NCBI RefSeq assembly: GCF_038003525.1
Contig: NZ_JBBOPI010000001.1
Location: forward strand, 1,541,001-1,605,000
Source: Solibacillus sp. FSL H8-0538
GTDB lineage: Bacteria; Bacillota; Bacilli; Bacillales_A; Planococcaceae
Direction: 5' to 3'
Length of the DNA stretch: 64,000 nt
The notes beneath the pieces were generated by a model that saw only the letters and a list, made by a program, of their open reading frames with translations, ran no database searches and was not told the origin of the DNA. Shown piece by piece: positions 1-64,000 of the stretch; the stretch's first letter is position 1; every line of letters starts with the position of its first letter. A program made the translations under genes and the position numbers.

Positions 1-1135
1 CGTTAATCCAACCTTTTCTAAATAGGGACATAATATCATTCTCAGCCCAATGATGTTCTGAATCTATAAAATTATGTTCTCCATTCGCCCAAGATGAATA
101 AAAATCCCATATTCCGTTATCTGCTTGATTTAAATCCCAACTACCAGTTCCTCGTAAATTGTATTTCTTTACTAATCTTAATTTATATTTTAAAGATAAA
201 TCATTTTCATACCATATTGTGTAATTCCCCGGTGTTAGTTTTTTACCACTAATATACGTTGGTGAATCACTGCTTTTAACTGTAAATTTGGCATAAGCTG
301 ATTTTGAGGCATGATCAAAATAGAATTTTCCTTTATGGTTATTCACGATGCTTACTACAGCTTTATTCGCAACACCATCTCCTCCTAATTTCTCGTCATC
401 GTTCCAGATTCGACCATAAAAAGGGAGGCCTAAAATGATTTTATTTGAATCAACACCTTGATTTAGTAAAGATTTAATCGAATTTTCAACAAAAGATATG
501 CTAGCAACTGGACCTACTTGACCACCTTTCCAACTTTCATCATATGCCATTACCATTAAGTAATCGCTATATTCACTTAGTTTTAAATAATCATAGGACC
601 CATGCCATCCTACTGTCCAACCATTTGGATTTGCAGCAACCGCTATGGAAATTGTTTTATCATGAGGCATTTTTTCATTTAATAATCGAATGAAATCTGT
701 AAATACTTCCTTATCGGTATAGTTTAAATTCTCAATATCGATATCTATTCCATCTAAATTATTTTTTACTACAGAATCTACAAGTTGAGTAGATAAGCTT
801 TCTCTATTTTTCATCGCAATTTGAGCTAAATTTCGATCCCAATGGTTAGAAATAAATGGAACGACTTTTATTCCTCTATTGTGTAACTCTTCTATTAAAT
901 TTTTATCAATAGAAGATTTCAAACTACCGTCATCGTTCAATTCATAGAAATCTGGCGTAGCTGTACTTAACGCACCTAATGTCATCTCTATATTTTTTAA
1001 ATAGGTGCTAGAATTTTCGCCATATAAATAAGTCATATGTATGTCATTTACTGAGGCATCAGTACTAAATGGAGAGGCAAATAATGTAGTTAACAGAGCT
1101 GGGATTAGAAAATATTTTTTTAATTTTTTTTTCAT
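1..1135 (-). CDS. GH18 glycoside hydrolase with SLH domain (partial, runs off left edge)
   Basis: This minus-strand reading frame starts at ATG 1133-1135 behind AAGGAAG and stays open to base 1, so about 378 residues are visible and the C-terminus lies outside. Residues 1-28 form a signal peptide ending near STDAS. The body matches glycoside hydrolase family 18, including the catalytic DxxDxDxE motif as DGIDIDIE at residues 128-135 (E135 the expected proton donor). The last visible residues (HHWAENDIMSLFRKGW) open an S-layer-homology domain, so the enzyme is probably secreted and held on the cell wall. GH18 enzymes of Bacillales cut chitin or peptidoglycan-type glycans; the substrate here cannot be told. 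Confidence 0.9.
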   Translation of the reverse strand, partial: MKKKLKKYFLIPALLTTLFASPFSTDASVNDIHMTYLYGENSSTYLKNIEMTLGALSTATPDFYELNDDGSLKSSIDKNLIEELHNRGIKVVPFISNHWDRNLAQIAMKNRESLSTQLVDSVVKNNLDGIDIDIENLNYTDKEVFTDFIRLLNEKMPHDKTISIAVAANPNGWTVGWHGSYDYLKLSEYSDYLMVMAYDESWKGGQVGPVASISFVENSIKSLLNQGVDSNKIILGLPFYGRIWNDDEKLGGDGVANKAVVSIVNNHKGKFYFDHASKSAYAKFTVKSSDSPTYISGKKLTPGNYTIWYENDLSLKYKLRLVKKYNLRGTGSWDLNQADNGIWDFYSSWANGEHNFIDSEHHWAENDIMSLFRKGWIN

Positions 1136-1459
1136 TGCTTACTTCCTTTAAACTATATTTATTACTTAATTATCTATTATTCAGGCCAAATACATCAATT
1201 ATAAAAATATGGTGTTATTGATTTATTTTGTTAGTTTATACTATTTGAGGAGTCGTTTAGTTAAAAAGATTGAGTATAGAAATTAGTTTTTCTGATATTT
1301 ACTCTTCAAATAGTAGTATCAAATATTCTATAAAAAGTCGAGATTGACGATGAAAATAGGGGAGAACTTCCTCCGAACGCATGCACAAGTGCTCTTGACA
1401 AACAGATAAAAAGAATGCGCTTTTTTTGACAATACGAAAGAAAGTAAGGGGATGTACAA

Positions 1460-1732
1460 TTGAGAAAAGTAACAACAATAGTGGCCGCTTTTGTAATTGT
1501 ATTATTAGTTGGATATTTTTCAATTCGCCTTTATACAGATATGAAGCTAAATGGTGTTAAGGAAAAAGTAATAGAAAATAATCCTGGAATTTCTAAAGTA
1601 GAAAATATAAATAGTAAAAACCACTGGGGAGAATGGTTTTCTGAATATATATTAGTGGTTGAAATGAATGGGTTAAAATATCGTATTTGGACATCTGACG
1701 AAGGAGAAATTACAGATAAAGAGGCATTGTAA
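1460..1732 (+). CDS. Small membrane-anchored protein of unknown function
   Basis: A 90-residue frame begins at TTG 1460 with an AAGGGG ribosome binding site just upstream. It has one N-terminal membrane segment (about residues 5-22) followed by a short hydrophilic extracytoplasmic part with WGEWF and a tryptophan/tyrosine-rich end. I do not recognise the family. It is followed by another small membrane protein on the same strand, so the two may be cotranscribed. Confidence 0.55.
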   Translation: MRKVTTIVAAFVIVLLVGYFSIRLYTDMKLNGVKEKVIENNPGISKVENINSKNHWGEWFSEYILVVEMNGLKYRIWTSDEGEITDKEAL

Positions 1733-1802
1733 TTGTTCAACTAAAAAAGCGGGTTAGTGTAATAAAGGGAGTCTGTTAAAAAATGTAAAGGGGTGGATTA
1801 TA

Positions 1803-2072
1803 ATGATGCTTTTAGGACCTTTTCTAATGGCGCTTATACCAGGGATTATTATATTGATGTTTACGTGGTGGTTCAGTAAAAAAGGCTTTTCCTTTTTTGT
1901 AAGGAGGTTACCTGGAGTCCTAGCCATTATAGTGGCTACCAATCTCATCTATATTGGTTTTGTTAACATTAGAGGATTCGAAGGTGTAGGTTATGGCATT
2001 CTAGGTTTCTTTTTAATCTTCTTTGCCATAATATCGTTTGCTATTGGAAAAAAGGATACAATTAAACGTTAA
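1803..2072 (+). CDS. YesK-like small membrane protein
   Basis: The 89-residue protein consists of three hydrophobic segments with a basic loop after the first. The pattern of a central RGFEGxGYG motif before the last membrane helix resembles the YesK-like family of Bacillus, whose function is unknown. The start is ATG 1803 (a second ATG follows directly), with AAAGGGGTGG upstream as the ribosome binding site. The family call rests on remembered motif similarity. Confidence 0.6.
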   Translation: MMLLGPFLMALIPGIIILMFTWWFSKKGFSFFVRRLPGVLAIIVATNLIYIGFVNIRGFEGVGYGILGFFLIFFAIISFAIGKKDTIKR

Positions 2073-2297
2073 GAAGTATTATTCAACATGTAAGGTCATT
2101 TAATAACGTTAGATTGCTAAGTTCTTCTCCAACTAATGAGGGGATTGTTCAAAAGAGCAGTTGCTTCTTTTCCTTAAGCAACAAATGACTTTTGTTGATT
2201 TCAAATGGGGAATTTAATAAAAAATGGAACTTATATTTGTTTCAACCGTATTTAAGTAATAGGTTCATAGAAGTTTATTATGAAGGAGTTGATTAGC

Positions 2298-2495
2298 TTG
2301 ATAATTTTCGCTGAAGCCTTGCGTGCAATTTCTATAGCAGTGCTAATTATTAGTTCCTCCTTTTATTTTCGACATCTGGCTAAAACGAAGAAACAAAGAA
2401 AACTTTCAACCTTTGATTTAACAATGTACATAATAATTCAGATGGCGTATGCCTTTTTTACAATCAGTTTATTGATTTTTATATTTGTTGAGTAA
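2298..2495 (+). CDS. Small two-helix membrane protein, unknown
   Basis: A 65-residue protein if started at TTG 2298, nine bases after AAGGAG at 2283-2288. An in-frame ATG at 2280 lies upstream of that ribosome binding site and is less likely. It has two membrane helices separated by a basic loop (about residues 25-40). I do not recognise it. Confidence 0.45.
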   Translation: MIIFAEALRAISIAVLIISSSFYFRHLAKTKKQRKLSTFDLTMYIIIQMAYAFFTISLLIFIFVE

Positions 2496-2985
2496 TTGTT
2501 GCAGGGGGATCTGGGGCGTCTATGTTAAAAGAAAATAACCCTTTTATCCATGCTCGATTTACTAATTATGTGATGTAATGGCTGATTGACAATAGTATTC
2601 TGAAAAATACCCGATCGGCTCACATTTTCCTAAAGGCATAGGAGACTTTGTCCGAAATTGGAGGAATAACTACATTAATATAATTCTATAAGATTCCGAT
2701 AAATTGACCATTTCGTTTGTTTTAAAGGAGACGTAATAGAAATGCCGGTCTACAAGATTACTGTTGCAGATGTAGCGACGTACGCATTACGACAACAACA
2801 TGTTAACCGCAATATAAAACAAGCACCTTTCGTTACAAACTAAGTAAAGTAGGTAGCGCTGCATTCCAAAAATTAGCTAGTGTGGAAAGTTGTTTTTTTT
2901 TACTAGTAGGCTCTTTATTTAATGGTAATATAGCAAATACACGTCTCACTAACCTTCTTCTAATCCTTCTAAAATTGAAATCGTT
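2496..2985. other. Intergenic stretch with one tiny possible ORF
   Basis: Apart from a 33-codon ORF at 2742-2843 (plus strand, good AAAGGAG site, peptide begins MPVYKITVADVATYALRQ) I see no gene here. The short ORF could be real or the start of a decayed gene, since the sequence after its stop looks non-coding. The last 100 bases form the 3' flank of the convergent transporter gene. Confidence 0.35.
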
Positions 2986-4365
2986 TTACTCGCTTTTTTT
3001 TCTTAAAAACAGTGCTAAAAGTAAACCAACAATGCTAATAACTGTTGCCAATATGAATGCCACCCGAATTCCAAGAAGCATGGCCTCTGTAGATTGTGCA
3101 TTTAATATCGTCATCGTCCCACTCATAGACGCAACAAGTAGTGCTGAAACAATGGCTCCTCCAACCATGCGAAGAGTGCTATTTACCGCAGTCCCGTGTG
3201 CCATCAAATGTCCCGGCAATGCATTCATTCCCGCAGTTGTAAGAGGCATCATAATCATCGCAATCCCCAAAGAAATAGCCACAAAGACAATCGATAATAG
3301 CCAAATCGGTGTGTTCATCGTAATAATTACATAGACGAGCAGGCTGATAGTAATCAAGCTATAGCCAACAATCGCTAACAATCTACCGCCAATTTTATCG
3401 AAAATTTTCCCCGTAATAGGAGACATAAAGCCCATCAGTATTGCCCCTGGAAGAAGCATGAGTCCCGTTTCTAATGCCGTTAAGCTACGGACATTTTGCA
3501 TGAAAAATGTCAATAAAATTTGTGAACCAATCATTAAAGCATATACGAATACAGAAAGCATCGTTGAAATCGTAAATTCCTTCGTTTGAAAAACACGAAA
3601 TTCTAGTATAGGCTTTGGTAATTTTAACTGACGAACAATAAATAAAGTTAATGCGATTGCACCTATTATAATTGGAATTTCTACTTGCCAGTCCATTAAC
3701 CCGACTGAACCAGCTATACTAAAGCCATAGAGCAATCCACCCCAACCAAATGATGACAAAATAATAGACAAGGAATCAAACTGACTTTCGCGTTTAGGTG
3801 TTACATTTCTCATAAAGAAAAAGACGCAAACAAGAACAAGAAGCGCTACAGGTAATACTGTATAAAATAAGTACCGCCATGTAAAATGAGCGATTAGCCA
3901 ACCTGATAATGTCGGTCCAATCGCAGGAGCAAATCCTGTCACAAGACCAGCTACTCCCATTATCGCTCCACGTTTTTCTTTGGGATATAATGTTAATAAG
4001 ATTGTTTGCATGAGCGGCATAATTATTCCCGCACCTGCTGCTTGAATAACTCGAGCTACTAATAACACAGAAAAACTAGGTGCAATTGCCCCAATCGATG
4101 TTCCAATACTAAAAAGTCCGAGTGCAGCAATTAACAGCATTCGATTTGAAAATTTACCAATTAAAAAAGCTGTAATTGGTATCAATATTCCGTTCGTAAG
4201 TAAATAAATCGTCGTCAGCCATTGTGCAGCACTTACATCAACCTGAAAATCTGCCATAATAGGCGGCATGGCAATCATTAATAAAGTTTGATTCAAAATT
4301 GAAACGAACGCAGCAGAAAGTAAGATCGCCACAATCATTGTTCGTTTTGAGTTCGTTATTTGCAT
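2986..4365 (-). CDS. MFS multidrug exporter, DHA2 (EmrB/QacA) type
   Basis: The protein has about 459 residues from ATG 4365, chosen because AGGAG lies ten bases upstream; an in-frame TTG at 4383 would place the start inside the operator. It is hydrophobic throughout, with an estimated 14 membrane helices as in DHA2 drug:proton antiporters. Around residues 70-100 it carries the LLVARVIQAAGAG motif (MFS motif B) and later the GPTLSGWL motif C of antiporters. It sits 60 bases from the TetR-type gene on the same strand, and a 26-bp palindrome (4381-4406) lies just before its start. The likely role is efflux of toxic compounds across the cell membrane, controlled by that repressor; the substrate is unknown. 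Confidence 0.9.
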   Translation of the reverse strand: MQITNSKRTMIVAILLSAAFVSILNQTLLMIAMPPIMADFQVDVSAAQWLTTIYLLTNGILIPITAFLIGKFSNRMLLIAALGLFSIGTSIGAIAPSFSVLLVARVIQAAGAGIIMPLMQTILLTLYPKEKRGAIMGVAGLVTGFAPAIGPTLSGWLIAHFTWRYLFYTVLPVALLVLVCVFFFMRNVTPKRESQFDSLSIILSSFGWGGLLYGFSIAGSVGLMDWQVEIPIIIGAIALTLFIVRQLKLPKPILEFRVFQTKEFTISTMLSVFVYALMIGSQILLTFFMQNVRSLTALETGLMLLPGAILMGFMSPITGKIFDKIGGRLLAIVGYSLITISLLVYVIITMNTPIWLLSIVFVAISLGIAMIMMPLTTAGMNALPGHLMAHGTAVNSTLRMVGGAIVSALLVASMSGTMTILNAQSTEAMLLGIRVAFILATVISIVGLLLALFLRKKSE

Positions 4366-4380
4366 ATATGTTCTACTCCT

Positions 4381-4406
4381 CAAATGTTAGTACGAACTAA
4401 CATTTG
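4381..4406. promoter_or_regulatory. TetR operator O1, 11-bp inverted repeat
   Basis: Perfect 11-bp arms CAAATGTTAGT / ACTAACATTTG are separated by ACGA, directly upstream of the exporter start. The same core recurs before the TetR gene at 5023-5044, which marks both as the likely binding sites of the repressor. Confidence 0.85.
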
Positions 4407-4425
4407 TTTATAAAAAAAGAGGCAA

Positions 4426-5007
4426 TTATTTCTTTGCCCCATTCAAAAATAGCTCGACATGGTGATGAATAAAAGATTGTCGCTGGTCATGTAAAAAATG
4501 ATTATGAGCAATTGTAGTCGAAACAAAAAAGCCGAACAATCCAGTTAAAAACATAATCGCCGCATTTTGTGTATCTAGTAGTCGAAGTGTGCCATCCTCT
4601 ACTTTTTGCTGTAAATAATGAGACAGCAAATTTTGTAGCTGCTTCGTATTGTCTTCAGAAATAAATTCCGTTAACTCAGGGATTGTTTCCCTATCCTGTA
4701 CTGCAATTAAAAAAATGACTTTATTTTTTTCCATAAAATCTAAGTACTTATTTGCGATTTGCAGTAGATTTTCCACGATATTTGCAGTGAGTGCTTGTGA
4801 AAAAAACTGCTCAAAATATGGAATATAGGAATGTACCTTTATGAGCGACTGTAAAATTCCTAGTTTCGTTTGAAAATGACGAAACACCGTCATTTCACTT
4901 ACATTTGCCTCCTCGGCAATATCTTTTACAGAAACCGCATGAAAGCCTCGATTTGCCATTAGCTTTCCCGCTGCTTCAAGAATCCGTTCCTTCGTTTTTT
5001 TCGTCAT
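4426..5007 (-). CDS. TetR/AcrR-family transcriptional repressor
   Basis: About 193 residues from ATG 5007, seven bases after GAGGG; ATG 5013 is two codons further up. The N-terminal 50 residues hold the TetR helix-turn-helix, with VKDIAEEANVSEMTVFRHF as the recognition region. The C-terminal ligand-binding half is variable, as usual. The gene lies upstream of and codirectional with the MFS exporter, and each gene is preceded by a copy of the same inverted repeat, the typical arrangement of a drug-responsive local repressor that also represses itself. Confidence 0.92.
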   Translation of the reverse strand: MTKKTKERILEAAGKLMANRGFHAVSVKDIAEEANVSEMTVFRHFQTKLGILQSLIKVHSYIPYFEQFFSQALTANIVENLLQIANKYLDFMEKNKVIFLIAVQDRETIPELTEFISEDNTKQLQNLLSHYLQQKVEDGTLRLLDTQNAAIMFLTGLFGFFVSTTIAHNHFLHDQRQSFIHHHVELFLNGAKK

Positions 5008-5022
5008 GTGCATCCCTCGTCG

Positions 5023-5044
5023 AATGTTAGTTTACACTAACATT
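5023..5044. promoter_or_regulatory. TetR operator O2
   Basis: AATGTTAGT and ACTAACATT arms are separated by TTAC, just upstream of the TetR gene. The arms are identical to the inner nine bases of O1 (4381-4406), with the same 4-base centre. Confidence 0.85.
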
Positions 5045-5297
5045 ATGGATTGAAGTGATTGTTTTGTCAAAATTATTAATTTTGCTAAGTCCAACTTTGT
5101 TATATATTTGTTTTGTTATACCTATTATTATAAAAGTAAACGAGATCAATATTTGTTTAGATAAGTATTTTAAAATGATCGTATTAATTCCTATCGCTTC
5201 AGTATCAAGGGTTTTAAAAACAAAAAAAACGGGTACCTCCACAATTTGGTATAATTTAGGTGGTAAAAATCTAAATTATCTACGAGGTGAATACCTG

Positions 5298-5802
5298 ATG
5301 ACTTTTGTAAAACAAATGAGCCTATTTGACATCCATGAATTATTGAAAATGGAAAGTTCTCGACGTTTTGACCTATTTTTATCACGTTCGATGTGTAGTC
5401 GATTTTTCAGTTTTTCTTCAGCGTAGTGCACCACATGAACTGAATTATGGTCCGCAGATTCATTCGCAAATCATTCGGATTATGGAACGCATTTCAACAA
5501 TCAAGGATTTAGTATAGCGTTTGGTCCATGATCCTTTATTCCGTTTGTATTGCGGGTTACTTAAATCCGATTCCTTGCCAATTGTGTGCGTGAACATAGC
5601 TACTATTACGAAGGAATTGTTGAAAAGTACCGCACATTAATATTCTCATGACCAAGGAATATACCACTTGTCCATAACGAGGGTATTCGCTTTGTCAAAA
5701 GGTGTTCAAAATCAAATGCGAAACCGATCTTCGCAAATACACATATCCAGCACGTGGTACGGATTTGTGATGGAAGTTCTCAAAAATTGAGTAAATTTCC
5801 TA
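5298..5802 (+). pseudogene. Decayed IS transposase (IS1182/IS4-like DDE type)
   Basis: The frame opens at ATG 5298 with MTFVKQMSLFDIHELL and soon shifts. After the shift, around 5430-5580, the peptide ELNYGPQIHSQIIRIMERI is readable, followed by a stop and RLVHDPLFRLYCGLL, a pattern I recognise from Bacillus transposases of this kind. Further scraps (about 5700-5775) are in other frames. Most of the gene is missing. Directly after it a TetR-like C-terminal fragment begins, so the element appears to have inserted in a regulator gene and both have since decayed. I could not find its terminal repeats. Confidence 0.7.
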
Positions 5803-6090
5803 GCTGCTATTAATGAGATTCTTCAAGTAGTTGTAAAGGAACTCATTCACCTTGAAGAGCTAATAAAAGAGCGACTTCCCTATTATATAGCGAAAATCAT
5901 ACTGCTTTTTCAACAGCTCATCGACCAGTTTAAAGACAACGGAGACTTACGAAACACACCAAATGAATAAATCTTAAACCTAATTCTTCCCCTAGTCGGT
6001 GTTTTTTTAGTTTTGCGATTTGTACTATTTGAAAACTATACAGTAACAGATAAAGAGATTGAAAACCTCGTGAAATTTGGCATGGGATAG
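5803..6090 (+). pseudogene. TetR-family regulator, C-terminal remnant
   Basis: One frame reads NEILQVVVKELIHLEELI, continues to an in-frame stop at 5968-5970, and then goes on as LPLVGVFLVLRFVLFENYTV to the stop at 6088-6090. The helix-rich composition and position 57 bases before an ABC transporter operon suggest the ligand-binding half of the operon's former TetR-type regulator. The DNA-binding half is absent and the IS remnant sits where it would be. Confidence 0.6.
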
Positions 6091-6147
6091 TCTTCAGTTT
6101 CTCCATAAAAAGATTCATCACTTGTAATGATTGAAAGGAGTTTACTT

Positions 6148-7077
6148 ATGTCAGTTATTAAAATAGAGCAATTAACGAAAGATTATGGGCATAATCGAGG
6201 CGTTTTTGATGTATCGTTTGCAGTTGAAGAAGGGACGGTCTATGGCTTCTTGGGACCGAATGGAGCAGGCAAAACGACGGCGATTAGACATATTATGGGG
6301 TTTTCTCGTCCGCAAAAAGGATCAACGACTGTCAATGGCTTAAATAGTTGGGAACACGCGAGCGAAATTCAAAAAACACTCGGCTATTTACCAGGTGAAA
6401 TCGCCCTCCCTGAAAATTTGACGGGTATACAGTTTATTCAAATGATGGCGGACTTGCGCGGGATAAAGGATATGACGTATACCAATGCACTCATTGGAAA
6501 ATTTGAGCTTAATCCTTCTGGAAGGTTAAAGCGCATGCCACTTGGAATGAAACGTAAATTGGCGATTATTACAGCCTTTATGCATGACCCTGCTGTGCTT
6601 GTATTAGACGAACCGACAAGCGGTTTAGATCCTATTATGCAAGATCGATTTATCGAATTTATTAAGGAGGAAAAAGAGAGAGGGAAAACCATTTTACTCT
6701 CAAGCCATCTTTTCCATGAAATTGATGCAACATGCGACATCATTTCTATTATTAAAAGTGGTCGAATAATTTCGACATTTATAGCAGATGAACTACGCAA
6801 TTCGTCCGCAAAAACGTATAAATTTGAATTTAAATCACAAGAGCAATTTGACCGCTTTAGCAGTGAAGTTAAAAATCATCTGCATTTTAAAGTACAAACA
6901 CTAACGTCACATAAAAAACAGGTCATACTTACTGTAGATAGCGCCGCAATTAATGATTTTATAGCGTTTATTGCTATGTATGAGCTAAAGTTTTTCTCAG
7001 AAATTAAATTTACGCTGGAAGATTATTTTATGAAGTTTTATGATCGAAATGCAATTGTAGAGAGGGGGATCGAGTAA
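6148..7077 (+). CDS. ABC transporter ATP-binding protein (first of two)
   Basis: The 309-residue ATPase starts at ATG 6148, eight bases after AAAGGAG; an in-frame ATG at 6127 precedes that site. Walker A is GPNGAGKTT at residues 36-44, the signature is a degenerate MPLGMKRK, and Walker B is LVLDEPTSGLDP. The roughly 90-residue tail after the nucleotide-binding domain is typical of drug- or peptide-export ATPases of the BcrA type. It is followed one base later by a paralogue and then by a permease, so the three form one operon. The natural regulator just upstream is broken. Confidence 0.9.
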   Translation: MSVIKIEQLTKDYGHNRGVFDVSFAVEEGTVYGFLGPNGAGKTTAIRHIMGFSRPQKGSTTVNGLNSWEHASEIQKTLGYLPGEIALPENLTGIQFIQMMADLRGIKDMTYTNALIGKFELNPSGRLKRMPLGMKRKLAIITAFMHDPAVLVLDEPTSGLDPIMQDRFIEFIKEEKERGKTILLSSHLFHEIDATCDIISIIKSGRIISTFIADELRNSSAKTYKFEFKSQEQFDRFSSEVKNHLHFKVQTLTSHKKQVILTVDSAAINDFIAFIAMYELKFFSEIKFTLEDYFMKFYDRNAIVERGIE

Positions 7078-7078
7078 A

Positions 7079-7960
7079 ATGGCTTTCATTGAAATTGAGC
7101 AGATGACGAAAGATTATGGCGATGGGCGAGGCATTTTTAATATAGCTCTATCCATTGAAAGAGGGGAAGTATTTGGCTTTGTTGGTACGAATGGTTCAGG
7201 AAAAACGACAACGATACGTCATATGATGGGTTTTTTAAAGCCGCAAAGTGGTCGCGCAATGATTAATGGTTTGGACTGCTGGCGTGATGCTGCGGAAATT
7301 AAAAAATGGCTTGGCTATATTCCGGGAGAGATTGCATTTCCTGATGCGTCAACGGGATCAGAATTTTTAAAAGGACAGGCCGAATTGTTAGGGTTAACAG
7401 ATATGTCTTATGCGGAAACGATCATCCAGAGGTTGCAACTCGATCCAACTGCAAATTTAAAACGTATGTCGAAAGGTATGAAACAAAAAACAGCAATCGT
7501 CGCAGCATTGATGGCTGATCCAGATGTATTAATTCTAGATGAGCCTACTACGGGACTTGACCCATTAATGCGAGCTGAATTTATTGCTATATTAATAGAC
7601 GAGAAGAAAAAAGGGAAAACGATTTTCATGTCGAGCCATATGTTTGAAGAGGTTGAAGAAACATGTGACAAAGTAGCCATGATAAAAGACGGTAAAATTA
7701 TTGCCATAAAGCCAACTGTAGAAGTAAAGCACAGCAACAATAAAGTGTATAATATTGCATTTGCAACACGGGATGCGTATGAGCTTTTTGGAAATGAGTC
7801 GTTTGAAGTGACCGCACAAGATCATGTAAAACAAGAAGTGACGATTCATCTCCATGACAGTCAAATAAATACCTTATTCCACATATTACAAGGGTACAAC
7901 GTCAAATATATAACGGAAACGAAGTACACACTTGAACAATACTTCAAAAGTCTAAATTAG
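7079..7960 (+). CDS. ABC transporter ATP-binding protein (second of two)
   Basis: A 293-residue paralogue of the preceding ATPase; the openings IKIEQLTKDYG and IEIEQMTKDYG align directly. Walker A is GTNGSGKTT, the signature MSKGMKQK and Walker B LILDEPTTGLDP, so it looks active. The start ATG follows the stop of the first gene after a single base, behind GAGAGGGGG. Two different ATPases with one permease suggest a heteromeric exporter whose single permease (next gene) dimerises. The substrate is unknown. Confidence 0.9.
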   Translation: MAFIEIEQMTKDYGDGRGIFNIALSIERGEVFGFVGTNGSGKTTTIRHMMGFLKPQSGRAMINGLDCWRDAAEIKKWLGYIPGEIAFPDASTGSEFLKGQAELLGLTDMSYAETIIQRLQLDPTANLKRMSKGMKQKTAIVAALMADPDVLILDEPTTGLDPLMRAEFIAILIDEKKKGKTIFMSSHMFEEVEETCDKVAMIKDGKIIAIKPTVEVKHSNNKVYNIAFATRDAYELFGNESFEVTAQDHVKQEVTIHLHDSQINTLFHILQGYNVKYITETKYTLEQYFKSLN

Positions 7961-7974
7961 GGGAGGGGAGTTTC

Positions 7975-8760
7975 ATGTTTAGTAAGACGATTTATAAACA
8001 CACATTAAAAGCAAATTTTAGGTTATGGCTTATTTTCACCCTTATAATAAGCGTCCTAAATGCATTGATAATCGCAGTCTTTGATCCGAGTACGATTGAC
8101 AGCATGTCTGAGATGGTGCAAGGAACACCGCTTGAAAATTTATTACAAACAACAACTTTTTTAGGTATGCTTGCGCAGACGTTTTATTCAATCCATGGTG
8201 TCATATTACCGCTTGTTTTCATTGTCATGACGGCAAATAGTTTAATAGCGTCACAGGTAGATAGAGGATCCATGGCGTATTTATTATCAACACCCACAAA
8301 AAGAAACACAGTCGTATTTACACAAGCTATTTACCTTATCTCAGCTCTGATTGTGATGTTCACTATTTTAACAGGGGTTGGTGTGGCTGCAATAAAGTTT
8401 TTCCAAGGAGATATGGAATACAATTTGAATGAGTACGTCATGCTAAATGTCGGTTTATTCCTATTGATGTTTGCAACGAGTAGCATTTCTTTCTTTTTCT
8501 CCTGTCTATTCAACCTATCGAAAAACTCATTAGCTCTAGGTGCTGGAATTCCGCTTGCCTTTTTCTTTTTGCAGCTGATGAGCACTTTGGATAGCAGTCT
8601 AGAAAATTTGAAATATGTAACGTTAAATGCGTTATTTGATTCTACCGCCATTTTAGCTGGTGAAGGGTATGTATTAAAGCTACTTATTCTGGCCGTTGTT
8701 GGGGTTATTCTGTATATGGCCAGCGTTAAAGTATTTAAAGAAAAAGATTTACCACTATAA
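7975..8760 (+). CDS. ABC-2 type permease
   Basis: The 261-residue protein has six predicted membrane helices and a large loop after the first, the layout of ABC-2 permeases. ATG 7975 follows GGGGAGGGGAG. It is the only membrane partner for the two upstream ATPases and is 14 bases from the second. Together the three genes form an export system similar in build to bacitracin or antibiotic exporters; that role is inferred from family and context only. Confidence 0.88.
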   Translation: MFSKTIYKHTLKANFRLWLIFTLIISVLNALIIAVFDPSTIDSMSEMVQGTPLENLLQTTTFLGMLAQTFYSIHGVILPLVFIVMTANSLIASQVDRGSMAYLLSTPTKRNTVVFTQAIYLISALIVMFTILTGVGVAAIKFFQGDMEYNLNEYVMLNVGLFLLMFATSSISFFFSCLFNLSKNSLALGAGIPLAFFFLQLMSTLDSSLENLKYVTLNALFDSTAILAGEGYVLKLLILAVVGVILYMASVKVFKEKDLPL

Positions 8761-9126
8761 ATCGAGGGCACTTAAAAAGTCTATTTGATTTAGTATAGGG
8801 AAGTATGTTATTCGTGAAATAGAATAGGGCAAGATGGTGTGGAGAGCAGAAGCCACTTTTAAAAAGTGTAAAAGCTTGAATGCTTCCTTTATCATTAAGG
8901 GCTGTTAAACGCTACTGTAATTTTATTAGCTAATACAACTGTGCTAATCGCGCGGTTGTATTAAGTTAACACTACAAATGTTCACTTCCATATGAACAAC
9001 TATATATTGCTCAAAAGTTTTTAGCTAATTAGTTGATACTCTTTATGAGAAAGGGCTGTGTTAAAAAGTCAATTTGACTATTAACACAGCCCTTTGGTTT
9101 TTTTCGTATTCGTAATAAACATGTTG
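8761..9126. other. Intergenic region between the ABC operon and hemAT
   Basis: No gene is seen. It holds a 9-bp perfect stem TAATACAAC/GTTGTATTA (8931-8963) with a smaller GTGC/GCGC stem inside the loop, and a strong terminator at 9050-9103. Confidence 0.6.
9050..9103 (+). terminator. Rho-independent terminator
   Basis: Fifteen-base arms AAAGGGCTGTGTTAA (9050-9064) and TTAACACAGCCCTTT (9081-9095) are followed by GG and seven T. It lies between convergent genes and probably ends the ABC operon transcript. The stem resembles that at 39886-39928. Confidence 0.85.
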
Positions 9127-10419
9127 TTAACAATTAAAAAAGTCACTGTGGCGCAGGTTGTCAGCAGAGAGAGCAACTTGATCGAAGGATTGGCTTAGTT
9201 GGTCTATAACTTTGACGAAGTAGTTGAGTTCGTTTTCGATTTTGTTGTTTTGGTGTTTGGTTTCGCCAACTGTTTGTAAGATGTGTTTAAAATCATTTTC
9301 TGTTTCTTTTAGTTGGTCATTTCCTTTTGTTACTGCTATTGTAATGGTTTCGAGGGACTTTGTCAGGTTGCCTACTTGTGAATTTAAGGACGTGATTAAA
9401 GTCGATACATTGGTTACGGATTTTTTTGTTTCTTCGGAAAGCTTACGGACTTCTCTGGCTACAACAGCAAACCCTTTGCCTACTTCACCAGCACGAGCTG
9501 CTTCAATGGTTGCATTTAGTGATAATAAGTTCGTTTGGTCGGCGATAGTCGTAACGATACTGACAATTTCTTGCATTTGTTTTGATATAGAAAGTAATAC
9601 TTGTACATCCTTTGCTATCGTACAAACGGATTGATGGATATTTACCATATTCGTATTTTGATTGGTTAGTTGCTTTTTGCCATTTTCAGCGTATTGCTCT
9701 GAAAGGGTGGAAATTTCCGCACCCTCATTGGCAAGTGACATGACTTCATGTGATTGTGCTTGTAATTGTTGAAAAGAAGCATTCGTTTGTACAGAAATTG
9801 CTGCAAGTCTTTCCGAGGCTTTTGCAACATTTTGCCTCATTAACGTTTTCTCTTCTTCCCCTTGATTTCTGACGCGTTCACTTTCGGAATCATATGCTTC
9901 AAGAACTAGTTGCTGCTCTAGGTTTACTATTTTAGTCACAGCTCTTATGGCTAGAAAATATTCTTCTTTATCCTTCACATGCGCTTCAATAATATCCATT
10001 AGTGATAGGAGAAGGTCTTGAAAAGCGCACATATACCACTTCGTTTTGAGACCGATTTTAACATGAATACTGGCAATGCGAATTCTTTTTTCGAAAAAAG
10101 CTTGATCAATCACACCATCAAATAGCTCACTAATATGTTTAGAAAGAGTCTGGGTCAATCTAGAAATCGAGCTATTGTCATTAATAATTTTTAATAAGGA
10201 CGATTGGCTTTTTAAATTTTCATAAAATCTGTTCACGATTTGCTCTATTTGTTCATTCAAAAAGGGCTTTAAATTGCTAATGATACGAAGATCTTCTCTA
10301 GTTAGCCCAATCATTTGAACCTGTTTTTCTATATCTGAACCTTTAGAAATGGCCATTGTAACATTAGCTTGTTTAGTTAATACTTTTTCTATTGGTTTAT
10401 TAGTTTTTTTGGAAAACAT
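9127..10419 (-). CDS. hemAT: HemAT-like globin-coupled methyl-accepting chemotaxis protein
   Basis: About 430 residues from ATG 10419, with GGAG seven bases upstream; a GTG three codons earlier is possible. Residues about 25-185 form a sensor globin: the [16 protein letters not shown] segment carries the proximal haem histidine (H119) and matches the HemAT position. There is no membrane segment. A coiled linker leads to the C-terminal MCP signalling domain, with the hairpin tip motif recognisable around [16 protein letters not shown]. HemAT proteins bind oxygen and signal to CheA/CheW for aerotaxis. The start overlaps the end of the upstream EAL gene, so the oxygen sensor and c-di-GMP turnover are translationally coupled. 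Confidence 0.92.
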
Positions 10420-11785
10420 AATCGTCACTCCATGTTTCTTTCATTTGTTGAAAGAACTTTTTTTTCAAGTGATCAAACGAAATCGGTTTACTAAACAAAA
10501 ACCCTTGGATTGAATCGCATTTCATCTTTTTTAATAATTGGAGTTGTTTTTTTGTTTCAACACCTTCAGCGACAATATTTAAGTTCAGTTGATGACCGAG
10601 CGTTATAATCATTTTAACTATTTTTTGACTAGTCTTATCCATTTCTAAGTTTGATATAAAGCTGCGATCAATTTTTATTTCATCAATCTTTAAGTCTTTC
10701 AAATATTGTAAGGAAGAATAAGAAGTGCCAAAATCATCTATGGATAATTTTATGCCAGTTGCCCTAAGACGATTGACAATATCGATATTTTCTTGATGAA
10801 TAAGAAAGCGTTCAGTAACTTCTAAAGTAAGATTTCTCGGTTGGAAGGACATCCTTTCTAAAAGCTCTGCCACCATTTCGGGAAAACGAGGATTGTCAAA
10901 TTGTTGGGCAGAAATGTTAACCGAAAGGCTTAGGTCAGGCCAACCAGATTGATGTAACTTTTTCAATTTATAGATGGATTGAGTTAAAACCCATTTTTCT
11001 ATGTCAAGAATAAATCCTGTTTCCTCAGCAACGGGTAGAAAAGAGGCTGGTGACAATAATCCTAAATGAGGATGATCCCAACGAATAAGGGCTTCGACAC
11101 CTAGTAACTGTTCGTTTACACCAAAGTAGGGTTGATAATATACCTCAAATTCTTCACTTTCTAAGGCTGTATTTAATTCAGTAAGTACTTTTTCGTTTGT
11201 TTCGTTTAAACGTTTATCTATTTCAAATGAATAAAGGAGAGAATGATTACTATTATTTGTACTACTATTTGAAATCTCTATGGCCAAAGAGGCTAGTTTG
11301 CTATAAAAATCGACTGCATTCAACGTTTTTTCATCTGGTTTTCCTACTTCACTACTGTAAAGTGCGATTGTTCCTAATAATTCTTTTTTTGAAGAGAGAA
11401 GAGGTGTTGAAAAACAAGCACGAATTCCATGTACAATTGCACTATGCCGATACTTTTCCCAAAGAGGATTATTTTCAATATCTGATACGGTAACAGGTTG
11501 TTTTAAAAAGGCAGCAGTTCCACATGAACCTCCATAGGGGCTGACGTCTGCTGGTTCAATCGAGTTAATAAAGTTTGTAGGGAGAGAGGAACTCACCGTT
11601 TCTCCTAATTGCTTTAGTATGGGATTGTACAACATGATGGACCCATACAAACTAAAAGAATCGCAGGAATTTTCAATACTATTCACAATAAAAGTTAGTA
11701 TTTTTTTTAATTGCATACCAGATGAAATCATTTGGATAATGGTTGTTTGATTCTTAAATAAGGATTTCTGAACTGTAATCATCAT
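10400..11785 (-). CDS. GAF-EAL cyclic-di-GMP phosphodiesterase
   Basis: The 461-residue protein has an N-terminal GAF domain (about residues 15-165) and a C-terminal EAL domain (about 200-450). The EAL domain keeps the catalytic set: [49 protein letters not shown] and QGFLFSKP, so it should hydrolyse c-di-GMP. No GGDEF domain is present. The start is one of two adjacent ATG codons behind GAGGG. It is cytoplasmic by prediction, and its 3' end overlaps hemAT by about 20-30 bases. The divergent response regulator at 12045 shares the promoter region. The likely role is switching between motile and sessile states in response to a GAF ligand. Confidence 0.92.
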
Positions 11786-12044
11786 TTTTCCCTCTTTTCA
11801 AAAAAGTTATGGATGTGCTGAAATATTCTTATTTACTATTATTACAAGTAAAAATAATTATCACTATAAGGGAAACCCCTAAGTGTCATTTGAAAAAAAC
11901 CCTATATCGTACTAGGTCATCCCCTAAATTCATGGGGTATTCACCCTATCTTGTAAATATAATAGGAATTTCCTATGTTTATCCAATATTGACCATAATT
12001 ATGGTATAGTATTTTCATAGAACTCTAATTTAGGAGGTGCAAGT
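11786..12044. promoter_or_regulatory. Divergent regulatory region with AGGG/CCCT boxes
   Basis: Between the EAL gene and the response regulator lie AGGGAAACCCCT (11869-11880), a CCCC-N9-GGGG inverted repeat near 11921-11937, and the palindrome ATAGGAA-T-TTCCTAT (11962-11976). The first box is the complement-type match of AGGGGTTTTCCC boxes found upstream of the dead-kinase gene at 15.17-15.27 kb. A TATAGT at 12005-12010 may be the -10 of the response regulator promoter. No gene is convincing here. Confidence 0.5.
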
Positions 12045-12689
12045 ATGATTTCAGTATTACTTGCCGACGATCATGCCATTGTACGCTCGGGAATTAAACA
12101 TATGATTAATAGTCAAACGGACATGAAGGTAATAGATGAAGCAGAGAACGGAGAAGAAGTCGTTCATAAAGCATTAGAAAAAACCCCTGATGTAATCATC
12201 ATGGATTTAAATATGCCAAAGAAGAGCGGTCTTGTGGCAACAAAGCAAATTAATGAAGCTAATAATAAGGTGAAGATCATCGTTTTAACGATGCATGAAG
12301 GGAAGGAATATCTATTCCACGCATTGCAGGCAGGGGCTTCTAGCTACTTATTAAAAAGTTATCATGAAAATGATTTAATAGAAGCAATTCGGACAGTTTA
12401 CCGCGGAGAAGCTTACTTATATCCTAATGCTACAAAACTTTTATTAGAAGAATATATGAAAAAATCAGATGCCAATGAGAGTGATTTGCAAAAATTAACG
12501 GGCCGCGAACAAGAGGTATTATCTTATTTGGCTAAGGGTTATACCAATCGGGAAATAGGGGAGAAGTTGTTTCTTTCAGTAAAGACGATAGAATCCCATA
12601 AATCGAAAATTATGGATAAATTACAACTGAAAACACGTCCAGATTTAGTGAAATTTGCAGTAAAAAACGGCTATTTAGATTTTGATTAA
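12045..12689 (+). CDS. NarL/FixJ-family response regulator
   Basis: The 214-residue protein starts at ATG 12045 behind AGGAGGTG. The receiver domain (1-120) has the acidic pair DDH, the phosphoacceptor D54 in IIMDLNMPKKSG and the conserved K near residue 104. The C-terminal LuxR-type helix-turn-helix (about 150-214) reads LTGREQEVLSYLAKGYTNRE. It is followed 14 bases later by its sensor kinase, so the two form an operon. The likely DNA targets are the GGGG-TTTT-CCC-like boxes near its own gene and near 15.2 kb, which is inference from position. Confidence 0.93.
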   Translation: MISVLLADDHAIVRSGIKHMINSQTDMKVIDEAENGEEVVHKALEKTPDVIIMDLNMPKKSGLVATKQINEANNKVKIIVLTMHEGKEYLFHALQAGASSYLLKSYHENDLIEAIRTVYRGEAYLYPNATKLLLEEYMKKSDANESDLQKLTGREQEVLSYLAKGYTNREIGEKLFLSVKTIESHKSKIMDKLQLKTRPDLVKFAVKNGYLDFD

Positions 12690-12703
12690 GGGAGCACAAG
12701 AAG

Positions 12704-14230
12704 ATGGCAGCCTTAAAGAAACAGGAAATTCAATTTATATTTTTTGCAATCTTCGCATTACTTTTACTGTTCCGTTTTCAAATGGCACACACATCTATTA
12801 ATGTAGATAATCATTTTTTATCACTACATACATTGCTTGAGTTATTTAGTATATTTGTTTCTTTTTCTTTATTTGTACAGGCGTGGACAACTTACTCTAC
12901 CCATCGAATTAAATCACAATATTTTATTGGGTTAGTGTTTCTAGCAGTAGGTTGTTTTGATTTAGTTCATACTTTCACTTATAAGGGAATGCCCTTTATT
13001 AACGATGAGTTTTCTGCTACCCGTGCCACATGGTTTTGGATTGTAGCACGATTAATAGAAAGTATTGGCGTTGCTCTGTTTGTCTTTAGACCAAACCAAT
13101 TGCTATTTATTAACCGTGGTTGGGGTCTAAGTGTAACCGTCCTATTTGTGAGCATTTGTACAACGATTATTCTTACAATACCAGAGCGACTTCCCGTACT
13201 ACTTAATGAGCAAGGGGTTACAGGTCTTAAAGTTTCTCTTGAGTATGTAATAAGTACAACCATTTTTATTACATTTATTACTTTATTAACAAGATATATA
13301 AAAGAATTACGACCAAATACCGATTCGCTTCGTATGATTTTTGCCCTGTTTGTCATGATGGTAGGGGAGCTCTTTTTTACCCTTTATAATCATGTGTATG
13401 CGATTGAAAATTTATTGGGGCACTGTTTCAAATTTATTGGATACATTTATATTTATCGTGCTATCTATTTCCCTGAGATTCAGCAGATCTTAACTGACAA
13501 AGAAAATGCGGAAAAGCAACAAATGGAAGCAGAGCTGAAGTTATATGAGGCTGAAAAAAACTTATCCAGACAAGTGTTTGAAGCACATGAAGAGGAAAGA
13601 AAGCGTGTATCTAGAGAGTTACATGATAGTATCGGGCAATCCCTATTTAGTATTTTAGTTACTTTAAATACGGTAAATAAAGATCAATCAGTAGAAACGA
13701 ATGAAGATAGCCTACAAACTATAAAGAAGATGACACAAGAGGCAATGAAGGAAGTAAAAGAAATTGCACGTTCATTAAGGCCAAGTACATTAGATGATTT
13801 AGGGTTTATTCCAGCTGTGAGGTCCTATCTTGAATCATACAAACAGATTCATAATATCTCAGTTCAATTTGAAATAAAAGGGGTAGTAGGGAGGTTAGAG
13901 CCAGAAGCTGAAACAGCTCTCTATCGAATCTGTCAAGAAGCGCTAACTAACACAGCGAAATACGCGAAAGCAAGCGAAGTCTATGTATCTCTCAATATGG
14001 ATGAAGATTCAGTAGATTTGACAATTATAGATAATGGCATAGGATTTTGCATAGGGGATTATTTAAAAAACGCACAGCGAAAAGGTATTGGTTTATATAG
14101 TATAAAGGAGCGAGCAGAAGGGGTAGGTGGATCTGCACAGTTTCATTCTAAAGTAAATGAGGGAACGACGATCAAAATTTTTGTCCCGAGAAATGTGGAT
14201 GAAAAAGTTGATCATTCACTATTCCCTTAA
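12704..14230 (+). CDS. MASE3-domain sensor histidine kinase (HisKA_3 type)
   Basis: The 508-residue kinase has about seven N-terminal membrane helices (1-265) matching the MASE3 sensor domain, with motifs such as CFDLVHTFTYKGMPF and LGHCFKFIGYIYIYRA. After a coiled linker comes the HisKA_3 dimerisation domain with EEERKRVSRELHDSIGQ, phosphoacceptor H307, and an HATPase_c domain with QEALTNTAKYA (N box) and DNGIGF (G box). It should phosphorylate the response regulator encoded just upstream. The ligand of MASE3 domains is not established. A nearby minus-strand gene (14349) is a degenerate copy of this kinase's cytoplasmic half. Confidence 0.93.
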   Translation: MAALKKQEIQFIFFAIFALLLLFRFQMAHTSINVDNHFLSLHTLLELFSIFVSFSLFVQAWTTYSTHRIKSQYFIGLVFLAVGCFDLVHTFTYKGMPFINDEFSATRATWFWIVARLIESIGVALFVFRPNQLLFINRGWGLSVTVLFVSICTTIILTIPERLPVLLNEQGVTGLKVSLEYVISTTIFITFITLLTRYIKELRPNTDSLRMIFALFVMMVGELFFTLYNHVYAIENLLGHCFKFIGYIYIYRAIYFPEIQQILTDKENAEKQQMEAELKLYEAEKNLSRQVFEAHEEERKRVSRELHDSIGQSLFSILVTLNTVNKDQSVETNEDSLQTIKKMTQEAMKEVKEIARSLRPSTLDDLGFIPAVRSYLESYKQIHNISVQFEIKGVVGRLEPEAETALYRICQEALTNTAKYAKASEVYVSLNMDEDSVDLTIIDNGIGFCIGDYLKNAQRKGIGLYSIKERAEGVGGSAQFHSKVNEGTTIKIFVPRNVDEKVDHSLFP

Positions 14231-14241
14231 AACATTACTCT

Positions 14242-14291
14242 TTTGTAGAAGACATAGTTCTAAGTCTTCTACAAAGGAGTTTTTTGTTTTT
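14242..14291 (+). terminator. Rho-independent terminator
   Basis: Arms TTTGTAGAAGAC and GTCTTCTACAAA (14242-14253, 14264-14275) precede a T-rich run. It ends the regulator-kinase operon. Confidence 0.85.
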
Positions 14292-14348
14292 AATGGATAG
14301 GAAGTAACGCGGTTCTTTAAGTACGCGGCGATTTTTTGTTAGTGTTGT

Positions 14349-15089
14349 CTAATTTTTTGTTTGTAGAACCAGATTAAATTGACATTCATTTTGCTCTATA
14401 ATCTCAACGTCTTCTATACTGTCTACTAATTCTTTAAATAGTTGATATTTAGAAGAGTGGTTTAGTCGTTCTGCTAAAGCCTCTCCCTCAAATGTTAAAA
14501 CGATTCGACCATCCTTTTCATTAATAGAGACACTTAATGAGGCAACAGTATTAAGGTTGTCAATAATTTGAATCAAATGTTGAATGAATCGAAATATATT
14601 AATCTCTATTTTATGAGGCTGCCTTTTAAGCGTTCCTTTAAAGTCAATGTCGATCGTTATGTTATTTCCTTCTTTAAGTAGTTCATAGTAAGATTTAATT
14701 GCCCCGTAAGGCCCCAAATCTTGCATACATATTGGATATACACTAATCGAAGCTTCTTTCAACTGGTTTAATTGTCTTTCAATTTCTTTTTTAAGTGAAG
14801 CTAAATACTTTTTTGCAGAGTCTGATTGGGCTTCCTGGTCTAACGTACGGATTCCTAATAAAGTGCTATATAAAATTTGTTCTAGTGGATCCAATGTTTC
14901 TTGAGCCAATTGATACTTTTCATTTTCATGGAAATCCCAAATTCGATTAATCATATCATTTTTTTGTTTGAACAACTGTAGGAGTTCTTCATAGTCATCT
15001 AAGATTTTATTTGTTAATTCAGATTCATTTGCGCTGATTTTGGATCGATATTCTTGAATCAGTGGTTGAATGTCACCAATACGGTTCAT
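14349..15089 (-). CDS. Degenerate histidine-kinase-like protein (no catalytic residues)
   Basis: About 246 residues from ATG 15089 (GTG codons at 15092 and 15107 are also in frame; GGGTGGGAG lies upstream). It has no membrane part. Its sequence follows the cytoplasmic half of the adjacent MASE3 kinase in order: FHENEKYQLAQETLDPLEQ against AHEEERKRVSRELHDSIGQ, and VYPICMQDLGPYGAIKSYYE against LRPSTLDDLGFIPAVRSYLE. The phosphoacceptor histidine is replaced by leucine, the N-box asparagine is lost (QHLIQIIDNLNTVAS) and there is no DNGIGF box. So it can neither bind ATP in the normal way nor be phosphorylated there. The frame is intact with a good promoter, so it is probably a functional pseudokinase, perhaps an antagonist or scaffold for the kinase. 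That role is inference. Confidence 0.75.
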   Translation of the reverse strand: MNRIGDIQPLIQEYRSKISANESELTNKILDDYEELLQLFKQKNDMINRIWDFHENEKYQLAQETLDPLEQILYSTLLGIRTLDQEAQSDSAKKYLASLKKEIERQLNQLKEASISVYPICMQDLGPYGAIKSYYELLKEGNNITIDIDFKGTLKRQPHKIEINIFRFIQHLIQIIDNLNTVASLSVSINEKDGRIVLTFEGEALAERLNHSSKYQLFKELVDSIEDVEIIEQNECQFNLVLQTKN

Positions 15090-15147
15090 CACTATGTACA
15101 CTCCCACCCGTCATGTTATTTTCATTTCACGTTAACATTATCTCGCA

Positions 15148-15198
15148 ATTATATAGCGATAATCTATAGGGGTTTTCCCTATACTTTGGGAAAAACCC
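15148..15198 (-). promoter_or_regulatory. Promoter and box motifs of the pseudokinase gene
   Basis: On the minus strand a TATAAT -10 (bases 15148-15153) lies 14 bases from an AGGGGTTTTCCCT box (15168-15180), so the box covers the -35 position. A second box GGGAAAAACCC (15188-15198) forms an inverted repeat with the first. A third copy AGGGGTTTTCCC is at 15263-15274. Placement over the -35 suggests direct control by a regulator. Confidence 0.55.
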
Positions 15199-15277
15199 TT
15201 CATATTAATACTATTTTGTAAAAGTTCCTAGTGAGATTCCGGGGTTTTTATTAGTAATTGGTAGGGGTTTTCCCGAT

Positions 15278-15508
15278 AGTGAGATTCTTTCTCCGATTGC
15301 TGGGATCCACAATATGTATAATACCGTGATGGCCTTTTGTACTGCTAAACTGATAGGTCTGAATCAGGATGCCATTATTGCGTCCATTTATGATTTTAAA
15401 GGGGTGAAAGGCAGATTTGAAATTTCGAAGCTGCCAAATGGTGCGACAGTTGTGATTGATTACGCACATACTGCCGATGCCTTCAATTTTATAAATTGCT
15501 CGAATTAA
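15278..15508 (+). pseudogene. MurE-type Mur ligase fragment
   Basis: An open stretch reads EILSPIAGIHNMYNTVMAFC and later GVKGRFEISKLPNGATVVID and YAHTADAF. This matches the part of UDP-MurNAc-tripeptide synthetases spanning the end of the central domain and the start of the C-terminal domain (GRFE...DYAHTPDAL). Everything before and after is missing, so it is a gene scrap of about 75 codons. MurE is essential, so an intact copy must exist elsewhere; this fragment is from a duplicate or a foreign copy. Confidence 0.7.
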
Positions 15509-15942
15509 CTTTCGGAAATTAAATTGTTATGTATGACAGAGAATTGATGTAAAAAATTCCTTGTCTTTTTTTGTTTGGCGGTATGTTGCCAACTACGTGA
15601 TGAATTTAGGAATAATAATACGATCCGCCTATTGCCAACTCGCAATTTTTCAATTCGGCTATTTTGATATACAACTTATTAACAATTAAGTGACAAAACC
15701 TTCAATTGACACATATTTGCGGTTAAGTCGTATGTCGATCCTGCCAAATTCAATTTTTGCGTTTGAAACCATGTTCTTAATAAAATAAAGAGAGCTACCG
15801 CACAAATCGTGTTATTAATCGTAATTTTGCTAGAGGTATTTTGTGAAAATAATCTATCTGAAAAAAATCTTGCTAAAAAGTATGTGTAAAGCAAAATTAG
15901 CCTATGCTATACTTTTCTTAGAATTTTTATGGGGGTTATGAC
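15509..15942. other. Intergenic region, no convincing gene
   Basis: AT-rich sequence with frequent stops. A 71-codon minus-strand frame (15679-15894) lacks a ribosome binding site and any recognisable motif. The last 60 bases contain the ribosome binding site and probable promoter (TATGCTATACTTT region) of the following gene. Confidence 0.5.
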
Positions 15943-17457
15943 ATGATTTTACAACTACACATTATAGTAGAGAATATAAACGACAATTCTATTTTCCGCA
16001 CAATCCAATTACCAAGCAACAGTACATTTGAACAACTAGCAGAAATGATTACCGTGGCGTTTGATTATTTAGACGATGAATCATACGTTTTCCGTATGGA
16101 GCAATCAAAAGGGAAGCTGGAAAAGGACAAGTATATAGGCGTTGATTTTGATAATGATTTTTCAATTGATGAAGAATTAATTTTAGACGATGAAGAGGAA
16201 CTGCTAGCAAGTTGGTTTACAAAAATACAAGACAGCGCAACCTATTTTATTGCCAATGAAGAATTTCAATTTTTCATAGAGTTAACGGATATTGTTGAAA
16301 CGAAGCCTCTTGTTCGTTATCCACTTTGTATTGCAGGTCAAGGGCAAATTGATGGACAGCAATCATTTATTGATCTTGACGAGTTAAGTCTAGGTTTGCA
16401 ACTCATGTATAGCTTGGCGGACAATCTTTTTGGCGAATTTATGGAAGAAGATATCAATATAGAACCTGATTGGACCGCGTTAATTGATGCTGCCGATCTA
16501 CTCAAAAAATTAAAGCCGTGGCAGTATTTATCTGATAATGAAATCTTCATTGTTAAGCATCCGGAAACAAAGGACCTTTTATACGTATCCGTGTTAGGCG
16601 CGGGCGGAGAGGAATTTGGTTTGGCGATTTATATTGGAGAAGAGGGACGCCAAACGCTAAATGCCATGCTCCTTGATCAATTCACAGATGACCATTTCTT
16701 TGATTTACGTAGTTTGACCGTTTCATATGTGAACAGGGATGAGCTACATGACCATGATTATGAGATAATTAAAGAAAATGGCTTTTCGTTTAGAGGCAAG
16801 AAAAACTGGATTCAGTTCCGCAGCTATGAGCCAGGACTCTATCCATGGTTACCTGAAGCTCATGATGCGGAGTTATTATTAACAGCCATTGAGCAGACGA
16901 TTCACATTGTAAAGCAGCGGATGAACGGCTGGGCGTTCCCATCCTTGCCACACAACGAGTATTTACTGCGACAGTTTGTTGAAGATGACGGGCAATTTGA
17001 ATGGCAACAAGGCATCGTGTCTATAGAAGGGGCAGACGACGACTTTGAGGAAGATGAACCACTGTACTTAGAAGTAACCCCTCTTTTGCGTAAGCAATTA
17101 TCAAAAAAGAAAAAAAGCTCGGTTAACATCGAATTTGATTTGTTTTATCTCCAGCAACCGATACAGGAAAAATCACATGAACGTCCTATTTACCCGCTCG
17201 TTGCTGTGGCGATGGAGAAGGCGAATGGACTCGTCATTTACCAACAGATTTTACCGATCCAAAAAGACGGACATACTGCACAAAGCGCGCTGTTAGAATT
17301 TTTACAAGAAATGAACTTTACCCCTACAGCCCTTTATGTTACACCTGTTATACTGCGTTATATTGCTCCTTTAGCAAATGAATTAGGAATAAAACTATAC
17401 GCAGAGAACCTAGCGGCGATAGGGCAACTGAAAGAATTTTTTAAAGAAATGCAGTAA
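15943..17457 (+). CDS. pRiA4b ORF-3-like domain protein, 504 aa
   Basis: ATG 15943 follows GGGGG. The N-terminal 100 residues resemble the plasmid pRiA4b ORF-3-like fold (LQLHIIVENINDNSIFRTIQ, FEQLAEMITVAFDYLDDESY). The middle is acidic. The last 80 residues (TPTALYVTPVILRYIAPLANELGI) look like the DUF6930-type end found on related Bacillales proteins. There is no signal peptide or membrane helix, so it is cytoplasmic. The biochemical role of the family is unknown. A second pRiA4b-type protein is encoded at 20040. Confidence 0.75.
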   Translation: MILQLHIIVENINDNSIFRTIQLPSNSTFEQLAEMITVAFDYLDDESYVFRMEQSKGKLEKDKYIGVDFDNDFSIDEELILDDEEELLASWFTKIQDSATYFIANEEFQFFIELTDIVETKPLVRYPLCIAGQGQIDGQQSFIDLDELSLGLQLMYSLADNLFGEFMEEDINIEPDWTALIDAADLLKKLKPWQYLSDNEIFIVKHPETKDLLYVSVLGAGGEEFGLAIYIGEEGRQTLNAMLLDQFTDDHFFDLRSLTVSYVNRDELHDHDYEIIKENGFSFRGKKNWIQFRSYEPGLYPWLPEAHDAELLLTAIEQTIHIVKQRMNGWAFPSLPHNEYLLRQFVEDDGQFEWQQGIVSIEGADDDFEEDEPLYLEVTPLLRKQLSKKKKSSVNIEFDLFYLQQPIQEKSHERPIYPLVAVAMEKANGLVIYQQILPIQKDGHTAQSALLEFLQEMNFTPTALYVTPVILRYIAPLANELGIKLYAENLAAIGQLKEFFKEMQ

Positions 17458-17471
17458 GTGGATATTGTAAC

Positions 17472-17510
17472 AAGAGATGCCCTAATTAAATTATTGGGGT
17501 ATCTCTTTTC
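17472..17510 (+). terminator. Rho-independent terminator
   Basis: AGAGATGCCC and GGGGTATCTCT arms are followed by TTTTC, 15 bases after the stop of the pRiA4b-like gene. Confidence 0.75.
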
Positions 17511-17814
17511 GATTAGTAATAAAAACATTCAAAAAAATGTCTCTTTTATCGCTTCATTTGAACATTTAATATGGGAAGTTATTAGTGGTGCGATCAGTAT
17601 TACTTATCGAATTGAGCGTTAGCGTTCGACGATATTTATTTCAATAGCGCTAAAGGGTTTGTTGAATATTCGAAATGTGAAAAAAGAAAATCTACCTAAA
17701 CTTGTGATTATCGAAAACCTTGGATACGTTTATTGTGGTGTTCCGACTTCTGAGCACGGAGAGGTTGGTTAGTACAATATGTGAAAAATATTTGTTTTGG
17801 AGTGTGAAATTTCG
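17511..17814. other. Intergenic region with a possible acetyltransferase scrap
   Basis: Around 17662-17772 a plus-strand frame reads LNIRNVKKENLPKLVIIENL, reminiscent of the opening of GNAT acetyltransferases, but it stops within 37 codons. Nothing else is supported. Confidence 0.3.
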
Positions 17815-18015
17815 ATGAAAAGTAAGAATTGCCCAATTTGTGAAAAGGATAATCAGTGCTTCCGCAATACCGAGTCTAATGCAACATCTTGTTGGTGCAT
17901 GGAGCGGGAATTTCCAGAGGGTATTTTGGAACAACTGCCAACAGAAGCAGTAGGGAAACAATGTATTTGTGAGAACTGTTTGGATCAGTATGCCAAACAG
18001 GATGAACCTGTTTAA
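17815..18015 (+). CDS. Cysteine-rich CWC family protein
   Basis: A 66-residue protein from ATG 17815 with GGAG at 17799-17802. Cysteines are arranged as CPICEKDNQC, CWC, CICENC, the pattern of the cysteine-rich CWC family, probably a small zinc-binding protein. The function is unknown. It lies alone between gene fragments. Confidence 0.7.
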   Translation: MKSKNCPICEKDNQCFRNTESNATSCWCMEREFPEGILEQLPTEAVGKQCICENCLDQYAKQDEPV

Positions 18016-18018
18016 AGT

Positions 18019-18183
18019 ATGTATCAATCGTTAAAAAAAACACCTGCACAAACACCATCGCAGCCAGCACAATGGCTTCCTGTAGAGATTCATGAACCCG
18101 TAACGCCAAATACGATTCCGATTATCAACAAGATGAAGGACGTTTCCATCGAATTACCACCAGATTTTTACACTTACGTTTAA
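18019..18183 (+). pseudogene. IS66-type OrfA C-terminal remnant
   Basis: A 54-codon frame ends in KMKDVSIELPPDFYTYV, resembling the C-terminal IELPxDF segment of IS66 OrfA accessory proteins. The helix-turn-helix part and the rest of any IS66 element are missing here. A complete IS66-family element is present at 54.6-57.0 kb, but its own OrfA is a different type. Confidence 0.45.
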
Positions 18184-18629
18184 ATGTTAGGAGTTCTTAA
18201 GTTTATTAATAAAATAATATTTATTTTTGGGTCTTTACCAAAACATGCCCTTTACATTAAAAGAAAGTGTACTACTTTATAGGCACATGGAACGGAAGGC
18301 GGCGAGTGTAGCTGACGGCATTCGCCTTTCGCTACAGAGCAAAGCTTCCTGCGGGAAAAGCGTGAGCCTTGAGACCCCGCACGTAGCTTTTAGGATCGAA
18401 GGCTAAGAACGCCACGTCCTGTGGCAACGCCTTCGTGACCAACATCGTGTTGGCCCGAGGAGGCTCAAGCCACGCCCGCGGAAACGACCGCCTGGAGTGG
18501 AATGTGCTGTCAAGTTCAGATTTTGGTGTAGAGCCATATTTTTTATAATATTTATCTATTAATGAGCATATTGTAGTATGGCGTTGAGGAAAAATGGCTC
18601 AATAGAAAAATAGGAAAGGTGGGAAATGT
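18184..18629. other. Intergenic region containing a dispersed GC-rich element
   Basis: Most of it is the element at 18283-18507. Downstream, a pair of arms GAGCCATATTTTT (18531-18543) and AAAAATGGCTC (18590-18600) flank the promoter region of the next gene. No coding sequence is seen. Confidence 0.6.
18283..18507. repeat. GC-rich palindromic intergenic element, 225 bp
   Basis: Base composition jumps to high GC against AT-rich flanks. The ends are imperfect inverted repeats: GCACATGGAACGGAAGGCGG on the left and, read in reverse complement on the right, GCACATTCCACTCCAGGCGG. The interior carries several stems (GCGTGAGCC / GGCTCAAGCCACGC region, CGAAGGC / GCCTTCG). Elements of this look are scattered in Bacillales genomes; that statement is from memory. 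No target duplication is visible. Confidence 0.7.
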
Positions 18630-19010
18630 ATGGGTATACGTTTCATTAAAATATCAGGAGTTTATTTAGTAATCGCGGTGATACTTGGGCTTGTCATGGG
18701 GATTATTCAAAATTTTTCCTTTTCATCAGTCCATGCACACTTAAACTTACTTGGTTGGGTTTCTATGGCGATTTTTGGTATTATTTATAGTATTTATAAA
18801 AATGTAGGAAAAACTAAATTAGCTAAAACGCATTTCTGGCTTCATAATATTGGATTACCAATTATGCAGGGGTCTCTATTTATAGAACTTCTCACAGGCA
18901 ATACGTCATTCACAATTGGTATTATTATCGGATCTCTTATAGTTGTACTAGGTATATTGTTATTTGTTCTTAATTTATTTTTAAATATTCGAGAACAGAT
19001 ACCGAACTGA
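18630..19010 (+). CDS. Small haem-copper-oxidase-like membrane protein
   Basis: The 126-residue protein has four predicted membrane helices and the segment SSVHAHLNLLGWVSMAIFG followed by KTHFWLHNIGLP, as in short proteins annotated as cytochrome-c oxidase subunit I-like. The histidines lie in helices as expected for haem ligands, but the full oxidase is not present. RBS AGGAAAGGTGGG precedes ATG 18630. Its last few residues may be altered, since transposase remnant sequence begins right after the stop. Confidence 0.7.
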   Translation: MGIRFIKISGVYLVIAVILGLVMGIIQNFSFSSVHAHLNLLGWVSMAIFGIIYSIYKNVGKTKLAKTHFWLHNIGLPIMQGSLFIELLTGNTSFTIGIIIGSLIVVLGILLFVLNLFLNIREQIPN

Positions 19011-19261
19011 CCACACAAGAAATTCTCGATTACTATAGTGGTCGCTGGGCAATTGAAACCTACTTCAAGTAAGTAAAAGGCTATCTGTGTTTTCAGGGTG
19101 TTTAAGTACGACACGAATGCGCGATTCATAGATACTGGCTGCTCGTCCAATTTGCGTGCATCATTGAATATGTTTACACCGCCACCACTTCAGCCAAGTC
19201 ACTCGAGCAAATGAGTAATGGGCTTCGTGTGGTAAAGGCACCAGACATTGGTTTTATTTAG
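19011..19261 (+). pseudogene. Transposase C-terminal remnant (IS4-like)
   Basis: The plus strand reads ILDYYSGRWAIETYFK, typical of the E-containing YREK-type region of IS4-family transposases, then a stop and further scraps including YTATTSAKSLEQMSNGLRVV. Only the last quarter of such a gene is present and it is broken by stops. A terminator-like hairpin follows at 19315-19332. Confidence 0.7.
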
Positions 19262-19314
19262 TAATTTTTGTATATAATAATACACATTTAGAAGTTTAAT
19301 GTATTTTATTTTCG

Positions 19315-19340
19315 CCACAGAGTATTCTGTGGTTTTTTAT
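19315..19340 (+). terminator. Rho-independent terminator
   Basis: CCACAGA and TCTGTGG arms with a 4-base loop are followed by six T. Confidence 0.75.
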
Positions 19341-19434
19341 TATTTAACTTTTTAGATCGCGATAAGTCATTTTCAAGGGCTATTTGTCATTTACGGCACC
19401 GTGTTATAATGGGTGAGTTAAAGGAGTTGTACTT

Positions 19435-19764
19435 ATGGAAGCAAAGAAGGCAATCATTACCTGTAAAAGCTGTGGGGAAGAGCTGACGATTGATTTCAAT
19501 CAGGCAAGTTTTTCCTCACAAATTTCGATCCTAAACGGCAAAAAACAAGAAAGCCGTACCTATTTAGAAGTTTGCCCAAATTGTGAGACGGTGAATACTG
19601 TGACGAGCGAAAATAAAGCAGAGTGGGGAAATATAAAAGGACCGAATGTGAAAATGTTTATGTTCTCTGGTCTGTTGTCATGTTTTGTCATACTGTTTAT
19701 CGCAGTAATCCTCATATTCTTTGCATTTAAAGGGCTCGGAACGGTTATGGATTGGGTGTTTTAA
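19435..19764 (+). CDS. Zinc-ribbon membrane protein, unknown
   Basis: The 109-residue protein starts at ATG 19435 behind AAAGGAG. It has two CxxC pairs (CKSC near residue 10, CPNC near residue 48) forming a zinc ribbon, and a single C-terminal membrane helix (about 78-102). The ribbon should face the cytoplasm. The function is unknown. Confidence 0.65.
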   Translation: MEAKKAIITCKSCGEELTIDFNQASFSSQISILNGKKQESRTYLEVCPNCETVNTVTSENKAEWGNIKGPNVKMFMFSGLLSCFVILFIAVILIFFAFKGLGTVMDWVF

Positions 19765-19865
19765 AAGACTTACATAATGTAATGAAGCGATGTAAGACTT
19801 GAGCAATAAAGAATTTTCATTCAATTAGATTGCTTCCTTTTTAACAATTTCCAACGAAAAACTAT

Positions 19866-20000
19866 TTATCTGCTTGTTAGCAGAACGTGATTTGACTTCA
19901 CAGATTTTCCAAGCACATTTTTAGTTTCGTAGTAGCCGCCAAATGAGGTCGCCGTAGTTTTAATGAATTGCTCATGAATTTTGGGAGATAGCTTGTACAT
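19866..20000 (-). CDS. Short ORF or gene remnant, 44 aa
   Basis: On the minus strand ATG 20000 follows AAAGGA and a 44-residue peptide begins MYKLSPKIHEQFIKTTATSF. It has no known motif. Its start faces the start of the pRiA4b gene at 20040 with only 39 bases between them, so it may be a decayed divergent gene. Confidence 0.3.
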   Translation of the reverse strand: MYKLSPKIHEQFIKTTATSFGGYYETKNVLGKSVKSNHVLLTSR

Positions 20001-20039
20001 TTGAATTCCTTTCCGATACATTTAAGAAGAGGTGAACTG

Positions 20040-21395
20040 ATGAAAGCATATATATTAACTATTACTTTTAGCAATATGGAGCTAGCTGCATGGAGAAGGG
20101 TAGTCATACCGGCTGATGTCACATTCAACCGCGTGCATGAAGTTATTTGTGCATTGACGAATTTTAGCCGAACAGATGATTTTGACAAGTTTTTTGAGTT
20201 TCCCTTATTACAAGACCGCATCATTGTGACGAATGATCCAGAAAAAGCCGCGGCCTATAAAAAGGATAAGAAAGCGTTTAATGGAATTTCCATAAAGCAT
20301 CCGACCCGCGTAAAGATAGACGCTTATTTAGAGCAGTATGGCGAATTGGAATATTGCTATAACAATACGTGGAATCTGCATTTAAAACTCAATGAAATTG
20401 TAGAGGATTACTATTTTGGCTACCCAACACTACTTGACGGGGCAGGGGAGACGCCGCTGAATGTGCATGTGAGCGCTACCGAGTTTCAATTATTTCTACA
20501 GGCGTATACGAACCCCGTGCACCCGGAGCATTTAGCAAGTATCGCACTCGCAGAAAAGCATTTTTTTCAGAAATTTGATATGTACTGGACGAATCATATA
20601 CTAACATCTCGCAACTACAAAAAAACGGACTGGGCGAAAATTGACCATAGTAATTATGCGATTATTTCGGACAAGTATCGTACGCGTGATTATCAAAGTA
20701 TCGAAGAAATTCCAAACTATGATGAAATCCTTGAATATATTGTGGCGGCAACGAATCTTTACGGCATTGCACCCGCACGTATTATTGCGGATTTATACAA
20801 TGCACATCATAAACAACCAATTTCTTTGAAGGAAATCGATTATTTACGAAGTAATAAGTGGTTTTTAGCAGAATTGAAAAAGAGATTTGTTCATGTATGG
20901 GGCTTGCAATTTGTGCATAATGTCATCATTGAATTTAGTGAATATGAGTATTATGAACAGGCTGCGAAGGGCAAACCCTATTATAAGCCAGCAAAAGCAC
21001 AGTTGCTCAACTATGCAGACGATTTTTATTTAGAGCAAACACCAGCAACTCGAGCACTCGCAAAGGCTTTACGTACTAATTTTGAGATTGATGAAGAGGC
21101 ATTAGAGGATCGGATTTTTGATATTGTTAGCTCGATTCAAGTGAATAGCTCATTTGAGGACATTTTAAAGCAATTTACGAAGCTCTTTGAAATGGAAAAC
21201 GCAGCTGAGTTGAACTTTTATGTAGGACTCCTCATGGCAGTTTCCAATTCAACACGCATATGGGAAAATCGCGGCTACACGCCACAAGAGCTAGGGTTAA
21301 TAGCAAAATCCCCGCAGCAGCTAGCCAAAACAGCTGGCCGCAACGACCCATGCCCATGTGGAAGCGGAAAAAAATACAAAAAGTGTTGTGGATGA
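20040..21395 (+). CDS. pRiA4b ORF-3-like protein with C-terminal SEC-C motif
   Basis: About 451 residues from ATG 20040, with AGAGGTG nine bases upstream; the longer frame to 20001 starts before that site. The N-terminal 150 residues are a pRiA4b ORF-3-like domain (AYILTITFSNMELAAWRRVV, YCYNNTWNLHLKL). The C-terminus ends in the SEC-C zinc motif GRNDPCPCGSGKKYKKCCG, which in SecA and other proteins binds zinc and helps protein contacts. Related pRiA4b/SEC-C fusions are common in Bacilli with no assigned role. It is cytoplasmic. Confidence 0.85.
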   Translation: MKAYILTITFSNMELAAWRRVVIPADVTFNRVHEVICALTNFSRTDDFDKFFEFPLLQDRIIVTNDPEKAAAYKKDKKAFNGISIKHPTRVKIDAYLEQYGELEYCYNNTWNLHLKLNEIVEDYYFGYPTLLDGAGETPLNVHVSATEFQLFLQAYTNPVHPEHLASIALAEKHFFQKFDMYWTNHILTSRNYKKTDWAKIDHSNYAIISDKYRTRDYQSIEEIPNYDEILEYIVAATNLYGIAPARIIADLYNAHHKQPISLKEIDYLRSNKWFLAELKKRFVHVWGLQFVHNVIIEFSEYEYYEQAAKGKPYYKPAKAQLLNYADDFYLEQTPATRALAKALRTNFEIDEEALEDRIFDIVSSIQVNSSFEDILKQFTKLFEMENAAELNFYVGLLMAVSNSTRIWENRGYTPQELGLIAKSPQQLAKTAGRNDPCPCGSGKKYKKCCG

Positions 21396-21777
21396 GAGCT
21401 TTTACAGCTAGGAGCACTGTAACCAGTATTGCCAGTAATCACGCAAAGATAAATCAAGTTTGAATTATACAAAAACACTTCAAATTCTTTTGTAATAAGG
21501 ATTTGAAGCTTTTTTGTTTACAATGAAAGCAGCCATAAATGTGTTTTAGTATGTGCATAACTACTTGATCGTGGTGAACCTTCCTTCAATTTTCTACACC
21601 CACCGAAGCGCTACTTTCCAATTTGGAGCCTCAACATACCTGTTACTACAACCAATACTCCTCAATTTAGGCATGGATCCGTTATTATCAATTCAAACCT
21701 AACTTTCCTGTCCAAATTCTACTCATGAATTATAAAAATTCGGTTACGCTATGGATGAGAGAAAGGAGGTTTGTTTA
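21396..21777. other. Intergenic region with terminator
   Basis: A terminator of CTTCAAATTC / GGATTTGAAG arms followed by T-rich sequence lies at about 21478-21520. No gene is seen in the remainder. Confidence 0.6.
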
Positions 21778-22773
21778 TTGGTTCGCCAGCTTGTTACCAT
21801 TTTTACGTGTGTCATGCTATGGAGCATATTTTTTACTACTAATGCTTCAGCAAATGAAGGGCCGTCACAGGAAGAAATCTTACAGCAGCGCATGAATTAT
21901 TACACACAATTTGAGCATTTGCTTGTTCCTTGGCACCATTTAGCTGCAGTTGACCAATATGAACGGAATATACAAGCAGTCCGTCCAGATATCCCGAAAC
22001 GTGATGGCATCATTGCAATCCAATTTTCTAAAGAACGCTGGGCGGGTGAATTAAACCCTTGGAATGAGGATACAGCACCATCGTCAATTCACTATTTCGG
22101 TGGCTTAGGTCTTGATGGGAATGGTGATGGGAATGCCGATCCGGAACAAGATGAAGATGTGATGCTGTCCATGGCAAGTTTCCTAAGCAGTTATGGAACA
22201 ACGGATGACGATTATAAATTAGCACTTTGGGAATATTACAAAAGTGAAGCAGTCGTGAAGCAAATTGAGACGATTGCAATGCTTTATGATCACTTTAAAA
22301 CGAATGACCTTGAAAAACATCAATTTCCGCTTCCGGTGCACTACGACTACAGTTACAGAGGAACATGGGGTGCGAATAGAGGGTGGGGTGGTAGAAGAAT
22401 CCACGAAGGTACAGACCTTTTCGCTCGTTATGGCACACAAGTCGTTTCCACCTCTTACGGAGTCGTCGAAGCAATGGGCTGGAATGATTTTGGTGGTTGG
22501 CGCATCGGGATACGAGACAATCACAACACATACCACTATTATGCCCATTTAAATAACTATCATGAAAGCATTAAAGTTGGGGACATTGTTGAACCGGGTA
22601 TGCTCATCGGCTATGTCGGCAGTAGTGGATACGGAAAAGAAGGCACAGCTGGAAAATTCGCACCGCATCTGCACTATGGTATGTATAAATTCAATGGTCG
22701 AACTGAGTGGGCATTTGATCCATACCCATCACTGTTACAATGGGAGCGCCAAGGGAAGACCAAGAAAAAGTAA
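21778..22773 (+). CDS. Secreted M23 peptidase with transglycosylase-like N-domain (LytH/YunA-like)
   Basis: TTG 21778 lies eight bases after AAAGGAGG and opens directly into a signal peptide ending near NASA; the in-frame ATG at 21751 precedes the ribosome binding site. The protein has 331 residues. The N-domain has WHHLAAVDQYERN and a calcium-loop-like DGNGDGNADP segment recalling soluble lytic transglycosylases. The C-domain is a LytM-type M23 peptidase with zinc ligands in HEGTDLFA and HLHYG plus HYYAHL. The layout and length recall Bacillus LytH, which trims spore cortex peptides. It probably acts on peptidoglycan outside the membrane; involvement in sporulation is inferred. Confidence 0.85.
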   Translation: MVRQLVTIFTCVMLWSIFFTTNASANEGPSQEEILQQRMNYYTQFEHLLVPWHHLAAVDQYERNIQAVRPDIPKRDGIIAIQFSKERWAGELNPWNEDTAPSSIHYFGGLGLDGNGDGNADPEQDEDVMLSMASFLSSYGTTDDDYKLALWEYYKSEAVVKQIETIAMLYDHFKTNDLEKHQFPLPVHYDYSYRGTWGANRGWGGRRIHEGTDLFARYGTQVVSTSYGVVEAMGWNDFGGWRIGIRDNHNTYHYYAHLNNYHESIKVGDIVEPGMLIGYVGSSGYGKEGTAGKFAPHLHYGMYKFNGRTEWAFDPYPSLLQWERQGKTKKK

Positions 22774-22805
22774 CTCTTTTAGCATACGTGTTATATATAA
22801 TACAA

Positions 22806-22840
22806 AAAGCAGCGATGATTAGTAAAATCGCTGCTTTCGT
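22806..22840 (+). terminator. Rho-independent terminator
   Basis: AAAGCAGCGAT (22806-22816) and ATCGCTGCTTT (22827-22837) arms follow the M23 gene. Confidence 0.75.
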
Positions 22841-22975
22841 TATAAACATAATTAGTTTGTATAAATGGTGCTTTATTGCTTTTTTATAACAGAGTAATAT
22901 ATCATGCGCCAAATATTACAATAAGAGAAAAGAGTATTTGATCCATTTGCTTTCCAATCTAAAAGTGTTTATTTA

Positions 22976-23170
22976 GCGTTCTTCGTAAATAAATAATTCA
23001 GTAAGATTGATATTTAAAACAGTTGCTAATTTAAAAGCTAGATGCAAAGTTGGATCATACTTATCATTTTCAATTGCATTAATTGTTTGTCTAGATACAC
23101 AACATTGTTTTGCAAGTTCATCTTGAGATAATTTTAGTTTTTTTCGAGTTTCTCTTATATTATTTTTCAT
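22976..23170 (-). CDS. Small XRE-type helix-turn-helix regulator
   Basis: About 65 residues from ATG 23170. Nearly the whole protein is a Cro/C1-type HTH: LKLSQDELAKQCCVSRQTIN is the recognition region. Its ATG overlaps the TAA stop of the upstream membrane-protein gene (TAATG), which chooses this start over a longer frame and implies coupled translation. A regulator plus small membrane protein in this order is a common Firmicute cassette. The long palindrome before the operon (23491-23558) is the likely target. Confidence 0.85.
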
Positions 23171-23478
23171 TAGGCATACTTTCTGGAATAGTATAAAAGA
23201 GATGCAAGATAAATTATGCAAGCTGTAAATAATAATACATACGGATCAACTGAAGCATTTATACTTTGTTGTGTAGTAATATGGTAAATATCTAAGCCGA
23301 TTTCAATTATTAATAAGCCAATTACAACGCCGAAAGTATAAGACATTGCTTTTGATTTTATGAAATTTTGGCGCTCATCTTGCCGTTTAGCGATTGAGTA
23401 AAGTGTGTAAATGATAATACCGATTGAAACTGCGATTAAGCTTAAAAAAATTACAGAATATAGATCCATTCCATTCAC
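23170..23478 (-). CDS. Small membrane protein coupled to the XRE regulator
   Basis: The 102-residue protein has three membrane helices separated by a charged loop (AKRQDERQNFIKSKA). I know no function; similar proteins often precede a small XRE regulator and may sense a membrane signal or be its target. It is first in the two-gene operon. Confidence 0.7.
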   Translation of the reverse strand: MNGMDLYSVIFLSLIAVSIGIIIYTLYSIAKRQDERQNFIKSKAMSYTFGVVIGLLIIEIGLDIYHITTQQSINASVDPYVLLFTACIIYLASLLYYSRKYA

Positions 23479-23490
23479 CTCAATTCATAA

Positions 23491-23558
23491 AATGTAAAAC
23501 TCTTTTGACATTTTTAATTTAACTTATTAGGTTAATTTTGTCAAACTCTTTTTACATT
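23491..23558. promoter_or_regulatory. Extended palindromic operator/promoter
   Basis: The arms AATGTAAAACTCTTTTGACA and, in reverse complement, AATGTAAAAAGAGTTTGACA face each other around a TTAACCTAATAAGTTAA-like core. Each arm ends in TTGACA, a perfect -35, so promoters may fire in both directions: toward the XRE operon and toward the DUF4085 gene. Confidence 0.65.
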
Positions 23559-23629
23559 ATTGGGGATTACAATAAATAATGAATGTACGATAATCAACAA
23601 CTAATTAATTGTGAGGGAGGAATTTTTTT

Positions 23630-24811
23630 ATGTGGAATATGACATTAGAGGCAAAAAGGCAGATAGAGCAAGCGCATATATTACCTATTCGTGAAACGGA
23701 TGAGGAGTGGGCGTCAGATTTAGAAGTAGCAGCACGTGAAGGGGAAGATATTTTATCAGACTTGAAGGACCAGATACGCGAAGTAAAGGATCAACTTCTC
23801 AAAAAACTGCCTGAACGTTTTCATCCGTATGTACATAATGAATCGTTAAATACAATGGACTTGCCAAAAGACGTGCGTAAAGATTACATTTGCTGGGTGG
23901 TTGAGCAACAGATGATTTTTGAACAGTTAATGGAAAAAGCGTATGAAAATAAGCAGGCGGCGGTTCCATTTTTACCTGAAGAAACGCAAGTGGTTTTTAA
24001 GCAGTCGTTACATGATGCCATAGTGCAACATGTAAAAAGAGGAGATGGCTGTCTACATTTGCAGCTTCGTACAGGAGGCTTTTCGACCATTTCAACGACT
24101 GTATTAACATTCGAAGATTTGTATGAAGAAGTTGGTGAGTGCCCGCTAATAGAAGGTCAGTATTATATTTATGATGAGCTCATTAAAACAACGCGCGGCT
24201 TTGCATTGCGAGTCCTTTTTGATTGTCCGGAGTTAGAATGGACGATTGAAGCCATAAATATTTCTGCTGTAAATTATTATGAGGTGCAAGTTGAGGATGT
24301 GGATACATGGAGTCAATTCGTATCTCAGCTGCAAGAGGATTTTATTTATTCGCTCGTAACACCCCAAGTCATTACACAAATTCAGGCATTTTCTGCAACT
24401 GCTCCATTTTTACAGTTTGAGCAAGGTGAGCTTGTTGAAAAGGCGGATGGTTTTTATTATGAGCTTAACGGAGAAACGATTCTTATTGCGGAAAATGCCT
24501 TCGCACTGAAGGATACTATTTTCTGCAATACATATGTTGATCCGTATGCGCATTTTAGTGAGCCAGTGCCTGCTGATGAGTTGGTGCAAGCAGCGTTAAG
24601 TAATGATTTAGCTTATCAAGTGCGTGCTTGGAACACATTGTACGCACACTCAACAGCTTATGTGGCGGAAATTAATGAAATTCTATCGCAAATAGTTGTG
24701 ACAGAGGCAAATGAAATGATGATTTCAATTTATGTCAATCACTTTTTCCGTGAAGGTAAATTGACGGCAAACATTGTAGAGAAGTACAAGCATTATATAG
24801 ATGAACTTTAG
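23630..24811 (+). CDS. DUF4085 family protein
   Basis: The 393-residue protein starts at ATG 23630 behind GGGAGG. The features I recall from DUF4085 are all there: MWNMTLEAKRQIEQA at the start, KLPERFHPYVHNESLN near residue 65, DYICWVVEQ, VVFKQSLHDA and YIYDELIKTTRGFALRVLF. It is predicted cytoplasmic with no catalytic motif. The function of the family is unknown. It is transcribed away from the XRE cassette across a shared palindromic region. Confidence 0.8.
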   Translation: MWNMTLEAKRQIEQAHILPIRETDEEWASDLEVAAREGEDILSDLKDQIREVKDQLLKKLPERFHPYVHNESLNTMDLPKDVRKDYICWVVEQQMIFEQLMEKAYENKQAAVPFLPEETQVVFKQSLHDAIVQHVKRGDGCLHLQLRTGGFSTISTTVLTFEDLYEEVGECPLIEGQYYIYDELIKTTRGFALRVLFDCPELEWTIEAINISAVNYYEVQVEDVDTWSQFVSQLQEDFIYSLVTPQVITQIQAFSATAPFLQFEQGELVEKADGFYYELNGETILIAENAFALKDTIFCNTYVDPYAHFSEPVPADELVQAALSNDLAYQVRAWNTLYAHSTAYVAEINEILSQIVVTEANEMMISIYVNHFFREGKLTANIVEKYKHYIDEL

Positions 24812-25060
24812 ACGAGGAATTTAGTGAGTCAAAATAAAGCCCTAACAGTTTTCTTCAACATTAGTCAGTATTTTCTAATGTATTACAGGGGGCACGTGGA
24901 AGTTAATGTGTACAAAATCTAAAGGCTTAGGATTCTAAAATGTGCCCTTCGTTTTCCTTAAATACAATTCATTTTCATATAAATATCACGTACCTTCCTT
25001 CACATTTTCAGTAATATTATTTCATAACATATAGATATCCCGTTTTTGGAGGTAAACTGT
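24812..25060. other. Intergenic region
   Basis: No gene is seen. GGGCAC near 24890 and GTGCCC near 24943 form a widely spaced inverted repeat. The final bases hold the GGAGGT site of the YitT-like gene. Confidence 0.45.
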
Positions 25061-25654
25061 ATGTATTTTCTAAAGAAAGCATTGGTTGTAGTTACCGGTA
25101 GTATCATATTTTCTTTAGGAATAAATTTATTTTTAGTACCATATGAGATATTGGATGGAGGTATTATCGGGATTGGCTTAATATTAAACTATGTGTGGGG
25201 ATTAAAAACAGGACTTATGATAATTTTATTAAGTATTCCTATTTTTATATTCGCTTGGTTTAACTACCGAAATTTTTTCTACAATAGCTTACATGGGATG
25301 ATTATTTCTTCCTTTTTTATTGATCTATTCAAACCTTTGGATTCTTTAATTCGAATTCCAACAATATTTAGCTCTATTCTAGGAGGAATCTTTGTAGGGC
25401 TTGGCATTGGATTAATGTTACGGTTTCAGACAAGCACAGGAGGCACAGATCTTATCGCTCAGTTCCTATGTGACAAAACAGGTATAAATGTAGGTGTACT
25501 AATTTTTTTCATCGATTCAATTGTTATTATATTTGGAGGTATGTTATTATCCTCCGACACGTTTTTTCTTTCAATTATTACGATCCTTTTTGTTGGAATT
25601 ACTACGAATATTATTACAAGTCATGGAAATTTAGCAGCTAACATAAGGAAGTAG
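25061..25654 (+). CDS. YitT-family membrane protein
   Basis: About 197 residues from ATG 25061, preceded by GGAGGT. It has five to six membrane helices and the YitT (DUF161) motifs GINLFLVPYEILDGG, IPIFIFAW and STGGTDLIAQF. It lacks the C-terminal cytoplasmic DUF2179 domain that longer YitT proteins carry. YitT-type proteins have no settled function. It stands alone. Confidence 0.85.
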   Translation: MYFLKKALVVVTGSIIFSLGINLFLVPYEILDGGIIGIGLILNYVWGLKTGLMIILLSIPIFIFAWFNYRNFFYNSLHGMIISSFFIDLFKPLDSLIRIPTIFSSILGGIFVGLGIGLMLRFQTSTGGTDLIAQFLCDKTGINVGVLIFFIDSIVIIFGGMLLSSDTFFLSIITILFVGITTNIITSHGNLAANIRK

Positions 25655-26139
25655 TTTGAAATAATATTGGGAAAAACAGACGGTGATTGGAAGTAGTACG
25701 AATCTTTTCTTTGCAGAGAACTATTGGTAGGTGAAAAGCAGTAGGCAAACGCCCGAACCCGTTCAGGCGTATTTGTGCTGAAATAAAAGTAAGGACAAAC
25801 GACTGCTACCGTTACCAGTACATAGTGAGCTTTTTAAGGTTAATTAAAGTGGTATCGTGGAGTTCAAGCTTCTCTTCTTTTTTTTAGTGGTTAAGCAATG
25901 ATAAATTTCTTAATCTCTTCATAAAATACGTATCCCGTCCTATTTTTAGGCAAGGTGTATCTTTCTAACATATTTAACAGCCAGTAAGTCATATAATTTG
26001 AATAATGGACTATGTGAAAAGTGGAATCGGACACTTTTTTCATAGTCCTTTTCAAATTTAATTGGAACTTTCTGTAAACAAATCCGTACCTATAGGAAGA
26101 AAGCTTAAATTCGTGTAAGTGAGAGAATGGAGTGGGCAA
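25655..26139. other. Intergenic region with two hairpins
   Basis: A hairpin AACGCC-GAA/TTC-GGCGT lies near 25750-25775. A longer one, GGACTATG...CATAGTCC (26007-26048), could end transcription. An 82-codon minus-strand frame over the second hairpin has no motif or ribosome binding site and is not called. Confidence 0.5.
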
Positions 26140-26979
26140 ATGCTAAATACGAATTATAAAGAGTTTAGAATAATCCTGTTTATCCTATTTTTCATCGCAA
26201 TGGCTATAGTATCGGGGATTATTGGCTTGATTTTTAGTTTCACAGTTTACACGGAGGGTATTGTTAACTTATTTTTAAACGGAGTACTTCTGCTGTATTT
26301 GCTGTGGCAGGTTAAAAAGCATCAAATTTCAATGAACGAGACGCGGATGAGTAGTGTGATGTCGCCCATGCGCTGGACTAAATACATATCTTTTTCAATT
26401 TTTATTAAAATACTTGGAATTGTAGGTATTATATTTTTTAGCGCAGTAATTATGCTAATGTTTCCAGCGCTTCAAGAGTTTTTATTAACTTTTATGGTTG
26501 TACCGGAAGATGAGCTGGTCACACCACACGCATCGGAATTTATACTGCTAACAATTGGTTTATGTATTCTTACGCCGATTTGGGAGGAATATTTCTTTAG
26601 AGGGATATTACTACGTAAATTGACACTGAAGTTCAAGGCGACAACAAGTGTCATTTTGTCTTCTGCCATTTTCGCGGTGCTTCATTTAGGTGGAAGTAGT
26701 ATGTTTCATGCGTTTGTCATTGGTTGCCTATTTGCATATGTGTATGTACGTACGAAAAATATTTGGGTTTCCATAGTATTACATGGCATTACCAATTTTA
26801 TTTCAACAGTAGCGCTACTAGCTCCTGTCACACCAGAAGATTTAGCAATGCCATCATCGGATGAACTAATTAGTACGGTGCAACTATTTAGTGTGCTGTT
26901 TCTACTATTGTTTGCAATTGTTTTATTTATCGGAAAGCGCAACTGGTATAAGTTAAAAGCGATGAGCACAGCAGAATAA
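26140..26979 (+). CDS. CPBP-family intramembrane protease
   Basis: About 279 residues from ATG 26140 (GGAG seven bases upstream); a GTG at 26119 is less likely. It is a multi-helix membrane protein with the CPBP/CAAX protease motifs: EEYFFRG with the paired glutamates and arginine, FAVLHLG with the first histidine and VLHGITNF with the second. Such proteins cleave or process membrane-associated substrates, and some protect bacteriocin producers. It is followed 17 bases on by a secreted-type protein gene, probably in one operon. Confidence 0.88.
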   Translation: MLNTNYKEFRIILFILFFIAMAIVSGIIGLIFSFTVYTEGIVNLFLNGVLLLYLLWQVKKHQISMNETRMSSVMSPMRWTKYISFSIFIKILGIVGIIFFSAVIMLMFPALQEFLLTFMVVPEDELVTPHASEFILLTIGLCILTPIWEEYFFRGILLRKLTLKFKATTSVILSSAIFAVLHLGGSSMFHAFVIGCLFAYVYVRTKNIWVSIVLHGITNFISTVALLAPVTPEDLAMPSSDELISTVQLFSVLFLLLFAIVLFIGKRNWYKLKAMSTAE

Positions 26980-26996
26980 TAGAGGAGGGCGAAGTT

Positions 26997-27614
26997 ATGA
27001 TGAGAACATTATTAATCCTATTACTAAGCATCCCAATCATTTTTATTTTAGCAGGCATCGTGCTTTATTACGCGCCTCAAATTCAACAGCAAGAAAATGT
27101 CGAGCTTGTAGATGTCTACAATGAACAAAATAATGAAGCGGATTCGGAGCAGACAGAAGCACTCCTGGCATATGCGGAAGAACGAAATACGAACTATCTT
27201 GCTGTTATTAATGAGTTAATGGCAGAGCTTTCTGAAGAGGAGATGCTCGCATTTTCCAAACATCAATTTGTTTATACATTGGAGGTAAATGGTGAAGTGG
27301 TTCCACCAAACGGGGAAGTTAAGATTATGCCAGGAAATGCAGAAATTATCCTAAGTGAACGCGGACTAGGCTTTGATTTTTTAGAACCAGAATGGCTTGA
27401 AAAAGGCAGTATTAGCGGGGATTATTTTGACCATATAAAAGATTTTAATGCAACTGGGTGGACAGAATGGGGTGCAGACGGAACGGTTGTGACAGCAAGA
27501 GGTTATAAGCGCGAAGATGCCACAGTAAATGACATGTATACATTTACGATTACAGACGAACTAAAGGAACGCCTAAATTTTGAAAAGAATACGATTCAGA
27601 TTATGGTAAAATAG
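26997..27614 (+). CDS. Membrane-anchored protein of unknown function
   Basis: The 205-residue protein starts at ATG 26997 (a second ATG follows) behind AGAGGAGGG. One N-terminal membrane helix (4-24) is followed by an acidic extracytoplasmic domain. I do not recognise a family. Its position right after the CPBP protease makes a partner or substrate relation possible, which is inference. Confidence 0.65.
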   Translation: MMRTLLILLLSIPIIFILAGIVLYYAPQIQQQENVELVDVYNEQNNEADSEQTEALLAYAEERNTNYLAVINELMAELSEEEMLAFSKHQFVYTLEVNGEVVPPNGEVKIMPGNAEIILSERGLGFDFLEPEWLEKGSISGDYFDHIKDFNATGWTEWGADGTVVTARGYKREDATVNDMYTFTITDELKERLNFEKNTIQIMVK

Positions 27615-27690
27615 GGTGGTTATGTAAAAAAAGACTAACGTCAAAGTTTGGGATGAAATAAGTGACTAAAAAGCATAGGGAGGAAGTTAA

Positions 27691-28230
27691 ATGACGATTG
27701 AAGCGGAATTTTTAAAAGTGATTACAGCACGCTTTCAAAACGTAAAAAAACTAGGTGATGACACAATTCATCAGTTATCAGAAGAGGACGTTCAATGGCA
27801 GCTAAACGAAGTGTCTAATAGTGTAGCCATTATCGTCAAACATTTAAGCGGTAATATGATTTCAAGATGGACAAATTTCTTAACTACAGATGGTGAAAAA
27901 CCTGACCGAAATCGTGACCAAGAGTTTGTAAATACAATTTCTTCGCTCAATGAAGTAAACACACTGTGGGAGCAAGGTTGGGCGACAGTTTTTAACACGT
28001 TGCATTCGTTACGACCTGAAGATTTGATGAAAACGATAACGATTCGTGGTGAAATGCATAGTGTCATTGATGCGATCGAAAGACAATTGGCGCACTATTC
28101 ATACCATATCGGGCAAATTGTCTATATTAGTAAGCAGCTAAAAGGAATGGACTGGGCGAGTATTAGTATTCCAGTAGGGAAGTCCGAGGAATATTTAAAG
28201 GAAATGCTAAACAAGCATAAATCCATATAA
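27691..28230 (+). CDS. DUF1572 protein of the DinB superfamily
   Basis: The 179-residue protein starts at ATG 27691 behind AGGGAGG. It shows the DinB four-helix pattern with three putative metal-binding histidines, in IVKHLSGNM and HYSYHIGQIVYI. LxxLRPEDL lies between them. DinB-like proteins include thiol transferases dependent on bacillithiol; the exact reaction here is unknown. It is cytoplasmic. Confidence 0.82.
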   Translation: MTIEAEFLKVITARFQNVKKLGDDTIHQLSEEDVQWQLNEVSNSVAIIVKHLSGNMISRWTNFLTTDGEKPDRNRDQEFVNTISSLNEVNTLWEQGWATVFNTLHSLRPEDLMKTITIRGEMHSVIDAIERQLAHYSYHIGQIVYISKQLKGMDWASISIPVGKSEEYLKEMLNKHKSI

Positions 28231-28252
28231 TTAACAATTGGCGGTGAAATAG

Positions 28253-28843
28253 ATGAGACCTTTACTTAAAAATGGTGTGGAAGTTCAAGTTTTTCGTGAA
28301 TTTTATTGGTTGAAAGAAGAATTGCAAGCGTTTTGCAGAGAGAATGAAATGAGTGCAGCAGGCTCTAAAATTGAAATTGCACATAGAATTGCAGTTTTTC
28401 TCGAGACTGGAGAAATACAGAAACCAGTAAGGAAAAAAAGCGCTCCTTCAAATGAAACGAAATCGGCAAATTTGAGCTTGGATACGGTTATTACGGCGAA
28501 TCATCGTTGTAGCCAAGCTGTTCGAGCCTATTTTAAATCAGAAATTCCAAATTTTCATTTCTCCACGCAAATTCAAAACTATTTTAAGGAAAATGTAGGG
28601 AAGACCTACCGTGACGTTATTAGTGCATGGTACGTGGAGGAAGAACGAAAAAAAGACCCATCGTTCAAGAAACAGATTGCTCCACAATTTGAATACAATC
28701 AGTTCATTCGCGATTATTTTGCAGATCCGAATAATAGAGATAAACATCGACAAGATGCCGTTCAAGCCTGGAATAGTATAAAACAGCAACCAGGTAGTAA
28801 TAAGTATGTTTCAAAGTGTGAGCAAGGAACAACAAGAGTATAA
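28253..28843 (+). CDS. SAP-domain/DUF6434-type protein
   Basis: The 196-residue protein starts at ATG 28253 behind GGCGGTG. Its N-terminus looks like a SAP domain (LKEELQAFCRENEMSAAGSK), a helix-extended-helix usually binding DNA. The second half with AVRAYFKSEIPNFHFSTQIQ and TYRDVISAWYVEEERKK matches a conserved Bacillales domain, DUF6434 as I recall it. It may bind nucleic acid; this is not shown. Confidence 0.7.
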   Translation: MRPLLKNGVEVQVFREFYWLKEELQAFCRENEMSAAGSKIEIAHRIAVFLETGEIQKPVRKKSAPSNETKSANLSLDTVITANHRCSQAVRAYFKSEIPNFHFSTQIQNYFKENVGKTYRDVISAWYVEEERKKDPSFKKQIAPQFEYNQFIRDYFADPNNRDKHRQDAVQAWNSIKQQPGSNKYVSKCEQGTTRV

Positions 28844-28948
28844 ACAAACTTGGCAATAAGGAGAAGGGAATAATGAATAAAGAAGCTCATCACTACCTTA
28901 ATTTATTAATATGGTATACAATAAAAATATTAACGAAGGAGGTATAAT

Positions 28949-31174
28949 ATGGTAATTATTAAAAATACTGGTGTGTTATTAGCTGCTTCTGCATTATCTT
29001 TTGGTCTTTTTGCAACCGTTACGAATGCTTCGACTTTGCAAGAGCAAGAGGAAAGGGTACAAATTAAAATTGCTACAACTGAAACAGTAGTCTCGAAAAG
29101 CGAATTAATTAAGAAATTTAAAGCAGTTTTTCCTAATAAATTTAATTTCTTAACGGAAAATGATTTTCATATGAGAAGTGGTGGTCATCGTTTTCAAAAT
29201 GACGATATCATCCGCTATGACTTAAGCTTCCATAAGACAATTAACGGTAAATCTATTCACGGTAACATCACCTTTGCGGGTGAAAATTTCGAAGTTGAGA
29301 ATTTTTACTATCAACCTGTCAACGTAAAAGATGCCTTATTTCCAGCAAAGGTCTCAAAAGATGCAGCTAAAAATATCGCTTCCGATTTTATTAAGAAATT
29401 TACTGGAGGAGACAACTATCAGTTAGATACAGATTCCAATGGTTATTTTACTAATAGAATATTAACAGAGCCAATTGCTTACTCATTTTCATTCGTTCGT
29501 ACAGCAAATCAAGTGGCCATTGCAGATCAGTCAATTCACATAACAGTCCTTGGAAATGGAGAAGTCACGAATTTTTATCGAATGCCTGTTACTGAAGGCC
29601 CATTTACCTTTGATGATGCCAAACTAAGCAAAGATAAAAATGAGATGTTAGAGCAGGTAAAGAAGAATCTCTCGGTTAATTTACAATATCAGGTGAATTA
29701 TGATTATGAATCAAGTGAAGCGGATGTACAGCTCGTATACAAACCGTCTTCAACTATAATGGGCGTTCATGCTCATACTGGGAAATGGCAAACAGCTAAT
29801 AATTTCTCAGCAGAGCTACCTAAAGAACCAAAAATTGAATTCATTACATCGAGTCCATTAAAGCCAAAACAAGATGGCATTACATTAGAAGAAGCGAAGA
29901 AACTGGCTGAACAACTACTTAAAGTTGATTCGGACAAGATTAAATTAAACATTCAGTCAATTGATGAAAGAGAAAATAATGGACAACCTGTTTTCAGCAT
30001 TGAATATATGTATGAATATAGAAATGGTGGTTCAGGGACGAATCTTGAAATCAATAAATTAACTGGTGAGATTATTCAATACAGTGATATGAAAAATGAA
30101 CTGTTAGCACAATATAGTGAGGGAAAAACAAACGAAAATACTATTTCGGTTGAACAAGCTAAGGCTCAAGCGATTAAGTATTTAAAAGAATGGGCTCCAT
30201 CCAATTTACACAATTATGCGAAGCCAATAGCAGAACCGCAATACGATAAAAACAGCCGTATCTATTCCATTACATTCCCTAGAATTGTGAATGGGCTTGT
30301 TGTGGAAGGTGATCAAATAAGTGTGAGTATTGCTGCAGATGGTTCATTAAATAACCTTAATGTTCATTCTCCAAAGGTGGACAACTGGCCATCAAAAGAC
30401 AAAGCAATTGCTGTGGACAAGGCAAAGGCAATTTATGAAGAGGCATTAAATTTAAAACTGCAGTATGTAAGATTGGATAATAATGATAAGCATTATAATC
30501 TAGTATATGCACCTGTATTAAACGATAATTCGTCTAGTTATATTGATGCAACGACGGGAGAATTGAAGAGCTTCAATAACAATGCAACAAGTTCCGAAAC
30601 CATTTCGCATCCTTGGGCAGAGCAAGAACTAAATTATCTAATTCATGCTAAAATTATAGATATAAAGGATAGTAAAACGTTCAATGCGAATGCCTCTGTA
30701 TCAAGCGGTGAGGCCCTTAAAGTCATCCTAAAATCTCTCACATATTTTTATCCAAGTAATAATAATGAACAAGGAGAGATGAACCAATCTTTCGACAACA
30801 TCGATCCAAAACATCCGCTATATCAAGTGGTTGAACGAGCAGTTACTATAGGTATACTTGATCCAGAAAATCAGAGCTTTAATCCAGATACCCCTATTAC
30901 CCGTGAAGAACTGGCTGTTTGGTATATTCGCTTGCTAGGGTTTGAACAATTAGCAAAACATACCGATCTTTACAATGTTGACTATGCAGATGCTGCTAAA
31001 GTTCGAGCAGAGTATAAGGGGTATGTTGCGATCGCAAACGCACTTGAATTATTAACAACAGATAAAAATAATTTTAATCCTAACCGAGAAGTGACATATG
31101 CGGAGTTAGCAGTTTCGACAATTCGTCTTGCGTATGAACTATCGGAAAAAGGGACAAGACTGAATTATTACTAA
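28949..31174 (+). CDS. YcdB/YcdC-like surface protein with SLH domains
   Basis: The 741-residue protein starts at ATG 28949 behind GAAGGAGG. A signal peptide ends near TNAS (about residue 28). Residues about 45-550 repeat a PepSY-like pattern: VSVEQAKAQAIKYLKEW, TLEEAKKLAEQLLKV and blocks such as LTGEIIQY and ATTGELKSF, as in Bacillus YcdB/YcdC proteins. Residues about 560-741 hold three SLH motifs (HPWAEQELNYLIHAKIID, FNPDTPITREELAVWYIRL and FNPNREVTYAELAVSTIRL), so it is anchored to the cell wall polymer. The function is unknown; PepSY-type domains often inhibit or regulate peptidases. Confidence 0.88.
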   Translation: MVIIKNTGVLLAASALSFGLFATVTNASTLQEQEERVQIKIATTETVVSKSELIKKFKAVFPNKFNFLTENDFHMRSGGHRFQNDDIIRYDLSFHKTINGKSIHGNITFAGENFEVENFYYQPVNVKDALFPAKVSKDAAKNIASDFIKKFTGGDNYQLDTDSNGYFTNRILTEPIAYSFSFVRTANQVAIADQSIHITVLGNGEVTNFYRMPVTEGPFTFDDAKLSKDKNEMLEQVKKNLSVNLQYQVNYDYESSEADVQLVYKPSSTIMGVHAHTGKWQTANNFSAELPKEPKIEFITSSPLKPKQDGITLEEAKKLAEQLLKVDSDKIKLNIQSIDERENNGQPVFSIEYMYEYRNGGSGTNLEINKLTGEIIQYSDMKNELLAQYSEGKTNENTISVEQAKAQAIKYLKEWAPSNLHNYAKPIAEPQYDKNSRIYSITFPRIVNGLVVEGDQISVSIAADGSLNNLNVHSPKVDNWPSKDKAIAVDKAKAIYEEALNLKLQYVRLDNNDKHYNLVYAPVLNDNSSSYIDATTGELKSFNNNATSSETISHPWAEQELNYLIHAKIIDIKDSKTFNANASVSSGEALKVILKSLTYFYPSNNNEQGEMNQSFDNIDPKHPLYQVVERAVTIGILDPENQSFNPDTPITREELAVWYIRLLGFEQLAKHTDLYNVDYADAAKVRAEYKGYVAIANALELLTTDKNNFNPNREVTYAELAVSTIRLAYELSEKGTRLNYY

Positions 31175-31253
31175 GTGTATGACGGCAATCTAATTCGCCG
31201 TAAAAAATAGGTAAGGAATTACTTTGTATACCCTTGTTATATGCCAAAATTTT

Positions 31254-31302
31254 AGAACCCTTCACCGCATGAAAATTCATGTCGGAGAAGGGTTTTTAAA
31301 TT
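31254..31302 (+). terminator. Rho-independent terminator
   Basis: AACCCTTC...CCG and CGG...GAAGGGTT arms with the loop CATGAAAATTCATG are followed by TTTTT. Confidence 0.8.
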
Positions 31303-31573
31303 GTTAGTGAAACATTTACTTTAAGCCTATAAAACGGAGTTGCAATAAGACCCTGCAATGCCGCCTACTTCATTTATAATGCGAGATACATTTTTAACGT
31401 TTGCAAAGCTGAAGCAAAGTATCCTTGCGAAAAAACACCAGTAGGAGTGACCAAAAGGCAACAAAACCTAATAATGAGGATTGGGTTAAAAATGGTTGTT
31501 TACAAAAATGTTTTAATTTTGAAACTATTCCGCGCTATGTATCGTAAATAAGCATAGAAAGGATTTGAGGCTC
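31303..31573. other. Intergenic region
   Basis: I see no gene. The sequence GACCAAAAGGCAACAAAACC and its surroundings show frequent stops in all frames. Confidence 0.45.
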
Positions 31574-31777
31574 ATGATACAGGTGAAAGTAGCAGAAGGT
31601 GGTTATTACGAGAATACCCTGATTATTAAAGACATTGAATTTGAAGTATTGCCTGGAAAATTAATTAGACTTATTGGTTCAAATGGTGCTGGCAAAAGTA
31701 CAACGATTCAAGCAATCATGGGCACTCTAACGCATAACATAGGAGTTGGCGTTTTAAGTTTAACGATGTTGATTTAA
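31574..31777 (+). pseudogene. Truncated ABC ATPase N-terminus
   Basis: ATG 31574 follows AAAGGATTTGAGG. The 67-residue frame has a proper ABC opening with Walker A GSNGAGKSTT and then IQAIMGTL, but ends after about 65 residues. The signature, Walker B and the rest are absent. The match to export-type ATPases (for example EcsA-like) is general. It is followed directly by a terminator. It is a remnant that cannot hydrolyse ATP. Confidence 0.75.
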
Positions 31778-31786
31778 CAAAGAAGT

Positions 31787-31829
31787 CAGGCAGCTCAGTA
31801 AAGTAATTTACCGACCTGCCTGTTTTTAA
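31787..31829 (+). terminator. Rho-independent terminator
   Basis: CAGGCAG-C-TC-A-GTAAA pairs with TTTAC-C-GA-C-CTGCCTG and is followed by TTTTT. Confidence 0.75.
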
Positions 31830-31833
31830 TGTA

Positions 31834-31941
31834 TTACTGTTTACGTGAAAAGAAATGGCGACATTTGTACATAAAGATCGCTGTACAGCCAATGAAAATG
31901 ATAAAGCTGATTGGGAAAATAAATAAAAATGCGGATGTCAT
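31834..31941 (-). CDS. 35-residue membrane peptide
   Basis: On the minus strand ATG 31941 follows AAAGGAG with a spacing of seven. The peptide reads MTSAFLFIFPISFIIFIGC then TAIFMYKCRHFFSRKQ: one membrane helix with a basic C-terminal tail. The clean ribosome binding site and positive-inside tail support a real small protein. Its role is unknown. Confidence 0.5.
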   Translation of the reverse strand: MTSAFLFIFPISFIIFIGCTAIFMYKCRHFFSRKQ

Positions 31942-32234
31942 TAGGGTACTCCTTTAAAATTGCAGTTTATTCATTTTCTCATGTATTGGAATGCTTGGGA
32001 ACGAGAATATAGGGATTTTTAAAATAAAGGAAATATTAAGGCGAATAATATATTTCCTGAGAAATAATTGAAAATTTAGATAATTGAAAAAAATACACAT
32101 TAATCATCCTACATTGAAAAAATAACTATTATCGTTAAACTTTATCTGGTAATGCTTGTTAAATAATGGACAGATTTTTGCAGATGACGTAATCTATCTT
32201 ACATTAAAAGATAAATTTGAATAGGGGAATAGGA
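31942..32234. promoter_or_regulatory. Upstream region of the ABC exporter operon
   Basis: AT-rich, no gene. It must hold the promoter of the exporter at 32235; no single promoter is clear. The segment TTGAAAAAATAACTATTATCG near 32115 and several ACATT repeats are visible but not diagnostic. Confidence 0.35.
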
Positions 32235-33998
32235 ATGCTGAAAATCTTTAAGTATTTAACAAAGAATGAATGGCTACTTGTATTCATTAGCTTAATATTC
32301 ATTGTCATTCAAGTATGGTTAGATTTAAAGTTGCCTGACTATATGGCAGAAATTACGATGTTAATTCAAACAGAAGGCACTAAAATGTCCGAAATTCTAA
32401 TACCAGGTAGCTTCATGCTATTTTGTGCTATTGGCAGTATGATTGCAGCGGTCATTGTTGGGTATTTCGCTGCTAGAGTAGCAGCAGGTTTGGCCAAGCG
32501 TCTTCGTTCAAACGTCTTTGAGAAAACAATATCATTCTCGATGGAAGAAATTAATGGCTTTTCAACAGCAAGTTTAATCACACGTTCTACAAATGATATT
32601 ACACAACTCCAAATGATTATTGCAATGGGACTACAAGCAATTGTCAAAGCCCCGATTTTAGCTGTTTGGGCGATTTATAAAATTTCCGATAAGAGCTGGC
32701 AATGGACTGCATCCACAGGTGTTGCGGTGGGCGTTCTTATTGTCATGTTAAGTGTGATTATCATTTTTGCTTTACCAAAGTTTAAAATTATACAAAATTT
32801 AACGGATAATTTGAACCGTGTCACACTCGAAAATTTAACTGGTCTTCATGTAGTCCGTGCGTACAATGCGGAAAACTATCAACAACAAAAATTTGAAAAA
32901 GCAAATGAGGAATTAACGAGCACAAACCTTTTTACGAATCGTTTGATGGCTATTATGGCACCGGGGATGACCTTTATCATGTCTGGACTTAGCATATCTA
33001 TTTACTGGATAGGTGCTTATATGATTAACGAAACTGCCAAAATGGACCGTATGATGTTATTTTCTGATATGGTCGTGTTCTCGTCCTACGCGATGCAGGT
33101 CGTTATGGCATTTATGATGCTGAGTATGATTTTCATTATGTTACCTCGTGCATCAGTTTCTGCTAAACGCATTCTAGCAGTATTAAATACAAAAACAAAA
33201 ATACAGGACGGGACAGAAACGAATGGCAAGCTAGGTGTAGCTGGGGAAATCGAGTTTCGTAATGTCAGTTTTGCGTATCCAGATACAAAAGAGCCAATCT
33301 TACGTAACATTAGCTTCATTGCGAAAAAAGGTGAAACAGTTGCTTTTATTGGTTCGACGGGTAGCGGTAAAACGACTGCGATTAATTTAATTCCACGCTT
33401 TTATGATACTACGGAAGGCGAAATATTAGTGAATGGTGTAAATGTGAAAAACTACACGCAAGAAGCACTTCACAATAAACTTGGTTATGTACCACAAAGT
33501 TCCGTATTATTTAGTGGAACAGTTACTTCTAACATTGCGTACGGAAATAATGGGAAATCAGCTGACACGGATGAATTAGTGAAACAAGCTGTTGAAATTG
33601 CGCAAGGTAAAGAATTCATAGAGAAAATGGACGATCAATATGAAGGAAGAATTTCACAAGGTGGTATAAATATTTCGGGTGGTCAAAAACAACGTCTGTC
33701 GATCGCACGAGCAATTTATCGTCAACCGGAAATATATCTATTCGATGATTCCTTCTCTGCGCTGGATTATAAAACCGATCGTATTTTACGTAGCGCGTTG
33801 AAAAAAGAAACGAAGGAAGCCACTTCTTTAATCGTTGCGCAGCGTATCGGGACGATTAAAGATGCGGATAAAATTATCGTATTAGAAGAGGGTCAAATGG
33901 TTGGATATGGCAACCATGATGAGCTAATGGCTAACTGTGTCACATATCAGGAAATTGCCTATTCTCAGCTTTCAAAGGAGGAACTGGAAAATGAGTAG
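32235..33998 (+). CDS. ABC multidrug exporter half-transporter, subunit A
   Basis: About 587 residues from ATG 32235 (AGGGGA upstream; a TTG at 32217 is in frame). It has a six-helix exporter transmembrane domain (1-320) followed by a nucleotide-binding domain: Walker A GSTGSGKTT, signature ISGGQKQRLS, Walker B YLFDDSFSALD. The catalytic glutamate after Walker B is aspartate, the degenerate site expected in one half of heterodimeric exporters such as LmrCD, BmrCD or EfrAB. It overlaps the next gene by eight bases, which encodes the partner. Confidence 0.92.
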   Translation: MLKIFKYLTKNEWLLVFISLIFIVIQVWLDLKLPDYMAEITMLIQTEGTKMSEILIPGSFMLFCAIGSMIAAVIVGYFAARVAAGLAKRLRSNVFEKTISFSMEEINGFSTASLITRSTNDITQLQMIIAMGLQAIVKAPILAVWAIYKISDKSWQWTASTGVAVGVLIVMLSVIIIFALPKFKIIQNLTDNLNRVTLENLTGLHVVRAYNAENYQQQKFEKANEELTSTNLFTNRLMAIMAPGMTFIMSGLSISIYWIGAYMINETAKMDRMMLFSDMVVFSSYAMQVVMAFMMLSMIFIMLPRASVSAKRILAVLNTKTKIQDGTETNGKLGVAGEIEFRNVSFAYPDTKEPILRNISFIAKKGETVAFIGSTGSGKTTAINLIPRFYDTTEGEILVNGVNVKNYTQEALHNKLGYVPQSSVLFSGTVTSNIAYGNNGKSADTDELVKQAVEIAQGKEFIEKMDDQYEGRISQGGINISGGQKQRLSIARAIYRQPEIYLFDDSFSALDYKTDRILRSALKKETKEATSLIVAQRIGTIKDADKIIVLEEGQMVGYGNHDELMANCVTYQEIAYSQLSKEELENE

Positions 33999-35850
33999 CA
34001 ATCATAATACTGTTGATGAACACCGTAATAAAGGCGCACGGCAAGGTCCTCCTTTAGGTGGCGGACCTCCTGGCATGGGTGGTAGCATGCCTATGGGGAA
34101 AGCAAAAGATTTTGGTAAAACCGTCAAGCAGCTTTTAGCGTACTGTAAAACCTACTTGCCAATCATTATTTTGGGGTTAGTGCTTGCATTTACCGGTGCG
34201 ATCTTTAACGTCATTGGTCCAGATAAATTAAGTGACATTACAAATCTCATAGTAGATGGCCTTGCAACATCAGTGGATATCGATGCTGTACAGAAAATTG
34301 GTTACATTTTAGCTATCCTCTACGGTTTAGGGCTAATTTTCAGCTATGGTCAAGGTTTTATTATGGCCACTGTCACGCAGCGTATTACGAAAAAAATGCG
34401 AACAGAAATTTCTGGAAAAATTAATCGCATGCCATTAAAGTACTTTGATAAAACAAGTCATGGTAATGTGTTAAGTCGCGTAACAAATGATATTGATACA
34501 ATTGGTCAAACATTAAATAACAGTTTAGGTACTTTAGTGACTGCTATTGCAACATTCTTCGGTGCAATTGTCATGATGTTTTATACAAACTGGATTATGG
34601 CCATTTCTGCGATTTTATCTACTCTAATTGGTTTCTTACTAATGGCGACTATAATGAAAAACTCGCAAAAATATTTTATGGCACAGCAAAAGGAATTAGG
34701 TCAACTTAATGGTCATATCGAAGAAACGTACACTGGTCATAACGTAGTAAAAGCGTACAACGGTGAAAAGGAAGCAAAAGCAGAGTTCCATGATATTAAT
34801 AATCGACTGTATGATAATGCTTGGAAAGCACAATTTATGTCCGGTTTAATGATGCCAATTATGTTTTTTGTCGGTAATTTTGGCTATGTCATAGTGTGTG
34901 TAGTCGGTGCTTTATTAGCAACAAATGACATCGTTTCAATTGGTACGATCGTCGCCTTTATGATTTATATTCGTTTATTTACGCAACCACTTGCTCAATT
35001 AGCACAAGCAGCGGCTAGCTTACAATCTACAGCAGCAGCTAGCGAGCGTGTTTTTGAATTTTTAGCAGAAGAGGAATTGGAAGATGAAAGTCACAAAACG
35101 ATTGAGCTGGAAAATGTAAAAGGCGATGTCGAGTTCAAAAATGTCCGTTTTGGTTACACAGAAGACCAAATGATTATAAAAAACTTCTCTGCAACTGCAA
35201 AAGCGGGTCAAAAAATTGCCATTGTAGGTCCTACAGGTGCGGGTAAAACCACGCTTGTGAATTTATTAATGCGCTTCTATGAAATAAATAGCGGTGAAAT
35301 TTTGATCGATGGTACCCCAATTAGTCAATTAACACGTGAAAACGTTCATAAATTATTTTGTATGGTTTTGCAAGATACATGGTTATTTGAAGGGACGATT
35401 CGGGAAAATATCGTGTATTCTAAACAACATGTTCCAGACGAAGAGGTCGATAGAGTGTGTCAAGCAGTCGGGTTGAATACCTTTATTAAAACATTACCTA
35501 AAGGTTATGACACGTTGTTAAATGACAAAGTGAATTTATCTGCGGGGCAAAAGCAATTAATTACTATTGCCCGTGCAATGATCGAAAATGCACCACTTCT
35601 TATTCTAGATGAGGCGACAAGCTCGGTCGATACCCGTACAGAGTTACTCATTCAAAAAGCGATGGACCAATTGACAGTTGGTAAAACATCATTCGTAATT
35701 GCGCACCGCCTCTCTACAATTAAAAATGCAGACTTAATTTTAGTCATGAAAGATGGCGACATTATCGAAACAGGAAATCACGAACACTTACTAGCGAAAG
35801 ATGGCTTTTATGCTGCCCTCTATAATAGCCAATTCGAAAACGCTTCATAA
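33991..35850 (+). CDS. ABC multidrug exporter half-transporter, subunit B
   Basis: About 619 residues from ATG 33991, behind AAAGGAGG; a longer frame lies inside the first gene. The N-terminus carries a glycine/proline-rich stretch (GPPLGGGPPGMGG) before the transmembrane domain, a feature I recall in EfrB-type subunits. The nucleotide-binding domain has Walker A GPTGAGKTT, a non-standard signature LSAGQKQ and canonical Walker B LLILDEATSSVD. Paired with subunit A this gives one complete and one degenerate ATP site, as in heterodimeric drug exporters of the cell membrane. Confidence 0.92.
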   Translation: MSSNHNTVDEHRNKGARQGPPLGGGPPGMGGSMPMGKAKDFGKTVKQLLAYCKTYLPIIILGLVLAFTGAIFNVIGPDKLSDITNLIVDGLATSVDIDAVQKIGYILAILYGLGLIFSYGQGFIMATVTQRITKKMRTEISGKINRMPLKYFDKTSHGNVLSRVTNDIDTIGQTLNNSLGTLVTAIATFFGAIVMMFYTNWIMAISAILSTLIGFLLMATIMKNSQKYFMAQQKELGQLNGHIEETYTGHNVVKAYNGEKEAKAEFHDINNRLYDNAWKAQFMSGLMMPIMFFVGNFGYVIVCVVGALLATNDIVSIGTIVAFMIYIRLFTQPLAQLAQAAASLQSTAAASERVFEFLAEEELEDESHKTIELENVKGDVEFKNVRFGYTEDQMIIKNFSATAKAGQKIAIVGPTGAGKTTLVNLLMRFYEINSGEILIDGTPISQLTRENVHKLFCMVLQDTWLFEGTIRENIVYSKQHVPDEEVDRVCQAVGLNTFIKTLPKGYDTLLNDKVNLSAGQKQLITIARAMIENAPLLILDEATSSVDTRTELLIQKAMDQLTVGKTSFVIAHRLSTIKNADLILVMKDGDIIETGNHEHLLAKDGFYAALYNSQFENAS

Positions 35851-36022
35851 TTCAATCAACAATAAGCTGCCTAAAACGAGAGAAGCGTTCTTGTTGAGGG
35901 CAGTTTTTTAATTGTTAAGGAAATTTTAAAATACCCTAACTATACAAAGATGGCCTTGGAAATTGAGTATTTTATTTCCGATTTTTACGAACACTATTAC
36001 GAAAAAGAAAATGAGGGATAAT

Positions 36023-36595
36023 ATGGAGATAAAACCACACTATTTTTGGGCCGTACGATTACCGGATTCCATTAAACAATATATTCAAGATGAAATGACA
36101 AATGTTAAACAAATTTTTAAGTTCAAACGTTGGGTACATATGGATGATTATCATATTACCCTTGTTTTTCTCGGGTCTGTGGATCAACAAAAGACCCAAT
36201 CTGTTATCGATTTAGTAGGTGATGCCATTAAGGATGAAAAAGCTTTTGAATTGCAGATTGAAGGACTTAATGTTTTTGGGAATAATATATCACCGAGAAT
36301 TTTCTGGGGGGCAGTAAATCACGAAACTAAATTACATCAACTTCAAGCAGTTGTCCATAAAAAATGTCAAGAAGCTGGATTCACATTGGAAAATCGACCA
36401 TATCATCCGCATATTACATTGGCACGAAATTGGACAGGAAATGAAGAATTCGATAGGGGGTTATTACAAAAACATAATCCTTTTTACGAAGAGGCTTTAT
36501 CTTTTCAAGCAAATGAAATTGTATTATATAAATCAAATCTTGAAAAAACACCTAAATATGAACCAGTTGCAACCTTTTCATTATTAGATGAATAG
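36023..36595 (+). CDS. thpR: RNA 2',3'-cyclic phosphodiesterase (2'-5' RNA ligase family)
   Basis: About 190 residues from ATG 36023, with GAGGG seven bases upstream; ATG 36011 and 35963 are in-frame alternatives. It carries the two HxT motifs of the 2H phosphoesterase fold, YHITLVFLG and HPHITLARNW, in the right order and spacing. ThpR-type enzymes open 2',3'-cyclic phosphates on RNA ends. It is cytoplasmic. It stands alone after the exporter operon. Confidence 0.9.
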   Translation: MEIKPHYFWAVRLPDSIKQYIQDEMTNVKQIFKFKRWVHMDDYHITLVFLGSVDQQKTQSVIDLVGDAIKDEKAFELQIEGLNVFGNNISPRIFWGAVNHETKLHQLQAVVHKKCQEAGFTLENRPYHPHITLARNWTGNEEFDRGLLQKHNPFYEEALSFQANEIVLYKSNLEKTPKYEPVATFSLLDE

Positions 36596-36848
36596 AAATA
36601 AATCTTTAACAGTTTGTTTGTTGCTTTCATTCAAGTCCTATTTTGCAATAAGTTCGAGTTTAGACGTGGAAGGAGAATGGAAATTGATTTATTTTATGAT
36701 AAACAACTGTTGGATGAAAAGGTGGCAGCCCCGGGGAATTGAGTGTTCTTTGTTATAAATATTTTCTGTAAATGGATGTATTAGTTTATTGGAAGGTTTG
36801 TTGTGTGGATGATTACTATTTTTTCTGAGCAGGGGGTGGGAGAAGATA
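36596..36848. other. Intergenic or decayed sequence
   Basis: A strong GGAAGGAGA site before ATG 36678 opens a frame of only 21 codons (MEIDLFYDKQLLDEKV). This may be the start of a decayed gene that continues as the next fragment. Confidence 0.3.
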
Positions 36849-37126
36849 GTAACATCTTTGCAATTTATTTTTACATTGTTCAAATCAGGCCGTGTATTTA
36901 ATAATGATAAACAAGAAATTAGTTCAGACGTAAATAATACGCCTAAAGACATTCCAAGTGTCTTTGATTTTATAGTTCAGTTCGGAGTGGAAAAAAGAGT
37001 GGAACTTTTACTTTTGAAGATAAAGTAACTAAGGAATTAATAGCCGATGGAAATGCACCAACGAATATTACATTTACAATAGAAGAAATGACTAGGATTT
37101 ATGGGAAAATGAAGAATACAAAATAA
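36849..37126 (+). pseudogene. Frameshifted gene remnant, unknown
   Basis: One frame reads FKSGRVFNNDKQEISSDVNN and then PSVFDFIVQFGVEK. The reading then continues in another frame as SGTFTFEDKVTKELIADG and PTNITFTIEEMTRIYGKM to the stop at 37126. The shift lies in an A-rich run near 36993. The peptide looks like the C-terminal part of a secreted or lipoprotein-type protein, but I cannot name it. Confidence 0.55.
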
Positions 37127-37294
37127 CTCACGAGTAACGAAATTACCGAGCAATATTAAATGGTACTGAGAGAGGTCGGAGGTTATTTACTTCTTTTACA
37201 CGATTTATTAGTGCGTTACTAGATGTATCCATGCATGATCTTAATAGTCGAAATTTTTATCCAACTAAATAGCTGGAATTTGGGGGTATTTCTA

Positions 37295-37817
37295 ATTTTA
37301 AAAAAACGTTTTGTTACTAGAAATGAATGGACAAGAATATTAGAACGACAATGTAATCAGGCGTATATATCTGATGCAGAGTATAAAGGAAATATCACTT
37401 TACTAAAGTGTAAAAGAACCGTTATGGAAAACCTATCTAAACAAATCGATTTGTATTGTTGATAACGGGTATTCTTGGCTACAACAACTTCCGGAGAATG
37501 AACATTTTGCGATTACTACAATGTTCAACGAGAAAAATGAGATTGTACAATGGAATATTGATATTACAACTCACAATGGTGTTGAAGATGGTGTGCCTTA
37601 TATGGAAGACCTTTTTTTAGATTTAATTGTCTTACCCTCAGGAGAAATTATAAAAAAAGATTTAGATGAAATTGAAGAAGCTCTAAATGAAGGGTGGATT
37701 ACAAATGACCAATACAATTTGGCTTTTTTAACATTTAATTGTATCTATGAGGATTTGTTAAATGGTACATTCAAATATTTAAAATTAAGTACCGTACATA
37801 GAAATAGGTTAGTTTAA
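37295..37817 (+). pseudogene. DUF402 (nucleoside phosphatase-like) gene, frameshifted
   Basis: The first part (about 37295-37450) reads KRFVTRNEWTRILERQ and AEYKGNITLLKCKR. The second part, in another frame from about 37446, reads WLQQLPENEHFAITTMFNEK then QWNIDITTHNGVEDGVPYM and GWITNDQYNLAF. Together they cover a DUF402 protein of about 170 residues; DUF402 includes Ntdp-type nucleoside di/triphosphatases. The start codon region also looks poor. Either a sequencing indel or true decay explains the frameshift; decayed neighbours favour decay. Confidence 0.7.
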
Positions 37818-38089
37818 TAAAGTGGGGAAATACGAAAGGTTGGATTGCAATACTGAATGAGGCGATTACTCCAAATTTGAAGGGGGTAAAGAGTTTTCCC
37901 ATATCGGTGCTGCTTTTGTAGGTGTTTTTCTTCACTTGTTATGTATTTTGCTTATCGATATAATTAAACATTCAAGAAGCTCTCGATATTGCGAGCCATG
38001 TTGAGAAAGTGATGATAGATGATAACGAGGTATACGATGCTCACGTCTATGGTTTACTTTAAATTAATTATCGAAAAGAGGTTATTATA
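37818..38089. other. Intergenic region with a gene scrap
   Basis: Just before the deaminase gene, 37968-38061 reads IQEALDIASHVEKVMIDDNE and DAHVYGLL to a stop, the tail of a gene I cannot identify. No start or upstream part is seen. Confidence 0.4.
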
Positions 38090-38560
38090 ATGGACAACAA
38101 TAAATTTATGCAAATGTCAATTGAGTTAGCTTATGAAAATACACAAAAAAGTAAGGGCAAGCCATTCGGTGCTATCATTACCAAGAATGGAGAGGTTGTT
38201 GCGAAGGGCGTAAACGATGTGCTAAAAACACATGACCCTACCGCTCACGCTGAACTTCAAGCAATCCGTGAAGCTAGCCATATCCTTGAAACTTCCGACC
38301 TTTCTGACTGTGAACTTTATGCAAGTGGCGAGCCTTGCCCGATGTGTTTAACCGCAATATACTTAGCAAACATTAAAAACGTTTATTATGCCTATACTGC
38401 TGAGGAAGAGGAAGAAGCGGGATTAGGAACAAAATACTTTTATCAACAAGTCGCACTCCCATTAAATGAACGAGATACTAAATTAATCAATTTACAAAAA
38501 AATTATCAAGATCATAACCCTTTTTCTCTGTGGATTGAGTTGAACAAGGCTAAACATTAA
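38090..38560 (+). CDS. Nucleoside deaminase (guanine-deaminase-like)
   Basis: The 156-residue protein starts at ATG 38090 behind AAAGAGG. It has the cytidine/deoxycytidylate deaminase zinc motifs: TAHAE (His ligand and catalytic Glu) and SGEPCPMC (two Cys ligands). Length and layout match Bacillus GuaD, which deaminates guanine to xanthine, but the C-terminal part differs. The substrate could be another base or nucleoside. The gene is intact among decayed neighbours. Confidence 0.82.
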   Translation: MDNNKFMQMSIELAYENTQKSKGKPFGAIITKNGEVVAKGVNDVLKTHDPTAHAELQAIREASHILETSDLSDCELYASGEPCPMCLTAIYLANIKNVYYAYTAEEEEEAGLGTKYFYQQVALPLNERDTKLINLQKNYQDHNPFSLWIELNKAKH

Positions 38561-38717
38561 GATTTAGGCTAAGTACAATAACATTGTTGTTTTTCGGAAT
38601 TAACCGTTAGTAGGAAAAACATACTACAACCCTGCCTTGCTCAACGCGCGAAGACTGACCGTAGGAGGCCACATCTCGAATCCTACGACAAAGGAGCGCA
38701 TTTCCTATCAGCGGTGA

Positions 38718-38915
38718 ATTAATGAAATTATTGAACTTGGTAAGCTTGCGGCCGAAGCTGGGATTGTAGAGTACAGCTTGGGGGAGAGACATCAACGCTA
38801 TATAATCGCACAAATGGAATTCGACAGTGTTCCAATCGAATCGTTACGAAAAAATATTGAATTAATCGCAACAGACATCTTACCGGCAATTAAGAAGTAT
38901 ACGAAAGAGGCGTAG
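38718..38915 (+). pseudogene. Luciferase-like monooxygenase, internally deleted remnant
   Basis: The frame reads INEIIELGKLAAEAGIVEYS and LGERHQRYIIA, which is the N-terminal strand-helix region of luciferase-like monooxygenases, then runs straight into SVPIESLRKNIELIATDILP and AIKKYTKEA, their C-terminal end. Some 270 residues in between are missing. It is a fused scrap without start codon. Confidence 0.65.
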
Positions 38916-39269
38916 GGAAGGCAGACTTGATATTGTGGACTTCTCGATTTATATTACATTTATTACAATTTTTATAAGTGTTTTGTATGAAAAATCGGTA
39001 TTTTATAAATTGTTGTTAATTTAATTGTAATGTGTTTGTAATATATAAAGGGAAATATTATGTAAACATAATAAAATTTAGTTGGAATGCATGTAATATG
39101 TATTATTTTTATTAAAAAATATTAATTTAGTATAATGTCTTCTGTTTTTGTAATTGTAATACGCTGCACATGAAATTGTCATATAAAAAAGGAAATTGAT
39201 GGTTAGGTTAACTTCAAGTAACAAAAGCGGTATAAAAAGCTGCAAATAAAACTTGGAGGGTACCAATAT
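38916..39269. promoter_or_regulatory. Upstream region of the LysM-3D gene
   Basis: Strongly AT-rich. A WalR-type box lies at 39026-39042 and a TATAAT -10 at 39131-39136 with a weak -35 (TTTATT). The ribosome binding site GGAGGG is at about 39255-39260. No gene is seen. Confidence 0.5.
39026..39042 (+). promoter_or_regulatory. Candidate WalR binding box
   Basis: TGTAAT-GTGTT-TGTAAT matches the published WalR consensus TGTWAH-N5-TGTWAH exactly. The next gene encodes a LysM-3D wall protein like YocH, a known WalR target in Bacillus subtilis. Confidence 0.6.
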
Positions 39270-39842
39270 ATGATGATAAAAAAAATTTTAACTATAATTA
39301 GCGTATTAATGATTAGCTCAGTATTATTTGTGTCTACAACATTTGCTGCGACACATACGATTAAACCGGGTGAAACACTAGACACTCTGGCCGTACGATA
39401 TCTTACAACTGTAGAAAAATTAATGGATCTAAATGGACTTCTATCAAACAGGGTTGAAATAAAACAAGTCATCAAGCTACCAGCACACATTCAAAATAAA
39501 CCATCAGTCGAAGCTAAAAAGCCTATAGTTGACGAGCCCGAAGCGGAGGAAGAAAAAACATTTCAAGTGACAGCAACTGCGTATACAGCATATTGCAATG
39601 GCTGCTCAGGCATTACGAAAACTGGCATTAATTTACGTAAAAATCCAACAATGAAAGTTATTGCAGTTGATCCGAAAGTCATACCACTCGGCACGAAAGT
39701 ATGGGTTGAAGGCTATGGTACTGCCATAGCAGGGGATACTGGCGGCGCCATTAAAGGCAATAAAATCGATATTTTCGTTGCGGATAAAACAGCCGCATAT
39801 AATTGGGGTAGACGTGTTGTGACGGTGAAAATTTTAAGTTAA
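39270..39842 (+). CDS. LysM and 3D domain cell-wall protein (YocH-like)
   Basis: The 190-residue protein starts at ATG 39270 (or the next ATG) behind GGAGGG. A signal peptide ends near TFAA. Residues 28-70 form one LysM peptidoglycan-binding repeat (THTIKPGETLDTLAVRYL). The C-terminal 3D domain has ATAYTAYCNGCSGITKTG, and the three aspartates in VIAVDP, AGDTGG and KIDIF. Such proteins (YocH, stationary-phase Sps types) act as muralytic transglycosylases on the wall. A WalR-like box upstream suggests control with wall growth. Confidence 0.9.
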   Translation: MMIKKILTIISVLMISSVLFVSTTFAATHTIKPGETLDTLAVRYLTTVEKLMDLNGLLSNRVEIKQVIKLPAHIQNKPSVEAKKPIVDEPEAEEEKTFQVTATAYTAYCNGCSGITKTGINLRKNPTMKVIAVDPKVIPLGTKVWVEGYGTAIAGDTGGAIKGNKIDIFVADKTAAYNWGRRVVTVKILS

Positions 39843-39885
39843 TTTTACAGAAAAATAAATTGTGCTGAATTGCATAAGTGATAAA

Positions 39886-39935
39886 CGGGCTGTGTCAAAC
39901 GTGTTGGAAGCACGTTTGACACAGCCCGTCTATAT
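39886..39935. terminator. Bidirectional hairpin terminator
   Basis: Eighteen-base perfect arms CGGGCTGTGTCAAACGTG / CACGTTTGACACAGCCCG lie between convergent genes. The T-run is poor on the plus strand. The stem core resembles that of the terminator at 9050. Confidence 0.7.
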
Positions 39936-39953
39936 TTCAAGAGATTTTTAATG

Positions 39954-40199
39954 TTACAACCGCATTTGTTTTCTCATTTGCTTCATTTCGTACATTAATT
40001 GATCAATTTTTCGCTCCAAGCGTGCTAATTCATCGGAAGAAGACTGAACTTGTTGTGCCTCTTCTTCAATGGCCAGCGCCTCAGCGATGGTAGAAATACC
40101 ATAGGCAATTGTATTAATTGCTGATGCAATCACTGACAACTTTGCTGCTTGAGATACTGACCCCGCATTTGTTGGATTTTGCTTGGAATCATTTTGCAT
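39954..40199 (-). CDS. Small hydrophobic/coiled-coil protein, paralogue 1
   Basis: The 81-residue protein starts at ATG 40199 behind GGGAGGGG. The first half is an alanine-rich hydrophobic segment (SVIASAINTIAYGISTIAEA) and the second a charged coiled coil (ELARLERKIDQLMYEMKQM). The protein at 43764-43997 has the same build and alignable sequence. Both genes have CCCGCATAYGCTAA before the start, which contains a CATANNNTA -10 of the kind used by mother-cell sporulation sigma factors. The function is unknown. Confidence 0.7.
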   Translation of the reverse strand: MQNDSKQNPTNAGSVSQAAKLSVIASAINTIAYGISTIAEALAIEEEAQQVQSSSDELARLERKIDQLMYEMKQMRKQMRL

Positions 40200-40235
40200 C
40201 CCCTAACCCCTCCCTCTATCAATAAGCAGATTGCT

Positions 40236-40249
40236 TTAGCATATGCGGG
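40236..40249 (-). promoter_or_regulatory. Shared motif CCCGCATATGCTAA
   Basis: Read on the minus strand, this 14-mer differs in one base from 44023-44036 before the paralogous gene. CATATGCTA fits a SigK/SigE-type -10. No clear -35 is present at the right spacing for this copy. Confidence 0.45.
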
Positions 40250-40476
40250 ATGACCTAGTGCAATGTGGGGGACGGTAAACTTTGCTACATACAAAAGTAA
40301 AGTTGGCATTTGCCGAACGTGGTTTAAGGCAATCAAAGACGTTTAAAAGTTTTGCTGGAACAATGAATGAAAATCCAAAGCTATTTAAAACCACCTAATA
40401 GCTGTCCATTTCATCCAAGTATTCCCGGTAAATGGTGCTATAATAGTGAAAAAGTATTCGAAGGTAGGTTTTTAGT

Positions 40477-41778
40477 ATGTATATTGAACTGGGCTTGGAT
40501 GCTGCACTTCGGGAACAATATGACGAGGCAGTTCAGAACTTTCGATTAGCCCGTGAAGCGAAAGAACCATTTGATGTGGAAGCACATTATGTATTTGCTA
40601 AATCTTTAAATAAAATTGCTAGCACTGAAATGGCACTTATTCAAGAAGCTTTTGCTGAAAGTACATCTGCGTATAAAAAAGATACAACACATAAGTTAAA
40701 TACATCTCTTTACATGTGGCTTACCTATAAGTGCTATGTAAAAAATGAAGCCACTTCGCGTGACATGCGGATGCGTGCGGCTCAGTTTATTGTTGATCAC
40801 TCGGTGCAAGAAGAATATTCTGCCTATGAAGTGACGGTTATGAAAATAGTAGAATATTTAGAGGGTTTGCCAAATCCAAATGATGCACTTGTCTTGCAAT
40901 GGATCGACTACCTTAACCCACATAAAATCAGCAAGAAACAGTTTAGCTATATGCGTGAAGGCAAGCGTGTAGAAAATGCGTCTGCTTTTGAAAAGTGGTA
41001 TGTGACGAAGAGTAAGAAATTATTTGCGTTACAGCAGTATGAGGCATGTATTGCAGTCATTGATGAGCTTGAGCAGAAAATGCATCGAGGATTTACAACA
41101 TATCATTATAATCAGGATGCTTGGTGTCAGCGTCGAAAGGCCAAGGCGCTCGAACAGCTTGGACGTATTGATGAGGCGGAAAAGGTGCTATGGGCATTGC
41201 TGAAAAAGTTCCAGCATTCCTCAATTTACTATGATGTCATGTGTGTGCAAATGCAGCGCGGGCAGTCCGTTCAGGCATTAGCTAGTGCTGCGGAAGGGTT
41301 GTTAACAAAGGACGGTAAATACGAGCATAAGGTGAAGATTATTAAAGATTGTGCCCGGTTATTATATGAAGCGGGGATGGTACAGGACAGCTATGCGCAT
41401 TATGTGCTACTTCAGAAAGTTCGTGCACGCAATGATTGGCGAGCGGATCCAGAGGTGGAGGAGCAAATTCTTCGATTAGCGGCACAAGATGCTGGCTGTC
41501 GTCCTTATACAAATAAAGAGCTACAACAGCTATGGGCAGATTGGCAAATGATGCAGTATGAAGAGGTAGATGGCATTGTAAAGACCATTTTGCCAAATGG
41601 ACAGGCTGGTTTCATTTCGGATAAAGCAGGCTCGGATTATTATTTTAATATTAAAAATAGCAAATGTAGCATGGCCGAGCTACCTATTGAGCAACATGTA
41701 CGCTTCCGTAAAAAGCCATCATTTGATCGTGCGAAAAATCGTGATTCAATGGAGGCAATTGCAATTATACCCGTTTAA
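40477..41778 (+). CDS. TPR-like protein with C-terminal cold-shock domain
   Basis: The 433-residue protein starts at ATG 40477 behind GAAGGTAGG. Residues 1-360 are helical repeats of TPR type (ALREQYDEAVQNFRLAREAK, QRRKAKALEQLGRIDEAEKV). Residues about 362-430 form a cold-shock or S1-like nucleic-acid-binding domain (VDGIVKTILPNGQAGFI, DYYFNIKN, QHVRFRKK). There is no signal or membrane segment. The stop is 16 bases before a helicase gene, so the two are one operon. The pair suggests a nucleic-acid processing or protection function; I know no described system with this composition. Confidence 0.8.
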   Translation: MYIELGLDAALREQYDEAVQNFRLAREAKEPFDVEAHYVFAKSLNKIASTEMALIQEAFAESTSAYKKDTTHKLNTSLYMWLTYKCYVKNEATSRDMRMRAAQFIVDHSVQEEYSAYEVTVMKIVEYLEGLPNPNDALVLQWIDYLNPHKISKKQFSYMREGKRVENASAFEKWYVTKSKKLFALQQYEACIAVIDELEQKMHRGFTTYHYNQDAWCQRRKAKALEQLGRIDEAEKVLWALLKKFQHSSIYYDVMCVQMQRGQSVQALASAAEGLLTKDGKYEHKVKIIKDCARLLYEAGMVQDSYAHYVLLQKVRARNDWRADPEVEEQILRLAAQDAGCRPYTNKELQQLWADWQMMQYEEVDGIVKTILPNGQAGFISDKAGSDYYFNIKNSKCSMAELPIEQHVRFRKKPSFDRAKNRDSMEAIAIIPV

Positions 41779-41794
41779 GTAGGAGGAATTAGGC

Positions 41795-43504
41795 ATGCAA
41801 CTTACCGCTAGTCAACAACATGCAATACAACAGTTTCAGTGTTTTTTACAAGGAGACGCTGAGTGTTTCATACTAAAAGGCTATGCCGGAACAGGTAAAA
41901 CATTTTTATTAAAACGCTTTACTGAAATGCTAGCGCAGTGGCAAATTGATTTTCAACTTGTGGCACCAACTGGACGTGCGACAAAAATTTTAAAGGAGCG
42001 CACACAGGTGGATGCGCGTACGGTACATAGCTTAATTTATGAAATGGATATGGACCAGTCTACGATTAAAGCGGTGGAAGAGCAGGACGTCGAGCAAAAT
42101 AAGTATGAGCTTGTGTTTAATTTAAAAACGAATGGCTCCAGGATCAATACAGTGTATATTGTCGATGAAAGCTCAATGGTCAGTGATAAGCATTCGGAGC
42201 ATGAAACGTTGAAGTTTGGTTCGGGTCAGCTGTTGACCGATTTTCTGAGCTATGTAAATATACGGACAACACGTCGGAAAATCGTTTTTGTTGGTGACCA
42301 TGCCCAACTTCCACCCGTAAATAGTAATGAGTCCGTGTGTTTTAATAAAGACTATTTAGAAGAAAGTTTTGGGCTCAATGTTATGGTGGCTGAGCTAACA
42401 GATGTGTTCCGTCAAGGGGCAGATAGTAGCGTACTTCGTGCAGCAACAGCACTGCGCAAACAACTAGATGAGGAAAGCTATAATTATTTCCCGGTGCAGG
42501 TAGATGCACAAGATTTGATTGAATATAGTGTAGACGAAGCGGTGCACCATTACACGCGTAATTATACATGGCAAAAGTCTATCTTTATTACGGAAACGAA
42601 TCAACGTGCATTTGAACATACAAAGCATATTCGTGAGCAATTAGGCTTTCGTGAGTTATCAATAGGTGAACGCTTACTCGTAATAAAAAATACGGTCATT
42701 AACGGAGAACGCCTGTTTAACGGAGATTTTGTGAGGGTTGATCAGGTGGCAGCAGAGCCAGAAATACGGAAGATTCCAATGCGTACAAAGCAAGGTGCTG
42801 AAGTTGTCGAGCTTAAGTACCGAGATGTCACGATTTCCTACCGTACAGAAGACGGACAAGTACGTAAGCAAGTGCCGTGTAAAATTTTTGAGAATCATTT
42901 ATGGAGCTCCTCTATTGATATTTCTTATGAAGAACGACGCGCAATGATTATTGATTTCCAAATGCGCTATCCACACACTCGCCAAGGGACAGATGGCTTT
43001 AAAAATTTAATTAGCAATGATCTGTATTTTAATGCGCTCCATGTGCGGTTTGGCTATGTTATTACGTGTCATAAAGCACAGGGCGGAGAATGGAATGATG
43101 TATTTGTTGATTTAAAATATTCCCAAAGTATAACGAATAGACAGTTTTTTCGCTGGAGTTATACAGCCATTACACGTGCAAGGGAGCGAATTTATTTTGT
43201 GAATTTACCGAAGCAGGTGAAAGTCGAGGATGATCGCTTTGCTATTATTCGAGATATGATAGGTCCACTGTTGGCACATGTAAATGCCCAAATCATCGAA
43301 GAGCAGGAAAGTGCGTATCAAAACCTTTACTACATTCGCCACGGCATCGAGCAATGTAAAATTATCGTTCATTATAATAAGAAAGAAAAAATAACGAAAG
43401 TACGTTTTGTGAAAGGAAATTCTGCAAGTGAAGCAGTTGTTACGCCGATTTTCCAAAACTTATGTGGTCGTAGCTTATATGATGCAGAGCCGTTGCTTGT
43501 GTAA
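41795..43504 (+). CDS. SF1 helicase, RecD/Pif1-like
   Basis: The 569-residue protein starts at ATG 41795 behind AGGAGG. Superfamily 1B motifs are complete: Q-like motif QQHAIQQF, Walker A GYAGTGKT (29-36), motif Ia VAPTGRATKIL, Walker B VDESSMV, motif III GDHAQLPPV, motif IV-V VITCHKAQGGEW and motif VI YTAITRARERI. The RecD2 N-terminal domains are missing, so it is a compact helicase, with an extra C-terminal region of about 90 residues. It probably unwinds or translocates on DNA in the cytoplasm, working with the TPR-CSD protein encoded just upstream. Confidence 0.9.
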   Translation: MQLTASQQHAIQQFQCFLQGDAECFILKGYAGTGKTFLLKRFTEMLAQWQIDFQLVAPTGRATKILKERTQVDARTVHSLIYEMDMDQSTIKAVEEQDVEQNKYELVFNLKTNGSRINTVYIVDESSMVSDKHSEHETLKFGSGQLLTDFLSYVNIRTTRRKIVFVGDHAQLPPVNSNESVCFNKDYLEESFGLNVMVAELTDVFRQGADSSVLRAATALRKQLDEESYNYFPVQVDAQDLIEYSVDEAVHHYTRNYTWQKSIFITETNQRAFEHTKHIREQLGFRELSIGERLLVIKNTVINGERLFNGDFVRVDQVAAEPEIRKIPMRTKQGAEVVELKYRDVTISYRTEDGQVRKQVPCKIFENHLWSSSIDISYEERRAMIIDFQMRYPHTRQGTDGFKNLISNDLYFNALHVRFGYVITCHKAQGGEWNDVFVDLKYSQSITNRQFFRWSYTAITRARERIYFVNLPKQVKVEDDRFAIIRDMIGPLLAHVNAQIIEEQESAYQNLYYIRHGIEQCKIIVHYNKKEKITKVRFVKGNSASEAVVTPIFQNLCGRSLYDAEPLLV

Positions 43505-43530
43505 TAGTAATATTGGAAACACTGAAAAAG

Positions 43531-43564
43531 ACGAGGACCATGAGTAATATGGTCCTCGTTTTTG
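43531..43564 (+). terminator. Rho-independent terminator
   Basis: ACGAGGACCAT and ATGGTCCTCGT arms with a 7-base loop precede TTTTT. It ends the TPR-CSD/helicase operon. Confidence 0.88.
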
Positions 43565-43670
43565 TTCTACATCGATCAAGTCTTCCAATTCATCTAAATT
43601 AAAATGGATAATGTCCACATGAACTTTATTTTGGAAAAGTCGTATTTCCAAGAGCGGCCACATAAGTAAG

Positions 43671-43711
43671 GGCATCAACACGCCCTATTTTGGCAAGTTA
43701 TGTCTTTCTAA
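43671..43711. repeat. Dispersed hairpin repeat, copy A (degenerate)
   Basis: Reverse complement reads TTAGAAAGACATAACTTGCC then AAAATAGGGCGTGTTGATGCC, an imperfect copy of the repeat also at 45158, 62306 and 63175. Confidence 0.65.
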
Positions 43712-43763
43712 CGCATATTTGCGATTGTTTAGTGCTTCCTCTAGTAAAATAATCATGCCAATA

Positions 43764-43997
43764 TTAACGCTGTCGTTTTAACTGTTTGATTTCATAGGAC
43801 AGCGCATCAATTTGCTTTTGCATCTTTTTTAAATCAGTTGGCGCCGGTTGTTGTTCTTGTTGTTGGGACTCTTCTTGTAATGCAAGCGCAGCCGCAATCA
43901 CAGCGAGCCCGTCACCAATCGTTGTGACTGCCGCTGCTAATAATGCAAGTTCAGAAGCGGATAAGAATTGTGTAGACTCTTTATTATAATTATTCAT
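43764..43997 (-). CDS. Small hydrophobic/coiled-coil protein, paralogue 2
   Basis: The 77-residue protein starts at ATG 43997 behind GGAGGTG. The hydrophobic half ELALLAAAVTTIGDGLAVIA aligns with paralogue 1, and the C-terminal half (DLKKMQKQIDALSYEIKQL) is a coiled coil. It lies on the other side of the TPR-CSD/helicase operon from paralogue 1. A short fragment of a third copy is at 49206-49250. Confidence 0.7.
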   Translation of the reverse strand: MNNYNKESTQFLSASELALLAAAVTTIGDGLAVIAAALALQEESQQQEQQPAPTDLKKMQKQIDALSYEIKQLKRQR

Positions 43998-44022
43998 GAA
44001 AGCACCTCCAAAACGCTTTTTA

Positions 44023-44054
44023 TTAGCGTATGCGGGAAGAAGGCATGGGGTGTG
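44023..44054 (-). promoter_or_regulatory. SigK-like promoter candidate with shared motif
   Basis: On the minus strand AC-N17-CATACGCTA matches the SigK pattern (AC, 16-17 bases, CATANNNTA). The CCCGCATACGCTAA core is shared with 40236-40249. Mother-cell expression during sporulation is inferred. Confidence 0.5.
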
Positions 44055-44137
44055 GAAACGGTTGCTCTGACAAATTTTATTGTTTTTAGAAAGAGATTAG
44101 AATGTGACTCGTTACATAGTGTAATTGGCTTGTATTG

Positions 44138-44172
44138 AAAAAAGAAGAGGAGAGCACAGGATTGTGCTCTCC
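44138..44172 (-). terminator. Rho-independent terminator
   Basis: On the minus strand GGAGAGCACA-ATCC-TGTGCTCTCC is followed by TCTTCTTTTTTC, ending the small gene at 44181. Confidence 0.85.
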
Positions 44173-44180
44173 AGGGGTTA

Positions 44181-44354
44181 CTAACGACGATGTTCCACTA
44201 GGTCAATTGCCCCTAAAACTATGTGTGCTAAACCGAATCCAAAAATTGTGTTGGCGATCATTTTATTAGATCCGCGTTTTTGTTTCAAAGCATACCCAGT
44301 AGCAGTAACAGCCGAACCTAAAACAGTTGGGATTAATCCTTCACGAACGTTCAT
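44181..44354 (-). CDS. Conserved small protein, 57 aa
   Basis: ATG 44354 lies seven bases after GGAGG; the neighbouring ATG 44358 leads to a stop after five codons. The peptide starts MNVREGLIPTVLGSAVTATG and continues with a second hydrophobic stretch (MIANTIFGFGLAHIVLGAID), so two membrane segments are likely. It ends in HRR. Similar peptides occur in related genera as far as I recall, with no known function. A dedicated terminator follows. Confidence 0.65.
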   Translation of the reverse strand: MNVREGLIPTVLGSAVTATGYALKQKRGSNKMIANTIFGFGLAHIVLGAIDLVEHRR

Positions 44355-44451
44355 TCATAACCCTCCATTTTCGAAGTTAGTAGGTGCAATCACACCAATC
44401 TTACTATGACCAATTGAAGCGAAATGTATGCACTTTAACATTTCAGTACTA

Positions 44452-44862
44452 TTAAGTAAACGCACTTAATTGTTTAAATTCATTTGAAGTAATTATTTTC
44501 TGTTCATAATAGATCACGCGATTTTTAGCTGAATTATCATTAGGAATACGAAAAGTAATGCGAATTAATGTATATGGTGGATTTAGAGGACCTTCATAAC
44601 CAACAACTTCTAATGTGACATCATAGTAGTCATTTTGTCCGTTTCTAACAATTTTTCCAATTCTCCCAGAAGTGAATAATTGCCTGTTTCCGTATGAAAA
44701 CATCGCTTCAAGAATAGATGGCCTCAACTCCCGTAAAAAGGCTAACTCTACTACACTTGGAAGTTCGTTTTGAGGGATATATTCAGTGTTTGAATTTGCG
44801 AGGAATGAATTGATGACAACTATACTCATTAAAAATATCAAAATAATTATTACTATATTCAT
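44452..44862 (-). CDS. DUF3888-like secreted or membrane-anchored protein
   Basis: The 136-residue protein has an N-terminal hydrophobic segment (1-20) and an extracytoplasmic domain with VTLEVVGYEGPLNPPYTLIR, which resembles the EGxxNPPY signature I associate with DUF3888. The start ATG 44862 follows AAGGG. The function is unknown. Confidence 0.6.
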   Translation of the reverse strand: MNIVIIILIFLMSIVVINSFLANSNTEYIPQNELPSVVELAFLRELRPSILEAMFSYGNRQLFTSGRIGKIVRNGQNDYYDVTLEVVGYEGPLNPPYTLIRITFRIPNDNSAKNRVIYYEQKIITSNEFKQLSAFT

Positions 44863-45260
44863 CGTATCAATTTCCCTTCTGCTGTTAATTTAGTTATTCG
44901 CAGAGAAAAGAATATTATGTATACGGGTTAGAACTAAATTTATAGCACATTAGGTGAAGAGAATTTTCATTAAAGCCCGAAAAGGACAAAAAGAGTTGGA
45001 TCGTCATTTTAGGGAAATCAATTATTAAGGGAAGTTATAGGGGAAAATAGTCCTCGTAAACGTGGAATAACAGCGCGCCTTCACTGATAAAGAAGTGGTC
45101 AGAAAAGTTGGCTTGAAAAAAACGAACATTTCCAATGGGAAGGCATTTGTAATGTAATTAGAAAGACACAACTCGCCCAAAAGAGGGCGAGTTGATGTCT
45201 TTACTTATCCAGTGTTCGGGGTTCAGATCATACTCTATTTTTCATTGCTTATAGAGAAAT
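44863..45260. other. Intergenic region with hairpin repeat copy B
   Basis: Short open scraps (for example RIFIKARKGQKELDRHFRE around 44960-45015) suggest old coding remnants, but none can be named. The dispersed hairpin repeat is at 45158-45199 and probably ends transcripts from both sides. Confidence 0.45.
45158..45199. repeat. Dispersed hairpin repeat, copy B
   Basis: TTAGAAAGACACAACTCGCC then CAAAAGAGGGCGAGTTGATGTC: the arms GACACAACTCGCCC and GGGCGAGTTGATGTC pair with one bulge. Confidence 0.8.
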
Positions 45261-45884
45261 CTAATGAATCCAACCTAAATCTTTCGCCTTCAACACAGCT
45301 TCTGCACGTGATTCTACATTGAGTCGAACGAAAATTTTCGACAAATAATTTTCAATGGTACGTTGGGTAACAGAAAATTCAAGTGCAATTGCTTTATTCG
45401 TACAACCTCGTGCTACGAGCTGTAAAATCTCTTGCTCTTTTTCACTTATAGCAAGTTCAGTAGAGGACATTGGACACTGGTGTTTTCGATAGATGAAATC
45501 CAAAAAATCAGCTGGTAGCAGTAATTCACCTCTTAATGTGGCACTAATTGTTTGAATCACTTGTTCTTTCGTAGCCGTTTTCGATAACAGCCCATCAACT
45601 TTTCGTTCAATTAATAAGTCATAATAATCGGCTAGGTCGTAGCCTGTATATAAGATAGTGAGTGCCTCAGGATGCAGGTGTTTAATTTTTTGTGCTAACT
45701 CGATGCCATTAATTGGCTGCATATTAATATCGAGCAAAAATAATTGGAATGTCGTGTCGTTCATTCTTTGTAACACAGCGGAAGGTTCATGTTCGATTTC
45801 AATATGCCATTGATCAATATGTTGAAGTAATGCCTTTGTGCCGTTTAATACAACGGGATGGTCATCTACAATTAATAGATTCAT
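45261..45884 (-). CDS. ComA-like NarL-family response regulator
   Basis: About 207 residues from ATG 45884 (GGTGA five bases upstream); GTG 45893 is an alternative. The receiver has VDDHP, phosphoacceptor Asp in LFLLDINMQPINGIEL and the Lys in LLSKTATKE. The C-terminal LuxR HTH reads SEKEQEILQLVARGCTNKAI. Motifs DDHPVVLNGTK, YTGYDLADYYD and SKTATKE closely echo ComA of Bacillus subtilis. It overlaps the 3' end of its kinase gene, so they are cotranscribed. Confidence 0.88.
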   Translation of the reverse strand: MNLLIVDDHPVVLNGTKALLQHIDQWHIEIEHEPSAVLQRMNDTTFQLFLLDINMQPINGIELAQKIKHLHPEALTILYTGYDLADYYDLLIERKVDGLLSKTATKEQVIQTISATLRGELLLPADFLDFIYRKHQCPMSSTELAISEKEQEILQLVARGCTNKAIALEFSVTQRTIENYLSKIFVRLNVESRAEAVLKAKDLGWIH

Positions 45885-48114
45885 CCGTTTCACCGCTTTC
45901 TTCGATTATTGTAATCGTCATTTTTAAACCATTGGCTTCTTTCGTATCAATGGTCATCTTGCCATTAAATGCTCGTACTCGTTCAAACATTCCCTTGAGG
46001 CCCATCGAATCTGTTGTAGTTAGTTCATTCATTTCAAAGCCAATCCCGTTATCTTCATAATGTATTTCAAAACCATGTGGAATCGATAACAGTTGTAATG
46101 ACACAACGGATGCTTCTGAATGTTTGAGCGCATTGTTCAGCAGTTCTTGAACAAGACGGTAAATCATTAACGGATAGGCAGGATCTGTTACCGTTAGTTC
46201 CTCGATGGTTTCATGTAGCATGAAATTTGAACGCATTTTCACCTTTTGCATTAATTTTTTGAGTGCTGCCTGTAAGCCGAGTGTATCGAGTAAGGGGGGA
46301 TTCAGATTTTCACAATACTCTCGTAATTGGTACGAAATATCGAGTAATTGATCACGAATCGGTTCGATCTTTGAAACAGTTGCTTCATTCATTTGGACAT
46401 CTAGCTCGCGTGCAAGATACAGTTGCTCTTGTAAAACCGTATCATGTAATTCTTGTGCAAGAATGACCTTCTCTTTCTCAACAAATTGCCACACTAATTT
46501 ATCCAACCAAGGAATCGATTCAGTATGAGATGCTTGGAGGTCCTTCATTTCTTTGACTAGCTCTTCAATTCGTTTAAAGTTATGTAAAAAAGCATCGCAG
46601 TACACCGTAATAAGTTCTAACCAAATAATTTCTTCTTCCTTTAGCTGAATCGACCGTGTGGGAGAACCGATAGATAAAATAAATTGTTTGCTAGGATTAC
46701 TATGTAGCAACAAGGAATAATGCGATGATTTTTTTTTAACTTCAGCCAGTTTCATCGGTTTCTGGTCTATAGGCAGAATATTGATGGAAACTGTATCGAA
46801 TGCTAGTTTTTGTTTCACTTCTTGTTGCAGTAGATCCAGCATTTGATCCTGACAAACGGCTTGTCCGATTCTTTGAACAACCGAATACACACCATGAATC
46901 GAATCTCCATGTGTCGTAAATAATATTTTGCGCTGACGAAAATCTATTTTTTCCTTGATATAAAGCAAAATGAAAATGGCAACAGCACTTAACAGAAACA
47001 GTACTATCGCTTTTTCTACTGTAAATTCATCACGCCAAACGAATGAAATAATTACTGACAAAACAAATGCCGTTAATAGGGAGAGAAGTCCATAATAACG
47101 AATGCGACTAAGATGATAGTGTAAACCGAATAGCCGCTCTGTTAGCTGTGTGAAAATAAAACTAAACGGAATGAACAGTAAAAATAACGAGCTAATATCA
47201 GAGGATAGGATCGGCTTTTGAAATAGTATTTCTGGTAGCACAAATAGCAACACAAACGGTAAAAATGGCACAACAACGCATATCAATAAAATTTTTAGTT
47301 GCAACACTCTTGAACGAAAATAGCCCTGGAGTAATACCCCTAGCACAATGAACAGTAACACAGTAAACAAAGAAAGTGTCAGCCAAGAAAGCGCAGAATC
47401 GAGCGCAGGCGAGTATAGACCGATTATACCAACGATTAACATCAATATGGGCAGTGCATACAGTATGTTCATATTGCGCGTAAAGGACCATTTTAACTGC
47501 TGATAAGTGAAATAATTTTTTAAAAAATGAATGAGAATTACGAGACAAAGAATCATAGTACTTTGAATAATAATTCCTGCGAATGCATTGCCTCGACTTG
47601 ATGCCCCTGCGCTAATATAAGCAATAGACATGACAAGTAAAAATAAAATTAACAGATTCAGTAGTGCATTATTGTTTTTGAAACAATACAGATAAATTGC
47701 TGTCCATAATGTAATCAAAAAATATATGCTTGGCACAATCTCATGCATATAAAATTGATGCGGGAGATCGGCGTGGCGCACTTGAATGTCCCGAATTTTT
47801 CCGTTTTCTTGTGCAATTGTAATTGTGTTAGCTGAATAGACGGCAGATTTGTTCGTAATATGGTCCAGAGTTTCAATTGGCTCACCGTTAATTTGTAGAA
47901 TTTGATCTCCAAAAGCAATTCTCTGCGTTGCTCCCCAGTCTGTAAAATACGTTGATTCGACTAACCACTTCCCATTTTCTTCTTTCAATATAATCGGTGA
48001 AAACGGCTGTAAAAATGAAATCGCCAGGACATAAATTCCTATAACTATATACAGTAGTAACGTAATGCCAAACCAATAGATTGAGATGGCATGGTAAATG
48101 CGTTGTTTAATCAA
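45862..48114 (-). CDS. ComP-like sensor histidine kinase
   Basis: The 750-residue kinase starts at TTG 48114 (AAAAGG upstream). The N-terminus has one membrane helix, then a PDZ-like outer loop (about 35-115, with FGDQILQINGEPIETLD), then seven or more helices to about residue 390. This is the layout of ComP, the pheromone receptor. The cytoplasmic part includes a GAF-like region and a HisKA_3 domain with EKVILAQELHDTVLQEQ (H557), a HATPase N box ELLNNALKHSEAS and a G box EDNGIGF. ComP senses the isoprenylated peptide ComX. No ComX or ComQ gene is seen beside it, so the ligand is open. Confidence 0.88.
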   Translation of the reverse strand: MIKQRIYHAISIYWFGITLLLYIVIGIYVLAISFLQPFSPIILKEENGKWLVESTYFTDWGATQRIAFGDQILQINGEPIETLDHITNKSAVYSANTITIAQENGKIRDIQVRHADLPHQFYMHEIVPSIYFLITLWTAIYLYCFKNNNALLNLLILFLLVMSIAYISAGASSRGNAFAGIIIQSTMILCLVILIHFLKNYFTYQQLKWSFTRNMNILYALPILMLIVGIIGLYSPALDSALSWLTLSLFTVLLFIVLGVLLQGYFRSRVLQLKILLICVVVPFLPFVLLFVLPEILFQKPILSSDISSLFLLFIPFSFIFTQLTERLFGLHYHLSRIRYYGLLSLLTAFVLSVIISFVWRDEFTVEKAIVLFLLSAVAIFILLYIKEKIDFRQRKILFTTHGDSIHGVYSVVQRIGQAVCQDQMLDLLQQEVKQKLAFDTVSINILPIDQKPMKLAEVKKKSSHYSLLLHSNPSKQFILSIGSPTRSIQLKEEEIIWLELITVYCDAFLHNFKRIEELVKEMKDLQASHTESIPWLDKLVWQFVEKEKVILAQELHDTVLQEQLYLARELDVQMNEATVSKIEPIRDQLLDISYQLREYCENLNPPLLDTLGLQAALKKLMQKVKMRSNFMLHETIEELTVTDPAYPLMIYRLVQELLNNALKHSEASVVSLQLLSIPHGFEIHYEDNGIGFEMNELTTTDSMGLKGMFERVRAFNGKMTIDTKEANGLKMTITIIEESGETDESINCR

Positions 48115-48327
48115 TTCGATGCAATCCTTTTCATGAAAATAGTAAATCTATACCAATTATGGACGAAATGCTGTATTTGTTAAAGGTGGTAAAAGAAATT
48201 TTCGGAAAACCACTGATTCGCTCTACTACCGAATTGGTTTTTTTCGGAAAACCACAATGGTAATTTCGGTTACCCGGGTGATAGTGTTTGATTAGGACAA
48301 GAAACAAGAGGAAAGAGGTATACATGT
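48115..48327. promoter_or_regulatory. Divergent promoter region with two direct repeats
   Basis: TTTTCGGAAAACCAC occurs at 48199-48213 and again at 48241-48255, exactly 42 bases apart, about four helical turns. They lie between the kinase gene and the divergent lipoprotein gene and are the best candidates for response-regulator sites. A 64-codon minus-strand frame across this region has no ribosome binding site. Confidence 0.6.
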
Positions 48328-48849
48328 ATGAGGAAATGTATTGTAATTATTGTCTGCGTACTGATTATTGCCTGTTCGTCGGTCTTGGTTACTTCGGAAG
48401 AGAAAAAAAGGACGTTTGCGAAGGTCGATAGTAAGGATATGACCATTTTAGCAACCAATCTGAATTACATGACGAGTGCGTTAATGTCCGTTTCACAGAC
48501 ACTGTTATTGTATCGGGAGGATTTGACTGAAACCGAGAAAGCGCTGTTTGAGCAAAGTCTAGCAAAGGATCAGTTACAATTAAATCAACTAGAAGCGAAC
48601 TTGCAGGTAATCGCCAACATACAGGATGTTTATACGACACAATCCGTTGTACATGAAACGCAGCTACTACTTGGTGACATTATGACAGCAACAAACATCA
48701 CGAAAGAAAAAATGACGGAAATAAGTAATACGTTCAATGTACAAAGCGAAAAAATGGCCGGGCTACCAAAATCCCAACAAGGGCTAAAGCAGTACATTGA
48801 CATCGTAACAAGTTTAAATAAAAGTATAGAGACTTTTATGAAGCATTGA
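48328..48849 (+). CDS. Putative lipoprotein divergent from the ComP/ComA-like pair
   Basis: The 173-residue protein starts at ATG 48328, eight bases after AGAGGT. Its signal sequence ends in a lipobox-like LIIAC (Cys at residue 16). The rest is helical and polar with heptad patterns (LTETEKALFEQSLAKDQLQL). No family is recognised. Its divergent position from the two-component system over shared repeats suggests it is a target of the regulator or part of the sensing system. Confidence 0.65.
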   Translation: MRKCIVIIVCVLIIACSSVLVTSEEKKRTFAKVDSKDMTILATNLNYMTSALMSVSQTLLLYREDLTETEKALFEQSLAKDQLQLNQLEANLQVIANIQDVYTTQSVVHETQLLLGDIMTATNITKEKMTEISNTFNVQSEKMAGLPKSQQGLKQYIDIVTSLNKSIETFMKH

Positions 48850-48963
48850 ATATTACACCATACTCGCTACCAACCGATTGTATGGAGATGATTAAAGACA
48901 ATTGATTATATAAATTGAACGGGTTGTTTTTCTTTGTAACCAATTTTCCTAAGATGAAGGCCA

Positions 48964-49152
48964 ATGTTGAATTTTGTAGTAATTCTTATATTAATGATAG
49001 TCAGTTACATACTTGCAAAACAATTTAAGTTTCAAAAGCCTATTGCATATTCGCTTGTTATGGGAATTACTTACTGTTCGATTGTGTGGGTAAAGAGCGA
49101 GAGGATAATAAATTCCAAGAGCTTTTTGGCTGTAAAGTGGAGGCGAAATTGA
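48964..49152 (+). CDS. Small membrane protein, unknown
   Basis: The 62-residue frame starts at ATG 48964 behind GAAGG and has two hydrophobic segments. It has no recognisable motif and may be a truncated gene. Low certainty. Confidence 0.3.
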   Translation: MLNFVVILILMIVSYILAKQFKFQKPIAYSLVMGITYCSIVWVKSERIINSKSFLAVKWRRN

Positions 49153-49205
49153 TCGTAAAAAATAAGTTTATTGCAATAGCTATAGCTGGATATAGATTGT
49201 TGTTA

Positions 49206-49250
49206 TCGTGACCAATTGTTGTGACCGCGACTGCTAGTAAAAATAAAAAC
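49206..49250 (-). pseudogene. Fragment of a third small hydrophobic/coiled-coil paralogue
   Basis: The minus strand reads LFLLAVAVTTIGHDN, matching LALLAAAVTTIGDG of paralogue 2; on the DNA level CGTGACCAATTGTTGTGACC resembles CGTCACCAATCGTTGTGACT. No start, stop or remainder is seen. Confidence 0.45.
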
Positions 49251-49252
49251 AG

Positions 49253-49290
49253 AAAGAGGACTTCACTGTTGAAGTCCTCTTTGTATTTAT
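49253..49290 (+). terminator. Rho-independent terminator
   Basis: AAAGAGGACTTCA and TGAAGTCCTCTTT arms with a 4-base loop are followed by TGTATTTATT. Confidence 0.75.
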
Positions 49291-49367
49291 TAATTATAAA
49301 TGCGTAAAATTTACATATTGAGGTGTAGTAAAAGACATGCCATCACAGCATGACCTTATTTCTTTTC

Positions 49368-49631
49368 TTATCTTTCACAAGCTATTCCGTCTTTGTCGCG
49401 ATCTTTTCCTGCATTTAATTTATAGACAGCTGCTGATACAGTTGGTTTTAATTTTGTTTTACCGCCTTTATTTTTCACTTGCCCATCTTTAGCTACTCCA
49501 CCAGAGTAAACTTTATTTAATTCTTTGCAGTTGCTAAATTTTTGTTCAACTGCCTCTGTGTTGATTGGAGATACTACTGTGCTGCCTAATAAAACGGTTC
49601 CTAAAAGTAAAACTGCTTGTAGTTTTTTCAT
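49368..49631 (-). CDS. Excalibur calcium-binding domain protein
   Basis: The 87-residue protein starts at ATG 49631 behind GGAGCG. A signal peptide ends near residue 27. The C-terminus is an Excalibur domain: FSNCKELNKVYSGGV and the calcium loop DRDKDGIACE. Such small secreted proteins or domains occur in Bacillus near nucleases and wall proteins; the exact role is unknown. It stands alone. Confidence 0.88.
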   Translation of the reverse strand: MKKLQAVLLLGTVLLGSTVVSPINTEAVEQKFSNCKELNKVYSGGVAKDGQVKNKGGKTKLKPTVSAAVYKLNAGKDRDKDGIACER

Positions 49632-49897
49632 TTGTAACGCTCCTAAAGTTTATTGAAATTGGTATAGCAATAGATTTATTTGGAATTTTCTATTCAAGTA
49701 AATAAAAGCATCAAATTACTTTATATTCCATAAAAGTGTTGTATCATATTATGAAATTAAGCAGAAGGAAATTTGAAAGACATCAGAGAGCGAAAGGCAC
49801 TCATTTCTAAAGTTCAATTTTTATACTTCTAACAAAAACACTGCTATAATAGTGTAATCCAATATTTTTACATATATATAGAAAGAGGTTATGAAAA

Positions 49898-49922
49898 TGA
49901 CAAATGCTTACGACGAATATAG
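49898..49922 (+). pseudogene. 5' scrap of a bacilliredoxin (brxA-type) gene
   Basis: The 18 bases AATGCTTACGACGAATAT are identical to codons 2-7 of the intact brxA gene at 57351, and a GAAAGAGGT site stands before both. The coding then diverges and stops. This looks like a duplicated and decayed gene start. Confidence 0.5.
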
Positions 49923-50339
49923 GCATTCGTATTTTTCGGAAACCTTGACATAACAATGATTAGAAGGGGAGAAGTGGGGTCTTTTTTGTGAAAAAGTCAC
50001 AAAAAGATAACATTTATTCAAATTTTTTTTAGAATTTTAATATATAGATAACTAGAAGAATAATACCTGAAGACGCACTAGAATCAAAAAAGATTCTCGT
50101 GCTTTTTTGATATTAAAAAAATGGAAAAGGATTAAATGTGAAATATTTGTATTTAATTAAATTTTTTTTACCTATTTTTAACATATATGTATTACAATTA
50201 ATTGAAGAAAAAGAAGAGAGGGATCGAATGAGAAAACTAATAACAAATGTATTTTAGATTTTTCAAATTTTATACTTATTTCTCATACTTTTTTTATAAC
50301 TTACCGATATGTGCCTAAAATACTGAAGACATTGTGTCA

Positions 50340-50573
50340 ATATTGACTTGAGAATGATTTCTGATGGACAACTGTATGAGAAAGGAACTGTTGCGTCCAG
50401 TCCAGAAACAAGTTATGTCCCAGCGACAACGACTTCATCAAATAGCGCCTTAATCTAGGTGGAGCAATCAGAGTACGGGGGGATAAGCTGGCAAACTTTG
50501 ATCCAGGAACACCATTAACACTTGAGGATGATGGTGTTTATTTAATTTGGTGGAGAGCTGCTGAAAAAATCTA
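50340..50573 (+). pseudogene. Remnant of an unidentified secreted protein
   Basis: One frame reads ISDGQLYEKGTVASSPETSY and VPATTTSSNSAL to a stop. A second frame continues as GGAIRVRGDKLANFDPGTPL and TLEDDGVYLIWWRAAEKI. The two parts must once have been one protein. I cannot name it. Confidence 0.5.
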
Positions 50574-50651
50574 GTTTCAGTTTTAAAGATTAATAATAGG
50601 TTATAGAATGCAGAAATTTATTTAAAAATGAAGAAAAAAAGGAGGTTTGAA

Positions 50652-53600
50652 ATGAATTTAGTAAAGAAAGTAGGGTCATTATCTCTAGTTTTGTTGTTAG
50701 TAATAGGGACTTTAACTATAAAACCAACTGCTATCGTATATGCTGCGTCTCCAACGGCAACGATTGTAGTCGCAGATACTGCACTGAAAGTTGGAGAAAC
50801 CTCATTGGTAACGATTACCTTCTCAGAAGCAGTGACGGGCTTCGACAATGTAGATCTGACAATCGCAAACGGAATACTAAGTCCCGTTAGTTCTTCGGAT
50901 GGCGGTGTCACATGGACGGGAACGTTCACACCGACTGCTAGTGTCACGGATGCAACCAATGTAATTACGCTAGACAACACGGGTGTGCAGGATGGTGCAA
51001 GTAATGCAGGAACGGGTACCACAAGCTCGAACAATTATGCGATTGATACGGCCCGTCCAACGGCAACGATTGTAGTCGCAGATACTGCACTGAGAGTTGG
51101 AGAAACCTCATTGGTAACGATTACCTTCTCAGAAGCAGTGACGGGCTTCGACAATGTAGATCTGACAATCGCAAACGGAATACTAAGTCCCGTTAGTTCT
51201 TCGGATGGCGGTGTCACATGGACGGGAACGTTCACACCGACTGCTAGTGTCACGGATGCAACCAATGTCATTACGCTCGACAACACGGGTGTGCAGGATG
51301 GTGCAAGTAATGCAGGAACGGGTACCACAAGCTCGAACAATTATGCGATTGATACGGCCCGTCCAACGGCCACGATTGTAGTCGCAGATAATGCGTTGGC
51401 TGTTGGGGAAACCTCATTGGTAACGATTATCTTCTCGGAAGCGGTGTTGGGCTTCACTAATGCAGATTTATCAGTCTCAAACGGAACCCTAAGTAGTGTT
51501 AGTTCTTCGGATGGCTTCATCACATGGACGGCAACGTTAGCACCAAATGCAAATATCACTGATACAAGCAATCTCATCACGCTCGACAACACGGGTGTGG
51601 CTGATTTGAGCGGTAATACAGGAGTCGGTATTACTGACTCGAACAATTATGTGATTGATGCGCAGCGTCCAACGGCGACGATTGTAGTCGCAGATAGTAC
51701 GCTGACAGCTGGAGAAACCTCACTGGTAACGATTACCTTCTCCGAAGCGGTCACGGGCTTCACCAATACAGATTTATCAGTTCCAAACGGAACCCTAAGT
51801 GCCTTTAGTTCCTCGGATGGCGGTGTCACATGGACGGCAACGTTAACACCAGATGCAAATATCACTGATGCAAGTAATGTTATTACGCTTAACAACTCTG
51901 GTGTGCAGGATGCTGCAGGTAATGCAGGAACGGGTACCACAAGCTCGAACAATTATGCGATTGATACGGCCCGTCCAACGGCCACGATTGTAGTCGCAGA
52001 TAATGCGTTGGCTGTTGGGGAAACCTCATTGGTAACGATTATCTTCTCAGAGGCCGTGTCGGGCTTTACCAATGTAGATTTGACAATCGCCAATGGAACC
52101 CTAAGTGCCGTTAGTTCTCAAGATGGCGGTGTCACATGGACGGCAACGTTAACACCAACTGCAAATATCACTGATGCAAGTAATGTCATTACGCTCGACA
52201 ATACGGGTGTACAGAATATTATGGGTAATACAGGACTGGGTACCACGGACTCGAACAATTATTGGATTAATACAGTGGTTCATGCGGTGGTTCGTCCAAC
52301 GGCAACGATTGTAGTCGCAGACACTTTACTGACAGCTGGAGAAACCTCATTAGTAACGATAACCTTCTCTGAGGCGGTGTCGAGCTTTACCAATGCAGAT
52401 TTGACAATCGCCAACGGAACACTAAGCACAGTTAGTTCTTCGGATGGCGGTGTCACATGGACGGCAACGTTCACACCAACTGCTAATATTATTGATGCAA
52501 GTAATGTCATTACGCTCTACAATACGGGTGTGCAGAATGGTGTGGGCAATACAGGACTGGGTACCACAAGCTCGAACAATTATTCGATTAATACAGTGGT
52601 TCGTCCAACGGCAACGATTTTAGTCGCAGACACTATGCTGACAGCTGGAGAAACATCACTAGTGAAGATAATCTTCTCAGAAGCAGTGATGGGTTTCGAT
52701 AATGGAGATTTGACAATCGCCAACGGAACACTAAGCACAGTTAGTTCTTCCGATGGAGGTGTCACATGGACGGCAACATTCACGCCACAAGCCAATATAA
52801 GTCTAGCTACAAATCAAATCAAACTTAATAATAGCGGTGTGTATAATAGTGGAGGTATTGCAGGACAGGGTATAACTGAATCCAATAAGTTTTCTATTTT
52901 CACGGAAGTAACAACTGGTGGCAGTAATTCAATAAATATACCTGACAATGTGATTTCACCTATTCCACCTGAAAACGTAATTACTTCTATAAACGGTAAA
53001 ATAACGCTACCAATTGGTACTTCAGGAGTTGTTAGTCTAGGAGAAAAAATTATTATTTCAATTCCTAAGGGTGCATCAAGCAGGAAATTAGAAATCTCAA
53101 TAGAAAAATTAACAAACATAGAAGCTTTTCTTAGAAATAAAGAAGTATTAGCAACCCCAATGTTTGAAATCAAAAAAAACATTATAGAGAATTTAAATAA
53201 ACCTGTAAAATTATCTGTAGAATTCGATTCGAAAAACTTAAAAAGTAATGAAACTGTAGCTCTATTTAATTATGATGAATTAAAGAAATCATGGGTTAAA
53301 GTTGATGGTGGCTTAATAATAGAGAATCAATTGACAGTAGAGATCAATCAGTTTTCAAAGTATGCGGTACTCGTTGTAGATAAAACTACTGGAATGCCGA
53401 TTATAGATACTACAGTAGAAATAGATTTCAGTGATACATCTGAACATTGGGCAAAAGAAGAAATTGAGGCAATGTTCGCGCGTGACATTATTAAAGGCTA
53501 TCTAGACGGTACTTTTAAACCAAATGACCCTATCAAACGGGAACATGTAGCCGTCATGTTGACACGTGCCTTAGAGCTAAATCCGATTCATACAGCGCGT

Positions 53601-53939
53601 ACATTTAGCGATGTTTCAACAAGCAGTCCGTACTATGATGCGATTAGTAAATTACAATTAGCGGGTATTATTGATGGTACGAATGGTGCCTTTCATCCTC
53701 AAGCTAGTATGACTCGTGCTCAAATGGCAAAAGTACTAGTATTAGCACTTGGGTTCAATACTGATGGAAAAACTACCTTCCGAGACGTCCCTGAAAAACA
53801 TTGGGCGTATGTTTATATTGCAGCCCTTGAAGAATATGGCATTACGTTAGGGGATAATGGGAATTTCAATCCGAATGAACCTGTGACACGCGCCCAATTC
53901 TCAGCCTTTTTATACAGAGCATTAAATTTACAAAAATAA
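50652..53939 (+). CDS. Large SLH-anchored adhesin with seven Ig-like repeats
   Basis: The protein has 1095 residues from ATG 50652, eight bases after AAGGAGG; the in-frame ATG 50628 precedes that site. A signal peptide ends near VYAA (residue 33). Seven Ig-like repeats of about 102 residues follow (DNA starts 50751, 51057, 51363, 51669, 51975, 52296, 52605), each with PTATIVVAD, GETSLVTITFSEAV, SSSDGGVTWTATFTP and NVITLDNTGV. A ZU5-like linker region (about 750-910) comes next, then three SLH domains (from about 53424), the first being TSEHWAKEEIEAMFARDIIK. It is expected on the cell surface bound to the secondary wall polymer, probably in adhesion. Repeats 1 and 2 are almost identical in DNA, so copy number may vary. 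Confidence 0.92.
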   Translation: MNLVKKVGSLSLVLLLVIGTLTIKPTAIVYAASPTATIVVADTALKVGETSLVTITFSEAVTGFDNVDLTIANGILSPVSSSDGGVTWTGTFTPTASVTDATNVITLDNTGVQDGASNAGTGTTSSNNYAIDTARPTATIVVADTALRVGETSLVTITFSEAVTGFDNVDLTIANGILSPVSSSDGGVTWTGTFTPTASVTDATNVITLDNTGVQDGASNAGTGTTSSNNYAIDTARPTATIVVADNALAVGETSLVTIIFSEAVLGFTNADLSVSNGTLSSVSSSDGFITWTATLAPNANITDTSNLITLDNTGVADLSGNTGVGITDSNNYVIDAQRPTATIVVADSTLTAGETSLVTITFSEAVTGFTNTDLSVPNGTLSAFSSSDGGVTWTATLTPDANITDASNVITLNNSGVQDAAGNAGTGTTSSNNYAIDTARPTATIVVADNALAVGETSLVTIIFSEAVSGFTNVDLTIANGTLSAVSSQDGGVTWTATLTPTANITDASNVITLDNTGVQNIMGNTGLGTTDSNNYWINTVVHAVVRPTATIVVADTLLTAGETSLVTITFSEAVSSFTNADLTIANGTLSTVSSSDGGVTWTATFTPTANIIDASNVITLYNTGVQNGVGNTGLGTTSSNNYSINTVVRPTATILVADTMLTAGETSLVKIIFSEAVMGFDNGDLTIANGTLSTVSSSDGGVTWTATFTPQANISLATNQIKLNNSGVYNSGGIAGQGITESNKFSIFTEVTTGGSNSINIPDNVISPIPPENVITSINGKITLPIGTSGVVSLGEKIIISIPKGASSRKLEISIEKLTNIEAFLRNKEVLATPMFEIKKNIIENLNKPVKLSVEFDSKNLKSNETVALFNYDELKKSWVKVDGGLIIENQLTVEINQFSKYAVLVVDKTTGMPIIDTTVEIDFSDTSEHWAKEEIEAMFARDIIKGYLDGTFKPNDPIKREHVAVMLTRALELNPIHTARTFSDVSTSSPYYDAISKLQLAGIIDGTNGAFHPQASMTRAQMAKVLVLALGFNTDGKTTFRDVPEKHWAYVYIAALEEYGITLGDNGNFNPNEPVTRAQFSAFLYRALNLQK
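50751..52911 (+). repeat. Tandem 306-bp coding repeats, seven units
   Basis: The first five units have an exact 306-base period; the spacing to the sixth is 321 and to the seventh 309. Units 1 and 2 differ by only a handful of bases over their length, while later units are more divergent. The openings of units 3 and 5 are nearly identical, pointing to repeated internal duplication or gene conversion. Confidence 0.9.
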
Positions 53940-53958
53940 TTAAATACTAAGTGCGAAT

Positions 53959-53999
53959 AACGCCCATCTGTTTTTAGATGGGCGTTTCTAATTTTTAGG
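53959..53999 (+). terminator. Rho-independent terminator
   Basis: AACGCCCATCT and AGATGGGCGTT arms with a T-rich loop end the adhesin gene; CTAATTTTT follows. Confidence 0.8.
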
Positions 54000-54109
54000 T
54001 AATACAAAATCTCAAGAAGCTGAACGTTATGTTATTTAAATAATGTTATCAATGAATCTAGGCTTTTCTCTACCTAACCAGTAGGTACGTTATTTTTTAT
54101 GTTTTATTA

Positions 54110-54640
54110 TTACTCGTTTTCAGTGTGAGTAGTTAGTAATTCAGTAAACCTCTTATGCATCACATTCGCGGCGTTTTCACGCATACCTTCAGTTACATGC
54201 AAGTAGATTTTTGTGGTTGTAGCAGAATTTCTATGACCTACACGGTTCATAATATATTGGAGATCCACACCAGCTTCAGCAAGTAGGCTTATGTGCGTGT
54301 GACGCAATATATATGTGTAGAATCTTTTCTTAATCTCCGTTTTCTTTCCACGCTGTCGAATATATTGATTTAGTGTTTTTACAGTAGGGGGTATCCCTTC
54401 AACATCACTAAATAAAAATTCGGACTTTATCCAATCCTTATTCTTCTTGAACTCCAGTAAATACTTTATTTTCTCCACGACAATCTCATCGATATCGATA
54501 GTACGAATCGCGTTATATGTTTTTGGTGATGTTAATTCGAAATCACCTTTAATACTGTCTTTTGCATAAACCGTTTTAGTGATGTGGATTACTTTTCGTT
54601 TTAAATCAACATCTTTATGTTTAAGTGCCATTGCTTCACC
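54110..54640 (-). pseudogene. Tyrosine integrase, 5'-truncated by IS66
   Basis: The frame begins inside the IS66 end and reads GEAMALKHKDVDLKRK, which in intact integrases directly follows the first catalytic arginine (TGLRxGEA). The catalytic remainder is present: LRHTHISLLAEAG (HxxR region), VGHRNSATTTKIYLHV (His and catalytic Tyr). The N-terminal binding domains and the first Arg are lost, so it is inactive. It is a phage- or ICE-type integrase, evidence of a former mobile element here. Confidence 0.85.
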
Positions 54641-54677
54641 GTAAGCCCGTAATCAAATAACGCATATATATGACAGG

Positions 54678-54716
54678 CACCTCCCGGTACGATAGATATA
54701 TCAAATAAGGGAGGTG
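54678..54716 (+). promoter_or_regulatory. Hairpin hiding the OrfA ribosome binding site
   Basis: CACCTCCC (54678-54685) is complementary to GGGAGGTG (54709-54716), which contains the ribosome binding site of OrfA. Read-through transcripts from outside would fold and block translation. Confidence 0.6.
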
Positions 54717-54722
54717 TTTTCT

Positions 54723-54917
54723 ATGCCAACAACTAAACTAACAATTGTCCCCGTGTCGCTAGACCCTATCATTGACGAATCTTCATTTACAAATTCACCG
54801 CAATCTCCTTCTGATCCAAGCTGCGTAATTAAAACAGCTACCGCAGTAATCTCTTTCTTCAATGGCGTAGATGAGCACATCATCCAAACGATCGTGAAGG
54901 AGCTGAATAATCAATGA
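54723..54917 (+). CDS. tnpA: IS66 OrfA-type accessory protein
   Basis: The 64-residue protein starts at ATG 54723, eight bases after GGAGG. It ends in IKTATAVISFFNGVDEHIIQ, resembling the C-terminal end of IS66 OrfA proteins, but it has no HTH. Its last codons overlap TnpB by four bases (ATGA), typical of translational coupling in IS66. Its role in transposition is unknown. Confidence 0.65.
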   Translation: MPTTKLTIVPVSLDPIIDESSFTNSPQSPSDPSCVIKTATAVISFFNGVDEHIIQTIVKELNNQ

Positions 54918-55267
54918 AGCATGATTTTACGAGCGTGCAGAACATCTACATTATTTGCGGTAAGACCGATATGCGTAAAGGTATTGACGGTCTCGCAACA
55001 CTCATTCAGGATTCTTTTAAACTTGATCCATATAGTGATTCCATCTTCTTATTTTCTGGAACGAGTAAAGACCGTTATAAATGTTTGTATTTTGATGGAG
55101 ATGGCTTCGCCATGCTTTATAAACGATTAGATAATGGCAAACTGCAATGGCCAAAAGATGAAAAGGAAGTACGTAACCTTTCACAAAAGGAACTTCGCTG
55201 GCTGTTAGAAGGTTTATCGCTTCAGCAGCCAAAAGCGATTGCGAAATCTGCAAAAGGTGTCTTTTAA
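54914..55267 (+). CDS. tnpB: IS66 TnpB accessory protein
   Basis: The 117-residue protein matches IS66 Orf2/TnpB: IYIICGKTDMRKGIDGLATL, IFLFSGTSKDRYKCLYFDGD and FAMLYKRLDNGKLQWP. Length is normal for the family. It is required for IS66 transposition but its mechanism is not settled. Start ATG overlaps the OrfA stop. Confidence 0.93.
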   Translation: MKHDFTSVQNIYIICGKTDMRKGIDGLATLIQDSFKLDPYSDSIFLFSGTSKDRYKCLYFDGDGFAMLYKRLDNGKLQWPKDEKEVRNLSQKELRWLLEGLSLQQPKAIAKSAKGVF

Positions 55268-55318
55268 ACCCACCTATTAAGGTGGTATAATCATCCATAA
55301 CTTATACTGAACGGAAAT

Positions 55319-56881
55319 GTGGTGAATGATTTGACGAACGTTTCTCCTAAGCAAGAAAATCAAAATGAACGATTAATTCGAATGCTTGAGCAACAATTAG
55401 CTCAGTCAAATCGACAAATCGAAGCGTTGACTGAACAAGTTCGCCAATTAACCAAGGCTTTATACGGTTCAAAATCGGAAAAATCAAAGTATAAAGCACC
55501 AGACGGACAAGGTTCTTTATTCGAAGACGATCCGTCTTTTAGCGATTCTGAGCAGACAGAAGAACAAAGCACGGCAATGATTACGTATACCGTTGTCCGT
55601 AAATTACATAAGAAAAAACGGAATGATTCTTTTCGTGACGGGATTGAAATAGAAGAAATTCACCATCATCCTGAAAACACGCAATGTGACTGTTGCCTTG
55701 GTCAAATGACCGAAGCTGGTACGACCATTGCGCGTGAGGAAGCAAAATTCATTCCGGCTACAATGAAGCGTGTTCAACATATTGAACACGCTTATGAGTG
55801 TAGGCATTGTAAAAAAGATACTACTCAAAAAGCGCAGATGAAACGTGGAAAAGCACCGCAAGCTGCCATTCAACGTAGCATTGCAGGACCTACTGTTTTA
55901 GCAAAACTCATCTACGATAAGTTCATCCAGTACTTACCTCTTTACCGCCAGGTGAAGGAGTGGGACCGATTTGGTCTGCTTACCAATGACAAAAACTTAT
56001 CGAATTGGGTCATTCGTGCAGCAGAAGATTGGCTTCTACCGGTTTATGAGCAGATGAAGCAGACATTAACAGCAAAATCTGTTCTGCATGTGGACGAAAC
56101 GTATGCGCAAATTATTAAACGATCAGATGGTAAATCAGGTCAATCGAATGCCTACAATTGGGTGTTCCGAAGCGTGCCAAGCCAAGGACCAATCATCGTT
56201 CTTTTCCAAAGTGCTTTATCGAGAAGTCGTTCTGTATTAGAAAACTTTACAGCTGGCTTTAAAGGAACCGTGATTTGTGATGGATATTCTGCATACGGCA
56301 ATCTACCTGATGTCACGTTCGCCAACTGTTGGGCGCATGTACGACGTTATTGGCTGAAAGCTGATAGCAGAAACGGTCAAATTGGTGTGGATTACTGTGA
56401 CCAACTGTATCACTTAGAACGTCAATTTAAGCATCTTTCACCAGGTAAACGACGAAAAGCACGGCAAAAACATTCGAAACCGATTGTAGAAAAGTTTCTA
56501 AAATGGGTAGATGAATCCCCTTTCTTCGGAAAAAATGCCTTGGCAAAAGCTGCCGAATATACATTAAATCGTGTACATGGGTTAAAAGCTTTTCTGCTCG
56601 ATGGTCGCATTGAAATCGATAATAATCCAGCTGAAAATGCGATTCGCCCTAATGTGATCGGCCGAAAGAACTGGCTTTTCTCTGTTAGTGAAGCTGGTGC
56701 TAAAGCGAATGCGATCTGCTTAAGTTTGGCTGAAACAGCAAAAGCAAATGGTATCGACTTCTATCAATACCTAGTAACGTTAATGACAGAGCTGCCGAAT
56801 TTACCGATCCATCAGCAACCCCAAATTTTAATTAACTACATGCCTTGGTCAAAAAATATCCAAGCCACATGTGCTAAATAG
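55319..56881 (+). CDS. tnpC: IS66 TnpC transposase
   Basis: The 520-residue transposase starts at GTG 55319 (other starts GTG 55322 and TTG 55331, the last after GGTGA). It has an N-terminal leucine-zipper-like coiled coil (residues 15-50), a zinc-finger CDCCLGQM...CRHC, and the DDE core with D in LHVDETYAQ, D in VICDGYSAYG and E in IDNNPAENAIRP. The frame is intact, so the element may be active if its ends are. A hairpin lies downstream. Confidence 0.93.
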   Translation: MVNDLTNVSPKQENQNERLIRMLEQQLAQSNRQIEALTEQVRQLTKALYGSKSEKSKYKAPDGQGSLFEDDPSFSDSEQTEEQSTAMITYTVVRKLHKKKRNDSFRDGIEIEEIHHHPENTQCDCCLGQMTEAGTTIAREEAKFIPATMKRVQHIEHAYECRHCKKDTTQKAQMKRGKAPQAAIQRSIAGPTVLAKLIYDKFIQYLPLYRQVKEWDRFGLLTNDKNLSNWVIRAAEDWLLPVYEQMKQTLTAKSVLHVDETYAQIIKRSDGKSGQSNAYNWVFRSVPSQGPIIVLFQSALSRSRSVLENFTAGFKGTVICDGYSAYGNLPDVTFANCWAHVRRYWLKADSRNGQIGVDYCDQLYHLERQFKHLSPGKRRKARQKHSKPIVEKFLKWVDESPFFGKNALAKAAEYTLNRVHGLKAFLLDGRIEIDNNPAENAIRPNVIGRKNWLFSVSEAGAKANAICLSLAETAKANGIDFYQYLVTLMTELPNLPIHQQPQILINYMPWSKNIQATCAK

Positions 56882-56950
56882 CCATCTATCCGAAAAAAGT
56901 TCAGATAGATGGCCATTCGTCGTGCGTACCGAAAAGGTGCGCTTTTTTAT
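56881..56950 (+). terminator. Two hairpins ending the IS66 genes
   Basis: GCCATCTATC / GATAGATGGC at about 56881-56913, and GTGCG-CC / GG-GCGC followed by TTTTTTA at about 56922-56950. Confidence 0.65.
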
Positions 56951-56963
56951 ATTTCGGGCTTAC

Positions 56964-57050
56964 GATAATTTCTTTGTTTGTAAGTTCATCTGTCATTTTA
57001 TCTTTTACCACTGCCCACTTAATTTCTGAAGAATAATTTGTTTTGCTCAT
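56964..57050 (-). pseudogene. IS3-like OrfA N-terminal fragment
   Basis: Starting at ATG 57050 behind GGAGGTG, 29 codons read MSKTNYSSEIKWAVVKDKMT and DELTNKEII, the opening of the helix-turn-helix OrfA of IS3/IS150-type elements. It is cut off exactly at the IS66 end (56963). No other part of the element is visible. Confidence 0.7.
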
Positions 57051-57053
57051 CCA

Positions 57054-57109
57054 AAAACACCTCCGAGTTTATGTACGTATTTTCAACGTACACTAATTGG
57101 AGGTGTTTT
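57054..57109 (-). promoter_or_regulatory. Hairpin hiding the IS3-like ribosome binding site
   Basis: AAAACACCTCC and GGAGGTGTTTT arms enclose a second stem TGTACGT/ACGTACA (57072-57092). On the minus strand the outer arm is the ribosome binding site of the OrfA start at 57050, so it can be masked. Confidence 0.55.
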
Positions 57110-57350
57110 ATGTTGTCTTATAAAATTATGTTAGTCCAGTACTTTTAAAATGAGGTGCCGAGTTTTATATTTTATTAAACACAACCAATTTGTTTTTTTT
57201 ACAAGCCATTAAAAGGGTTCAAAAAAAGTCACACGAAAGTCACAAAAAATATAAAAAAATTCGAAACGCTATGAAAATCCGAATTTTGTACAAGTGCGAA
57301 AAACCTTGTTATAATAGGCTTTGTGAATATAAATGAAAGAGGTAGATAAT
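57110..57350. other. Intergenic region upstream of brxA
   Basis: Contains a TATAATAG -10 element near 57311 and two AAAGTCACA repeats (57225-57250), which also occur near 49995 after the brxA scrap. No gene is seen. Confidence 0.45.
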
Positions 57351-57782
57351 ATGAATGCTTACGACGAATATATGCGCCAAGTAACTCAACCAATGCGTGA
57401 TGAGTTAGAGAATGCAGGGTTTACACAATTAACAACTGCGGATGCGGTAAATGAATTTATGGCGACGGCAAAGGGGACTTCTTTAGTTGTCATCAACTCT
57501 GTGTGCGGATGTGCGGCAGGTCTTGCTCGTCCAGCAGCGCGTGAGGCGATTGCGGAAGTGAAACCAGATCACTTAGTAACTGTGTTTGCGGGTCAAGATC
57601 AAGATGCAACTGCTTCAATGCGCGCATTCTTTGATGAGGTACCACCAAGCTCACCATCAATGGCGATTTTAAAGGACGGCGAGTTAGCGTACTTTATTCC
57701 TCGTGAAAATATCGAGGGCTTCCCGATGGAGCAAATTCGCGATCATCTTGCTGATGTATTAAAGCAAATATGTGCGGAGTAA
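57351..57782 (+). CDS. brxA: Bacilliredoxin BrxA/YphP
   Basis: The 143-residue protein starts at ATG 57351, behind AAAGAGG. It has the BrxA/BrxB family motif VVINSVCGCAAGLARP with the CGC active site, and FAGQDQDATASMR and PSSPSMAILK. Opening MNAYDEYMRQV is nearer YphP (BrxA) than YqiW. Bacilliredoxins remove bacillithiol from oxidised protein cysteines in the cytoplasm. The next gene overlaps it, matching the yphP-ypiP neighbourhood in Bacillus subtilis. Confidence 0.9.
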   Translation: MNAYDEYMRQVTQPMRDELENAGFTQLTTADAVNEFMATAKGTSLVVINSVCGCAAGLARPAAREAIAEVKPDHLVTVFAGQDQDATASMRAFFDEVPPSSPSMAILKDGELAYFIPRENIEGFPMEQIRDHLADVLKQICAE

Positions 57783-58555
57783 CAATTGTTACAACGGCCG
57801 GGCGTCCAGATGAATTGACACAAGCGTTAGCGGACAAGGCATGCGCGGAGCTAGGATTACGCTTTGAGCCGCGCAAAAAGCGTTCCGTTACAAAACTCAG
57901 TGAGCAGTTCAGTGCGAATGTCATCGTTGCAGGAAAAAATCGATACGAATATTATATGAAAGGTGCAGATGCGCCTTTCTTTTTTCATCCGAATTCGGCG
58001 GCGTTTCGCTTGAAGCGTGTAGCACGTGGTGAGGCAGAACCGCTTTTATCGGCTTGTCAGCTCGAACAAGGGGATTCCTTCCTTGATTGCACGCTTGGCA
58101 TTGGCGCTGATAGTATGCTGGCGGCGTTTGCAGTAGGTGAGAGTGGACGTGTAGTTGGACTAGAAGCAGACCGAAATGTTACTTTCATTGTACAAAAAGG
58201 GATGCAAACGTATGATACAACTGAACTTCCTTTAACAGCTTGCATGCGCGGCATTGATGTGATTCATTCTGAAGCGGTCAACTATTTAAAGCAGCAGAAG
58301 GACAATAGTTTTGACGTAGTGTATATGGATCCAATGTTTGAAAAAGTAATCGAAGAAGCAACGAATTTTGAAGTGCTTAGAGTAGCAGGTACCCATATCG
58401 CATTGTCTGAAGAGTGGGTGCGTGAGGCAAAGCGTGTTGCGAAAAAACGTGTTGTCTTAAAAGCACATTATCAGTCTGAATGGTTCGAGCAGTTTGGCTT
58501 TGTGCGTGATATCCGCTTAACGGCGAAGTTTCATTATGGTGTAATAATAAAATAA
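57770..58555 (+). CDS. ypiP: YpiP-like class I SAM-dependent methyltransferase
   Basis: The 261-residue protein starts at ATG 57770, 13 bases before the brxA stop. The SAM-binding motif I is FLDCTLGIGADSMLAAFAVG, followed by VGLEAD (acidic loop) and the catalytic-type VVYMDPMF. It resembles RsmJ-type rRNA methyltransferases and YpiP. The N-terminal 80 residues (RFEPRKKRSVTKL) are a family feature. The substrate is probably RNA, not proven. It is coupled to brxA. Confidence 0.85.
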   Translation: MCGVTIVTTAGRPDELTQALADKACAELGLRFEPRKKRSVTKLSEQFSANVIVAGKNRYEYYMKGADAPFFFHPNSAAFRLKRVARGEAEPLLSACQLEQGDSFLDCTLGIGADSMLAAFAVGESGRVVGLEADRNVTFIVQKGMQTYDTTELPLTACMRGIDVIHSEAVNYLKQQKDNSFDVVYMDPMFEKVIEEATNFEVLRVAGTHIALSEEWVREAKRVAKKRVVLKAHYQSEWFEQFGFVRDIRLTAKFHYGVIIK

Positions 58556-58562
58556 CAACAAT

Positions 58563-58602
58563 TAATCTCGTCAGCATAAGCGCTGGCGGGATTTTTTTAG
58601 CT
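58563..58602 (+). terminator. Rho-independent terminator
   Basis: TCTCGTCAGC and GCTGGCGGGA arms are followed by TTTTTTT, after the brxA-ypiP operon. Confidence 0.85.
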
Positions 58603-58719
58603 GTTGTTAGCTTTCTTTTTTTCTCAATACGATCTTTTTAAAAATGTGAATTAAATATAAAATGAGTTTAAAAAGGTTTAATTGTATTATAATGGAATAA
58701 ATTTAAAGGGGGTTATTTG

Positions 58720-60708
58720 ATGACAAATGTAAAAGAAGTGAAATATCTTGGGGTGACGGATATTCCGATTTTGAATTCATCGGAGGATTCTTTAAAGGTA
58801 GAAATGTACATAGAAGGTCTTGTCGACTTTATTTCTTCTTGTAAAACGCCAATGACAATTGCCCTACAAGGTGACTGGGGGACTGGTAAAACATCATTTA
58901 TAAATCTTGTAGATCATAAGTTATATGAAAAAACAGACGCATTAAGTAAAAATATGGATACAAAATCTAAATCAAAAGAGCGTGGTTACAAAGAAGATAA
59001 GGTTGTAACAATTAAATTTAACACATGGAAATACTCACAATTTAACCAAGAGGACCATTTAACACTTTCATTTTTAAGCTATTTAGTTAGTGCGTTGATT
59101 GGTAAGAAAATGCCGGAAATTTATGAGGAAGCATTAAATGATCAAACAACGGATAAAACACCTTCATTTGCAAAACGTTTCTTTAATACAATGGGTACTT
59201 TAGCTTATGATGTTACAAAAGATGTATTTTCTGGAGCGCTGATGGCAAGCTTCGGGGTTGCTCCAGCAAATGCTGCCGGACAAGTTAATAATAATTCGGA
59301 CCAATCAAAGAAAATAAATGTTTTCGAGCAAACGAAAATTTATGATTCAGCAATTGCGATAGAGACACTGAAAGAGATGTTCCAAGAGGCAGTTCGCCAA
59401 AAATTACTAGATTCAGGTTGTGATCGGGTTGTCATCTTTATTGATGATTTAGATCGACTACAGCCTAAGCTCGCTGTTACTTTGTTAGAAATTATCAAGC
59501 TTTTCCTAGATATTGAAAAATGCGTATTTGTACTAGCCGTTGATTATACAGTTGTAACTCGAGGCATTCGACTTAAATATGAAGATGAAGATATTTCAGA
59601 TGAAAAAACACAAAGCTTCTTTGATAAAATGATTCAAGTGCCATTTCATATTCCAACAGAGTTTTATAATTTCGAAGAGTTTTTAATTGATAATTTAAAG
59701 GGATATATAAAAGACCAAGAACAAATCGAAAAAATTAAAACCGTTATGCATCGCAGTATTGGACGTAATCCACGGGCTGTAAAACGTTTACTTAATTCAT
59801 TTTATTTAATTTCTAGCATTGCATTCCGCGATTCTGATACTAAACAGAATGAAAGTAAGCAATATGCACAATTATTAGCAGTTTTATGTATGCAATTAGC
59901 GTATGAACCAGTTTATAAATATTTCTGTGAAAATGATAAGGACTTACCAATTTTCCGTGTGCAATCAGGTGATGATGTTGGTAGGCTTTTATCAAATGAA
60001 CTCATTTCCTATAAAAAACAGAATTTATCGAAGTATTATTCATTTATTATTTCTTTAAAAGAATTTGTTTTTGGTGAACTTGATTTACTCTCTGAAGCTG
60101 AAAAGAATCCAGATGTTTTAGCAGCGTTAGAAGATTTACATTTAGTATTAAATTATGCCAAAATCACAGACGAAAAAGACGGTGGTTCGAGCGATGAATA
60201 CCAAATTATCAAACTATCCGAAATTACCCAATTTAATGGTTTACAATCAACAGTTGAAACAATAAAATATAAAGAACCTCTAAATGAAAGAACGACAAAT
60301 GGTCAAATGTTTGAAATTTTAGGACATATCATTTTGAATAATGAAACATATATTAAAAAAATCGAGTCATTAAGTGATATGCATGAGGGAGGGCTTGATA
60401 CGCGACTTGTTTTGCCTCTAATTTGGAAGCTTTCTGATGATGAGAAAAAAAACCTGGCAACCTATGCTCCAAGATATGCGAATGAATATAAAAATTATGT
60501 TCAAACATTGTCAAAGCGTCAAGTACCTGGAACAAACACAGAAATTATCACAAACTACACAGCAATCGATGTTGTAAAAAACCTGTATCATATATTAAAA
60601 TACTTAAACTATGATGGAATTGATAATATTCAAGTATATGTAAAGAATAAAACAAAGAAAAACCAAAAGAAAACAGAACAAGAAATAAAAGAGCCGGTAA
60701 CTGTATAA
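58720..60708 (+). CDS. KAP-family P-loop NTPase
   Basis: About 662 residues from ATG 58720, seven bases after AAAGGGGG. The KAP fold is clear: Walker A GDWGTGKTSF (51-60) after MTIALQ, the FNTWKYSQF motif after it, Walker B VVIFIDDLDR (237-246) and a large insertion in between. A hydrophobic stretch (MASFGVAPANAAG, around 185) within the insertion may touch the membrane, as is known in KAP proteins. After Walker B come RNPRAVKRLLNSF and a long C-terminal helical region. KAP NTPases include phage-exclusion proteins such as PifA. It has its own promoter (TATAAT at 58688) and terminator, so it acts alone. A defence role is inference. Confidence 0.88.
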   Translation: MTNVKEVKYLGVTDIPILNSSEDSLKVEMYIEGLVDFISSCKTPMTIALQGDWGTGKTSFINLVDHKLYEKTDALSKNMDTKSKSKERGYKEDKVVTIKFNTWKYSQFNQEDHLTLSFLSYLVSALIGKKMPEIYEEALNDQTTDKTPSFAKRFFNTMGTLAYDVTKDVFSGALMASFGVAPANAAGQVNNNSDQSKKINVFEQTKIYDSAIAIETLKEMFQEAVRQKLLDSGCDRVVIFIDDLDRLQPKLAVTLLEIIKLFLDIEKCVFVLAVDYTVVTRGIRLKYEDEDISDEKTQSFFDKMIQVPFHIPTEFYNFEEFLIDNLKGYIKDQEQIEKIKTVMHRSIGRNPRAVKRLLNSFYLISSIAFRDSDTKQNESKQYAQLLAVLCMQLAYEPVYKYFCENDKDLPIFRVQSGDDVGRLLSNELISYKKQNLSKYYSFIISLKEFVFGELDLLSEAEKNPDVLAALEDLHLVLNYAKITDEKDGGSSDEYQIIKLSEITQFNGLQSTVETIKYKEPLNERTTNGQMFEILGHIILNNETYIKKIESLSDMHEGGLDTRLVLPLIWKLSDDEKKNLATYAPRYANEYKNYVQTLSKRQVPGTNTEIITNYTAIDVVKNLYHILKYLNYDGIDNIQVYVKNKTKKNQKKTEQEIKEPVTV

Positions 60709-60923
60709 ACAAACGGTATTACAATTATTCTGAAATTTATATATATATTGAAGCTGCCTATTAAAGGTGGCTTTTTATTATGGAAATTTTTACTAACAAG
60801 CATTTTAAACGATTGTAAAACATAAAAGTATAGAAGAAACTTTGCGAAATAGACTTGCTAATAGATTGGACAATATTCTTTAGATAGCTGAGAGAAAACC
60901 TGAAGAATGGGAGTGGTAGACAA
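60709..60923. other. Intergenic region with terminator
   Basis: AAGCTGCC and GGTGGCTT (with G-U pairs) followed by TTTTTA form a terminator at about 60751-60778. No gene is seen after it. Confidence 0.55.
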
Positions 60924-62195
60924 ATGGTATTACAAAAAAATCCAAAGTTCTATAATCATGCACTACCAGATTCAATTGATTTACCAGTGTTTCCGATTGG
61001 AAGAATGTTTAAAGGTAGCAAGGGGAAATATGGAAATGGAACAGCGGTTATTTTCAATAATCACCGTATTTCCTTTAAAGAGCTTTATACTGAATCTCTT
61101 AAATTAGCCAATGCACTTTATGAACTTGGCTATGGGAAGGGGGATGTTATTACAGTCTATCTTCCGAATAGTATACAATTTGTTATTTCTTATTATGGAA
61201 TTATCCTTTCAGGTGCAACGTATTCGCCTATCGATCCTTTAATGCCAGTAAGTGAAGTGGTTTCTCAAATTAAAGATAATGGGACAGTAGCAGTTATTGC
61301 ACATGAGTCCTGTGTGAAAAATCTTGTAGATCATGCGGATGAACTACTGTTAAGAAACGTTATTGTCACAGGAGACGTTGAGCTGGACGGATTTGATGTA
61401 TTCATTGATTTATCTCAATTCAGTTCAAATTATTTTGGCTTTAATGATCTAAAAATTCGTTTTGAGGCAAAACAGTTGAACCTTCTAATTGATCCACAAA
61501 AAAATAGTACGTATCTATCCTATACGGGCGGTACTACAGGCGGTCAAAAGAGTGTGCTAAGTAAGCACTATAATTATGTAAGTAGTTGCATAGTCTCAGG
61601 TGCAAGTAGGGGGATGCTGCCATATATAATTGATAGTGATGGTGTAACAGTCAAACCTTTGACAATGCAGATGAATTCTTCCAGGAATAACTATGCATCC
61701 CCAAAACAGCAGTTACCATGAGTCCAGCACCGATCTACCCTATATCCGAGTTAAAGGGATCTGTTGGTGTATGGATTGTAAAAGGTGTAACAGTAGCTCA
61801 TATTAACCGATTTAGTCCGGATGAATTTATCAATAATATTGAGAAGTATAAATAGACGTGATGAGGTTAGTATTATTACCATTATAGATAGTAAAAAGGA
61901 CAGGCTTATTAATAACGGCTATAATAATTATCCTTTTCAGTTAGAAGAACTACTTTATGAGCATGAATTAGTAAAATCCTGTGTAGTAGGTGGAATTACA
62001 GATGAAATGGTTGGGGGAAAGCCAAAAGCCTTCGTCGTATTGAAACCAGGTGCCACGGCCATACTTGAAGAGATTAAGCACTAAGTAAACGAACGTGTCG
62101 TACATTTTGCAAAAATCCTTGGAATCGAAGCAATAAATGAATTACCAATGCAAGCTACAGATGAAATTTTTAAGAAAGAAATTCAAAAAACTGGA
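60924..62195 (+). pseudogene. Acyl-CoA synthetase (AMP-forming), broken
   Basis: The first 265 codons read as a long-chain acyl-CoA synthetase N-terminal half: ISFKELYTESLKLANALYEL, ITVYLPNSIQFVISYYGII, and the ATP loop YLSYTGGTTGGQKS, where the usual PKG is altered. A frame change leads to APIYPISELKGSVGVW and VTVAHINRFSPDEF, then a gap, then NGYNNYPFQLEELLYEHELV, DEMVGGKPKAFVVLKPGA, a stop at about 62084, and ELPMQATDEIFKKEIQK. Several motifs in the middle are missing, so there is an internal deletion as well as stops. It cannot make an active enzyme. Confidence 0.85.
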
Positions 62196-62512
62196 AGAAG
62201 CAAGAATAAACTAAAGAGCGCTATTCAAAAGTATAGGCGAGGGGAAATTTCCGTCGTCTTTTTTAGTGGAAATGAACCTAAAACTTTCCCATCTACAAAA
62301 ATAAGGACATCAACTCGCCTTATTTTGGGCGAGTTGTGTCTTTCTAGCGAGTTTTTCCATAGGCTGGCGGATAGCTACGTAAAGAGATGTACTATGTCAA
62401 ATATGTGAACTGAAATGGGCTATATAAAGGTACTGAAAAATATCAATCAAAACATGGCGTCAAAAATAATTGATTTAGCCGACTTCGGTATTGTACCGGA
62501 GTTAGCTGAAAA
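62196..62512. other. Intergenic region with hairpin repeat copy C and a scrap
   Basis: The repeat is at 62306-62347. Just before the lipoprotein gene 62451-62511 reads NQNMASKIIDLADFGIVPEL, which may be a gene tail (an electron-transfer-flavoprotein-like end is one thought, not supported further). Confidence 0.4.
62306..62347. repeat. Dispersed hairpin repeat, copy C
   Basis: Reverse complement reads TAGAAAGACACAACTCGCCC then AAAATAAGGCGAGTTGATGTC, matching copies B and D. Confidence 0.8.
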
Positions 62513-63091
62513 TCATTTCATATACTCTACTAACTCATAACATCTTTCTTTCGTAATGCGTGCAAGTGAAGATAAATACTGTAACGATTCCATTGTGCCA
62601 CCTTCAAAAATTAATGATTCTTCCTTAGCTTTTTTTTCTTTGTCAATAATCCACTGCCGTTGTTCTTCCTGTAACTTGTTCATCTCAGTGGTTGAAAGTT
62701 GTTGTTTGAGTACATCGTAAATGTCATTTAAGGCTGTATCCCATCGTTTATATGCGTTTGCTTCAGCTTCTTTCATTTCTGATATGACACCCTTAGCATA
62801 TAAAGGTTTGAGGTCACCTAAATTTTTTTCTATTGTATGAAGTTTTTGTATATACTCAAATTTTTTAGACTTTAAAACTTCTTCCAGTGGTAAGTAGGTA
62901 GTTATTACAAGTTCATCTTTTTTTAATGTACTGATTAAATTTCCGTTATAACTTTTGCTACCTAGCACCTTATTAAAATCCATAGTTGCTACTGCTAATT
63001 CCCCCTTTTCTGTTGCATTTTCTGTAGGATTATTACATCCAGCTAAGAGAGAAAGTAAGCTTCCGATAGTTACTATTAAGTATTTTTTCAT
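62513..63091 (-). CDS. Lipoprotein with LprI-like (DUF1311) domain
   Basis: The 192-residue protein starts at ATG 63091 behind GGGAG. The signal sequence ends in a lipobox LLAGC (Cys 19). The C-terminal part (about 110-190) has AYKRWDTALNDIYDVLKQQL and LQEEQRQWIIDKEKKAKEES, the DUF1311 pattern of lysozyme-inhibitor LprI. It is expected on the outer face of the membrane. A role against lysozyme-like enzymes is possible by family analogy. Confidence 0.8.
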   Translation of the reverse strand: MKKYLIVTIGSLLSLLAGCNNPTENATEKGELAVATMDFNKVLGSKSYNGNLISTLKKDELVITTYLPLEEVLKSKKFEYIQKLHTIEKNLGDLKPLYAKGVISEMKEAEANAYKRWDTALNDIYDVLKQQLSTTEMNKLQEEQRQWIIDKEKKAKEESLIFEGGTMESLQYLSSLARITKERCYELVEYMK

Positions 63092-63174
63092 GAGATCACT
63101 CCCTGATTTGTTGGGTCAACCATTTCTTTATTTTTCCATAAAACGCTTATTTTTATACATTTATTTAGAAAGAC

Positions 63175-63206
63175 ACAACTCGCCAAAAATAGGGCGAGTT
63201 GATGTG
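63175..63206. repeat. Dispersed hairpin repeat, copy D
   Basis: TTTAGAAAGACACAACTCGC then CAAAAATAGGGCGAGTTGATG, just upstream of the lipoprotein start region. Confidence 0.75.
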
Positions 63207-63287
63207 CTTACTTATGTGAGTGGGAATGATATACTTTCTCATCAACTAAAAAACCATCTTCTAAAACTACTGTAGAAAGTAGGGAAT

Positions 63288-63316
63288 TTGATTTCTATAC
63301 AAATATATGTTATATT
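63288..63316 (+). promoter_or_regulatory. Sigma-A promoter
   Basis: TTGATT (63288-63293), a 17-base spacer and TATATT (63311-63316) form a good vegetative promoter reading into the structured region downstream. Confidence 0.7.
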
Positions 63317-63322
63317 AAGAGC

Positions 63323-63618
63323 AATGCTATTTTAGATAGCAATATAAATAAATTGGCATTCTGCTAGTGATTTTTGAAGATACTTATTCACACTGGCGCA
63401 AGCTAAAGGGCTGCAAGGACGCAAAAGAAGGTTGGGTTTGCGTTGCTTAAGTTAGAAAGTTTTAGTGGAATTTTACCGCGGTTAAAACGGAAGCATGAGC
63501 GCTTCTAATAATAGTAAATTTCCCCGGATGATCGGGTCGAGACATATAATTTATTTATAACGTTATCTATTAAATACTAGAGGGGTATCTTCCAAGCGAA
63601 GATACCCCTTGTCTAATT
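63323..63618 (+). ncRNA. Structured RNA candidate (small RNA or riboswitch-like leader)
   Basis: The region has a promoter and ends in a 12-bp perfect hairpin AGGGGTATCTTC / GAAGATACCCCT (63581-63609) before TGTCTAATTTTA. In between are stems TGCTAT/ATAGCA, ACGCAAA/TTTGCGT (63419-63443), GTTTTA-GTGG/CCGC-TTAAAAC and GAAGC/GCTTC. GAAGATAC at 63376-63383 can pair with the terminator's left arm (63585-63592), an arrangement found in attenuators. The GGACGCAAA element recalls c-di-GMP-I riboswitches, but the GGCAAACC half is missing, so I do not assign it. No protein-coding frame fits. Confidence 0.55.
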
Positions 63619-63622
63619 TTAT
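63581..63622 (+). terminator. Hairpin terminator
   Basis: The 12-bp perfect stem with loop CAAGC is followed by TGTCTAATTTTA, only moderately T-rich. Confidence 0.6.
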
Positions 63623-63659
63623 GGAAGTTTTTTGATTGGGGTTTTGTTCAAAGGGCGTT

Positions 63660-64000
63660 GTTGGTTCGGCAGGCAACACTTAGTGAGTTCAGCACCAAAG
63701 TCAATTCGTTCAAGCAGCAAGTTGGTTCGTACAAGGGTGAAGTCAGTGCGTTCGAAGAGCAAGTTGGTTCGGCAGGCAACACTTAGTGCGTTCAGCACCA
63801 AAGTCAGTGTGTTCAAGCAGCAAGTCGGTTCGTACAAGGGTGAAGTCAGTGCGTTCGAAGAGCAAGTTGGTTCGACAGGCAACATTTAGTGCGTTCAGCA
63901 CCAAAGTCAGTGTGTTCAAGCAGCAAGTTGGTTAGTACAAGGGTGAAGTCAGTGCGTTCAATGAGCAAGTTGGTTCGGCAGGCAACACTTAGTGCGTTAA
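63660..64000. repeat. 103-bp tandem repeat array (minisatellite), runs off right edge
   Basis: GTTGGTTCG begins units at 63660, 63763, 63866 and 63969, an exact 103-base period, at least 3.3 units. Each unit is made of five modules beginning with GTTC, of 23, 21, 17, 25 and 17 bases. 103 is not divisible by three, so long frames across it (on both strands) change register each unit and are not real proteins. The units differ by few bases. Confidence 0.88.

Follow-up and report, generated by a model that had tools for sequence, protein, structure and literature searches.

The window, a 64,000-nucleotide stretch of the genome of Solibacillus sp. FSL H8-0538, encodes beside a MASE3 sensor kinase and its NarL-type response regulator a soluble HisKA_3-type pseudokinase, which is possibly a phosphatase-only derivative of such kinases, induced by the response regulator and closing a negative feedback loop (probability about 0.45). 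The earlier note had proposed, from the letters of the window, a soluble pseudokinase tied to a MASE3/NarL pair, and such a protein is real, under selection and located beside the pair in all six genomes carrying it. Mixed dimers, sequestration of the regulator and ligand binding stood side by side in that note. Regulator-induced phosphatase is favoured here as the more specific reading, since the DxxxQ motif of HisKA_3 phosphatases is retained and an operator-like palindrome precedes the gene. The coordinates are listed in Table 1.

Table 1. Features in and around the pseudokinase block; positions are those of the window unless a locus is named.
Feature	Position	Strand	Remarks
Protoglobin chemoreceptor beside the block	9127..10428	-	adjoins EAL gene
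GAF-EAL protein, c-di-GMP phosphodiesterase type, divergent from regulator gene	10400..11785	-	conserved in block
AATAAT within TTGTAATAAT, probable -10 of EAL gene	11838..11843	-	invariant in 6/6 genomes
TAGGGGTTTCCCTTA (TAAGGGAAACCCCTA on +), same putative operator, centre about -43 of EAL gene (hand count)	11867..11881	-	
NarL/LuxR-type response regulator, 5′ of kinase gene	12045..12689	+	
MASE3 - HisKA_3 - HATPase_c sensor kinase, catalytic residues intact (HDSIGQ)	12704..14230	+	
Soluble HisKA_3-type pseudokinase, 246 aa	14349..15089	-	long N-terminal helix, DHp helices, degenerate ATP domain
Codons L66-D-P-L-E-Q71: Leu at phosphoacceptor His, DxxxQ phosphatase motif retained	14877..14894	-	invariant in 6/6 copies
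GATAAT, probable -10 of pseudokinase promoter	15137..15142	-	invariant, palindrome spacing fixed, 6/6 genomes
Palindrome TAGGGAAAACCCCTA, putative response-regulator operator, centre about -44 of pseudokinase gene (hand count)	15167..15181	-	
Second operator-like copy TCGGGAAAACCCCTA, at edge of shared block	15262..15276	-	95 bases upstream of first
Second-lineage soluble HisKA_3 protein	L169:543-1247 (= L161:2543-3247); L170:716-1423 (= L162:2716-3423)	-	

The pseudokinase frame is open and uninterrupted. An in-frame GTG is located one codon 5′ of its ATG (15090-15092) in all six genomes, and the copy in genome G262 has ACG at the ATG position, so the true start may be the upstream GTG. By BLASTP, the pseudokinase was 25% identical to the neighbouring kinase over 163 aa (E = 1e-17; kinase residues 278-440), leaving the final third of the kinase ATP domain unaligned. 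The Pfam models HisKA_3 and HATPase_c gave no match to the pseudokinase up to E = 1, and the top curated model in NCBIfam was the sensor kinase MctS, with an E-value of 2.9e-8 that is far under the model cut-off.

Two of 58 proteins gathered (708 aa in L006 and 405 aa in L072) were left out ahead of the kinase alignment. An alignment of 56 rows consisted of the 6 pseudokinase copies and 50 kinase pieces. Leu66 takes the phosphoacceptor position in each of the six copies, where active HisKA_3 kinases have His and the Tyr of DivL is likewise absent. At the ATP site, the E/N of the N-box is changed to H/I, the D/G/G/F of the D-box to G/A/A/E and the Gly of the G2-box to Q. The His and the N-, D- and G2-box residues, invariant in the 50 compared kinases, are thus lost in 6/6 copies, which confirms the statement of the earlier note that Leu replaces the phosphoacceptor His and that the N and G boxes are gone. 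D67 and Q71 (DxxxQ) are invariant in the six copies as well as in 50/50 kinases. Among 34 positions conserved to at least 90% in 52 kinases, 11 were retained in five or six of the pseudokinase copies: D67, Q71, E55, P119, D124, G126, R156, E162, R167 and Q170 in all six and E57 in five. Only D67, Q71, P119, R167 and Q170 were invariant across the whole alignment. Given 11 retained positions out of 34, the chance of both D67 and Q71 surviving is about 1 in 10.

The maximum likelihood tree placed the pseudokinase on a long branch, away from the neighbouring kinase. Trees in which it is a duplicate of the neighbour were not rejected by AU tests (p 0.07-0.20). With all columns included, p was 0.136 for the pseudokinase grouped with nine MASE3 kinases and 0.079 for the pseudokinase as sister of the six neighbour kinases; without the ten lost columns the corresponding values were 0.20 and 0.073. 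By bp-RELL and c-ELW, the tree with the pseudokinase as sister of the six was excluded for both column sets.

An AlphaFold2 model based on the 56-row alignment reached a pLDDT of 87 and a pTM of 0.77. With the six copies only, the pLDDT was 55, the modelled fold thus being imposed in part by the kinase rows. The earlier note had made its proposal depend on a HisKA_3-HATPase fold; the predicted structure does resemble HisKA_3 kinases, kinase rows being part of its alignment. The best PDB matches found by VIA-align were the VraS ATP domain (Z 13.2; 126 residues, rmsd 2.6), DosS (Z 12.6) and DesKC (Z about 11-12). The degenerate ATP domain also resembled Spo0B, in 1f51_A (presumably Spo0B with Spo0F; Z 10.7, 113 residues, rmsd 3.3) and in 1ixm_B (Z 9.8), middling values that are common to many kinases. 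Whole-chain Foldseek superpositions were poor, with query TM of 0.22-0.43 among the 50 matches listed. In the model, residues 23-86 form a single helix leading into DHp helix 1, and its hydrophobic positions L30, Y33, L37, F40, I47 and W51 are invariant in the pseudokinase copies.

Among 261 family genomes, counting that of the window, six had an intact pseudokinase gene. The earlier note had staked its proposal on intact homologues elsewhere; five others exist, 75-89% identical, the six being spread over four genera and none carrying a stop or a frameshift. A MASE3 kinase of at least 84% identity (N-terminal 292 residues) was found in exactly the same six of the 261 genomes. All six pseudokinase genes adjoin this kinase and the same NarL-type regulator, in a layout where the regulator-kinase pair sits between the EAL gene and the pseudokinase gene, on the opposite strand to both. 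The next-closest kinases (45-48%), in genomes G245, G203 and G205, also belong to a regulator-kinase pair, and no pseudokinase was found within the 16-19 kb around it. In a profile search of these genomes and of 398 genomes of the class, the six copies scored 479-512 bits; next came the neighbouring kinase with 69.7 bits and, at another locus, a kinase with 67.6 bits. No further copy was revealed, at most 10 or 6 first-look candidates per genome being scored. The family and class sets overlap and each includes the window's own genome, and the set searched at the level of the order was the same 261 genomes. A widespread pseudokinase family was not detected in the 261 family and 398 class genomes.

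Pairwise dN/dS of the pseudokinase was 0.21-0.49 over 15 pairs, with dS up to 0.90, and that of the neighbouring kinase 0.11-0.30. In the block of genome G192, a truncated EAL gene of 183 codons (L071:11912-12463 (+)) accompanies an intact pseudokinase gene, and this EAL frame was excluded from the dN/dS calculations. The block common to the window and genomes G181 and G182 extends from 10427 to 15264 with 91-92% identity, and its flanks are unmatched. Between the window and these two genomes, dS was 0.09-0.21 in all four block genes and 0.73-0.77 in the rpoB core. For G192 against G181 and G182, the pseudokinase dS (0.46-0.50) was higher than that of rpoB (0.28-0.29). From block dS values far below those of rpoB, and from the G192 pattern, the block, pseudokinase included, has most likely been transferred between genera as a unit. 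Searches of plasmid and phage sequences gave no match at E 1e-5. Just past the edge of the transferred block, an open fragment (15254-15505 (+)) is similar to the start of the Mur ligase C-terminal domain (E = 0.0015, under the Pfam cut-off) and looks like a remnant. The genome G262 displayed two different rpoB genes (L153 and L160; frames of 1186 and 1413 codons; dS 0.41), which represent either a mixed assembly or a real second copy.

The promoter called good in the earlier note holds up in part: an invariant -10-like GATAAT and a palindrome near -35 are present, but a consensus scan found no consensus sigma-70 promoter 5′ of the pseudokinase gene. The aligned upstream regions contained TAGGG-N5-CCCTA in five of the six pseudokinase promoters and TAGGG-N5-CCTTA in G192, and a close variant of the palindrome was found in the EAL/regulator intergenic region of all six genomes. 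The distance from palindrome centre to last -10 base was 37 nt in the pseudokinase promoters (GATAAT) and 36 nt in the EAL promoters (AATAAT), in 6/6 genomes each. The hexamers were our own choice, and with the -10 taken as -12 to -7 the two centres fall at about -44 and -43, which is the position of an activator.

With one mismatch allowed, the window's genome contained 12 matches to TAGGGRWWWNCCCTA, of which 3 fell in the block and 1, in the pseudokinase promoter, was exact; the reversed pattern had 16. A 15-letter pattern over the twelve sites matched 15 times in the six genomes, namely at the 12 sites (by construction) and at 3 others, against 1 match for the reversed control; in nine other genomes the counts were 8 and 9, respectively. 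The sole match in G205 and one of three in G245 were located 5′ of the first gene of the regulator-kinase operon, which encodes an EAL protein or a chemoreceptor; there was no match in G203. By weight matrix these G245 and G205 sites scored 15.2 and a G203 site 10.5, each the top score in its own 16-19 kb; the background at scores of at least 15 is 1.25 per Mb, and 10.5 is by itself unremarkable. In G245, G203 and G205 exactly 23 nt separate the palindrome from the hexamer (GATAAT, CATAAT and GATAAT), the same distance as in the EAL promoters. All three relatives with the kinase pair and without the pseudokinase hence have the palindrome at the 36-nt spacing, which ties it to the regulator in the absence of the pseudokinase as well. 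Other weight-matrix sites in the window were inside the kinase gene (14.4, at 12982) and at 54385 (11.7). Membership of the pseudokinase gene in the regulon of the neighbouring NarL-type regulator, via the putative operator, is well supported by these comparisons of sequence. The operator of staphylococcal NreC is TAGGG-N4-CCCTA, and a link between it and the block palindrome is a lead. In the part of PMC8139620 available, the NreC site is described only as a "GC rich palindromic region".

The proposed circuit may be depicted as follows: The MASE3 kinase would phosphorylate the NarL-type regulator, which in its phosphorylated form would bind TAGGG-N5-CCCTA at about -43/-44 and activate two genes, that of the EAL protein for the output and that of the pseudokinase for the feedback. 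Binding of that palindrome by the regulator, and activation upon binding, are inferred. A pseudokinase dimer would grip the phosphorylated regulator via its DHp helices, and Asp67 and Gln71 would position the water that strips the phosphate from it. Having neither His nor an ATP site, the pseudokinase would itself phosphorylate nothing, and its build-up would make the response self-limiting.

The putative phosphatase activity is suggested by the motif and by analogy with DesK-H188V. According to the available parts of the cited papers, DesK-H188V is a normal phosphatase, both in vitro and in vivo, and is locked in the phosphatase state, in which the His is buried; Gln193 of DesK positions the water, and the His is non-essential for the phosphatase activity of NarX (PMC5231405). 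DesK mutations that stabilise the N-terminal coiled coil are reported to be phosphatase-constitutive (PMC5231405). Against the phosphatase reading, the ATP domains of DesK are reported to contact the regulator as well (PMC5231405). The DxxxQ motif is described as required for NarX phosphatase activity and as highly conserved in HisKA_3 (PMC3510030), and a chrS-Q191A strain as phosphatase-deficient (PMC9491836). The pseudokinase shares with DesK, NarX, LiaS and VraS the homology of DHp and ATP domains, the DxxxQ motif and an N-terminal helix leading into DHp helix 1. Unlike DesK-type kinases it is soluble and lacks the His, the ATP boxes and a sensor domain. It resembles the laboratory variant DesK-H188V in the His position only, and since the ATP domain of that variant still works, it is no test of an ATP-dead phosphatase.

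The literature matches on such pseudokinases included DivL, a laboratory variant of ChrS, FasBCAX and reviews; among the matches listed (titles and abstract starts, open-licence literature) none was a soluble, regulator-controlled, His-less HisKA_3 protein. No paper on MASE3 together with "histidine kinase" was found in the open-licence library searched, and the one paper listed for MASE3 was unrelated. The ChrS pseudokinase of Corynebacterium glutamicum is likewise kinase-dead and works with a paralogous kinase, but it arose by a laboratory frameshift in the ATP domain, has its own His, raises the output and is described as phosphatase-defective; natural ChrS pseudokinases have not been described in corynebacteria according to the authors (PMC9491836, in part). 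DivL is a repurposed kinase core without phosphoacceptor His as well, but has Tyr at that position and PAS domains, reads DivK~P, acts on CckA and is reported to lack phosphatase activity (PMC4211667, in part). In the FasC/FasB and RetS/GacS pairs a non-standard kinase also partners a sensor kinase, but FasB and FasC are membrane proteins, and FasC has a likely phosphorylated His and a dispensable kinase domain (PMC12675982, in part).

With D67 and Q71 kept in 6/6 copies while the His and the N, D and G boxes are lost, the sequence pattern supports a phosphatase. This is weakened by the chance of about 1 in 10 that D and Q persisted by luck, and by the two kinase-dead proteins above, of which the His-less DivL was tested and found not to be a phosphatase (PMC4211667) and the frameshifted ChrS is described as having lost its phosphatase function (PMC9491836). 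Both proteins also favour a non-catalytic receiver-binding protein, a sink or a DivL-like reader of the phosphorylated regulator without hydrolysis. DivL acts neither as a kinase nor as a phosphatase, and its presence increases the stability of DivK~P (PMC4211667). In addition, the DHp helices that contact the receiver are kept in the pseudokinase. However, DivL has Tyr at the His position, whereas here no copy has lost the D or the Q of the HisKA_3 phosphatase motif, and we consider such a sink or reader quite improbable. The main rival, which we hold to be unlikely on balance, is a mixed dimer in which the pseudokinase docks through its DHp helices onto the MASE3 kinase and makes this kinase less or more active, a mechanism also suggested for RetS-GacS, FasB-FasC and ChrS-HrrS. 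The pseudokinase is of the DHp class of its would-be partner and always its neighbour, and precedents are described in FasB-FasC, with FasC a proposed pseudokinase (PMC12675982), and in the ChrS-HrrS heterodimers and the laboratory-evolved ChrS pseudokinase (PMC9491836). The identity to the kinase is, however, a mere 25%, the ChrS interaction was seen with the native protein and was absent with the truncated pseudokinase (PMC9491836), and a mixed dimer alone leaves the invariant D and Q unexplained. The identity of the DHp helices to those of the neighbouring kinase was no higher than to other HisKA_3 kinases, so regulator specificity is unreadable from the sequence, which again counts against the phosphatase reading.

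Two further explanations have next to no probability. A phosphate relay protein of kinase fold could be envisaged from the resemblance in fold between the degenerate ATP domain and Spo0B, which is a His phosphotransferase, and from the His retained in the second-lineage homologue described below. Leu at the phosphorylated position in 6/6 copies sets the pseudokinase apart from Spo0B, and a Spo0B-like relay is excluded for the window protein by the missing His. The lost kinase residues might also be read as those of a decaying gene or of a chance ORF. The earlier note had held that the frame is not in simple decay, and dN/dS values of 0.2-0.5 and the transfer of the whole block between genera, kinase pair included, argue against it; together with six intact frames in four genera and a conserved promoter they refute a pseudogene or chance ORF.

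The class search also matched two short open frames of 242 and 246 codons in G348 and G308, which belong to another family and are the only 2 of its 11 genomes with this soluble homologue. The gene order in both is MASE3 kinase, chemoreceptor, NarL-type regulator, soluble HisKA_3 protein and HD-domain protein, with domains checked by Pfam in G348 and for the soluble protein of G308. The NarL-type regulator of G348 is 57% identical to that of the window. In the second-lineage protein (HNGVGQ), His and Gln persist and Asp is replaced by Asn; the Asn of the N-box and the Asp of the D-box are missing. With 22/34 conserved positions kept, it is less degraded than the window protein. NarX is reported to need both Asp and Gln (PMC3510030, in part), and the Asn thus weakens the phosphatase reading. 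In 2/2 genomes the palindrome precedes the gene with a score of 20.0 and a 23-nt gap to CATACT, which fits the -10 consensus in 4/6 bases, and scores of at least 20 were absent from 8 Mb of simulated sequence. At the cut-offs used, 11 genomes (6 + 3 + 2) had the short MASE3 kinase and 8/11 a degenerate soluble homologue in the block. In a tree including the second lineage, the two kinds of pseudokinase did not group, and their branches were long.

These observations tentatively point to a class of natural His-less or ATP-dead, phosphatase-only HisKA_3 derivatives, each induced by a NarL-type regulator against itself, in transferable modules of MASE3 kinase, c-di-GMP phosphodiesterase and chemoreceptor, although the existence of such a class is doubtful. 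Two lineages would then have arrived at one circuit through different losses: in the first, Leu has replaced His and both D and Q persist, and in the second, Asn has replaced Asp beside a retained His and Gln. Many sensor kinases combine kinase and phosphatase in one protein, and the balance is hard to separate. If true, a regulator-induced phosphatase would show two-component systems splitting both activities and gaining a feedback brake. It would also lend itself readily to tests of what the His and the ATP domain contribute to phosphatase catalysis, which is disputed. The block links the circuit to c-di-GMP enzymes of EAL and HD type and to chemoreceptors, and offers a candidate operator for the MASE3/NarL system.

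The protoglobin chemoreceptor beside the block hints at oxygen or redox sensing, and among the five other 18-kb stretches a homologue (83% identical) was located beside the block in G262 only. In G018 and G262, dCache chemoreceptor genes (657 and 658 aa; L070:5665-7638 (-) and L072:6220-8196 (-)) adjoin the pseudokinase gene and point away from it. The window also contains a further two-component pair (45261-48114 (-)), composed of a NarL-type regulator and a kinase of 750 aa that has the motif HDTVLQ and matches PDZ weakly.
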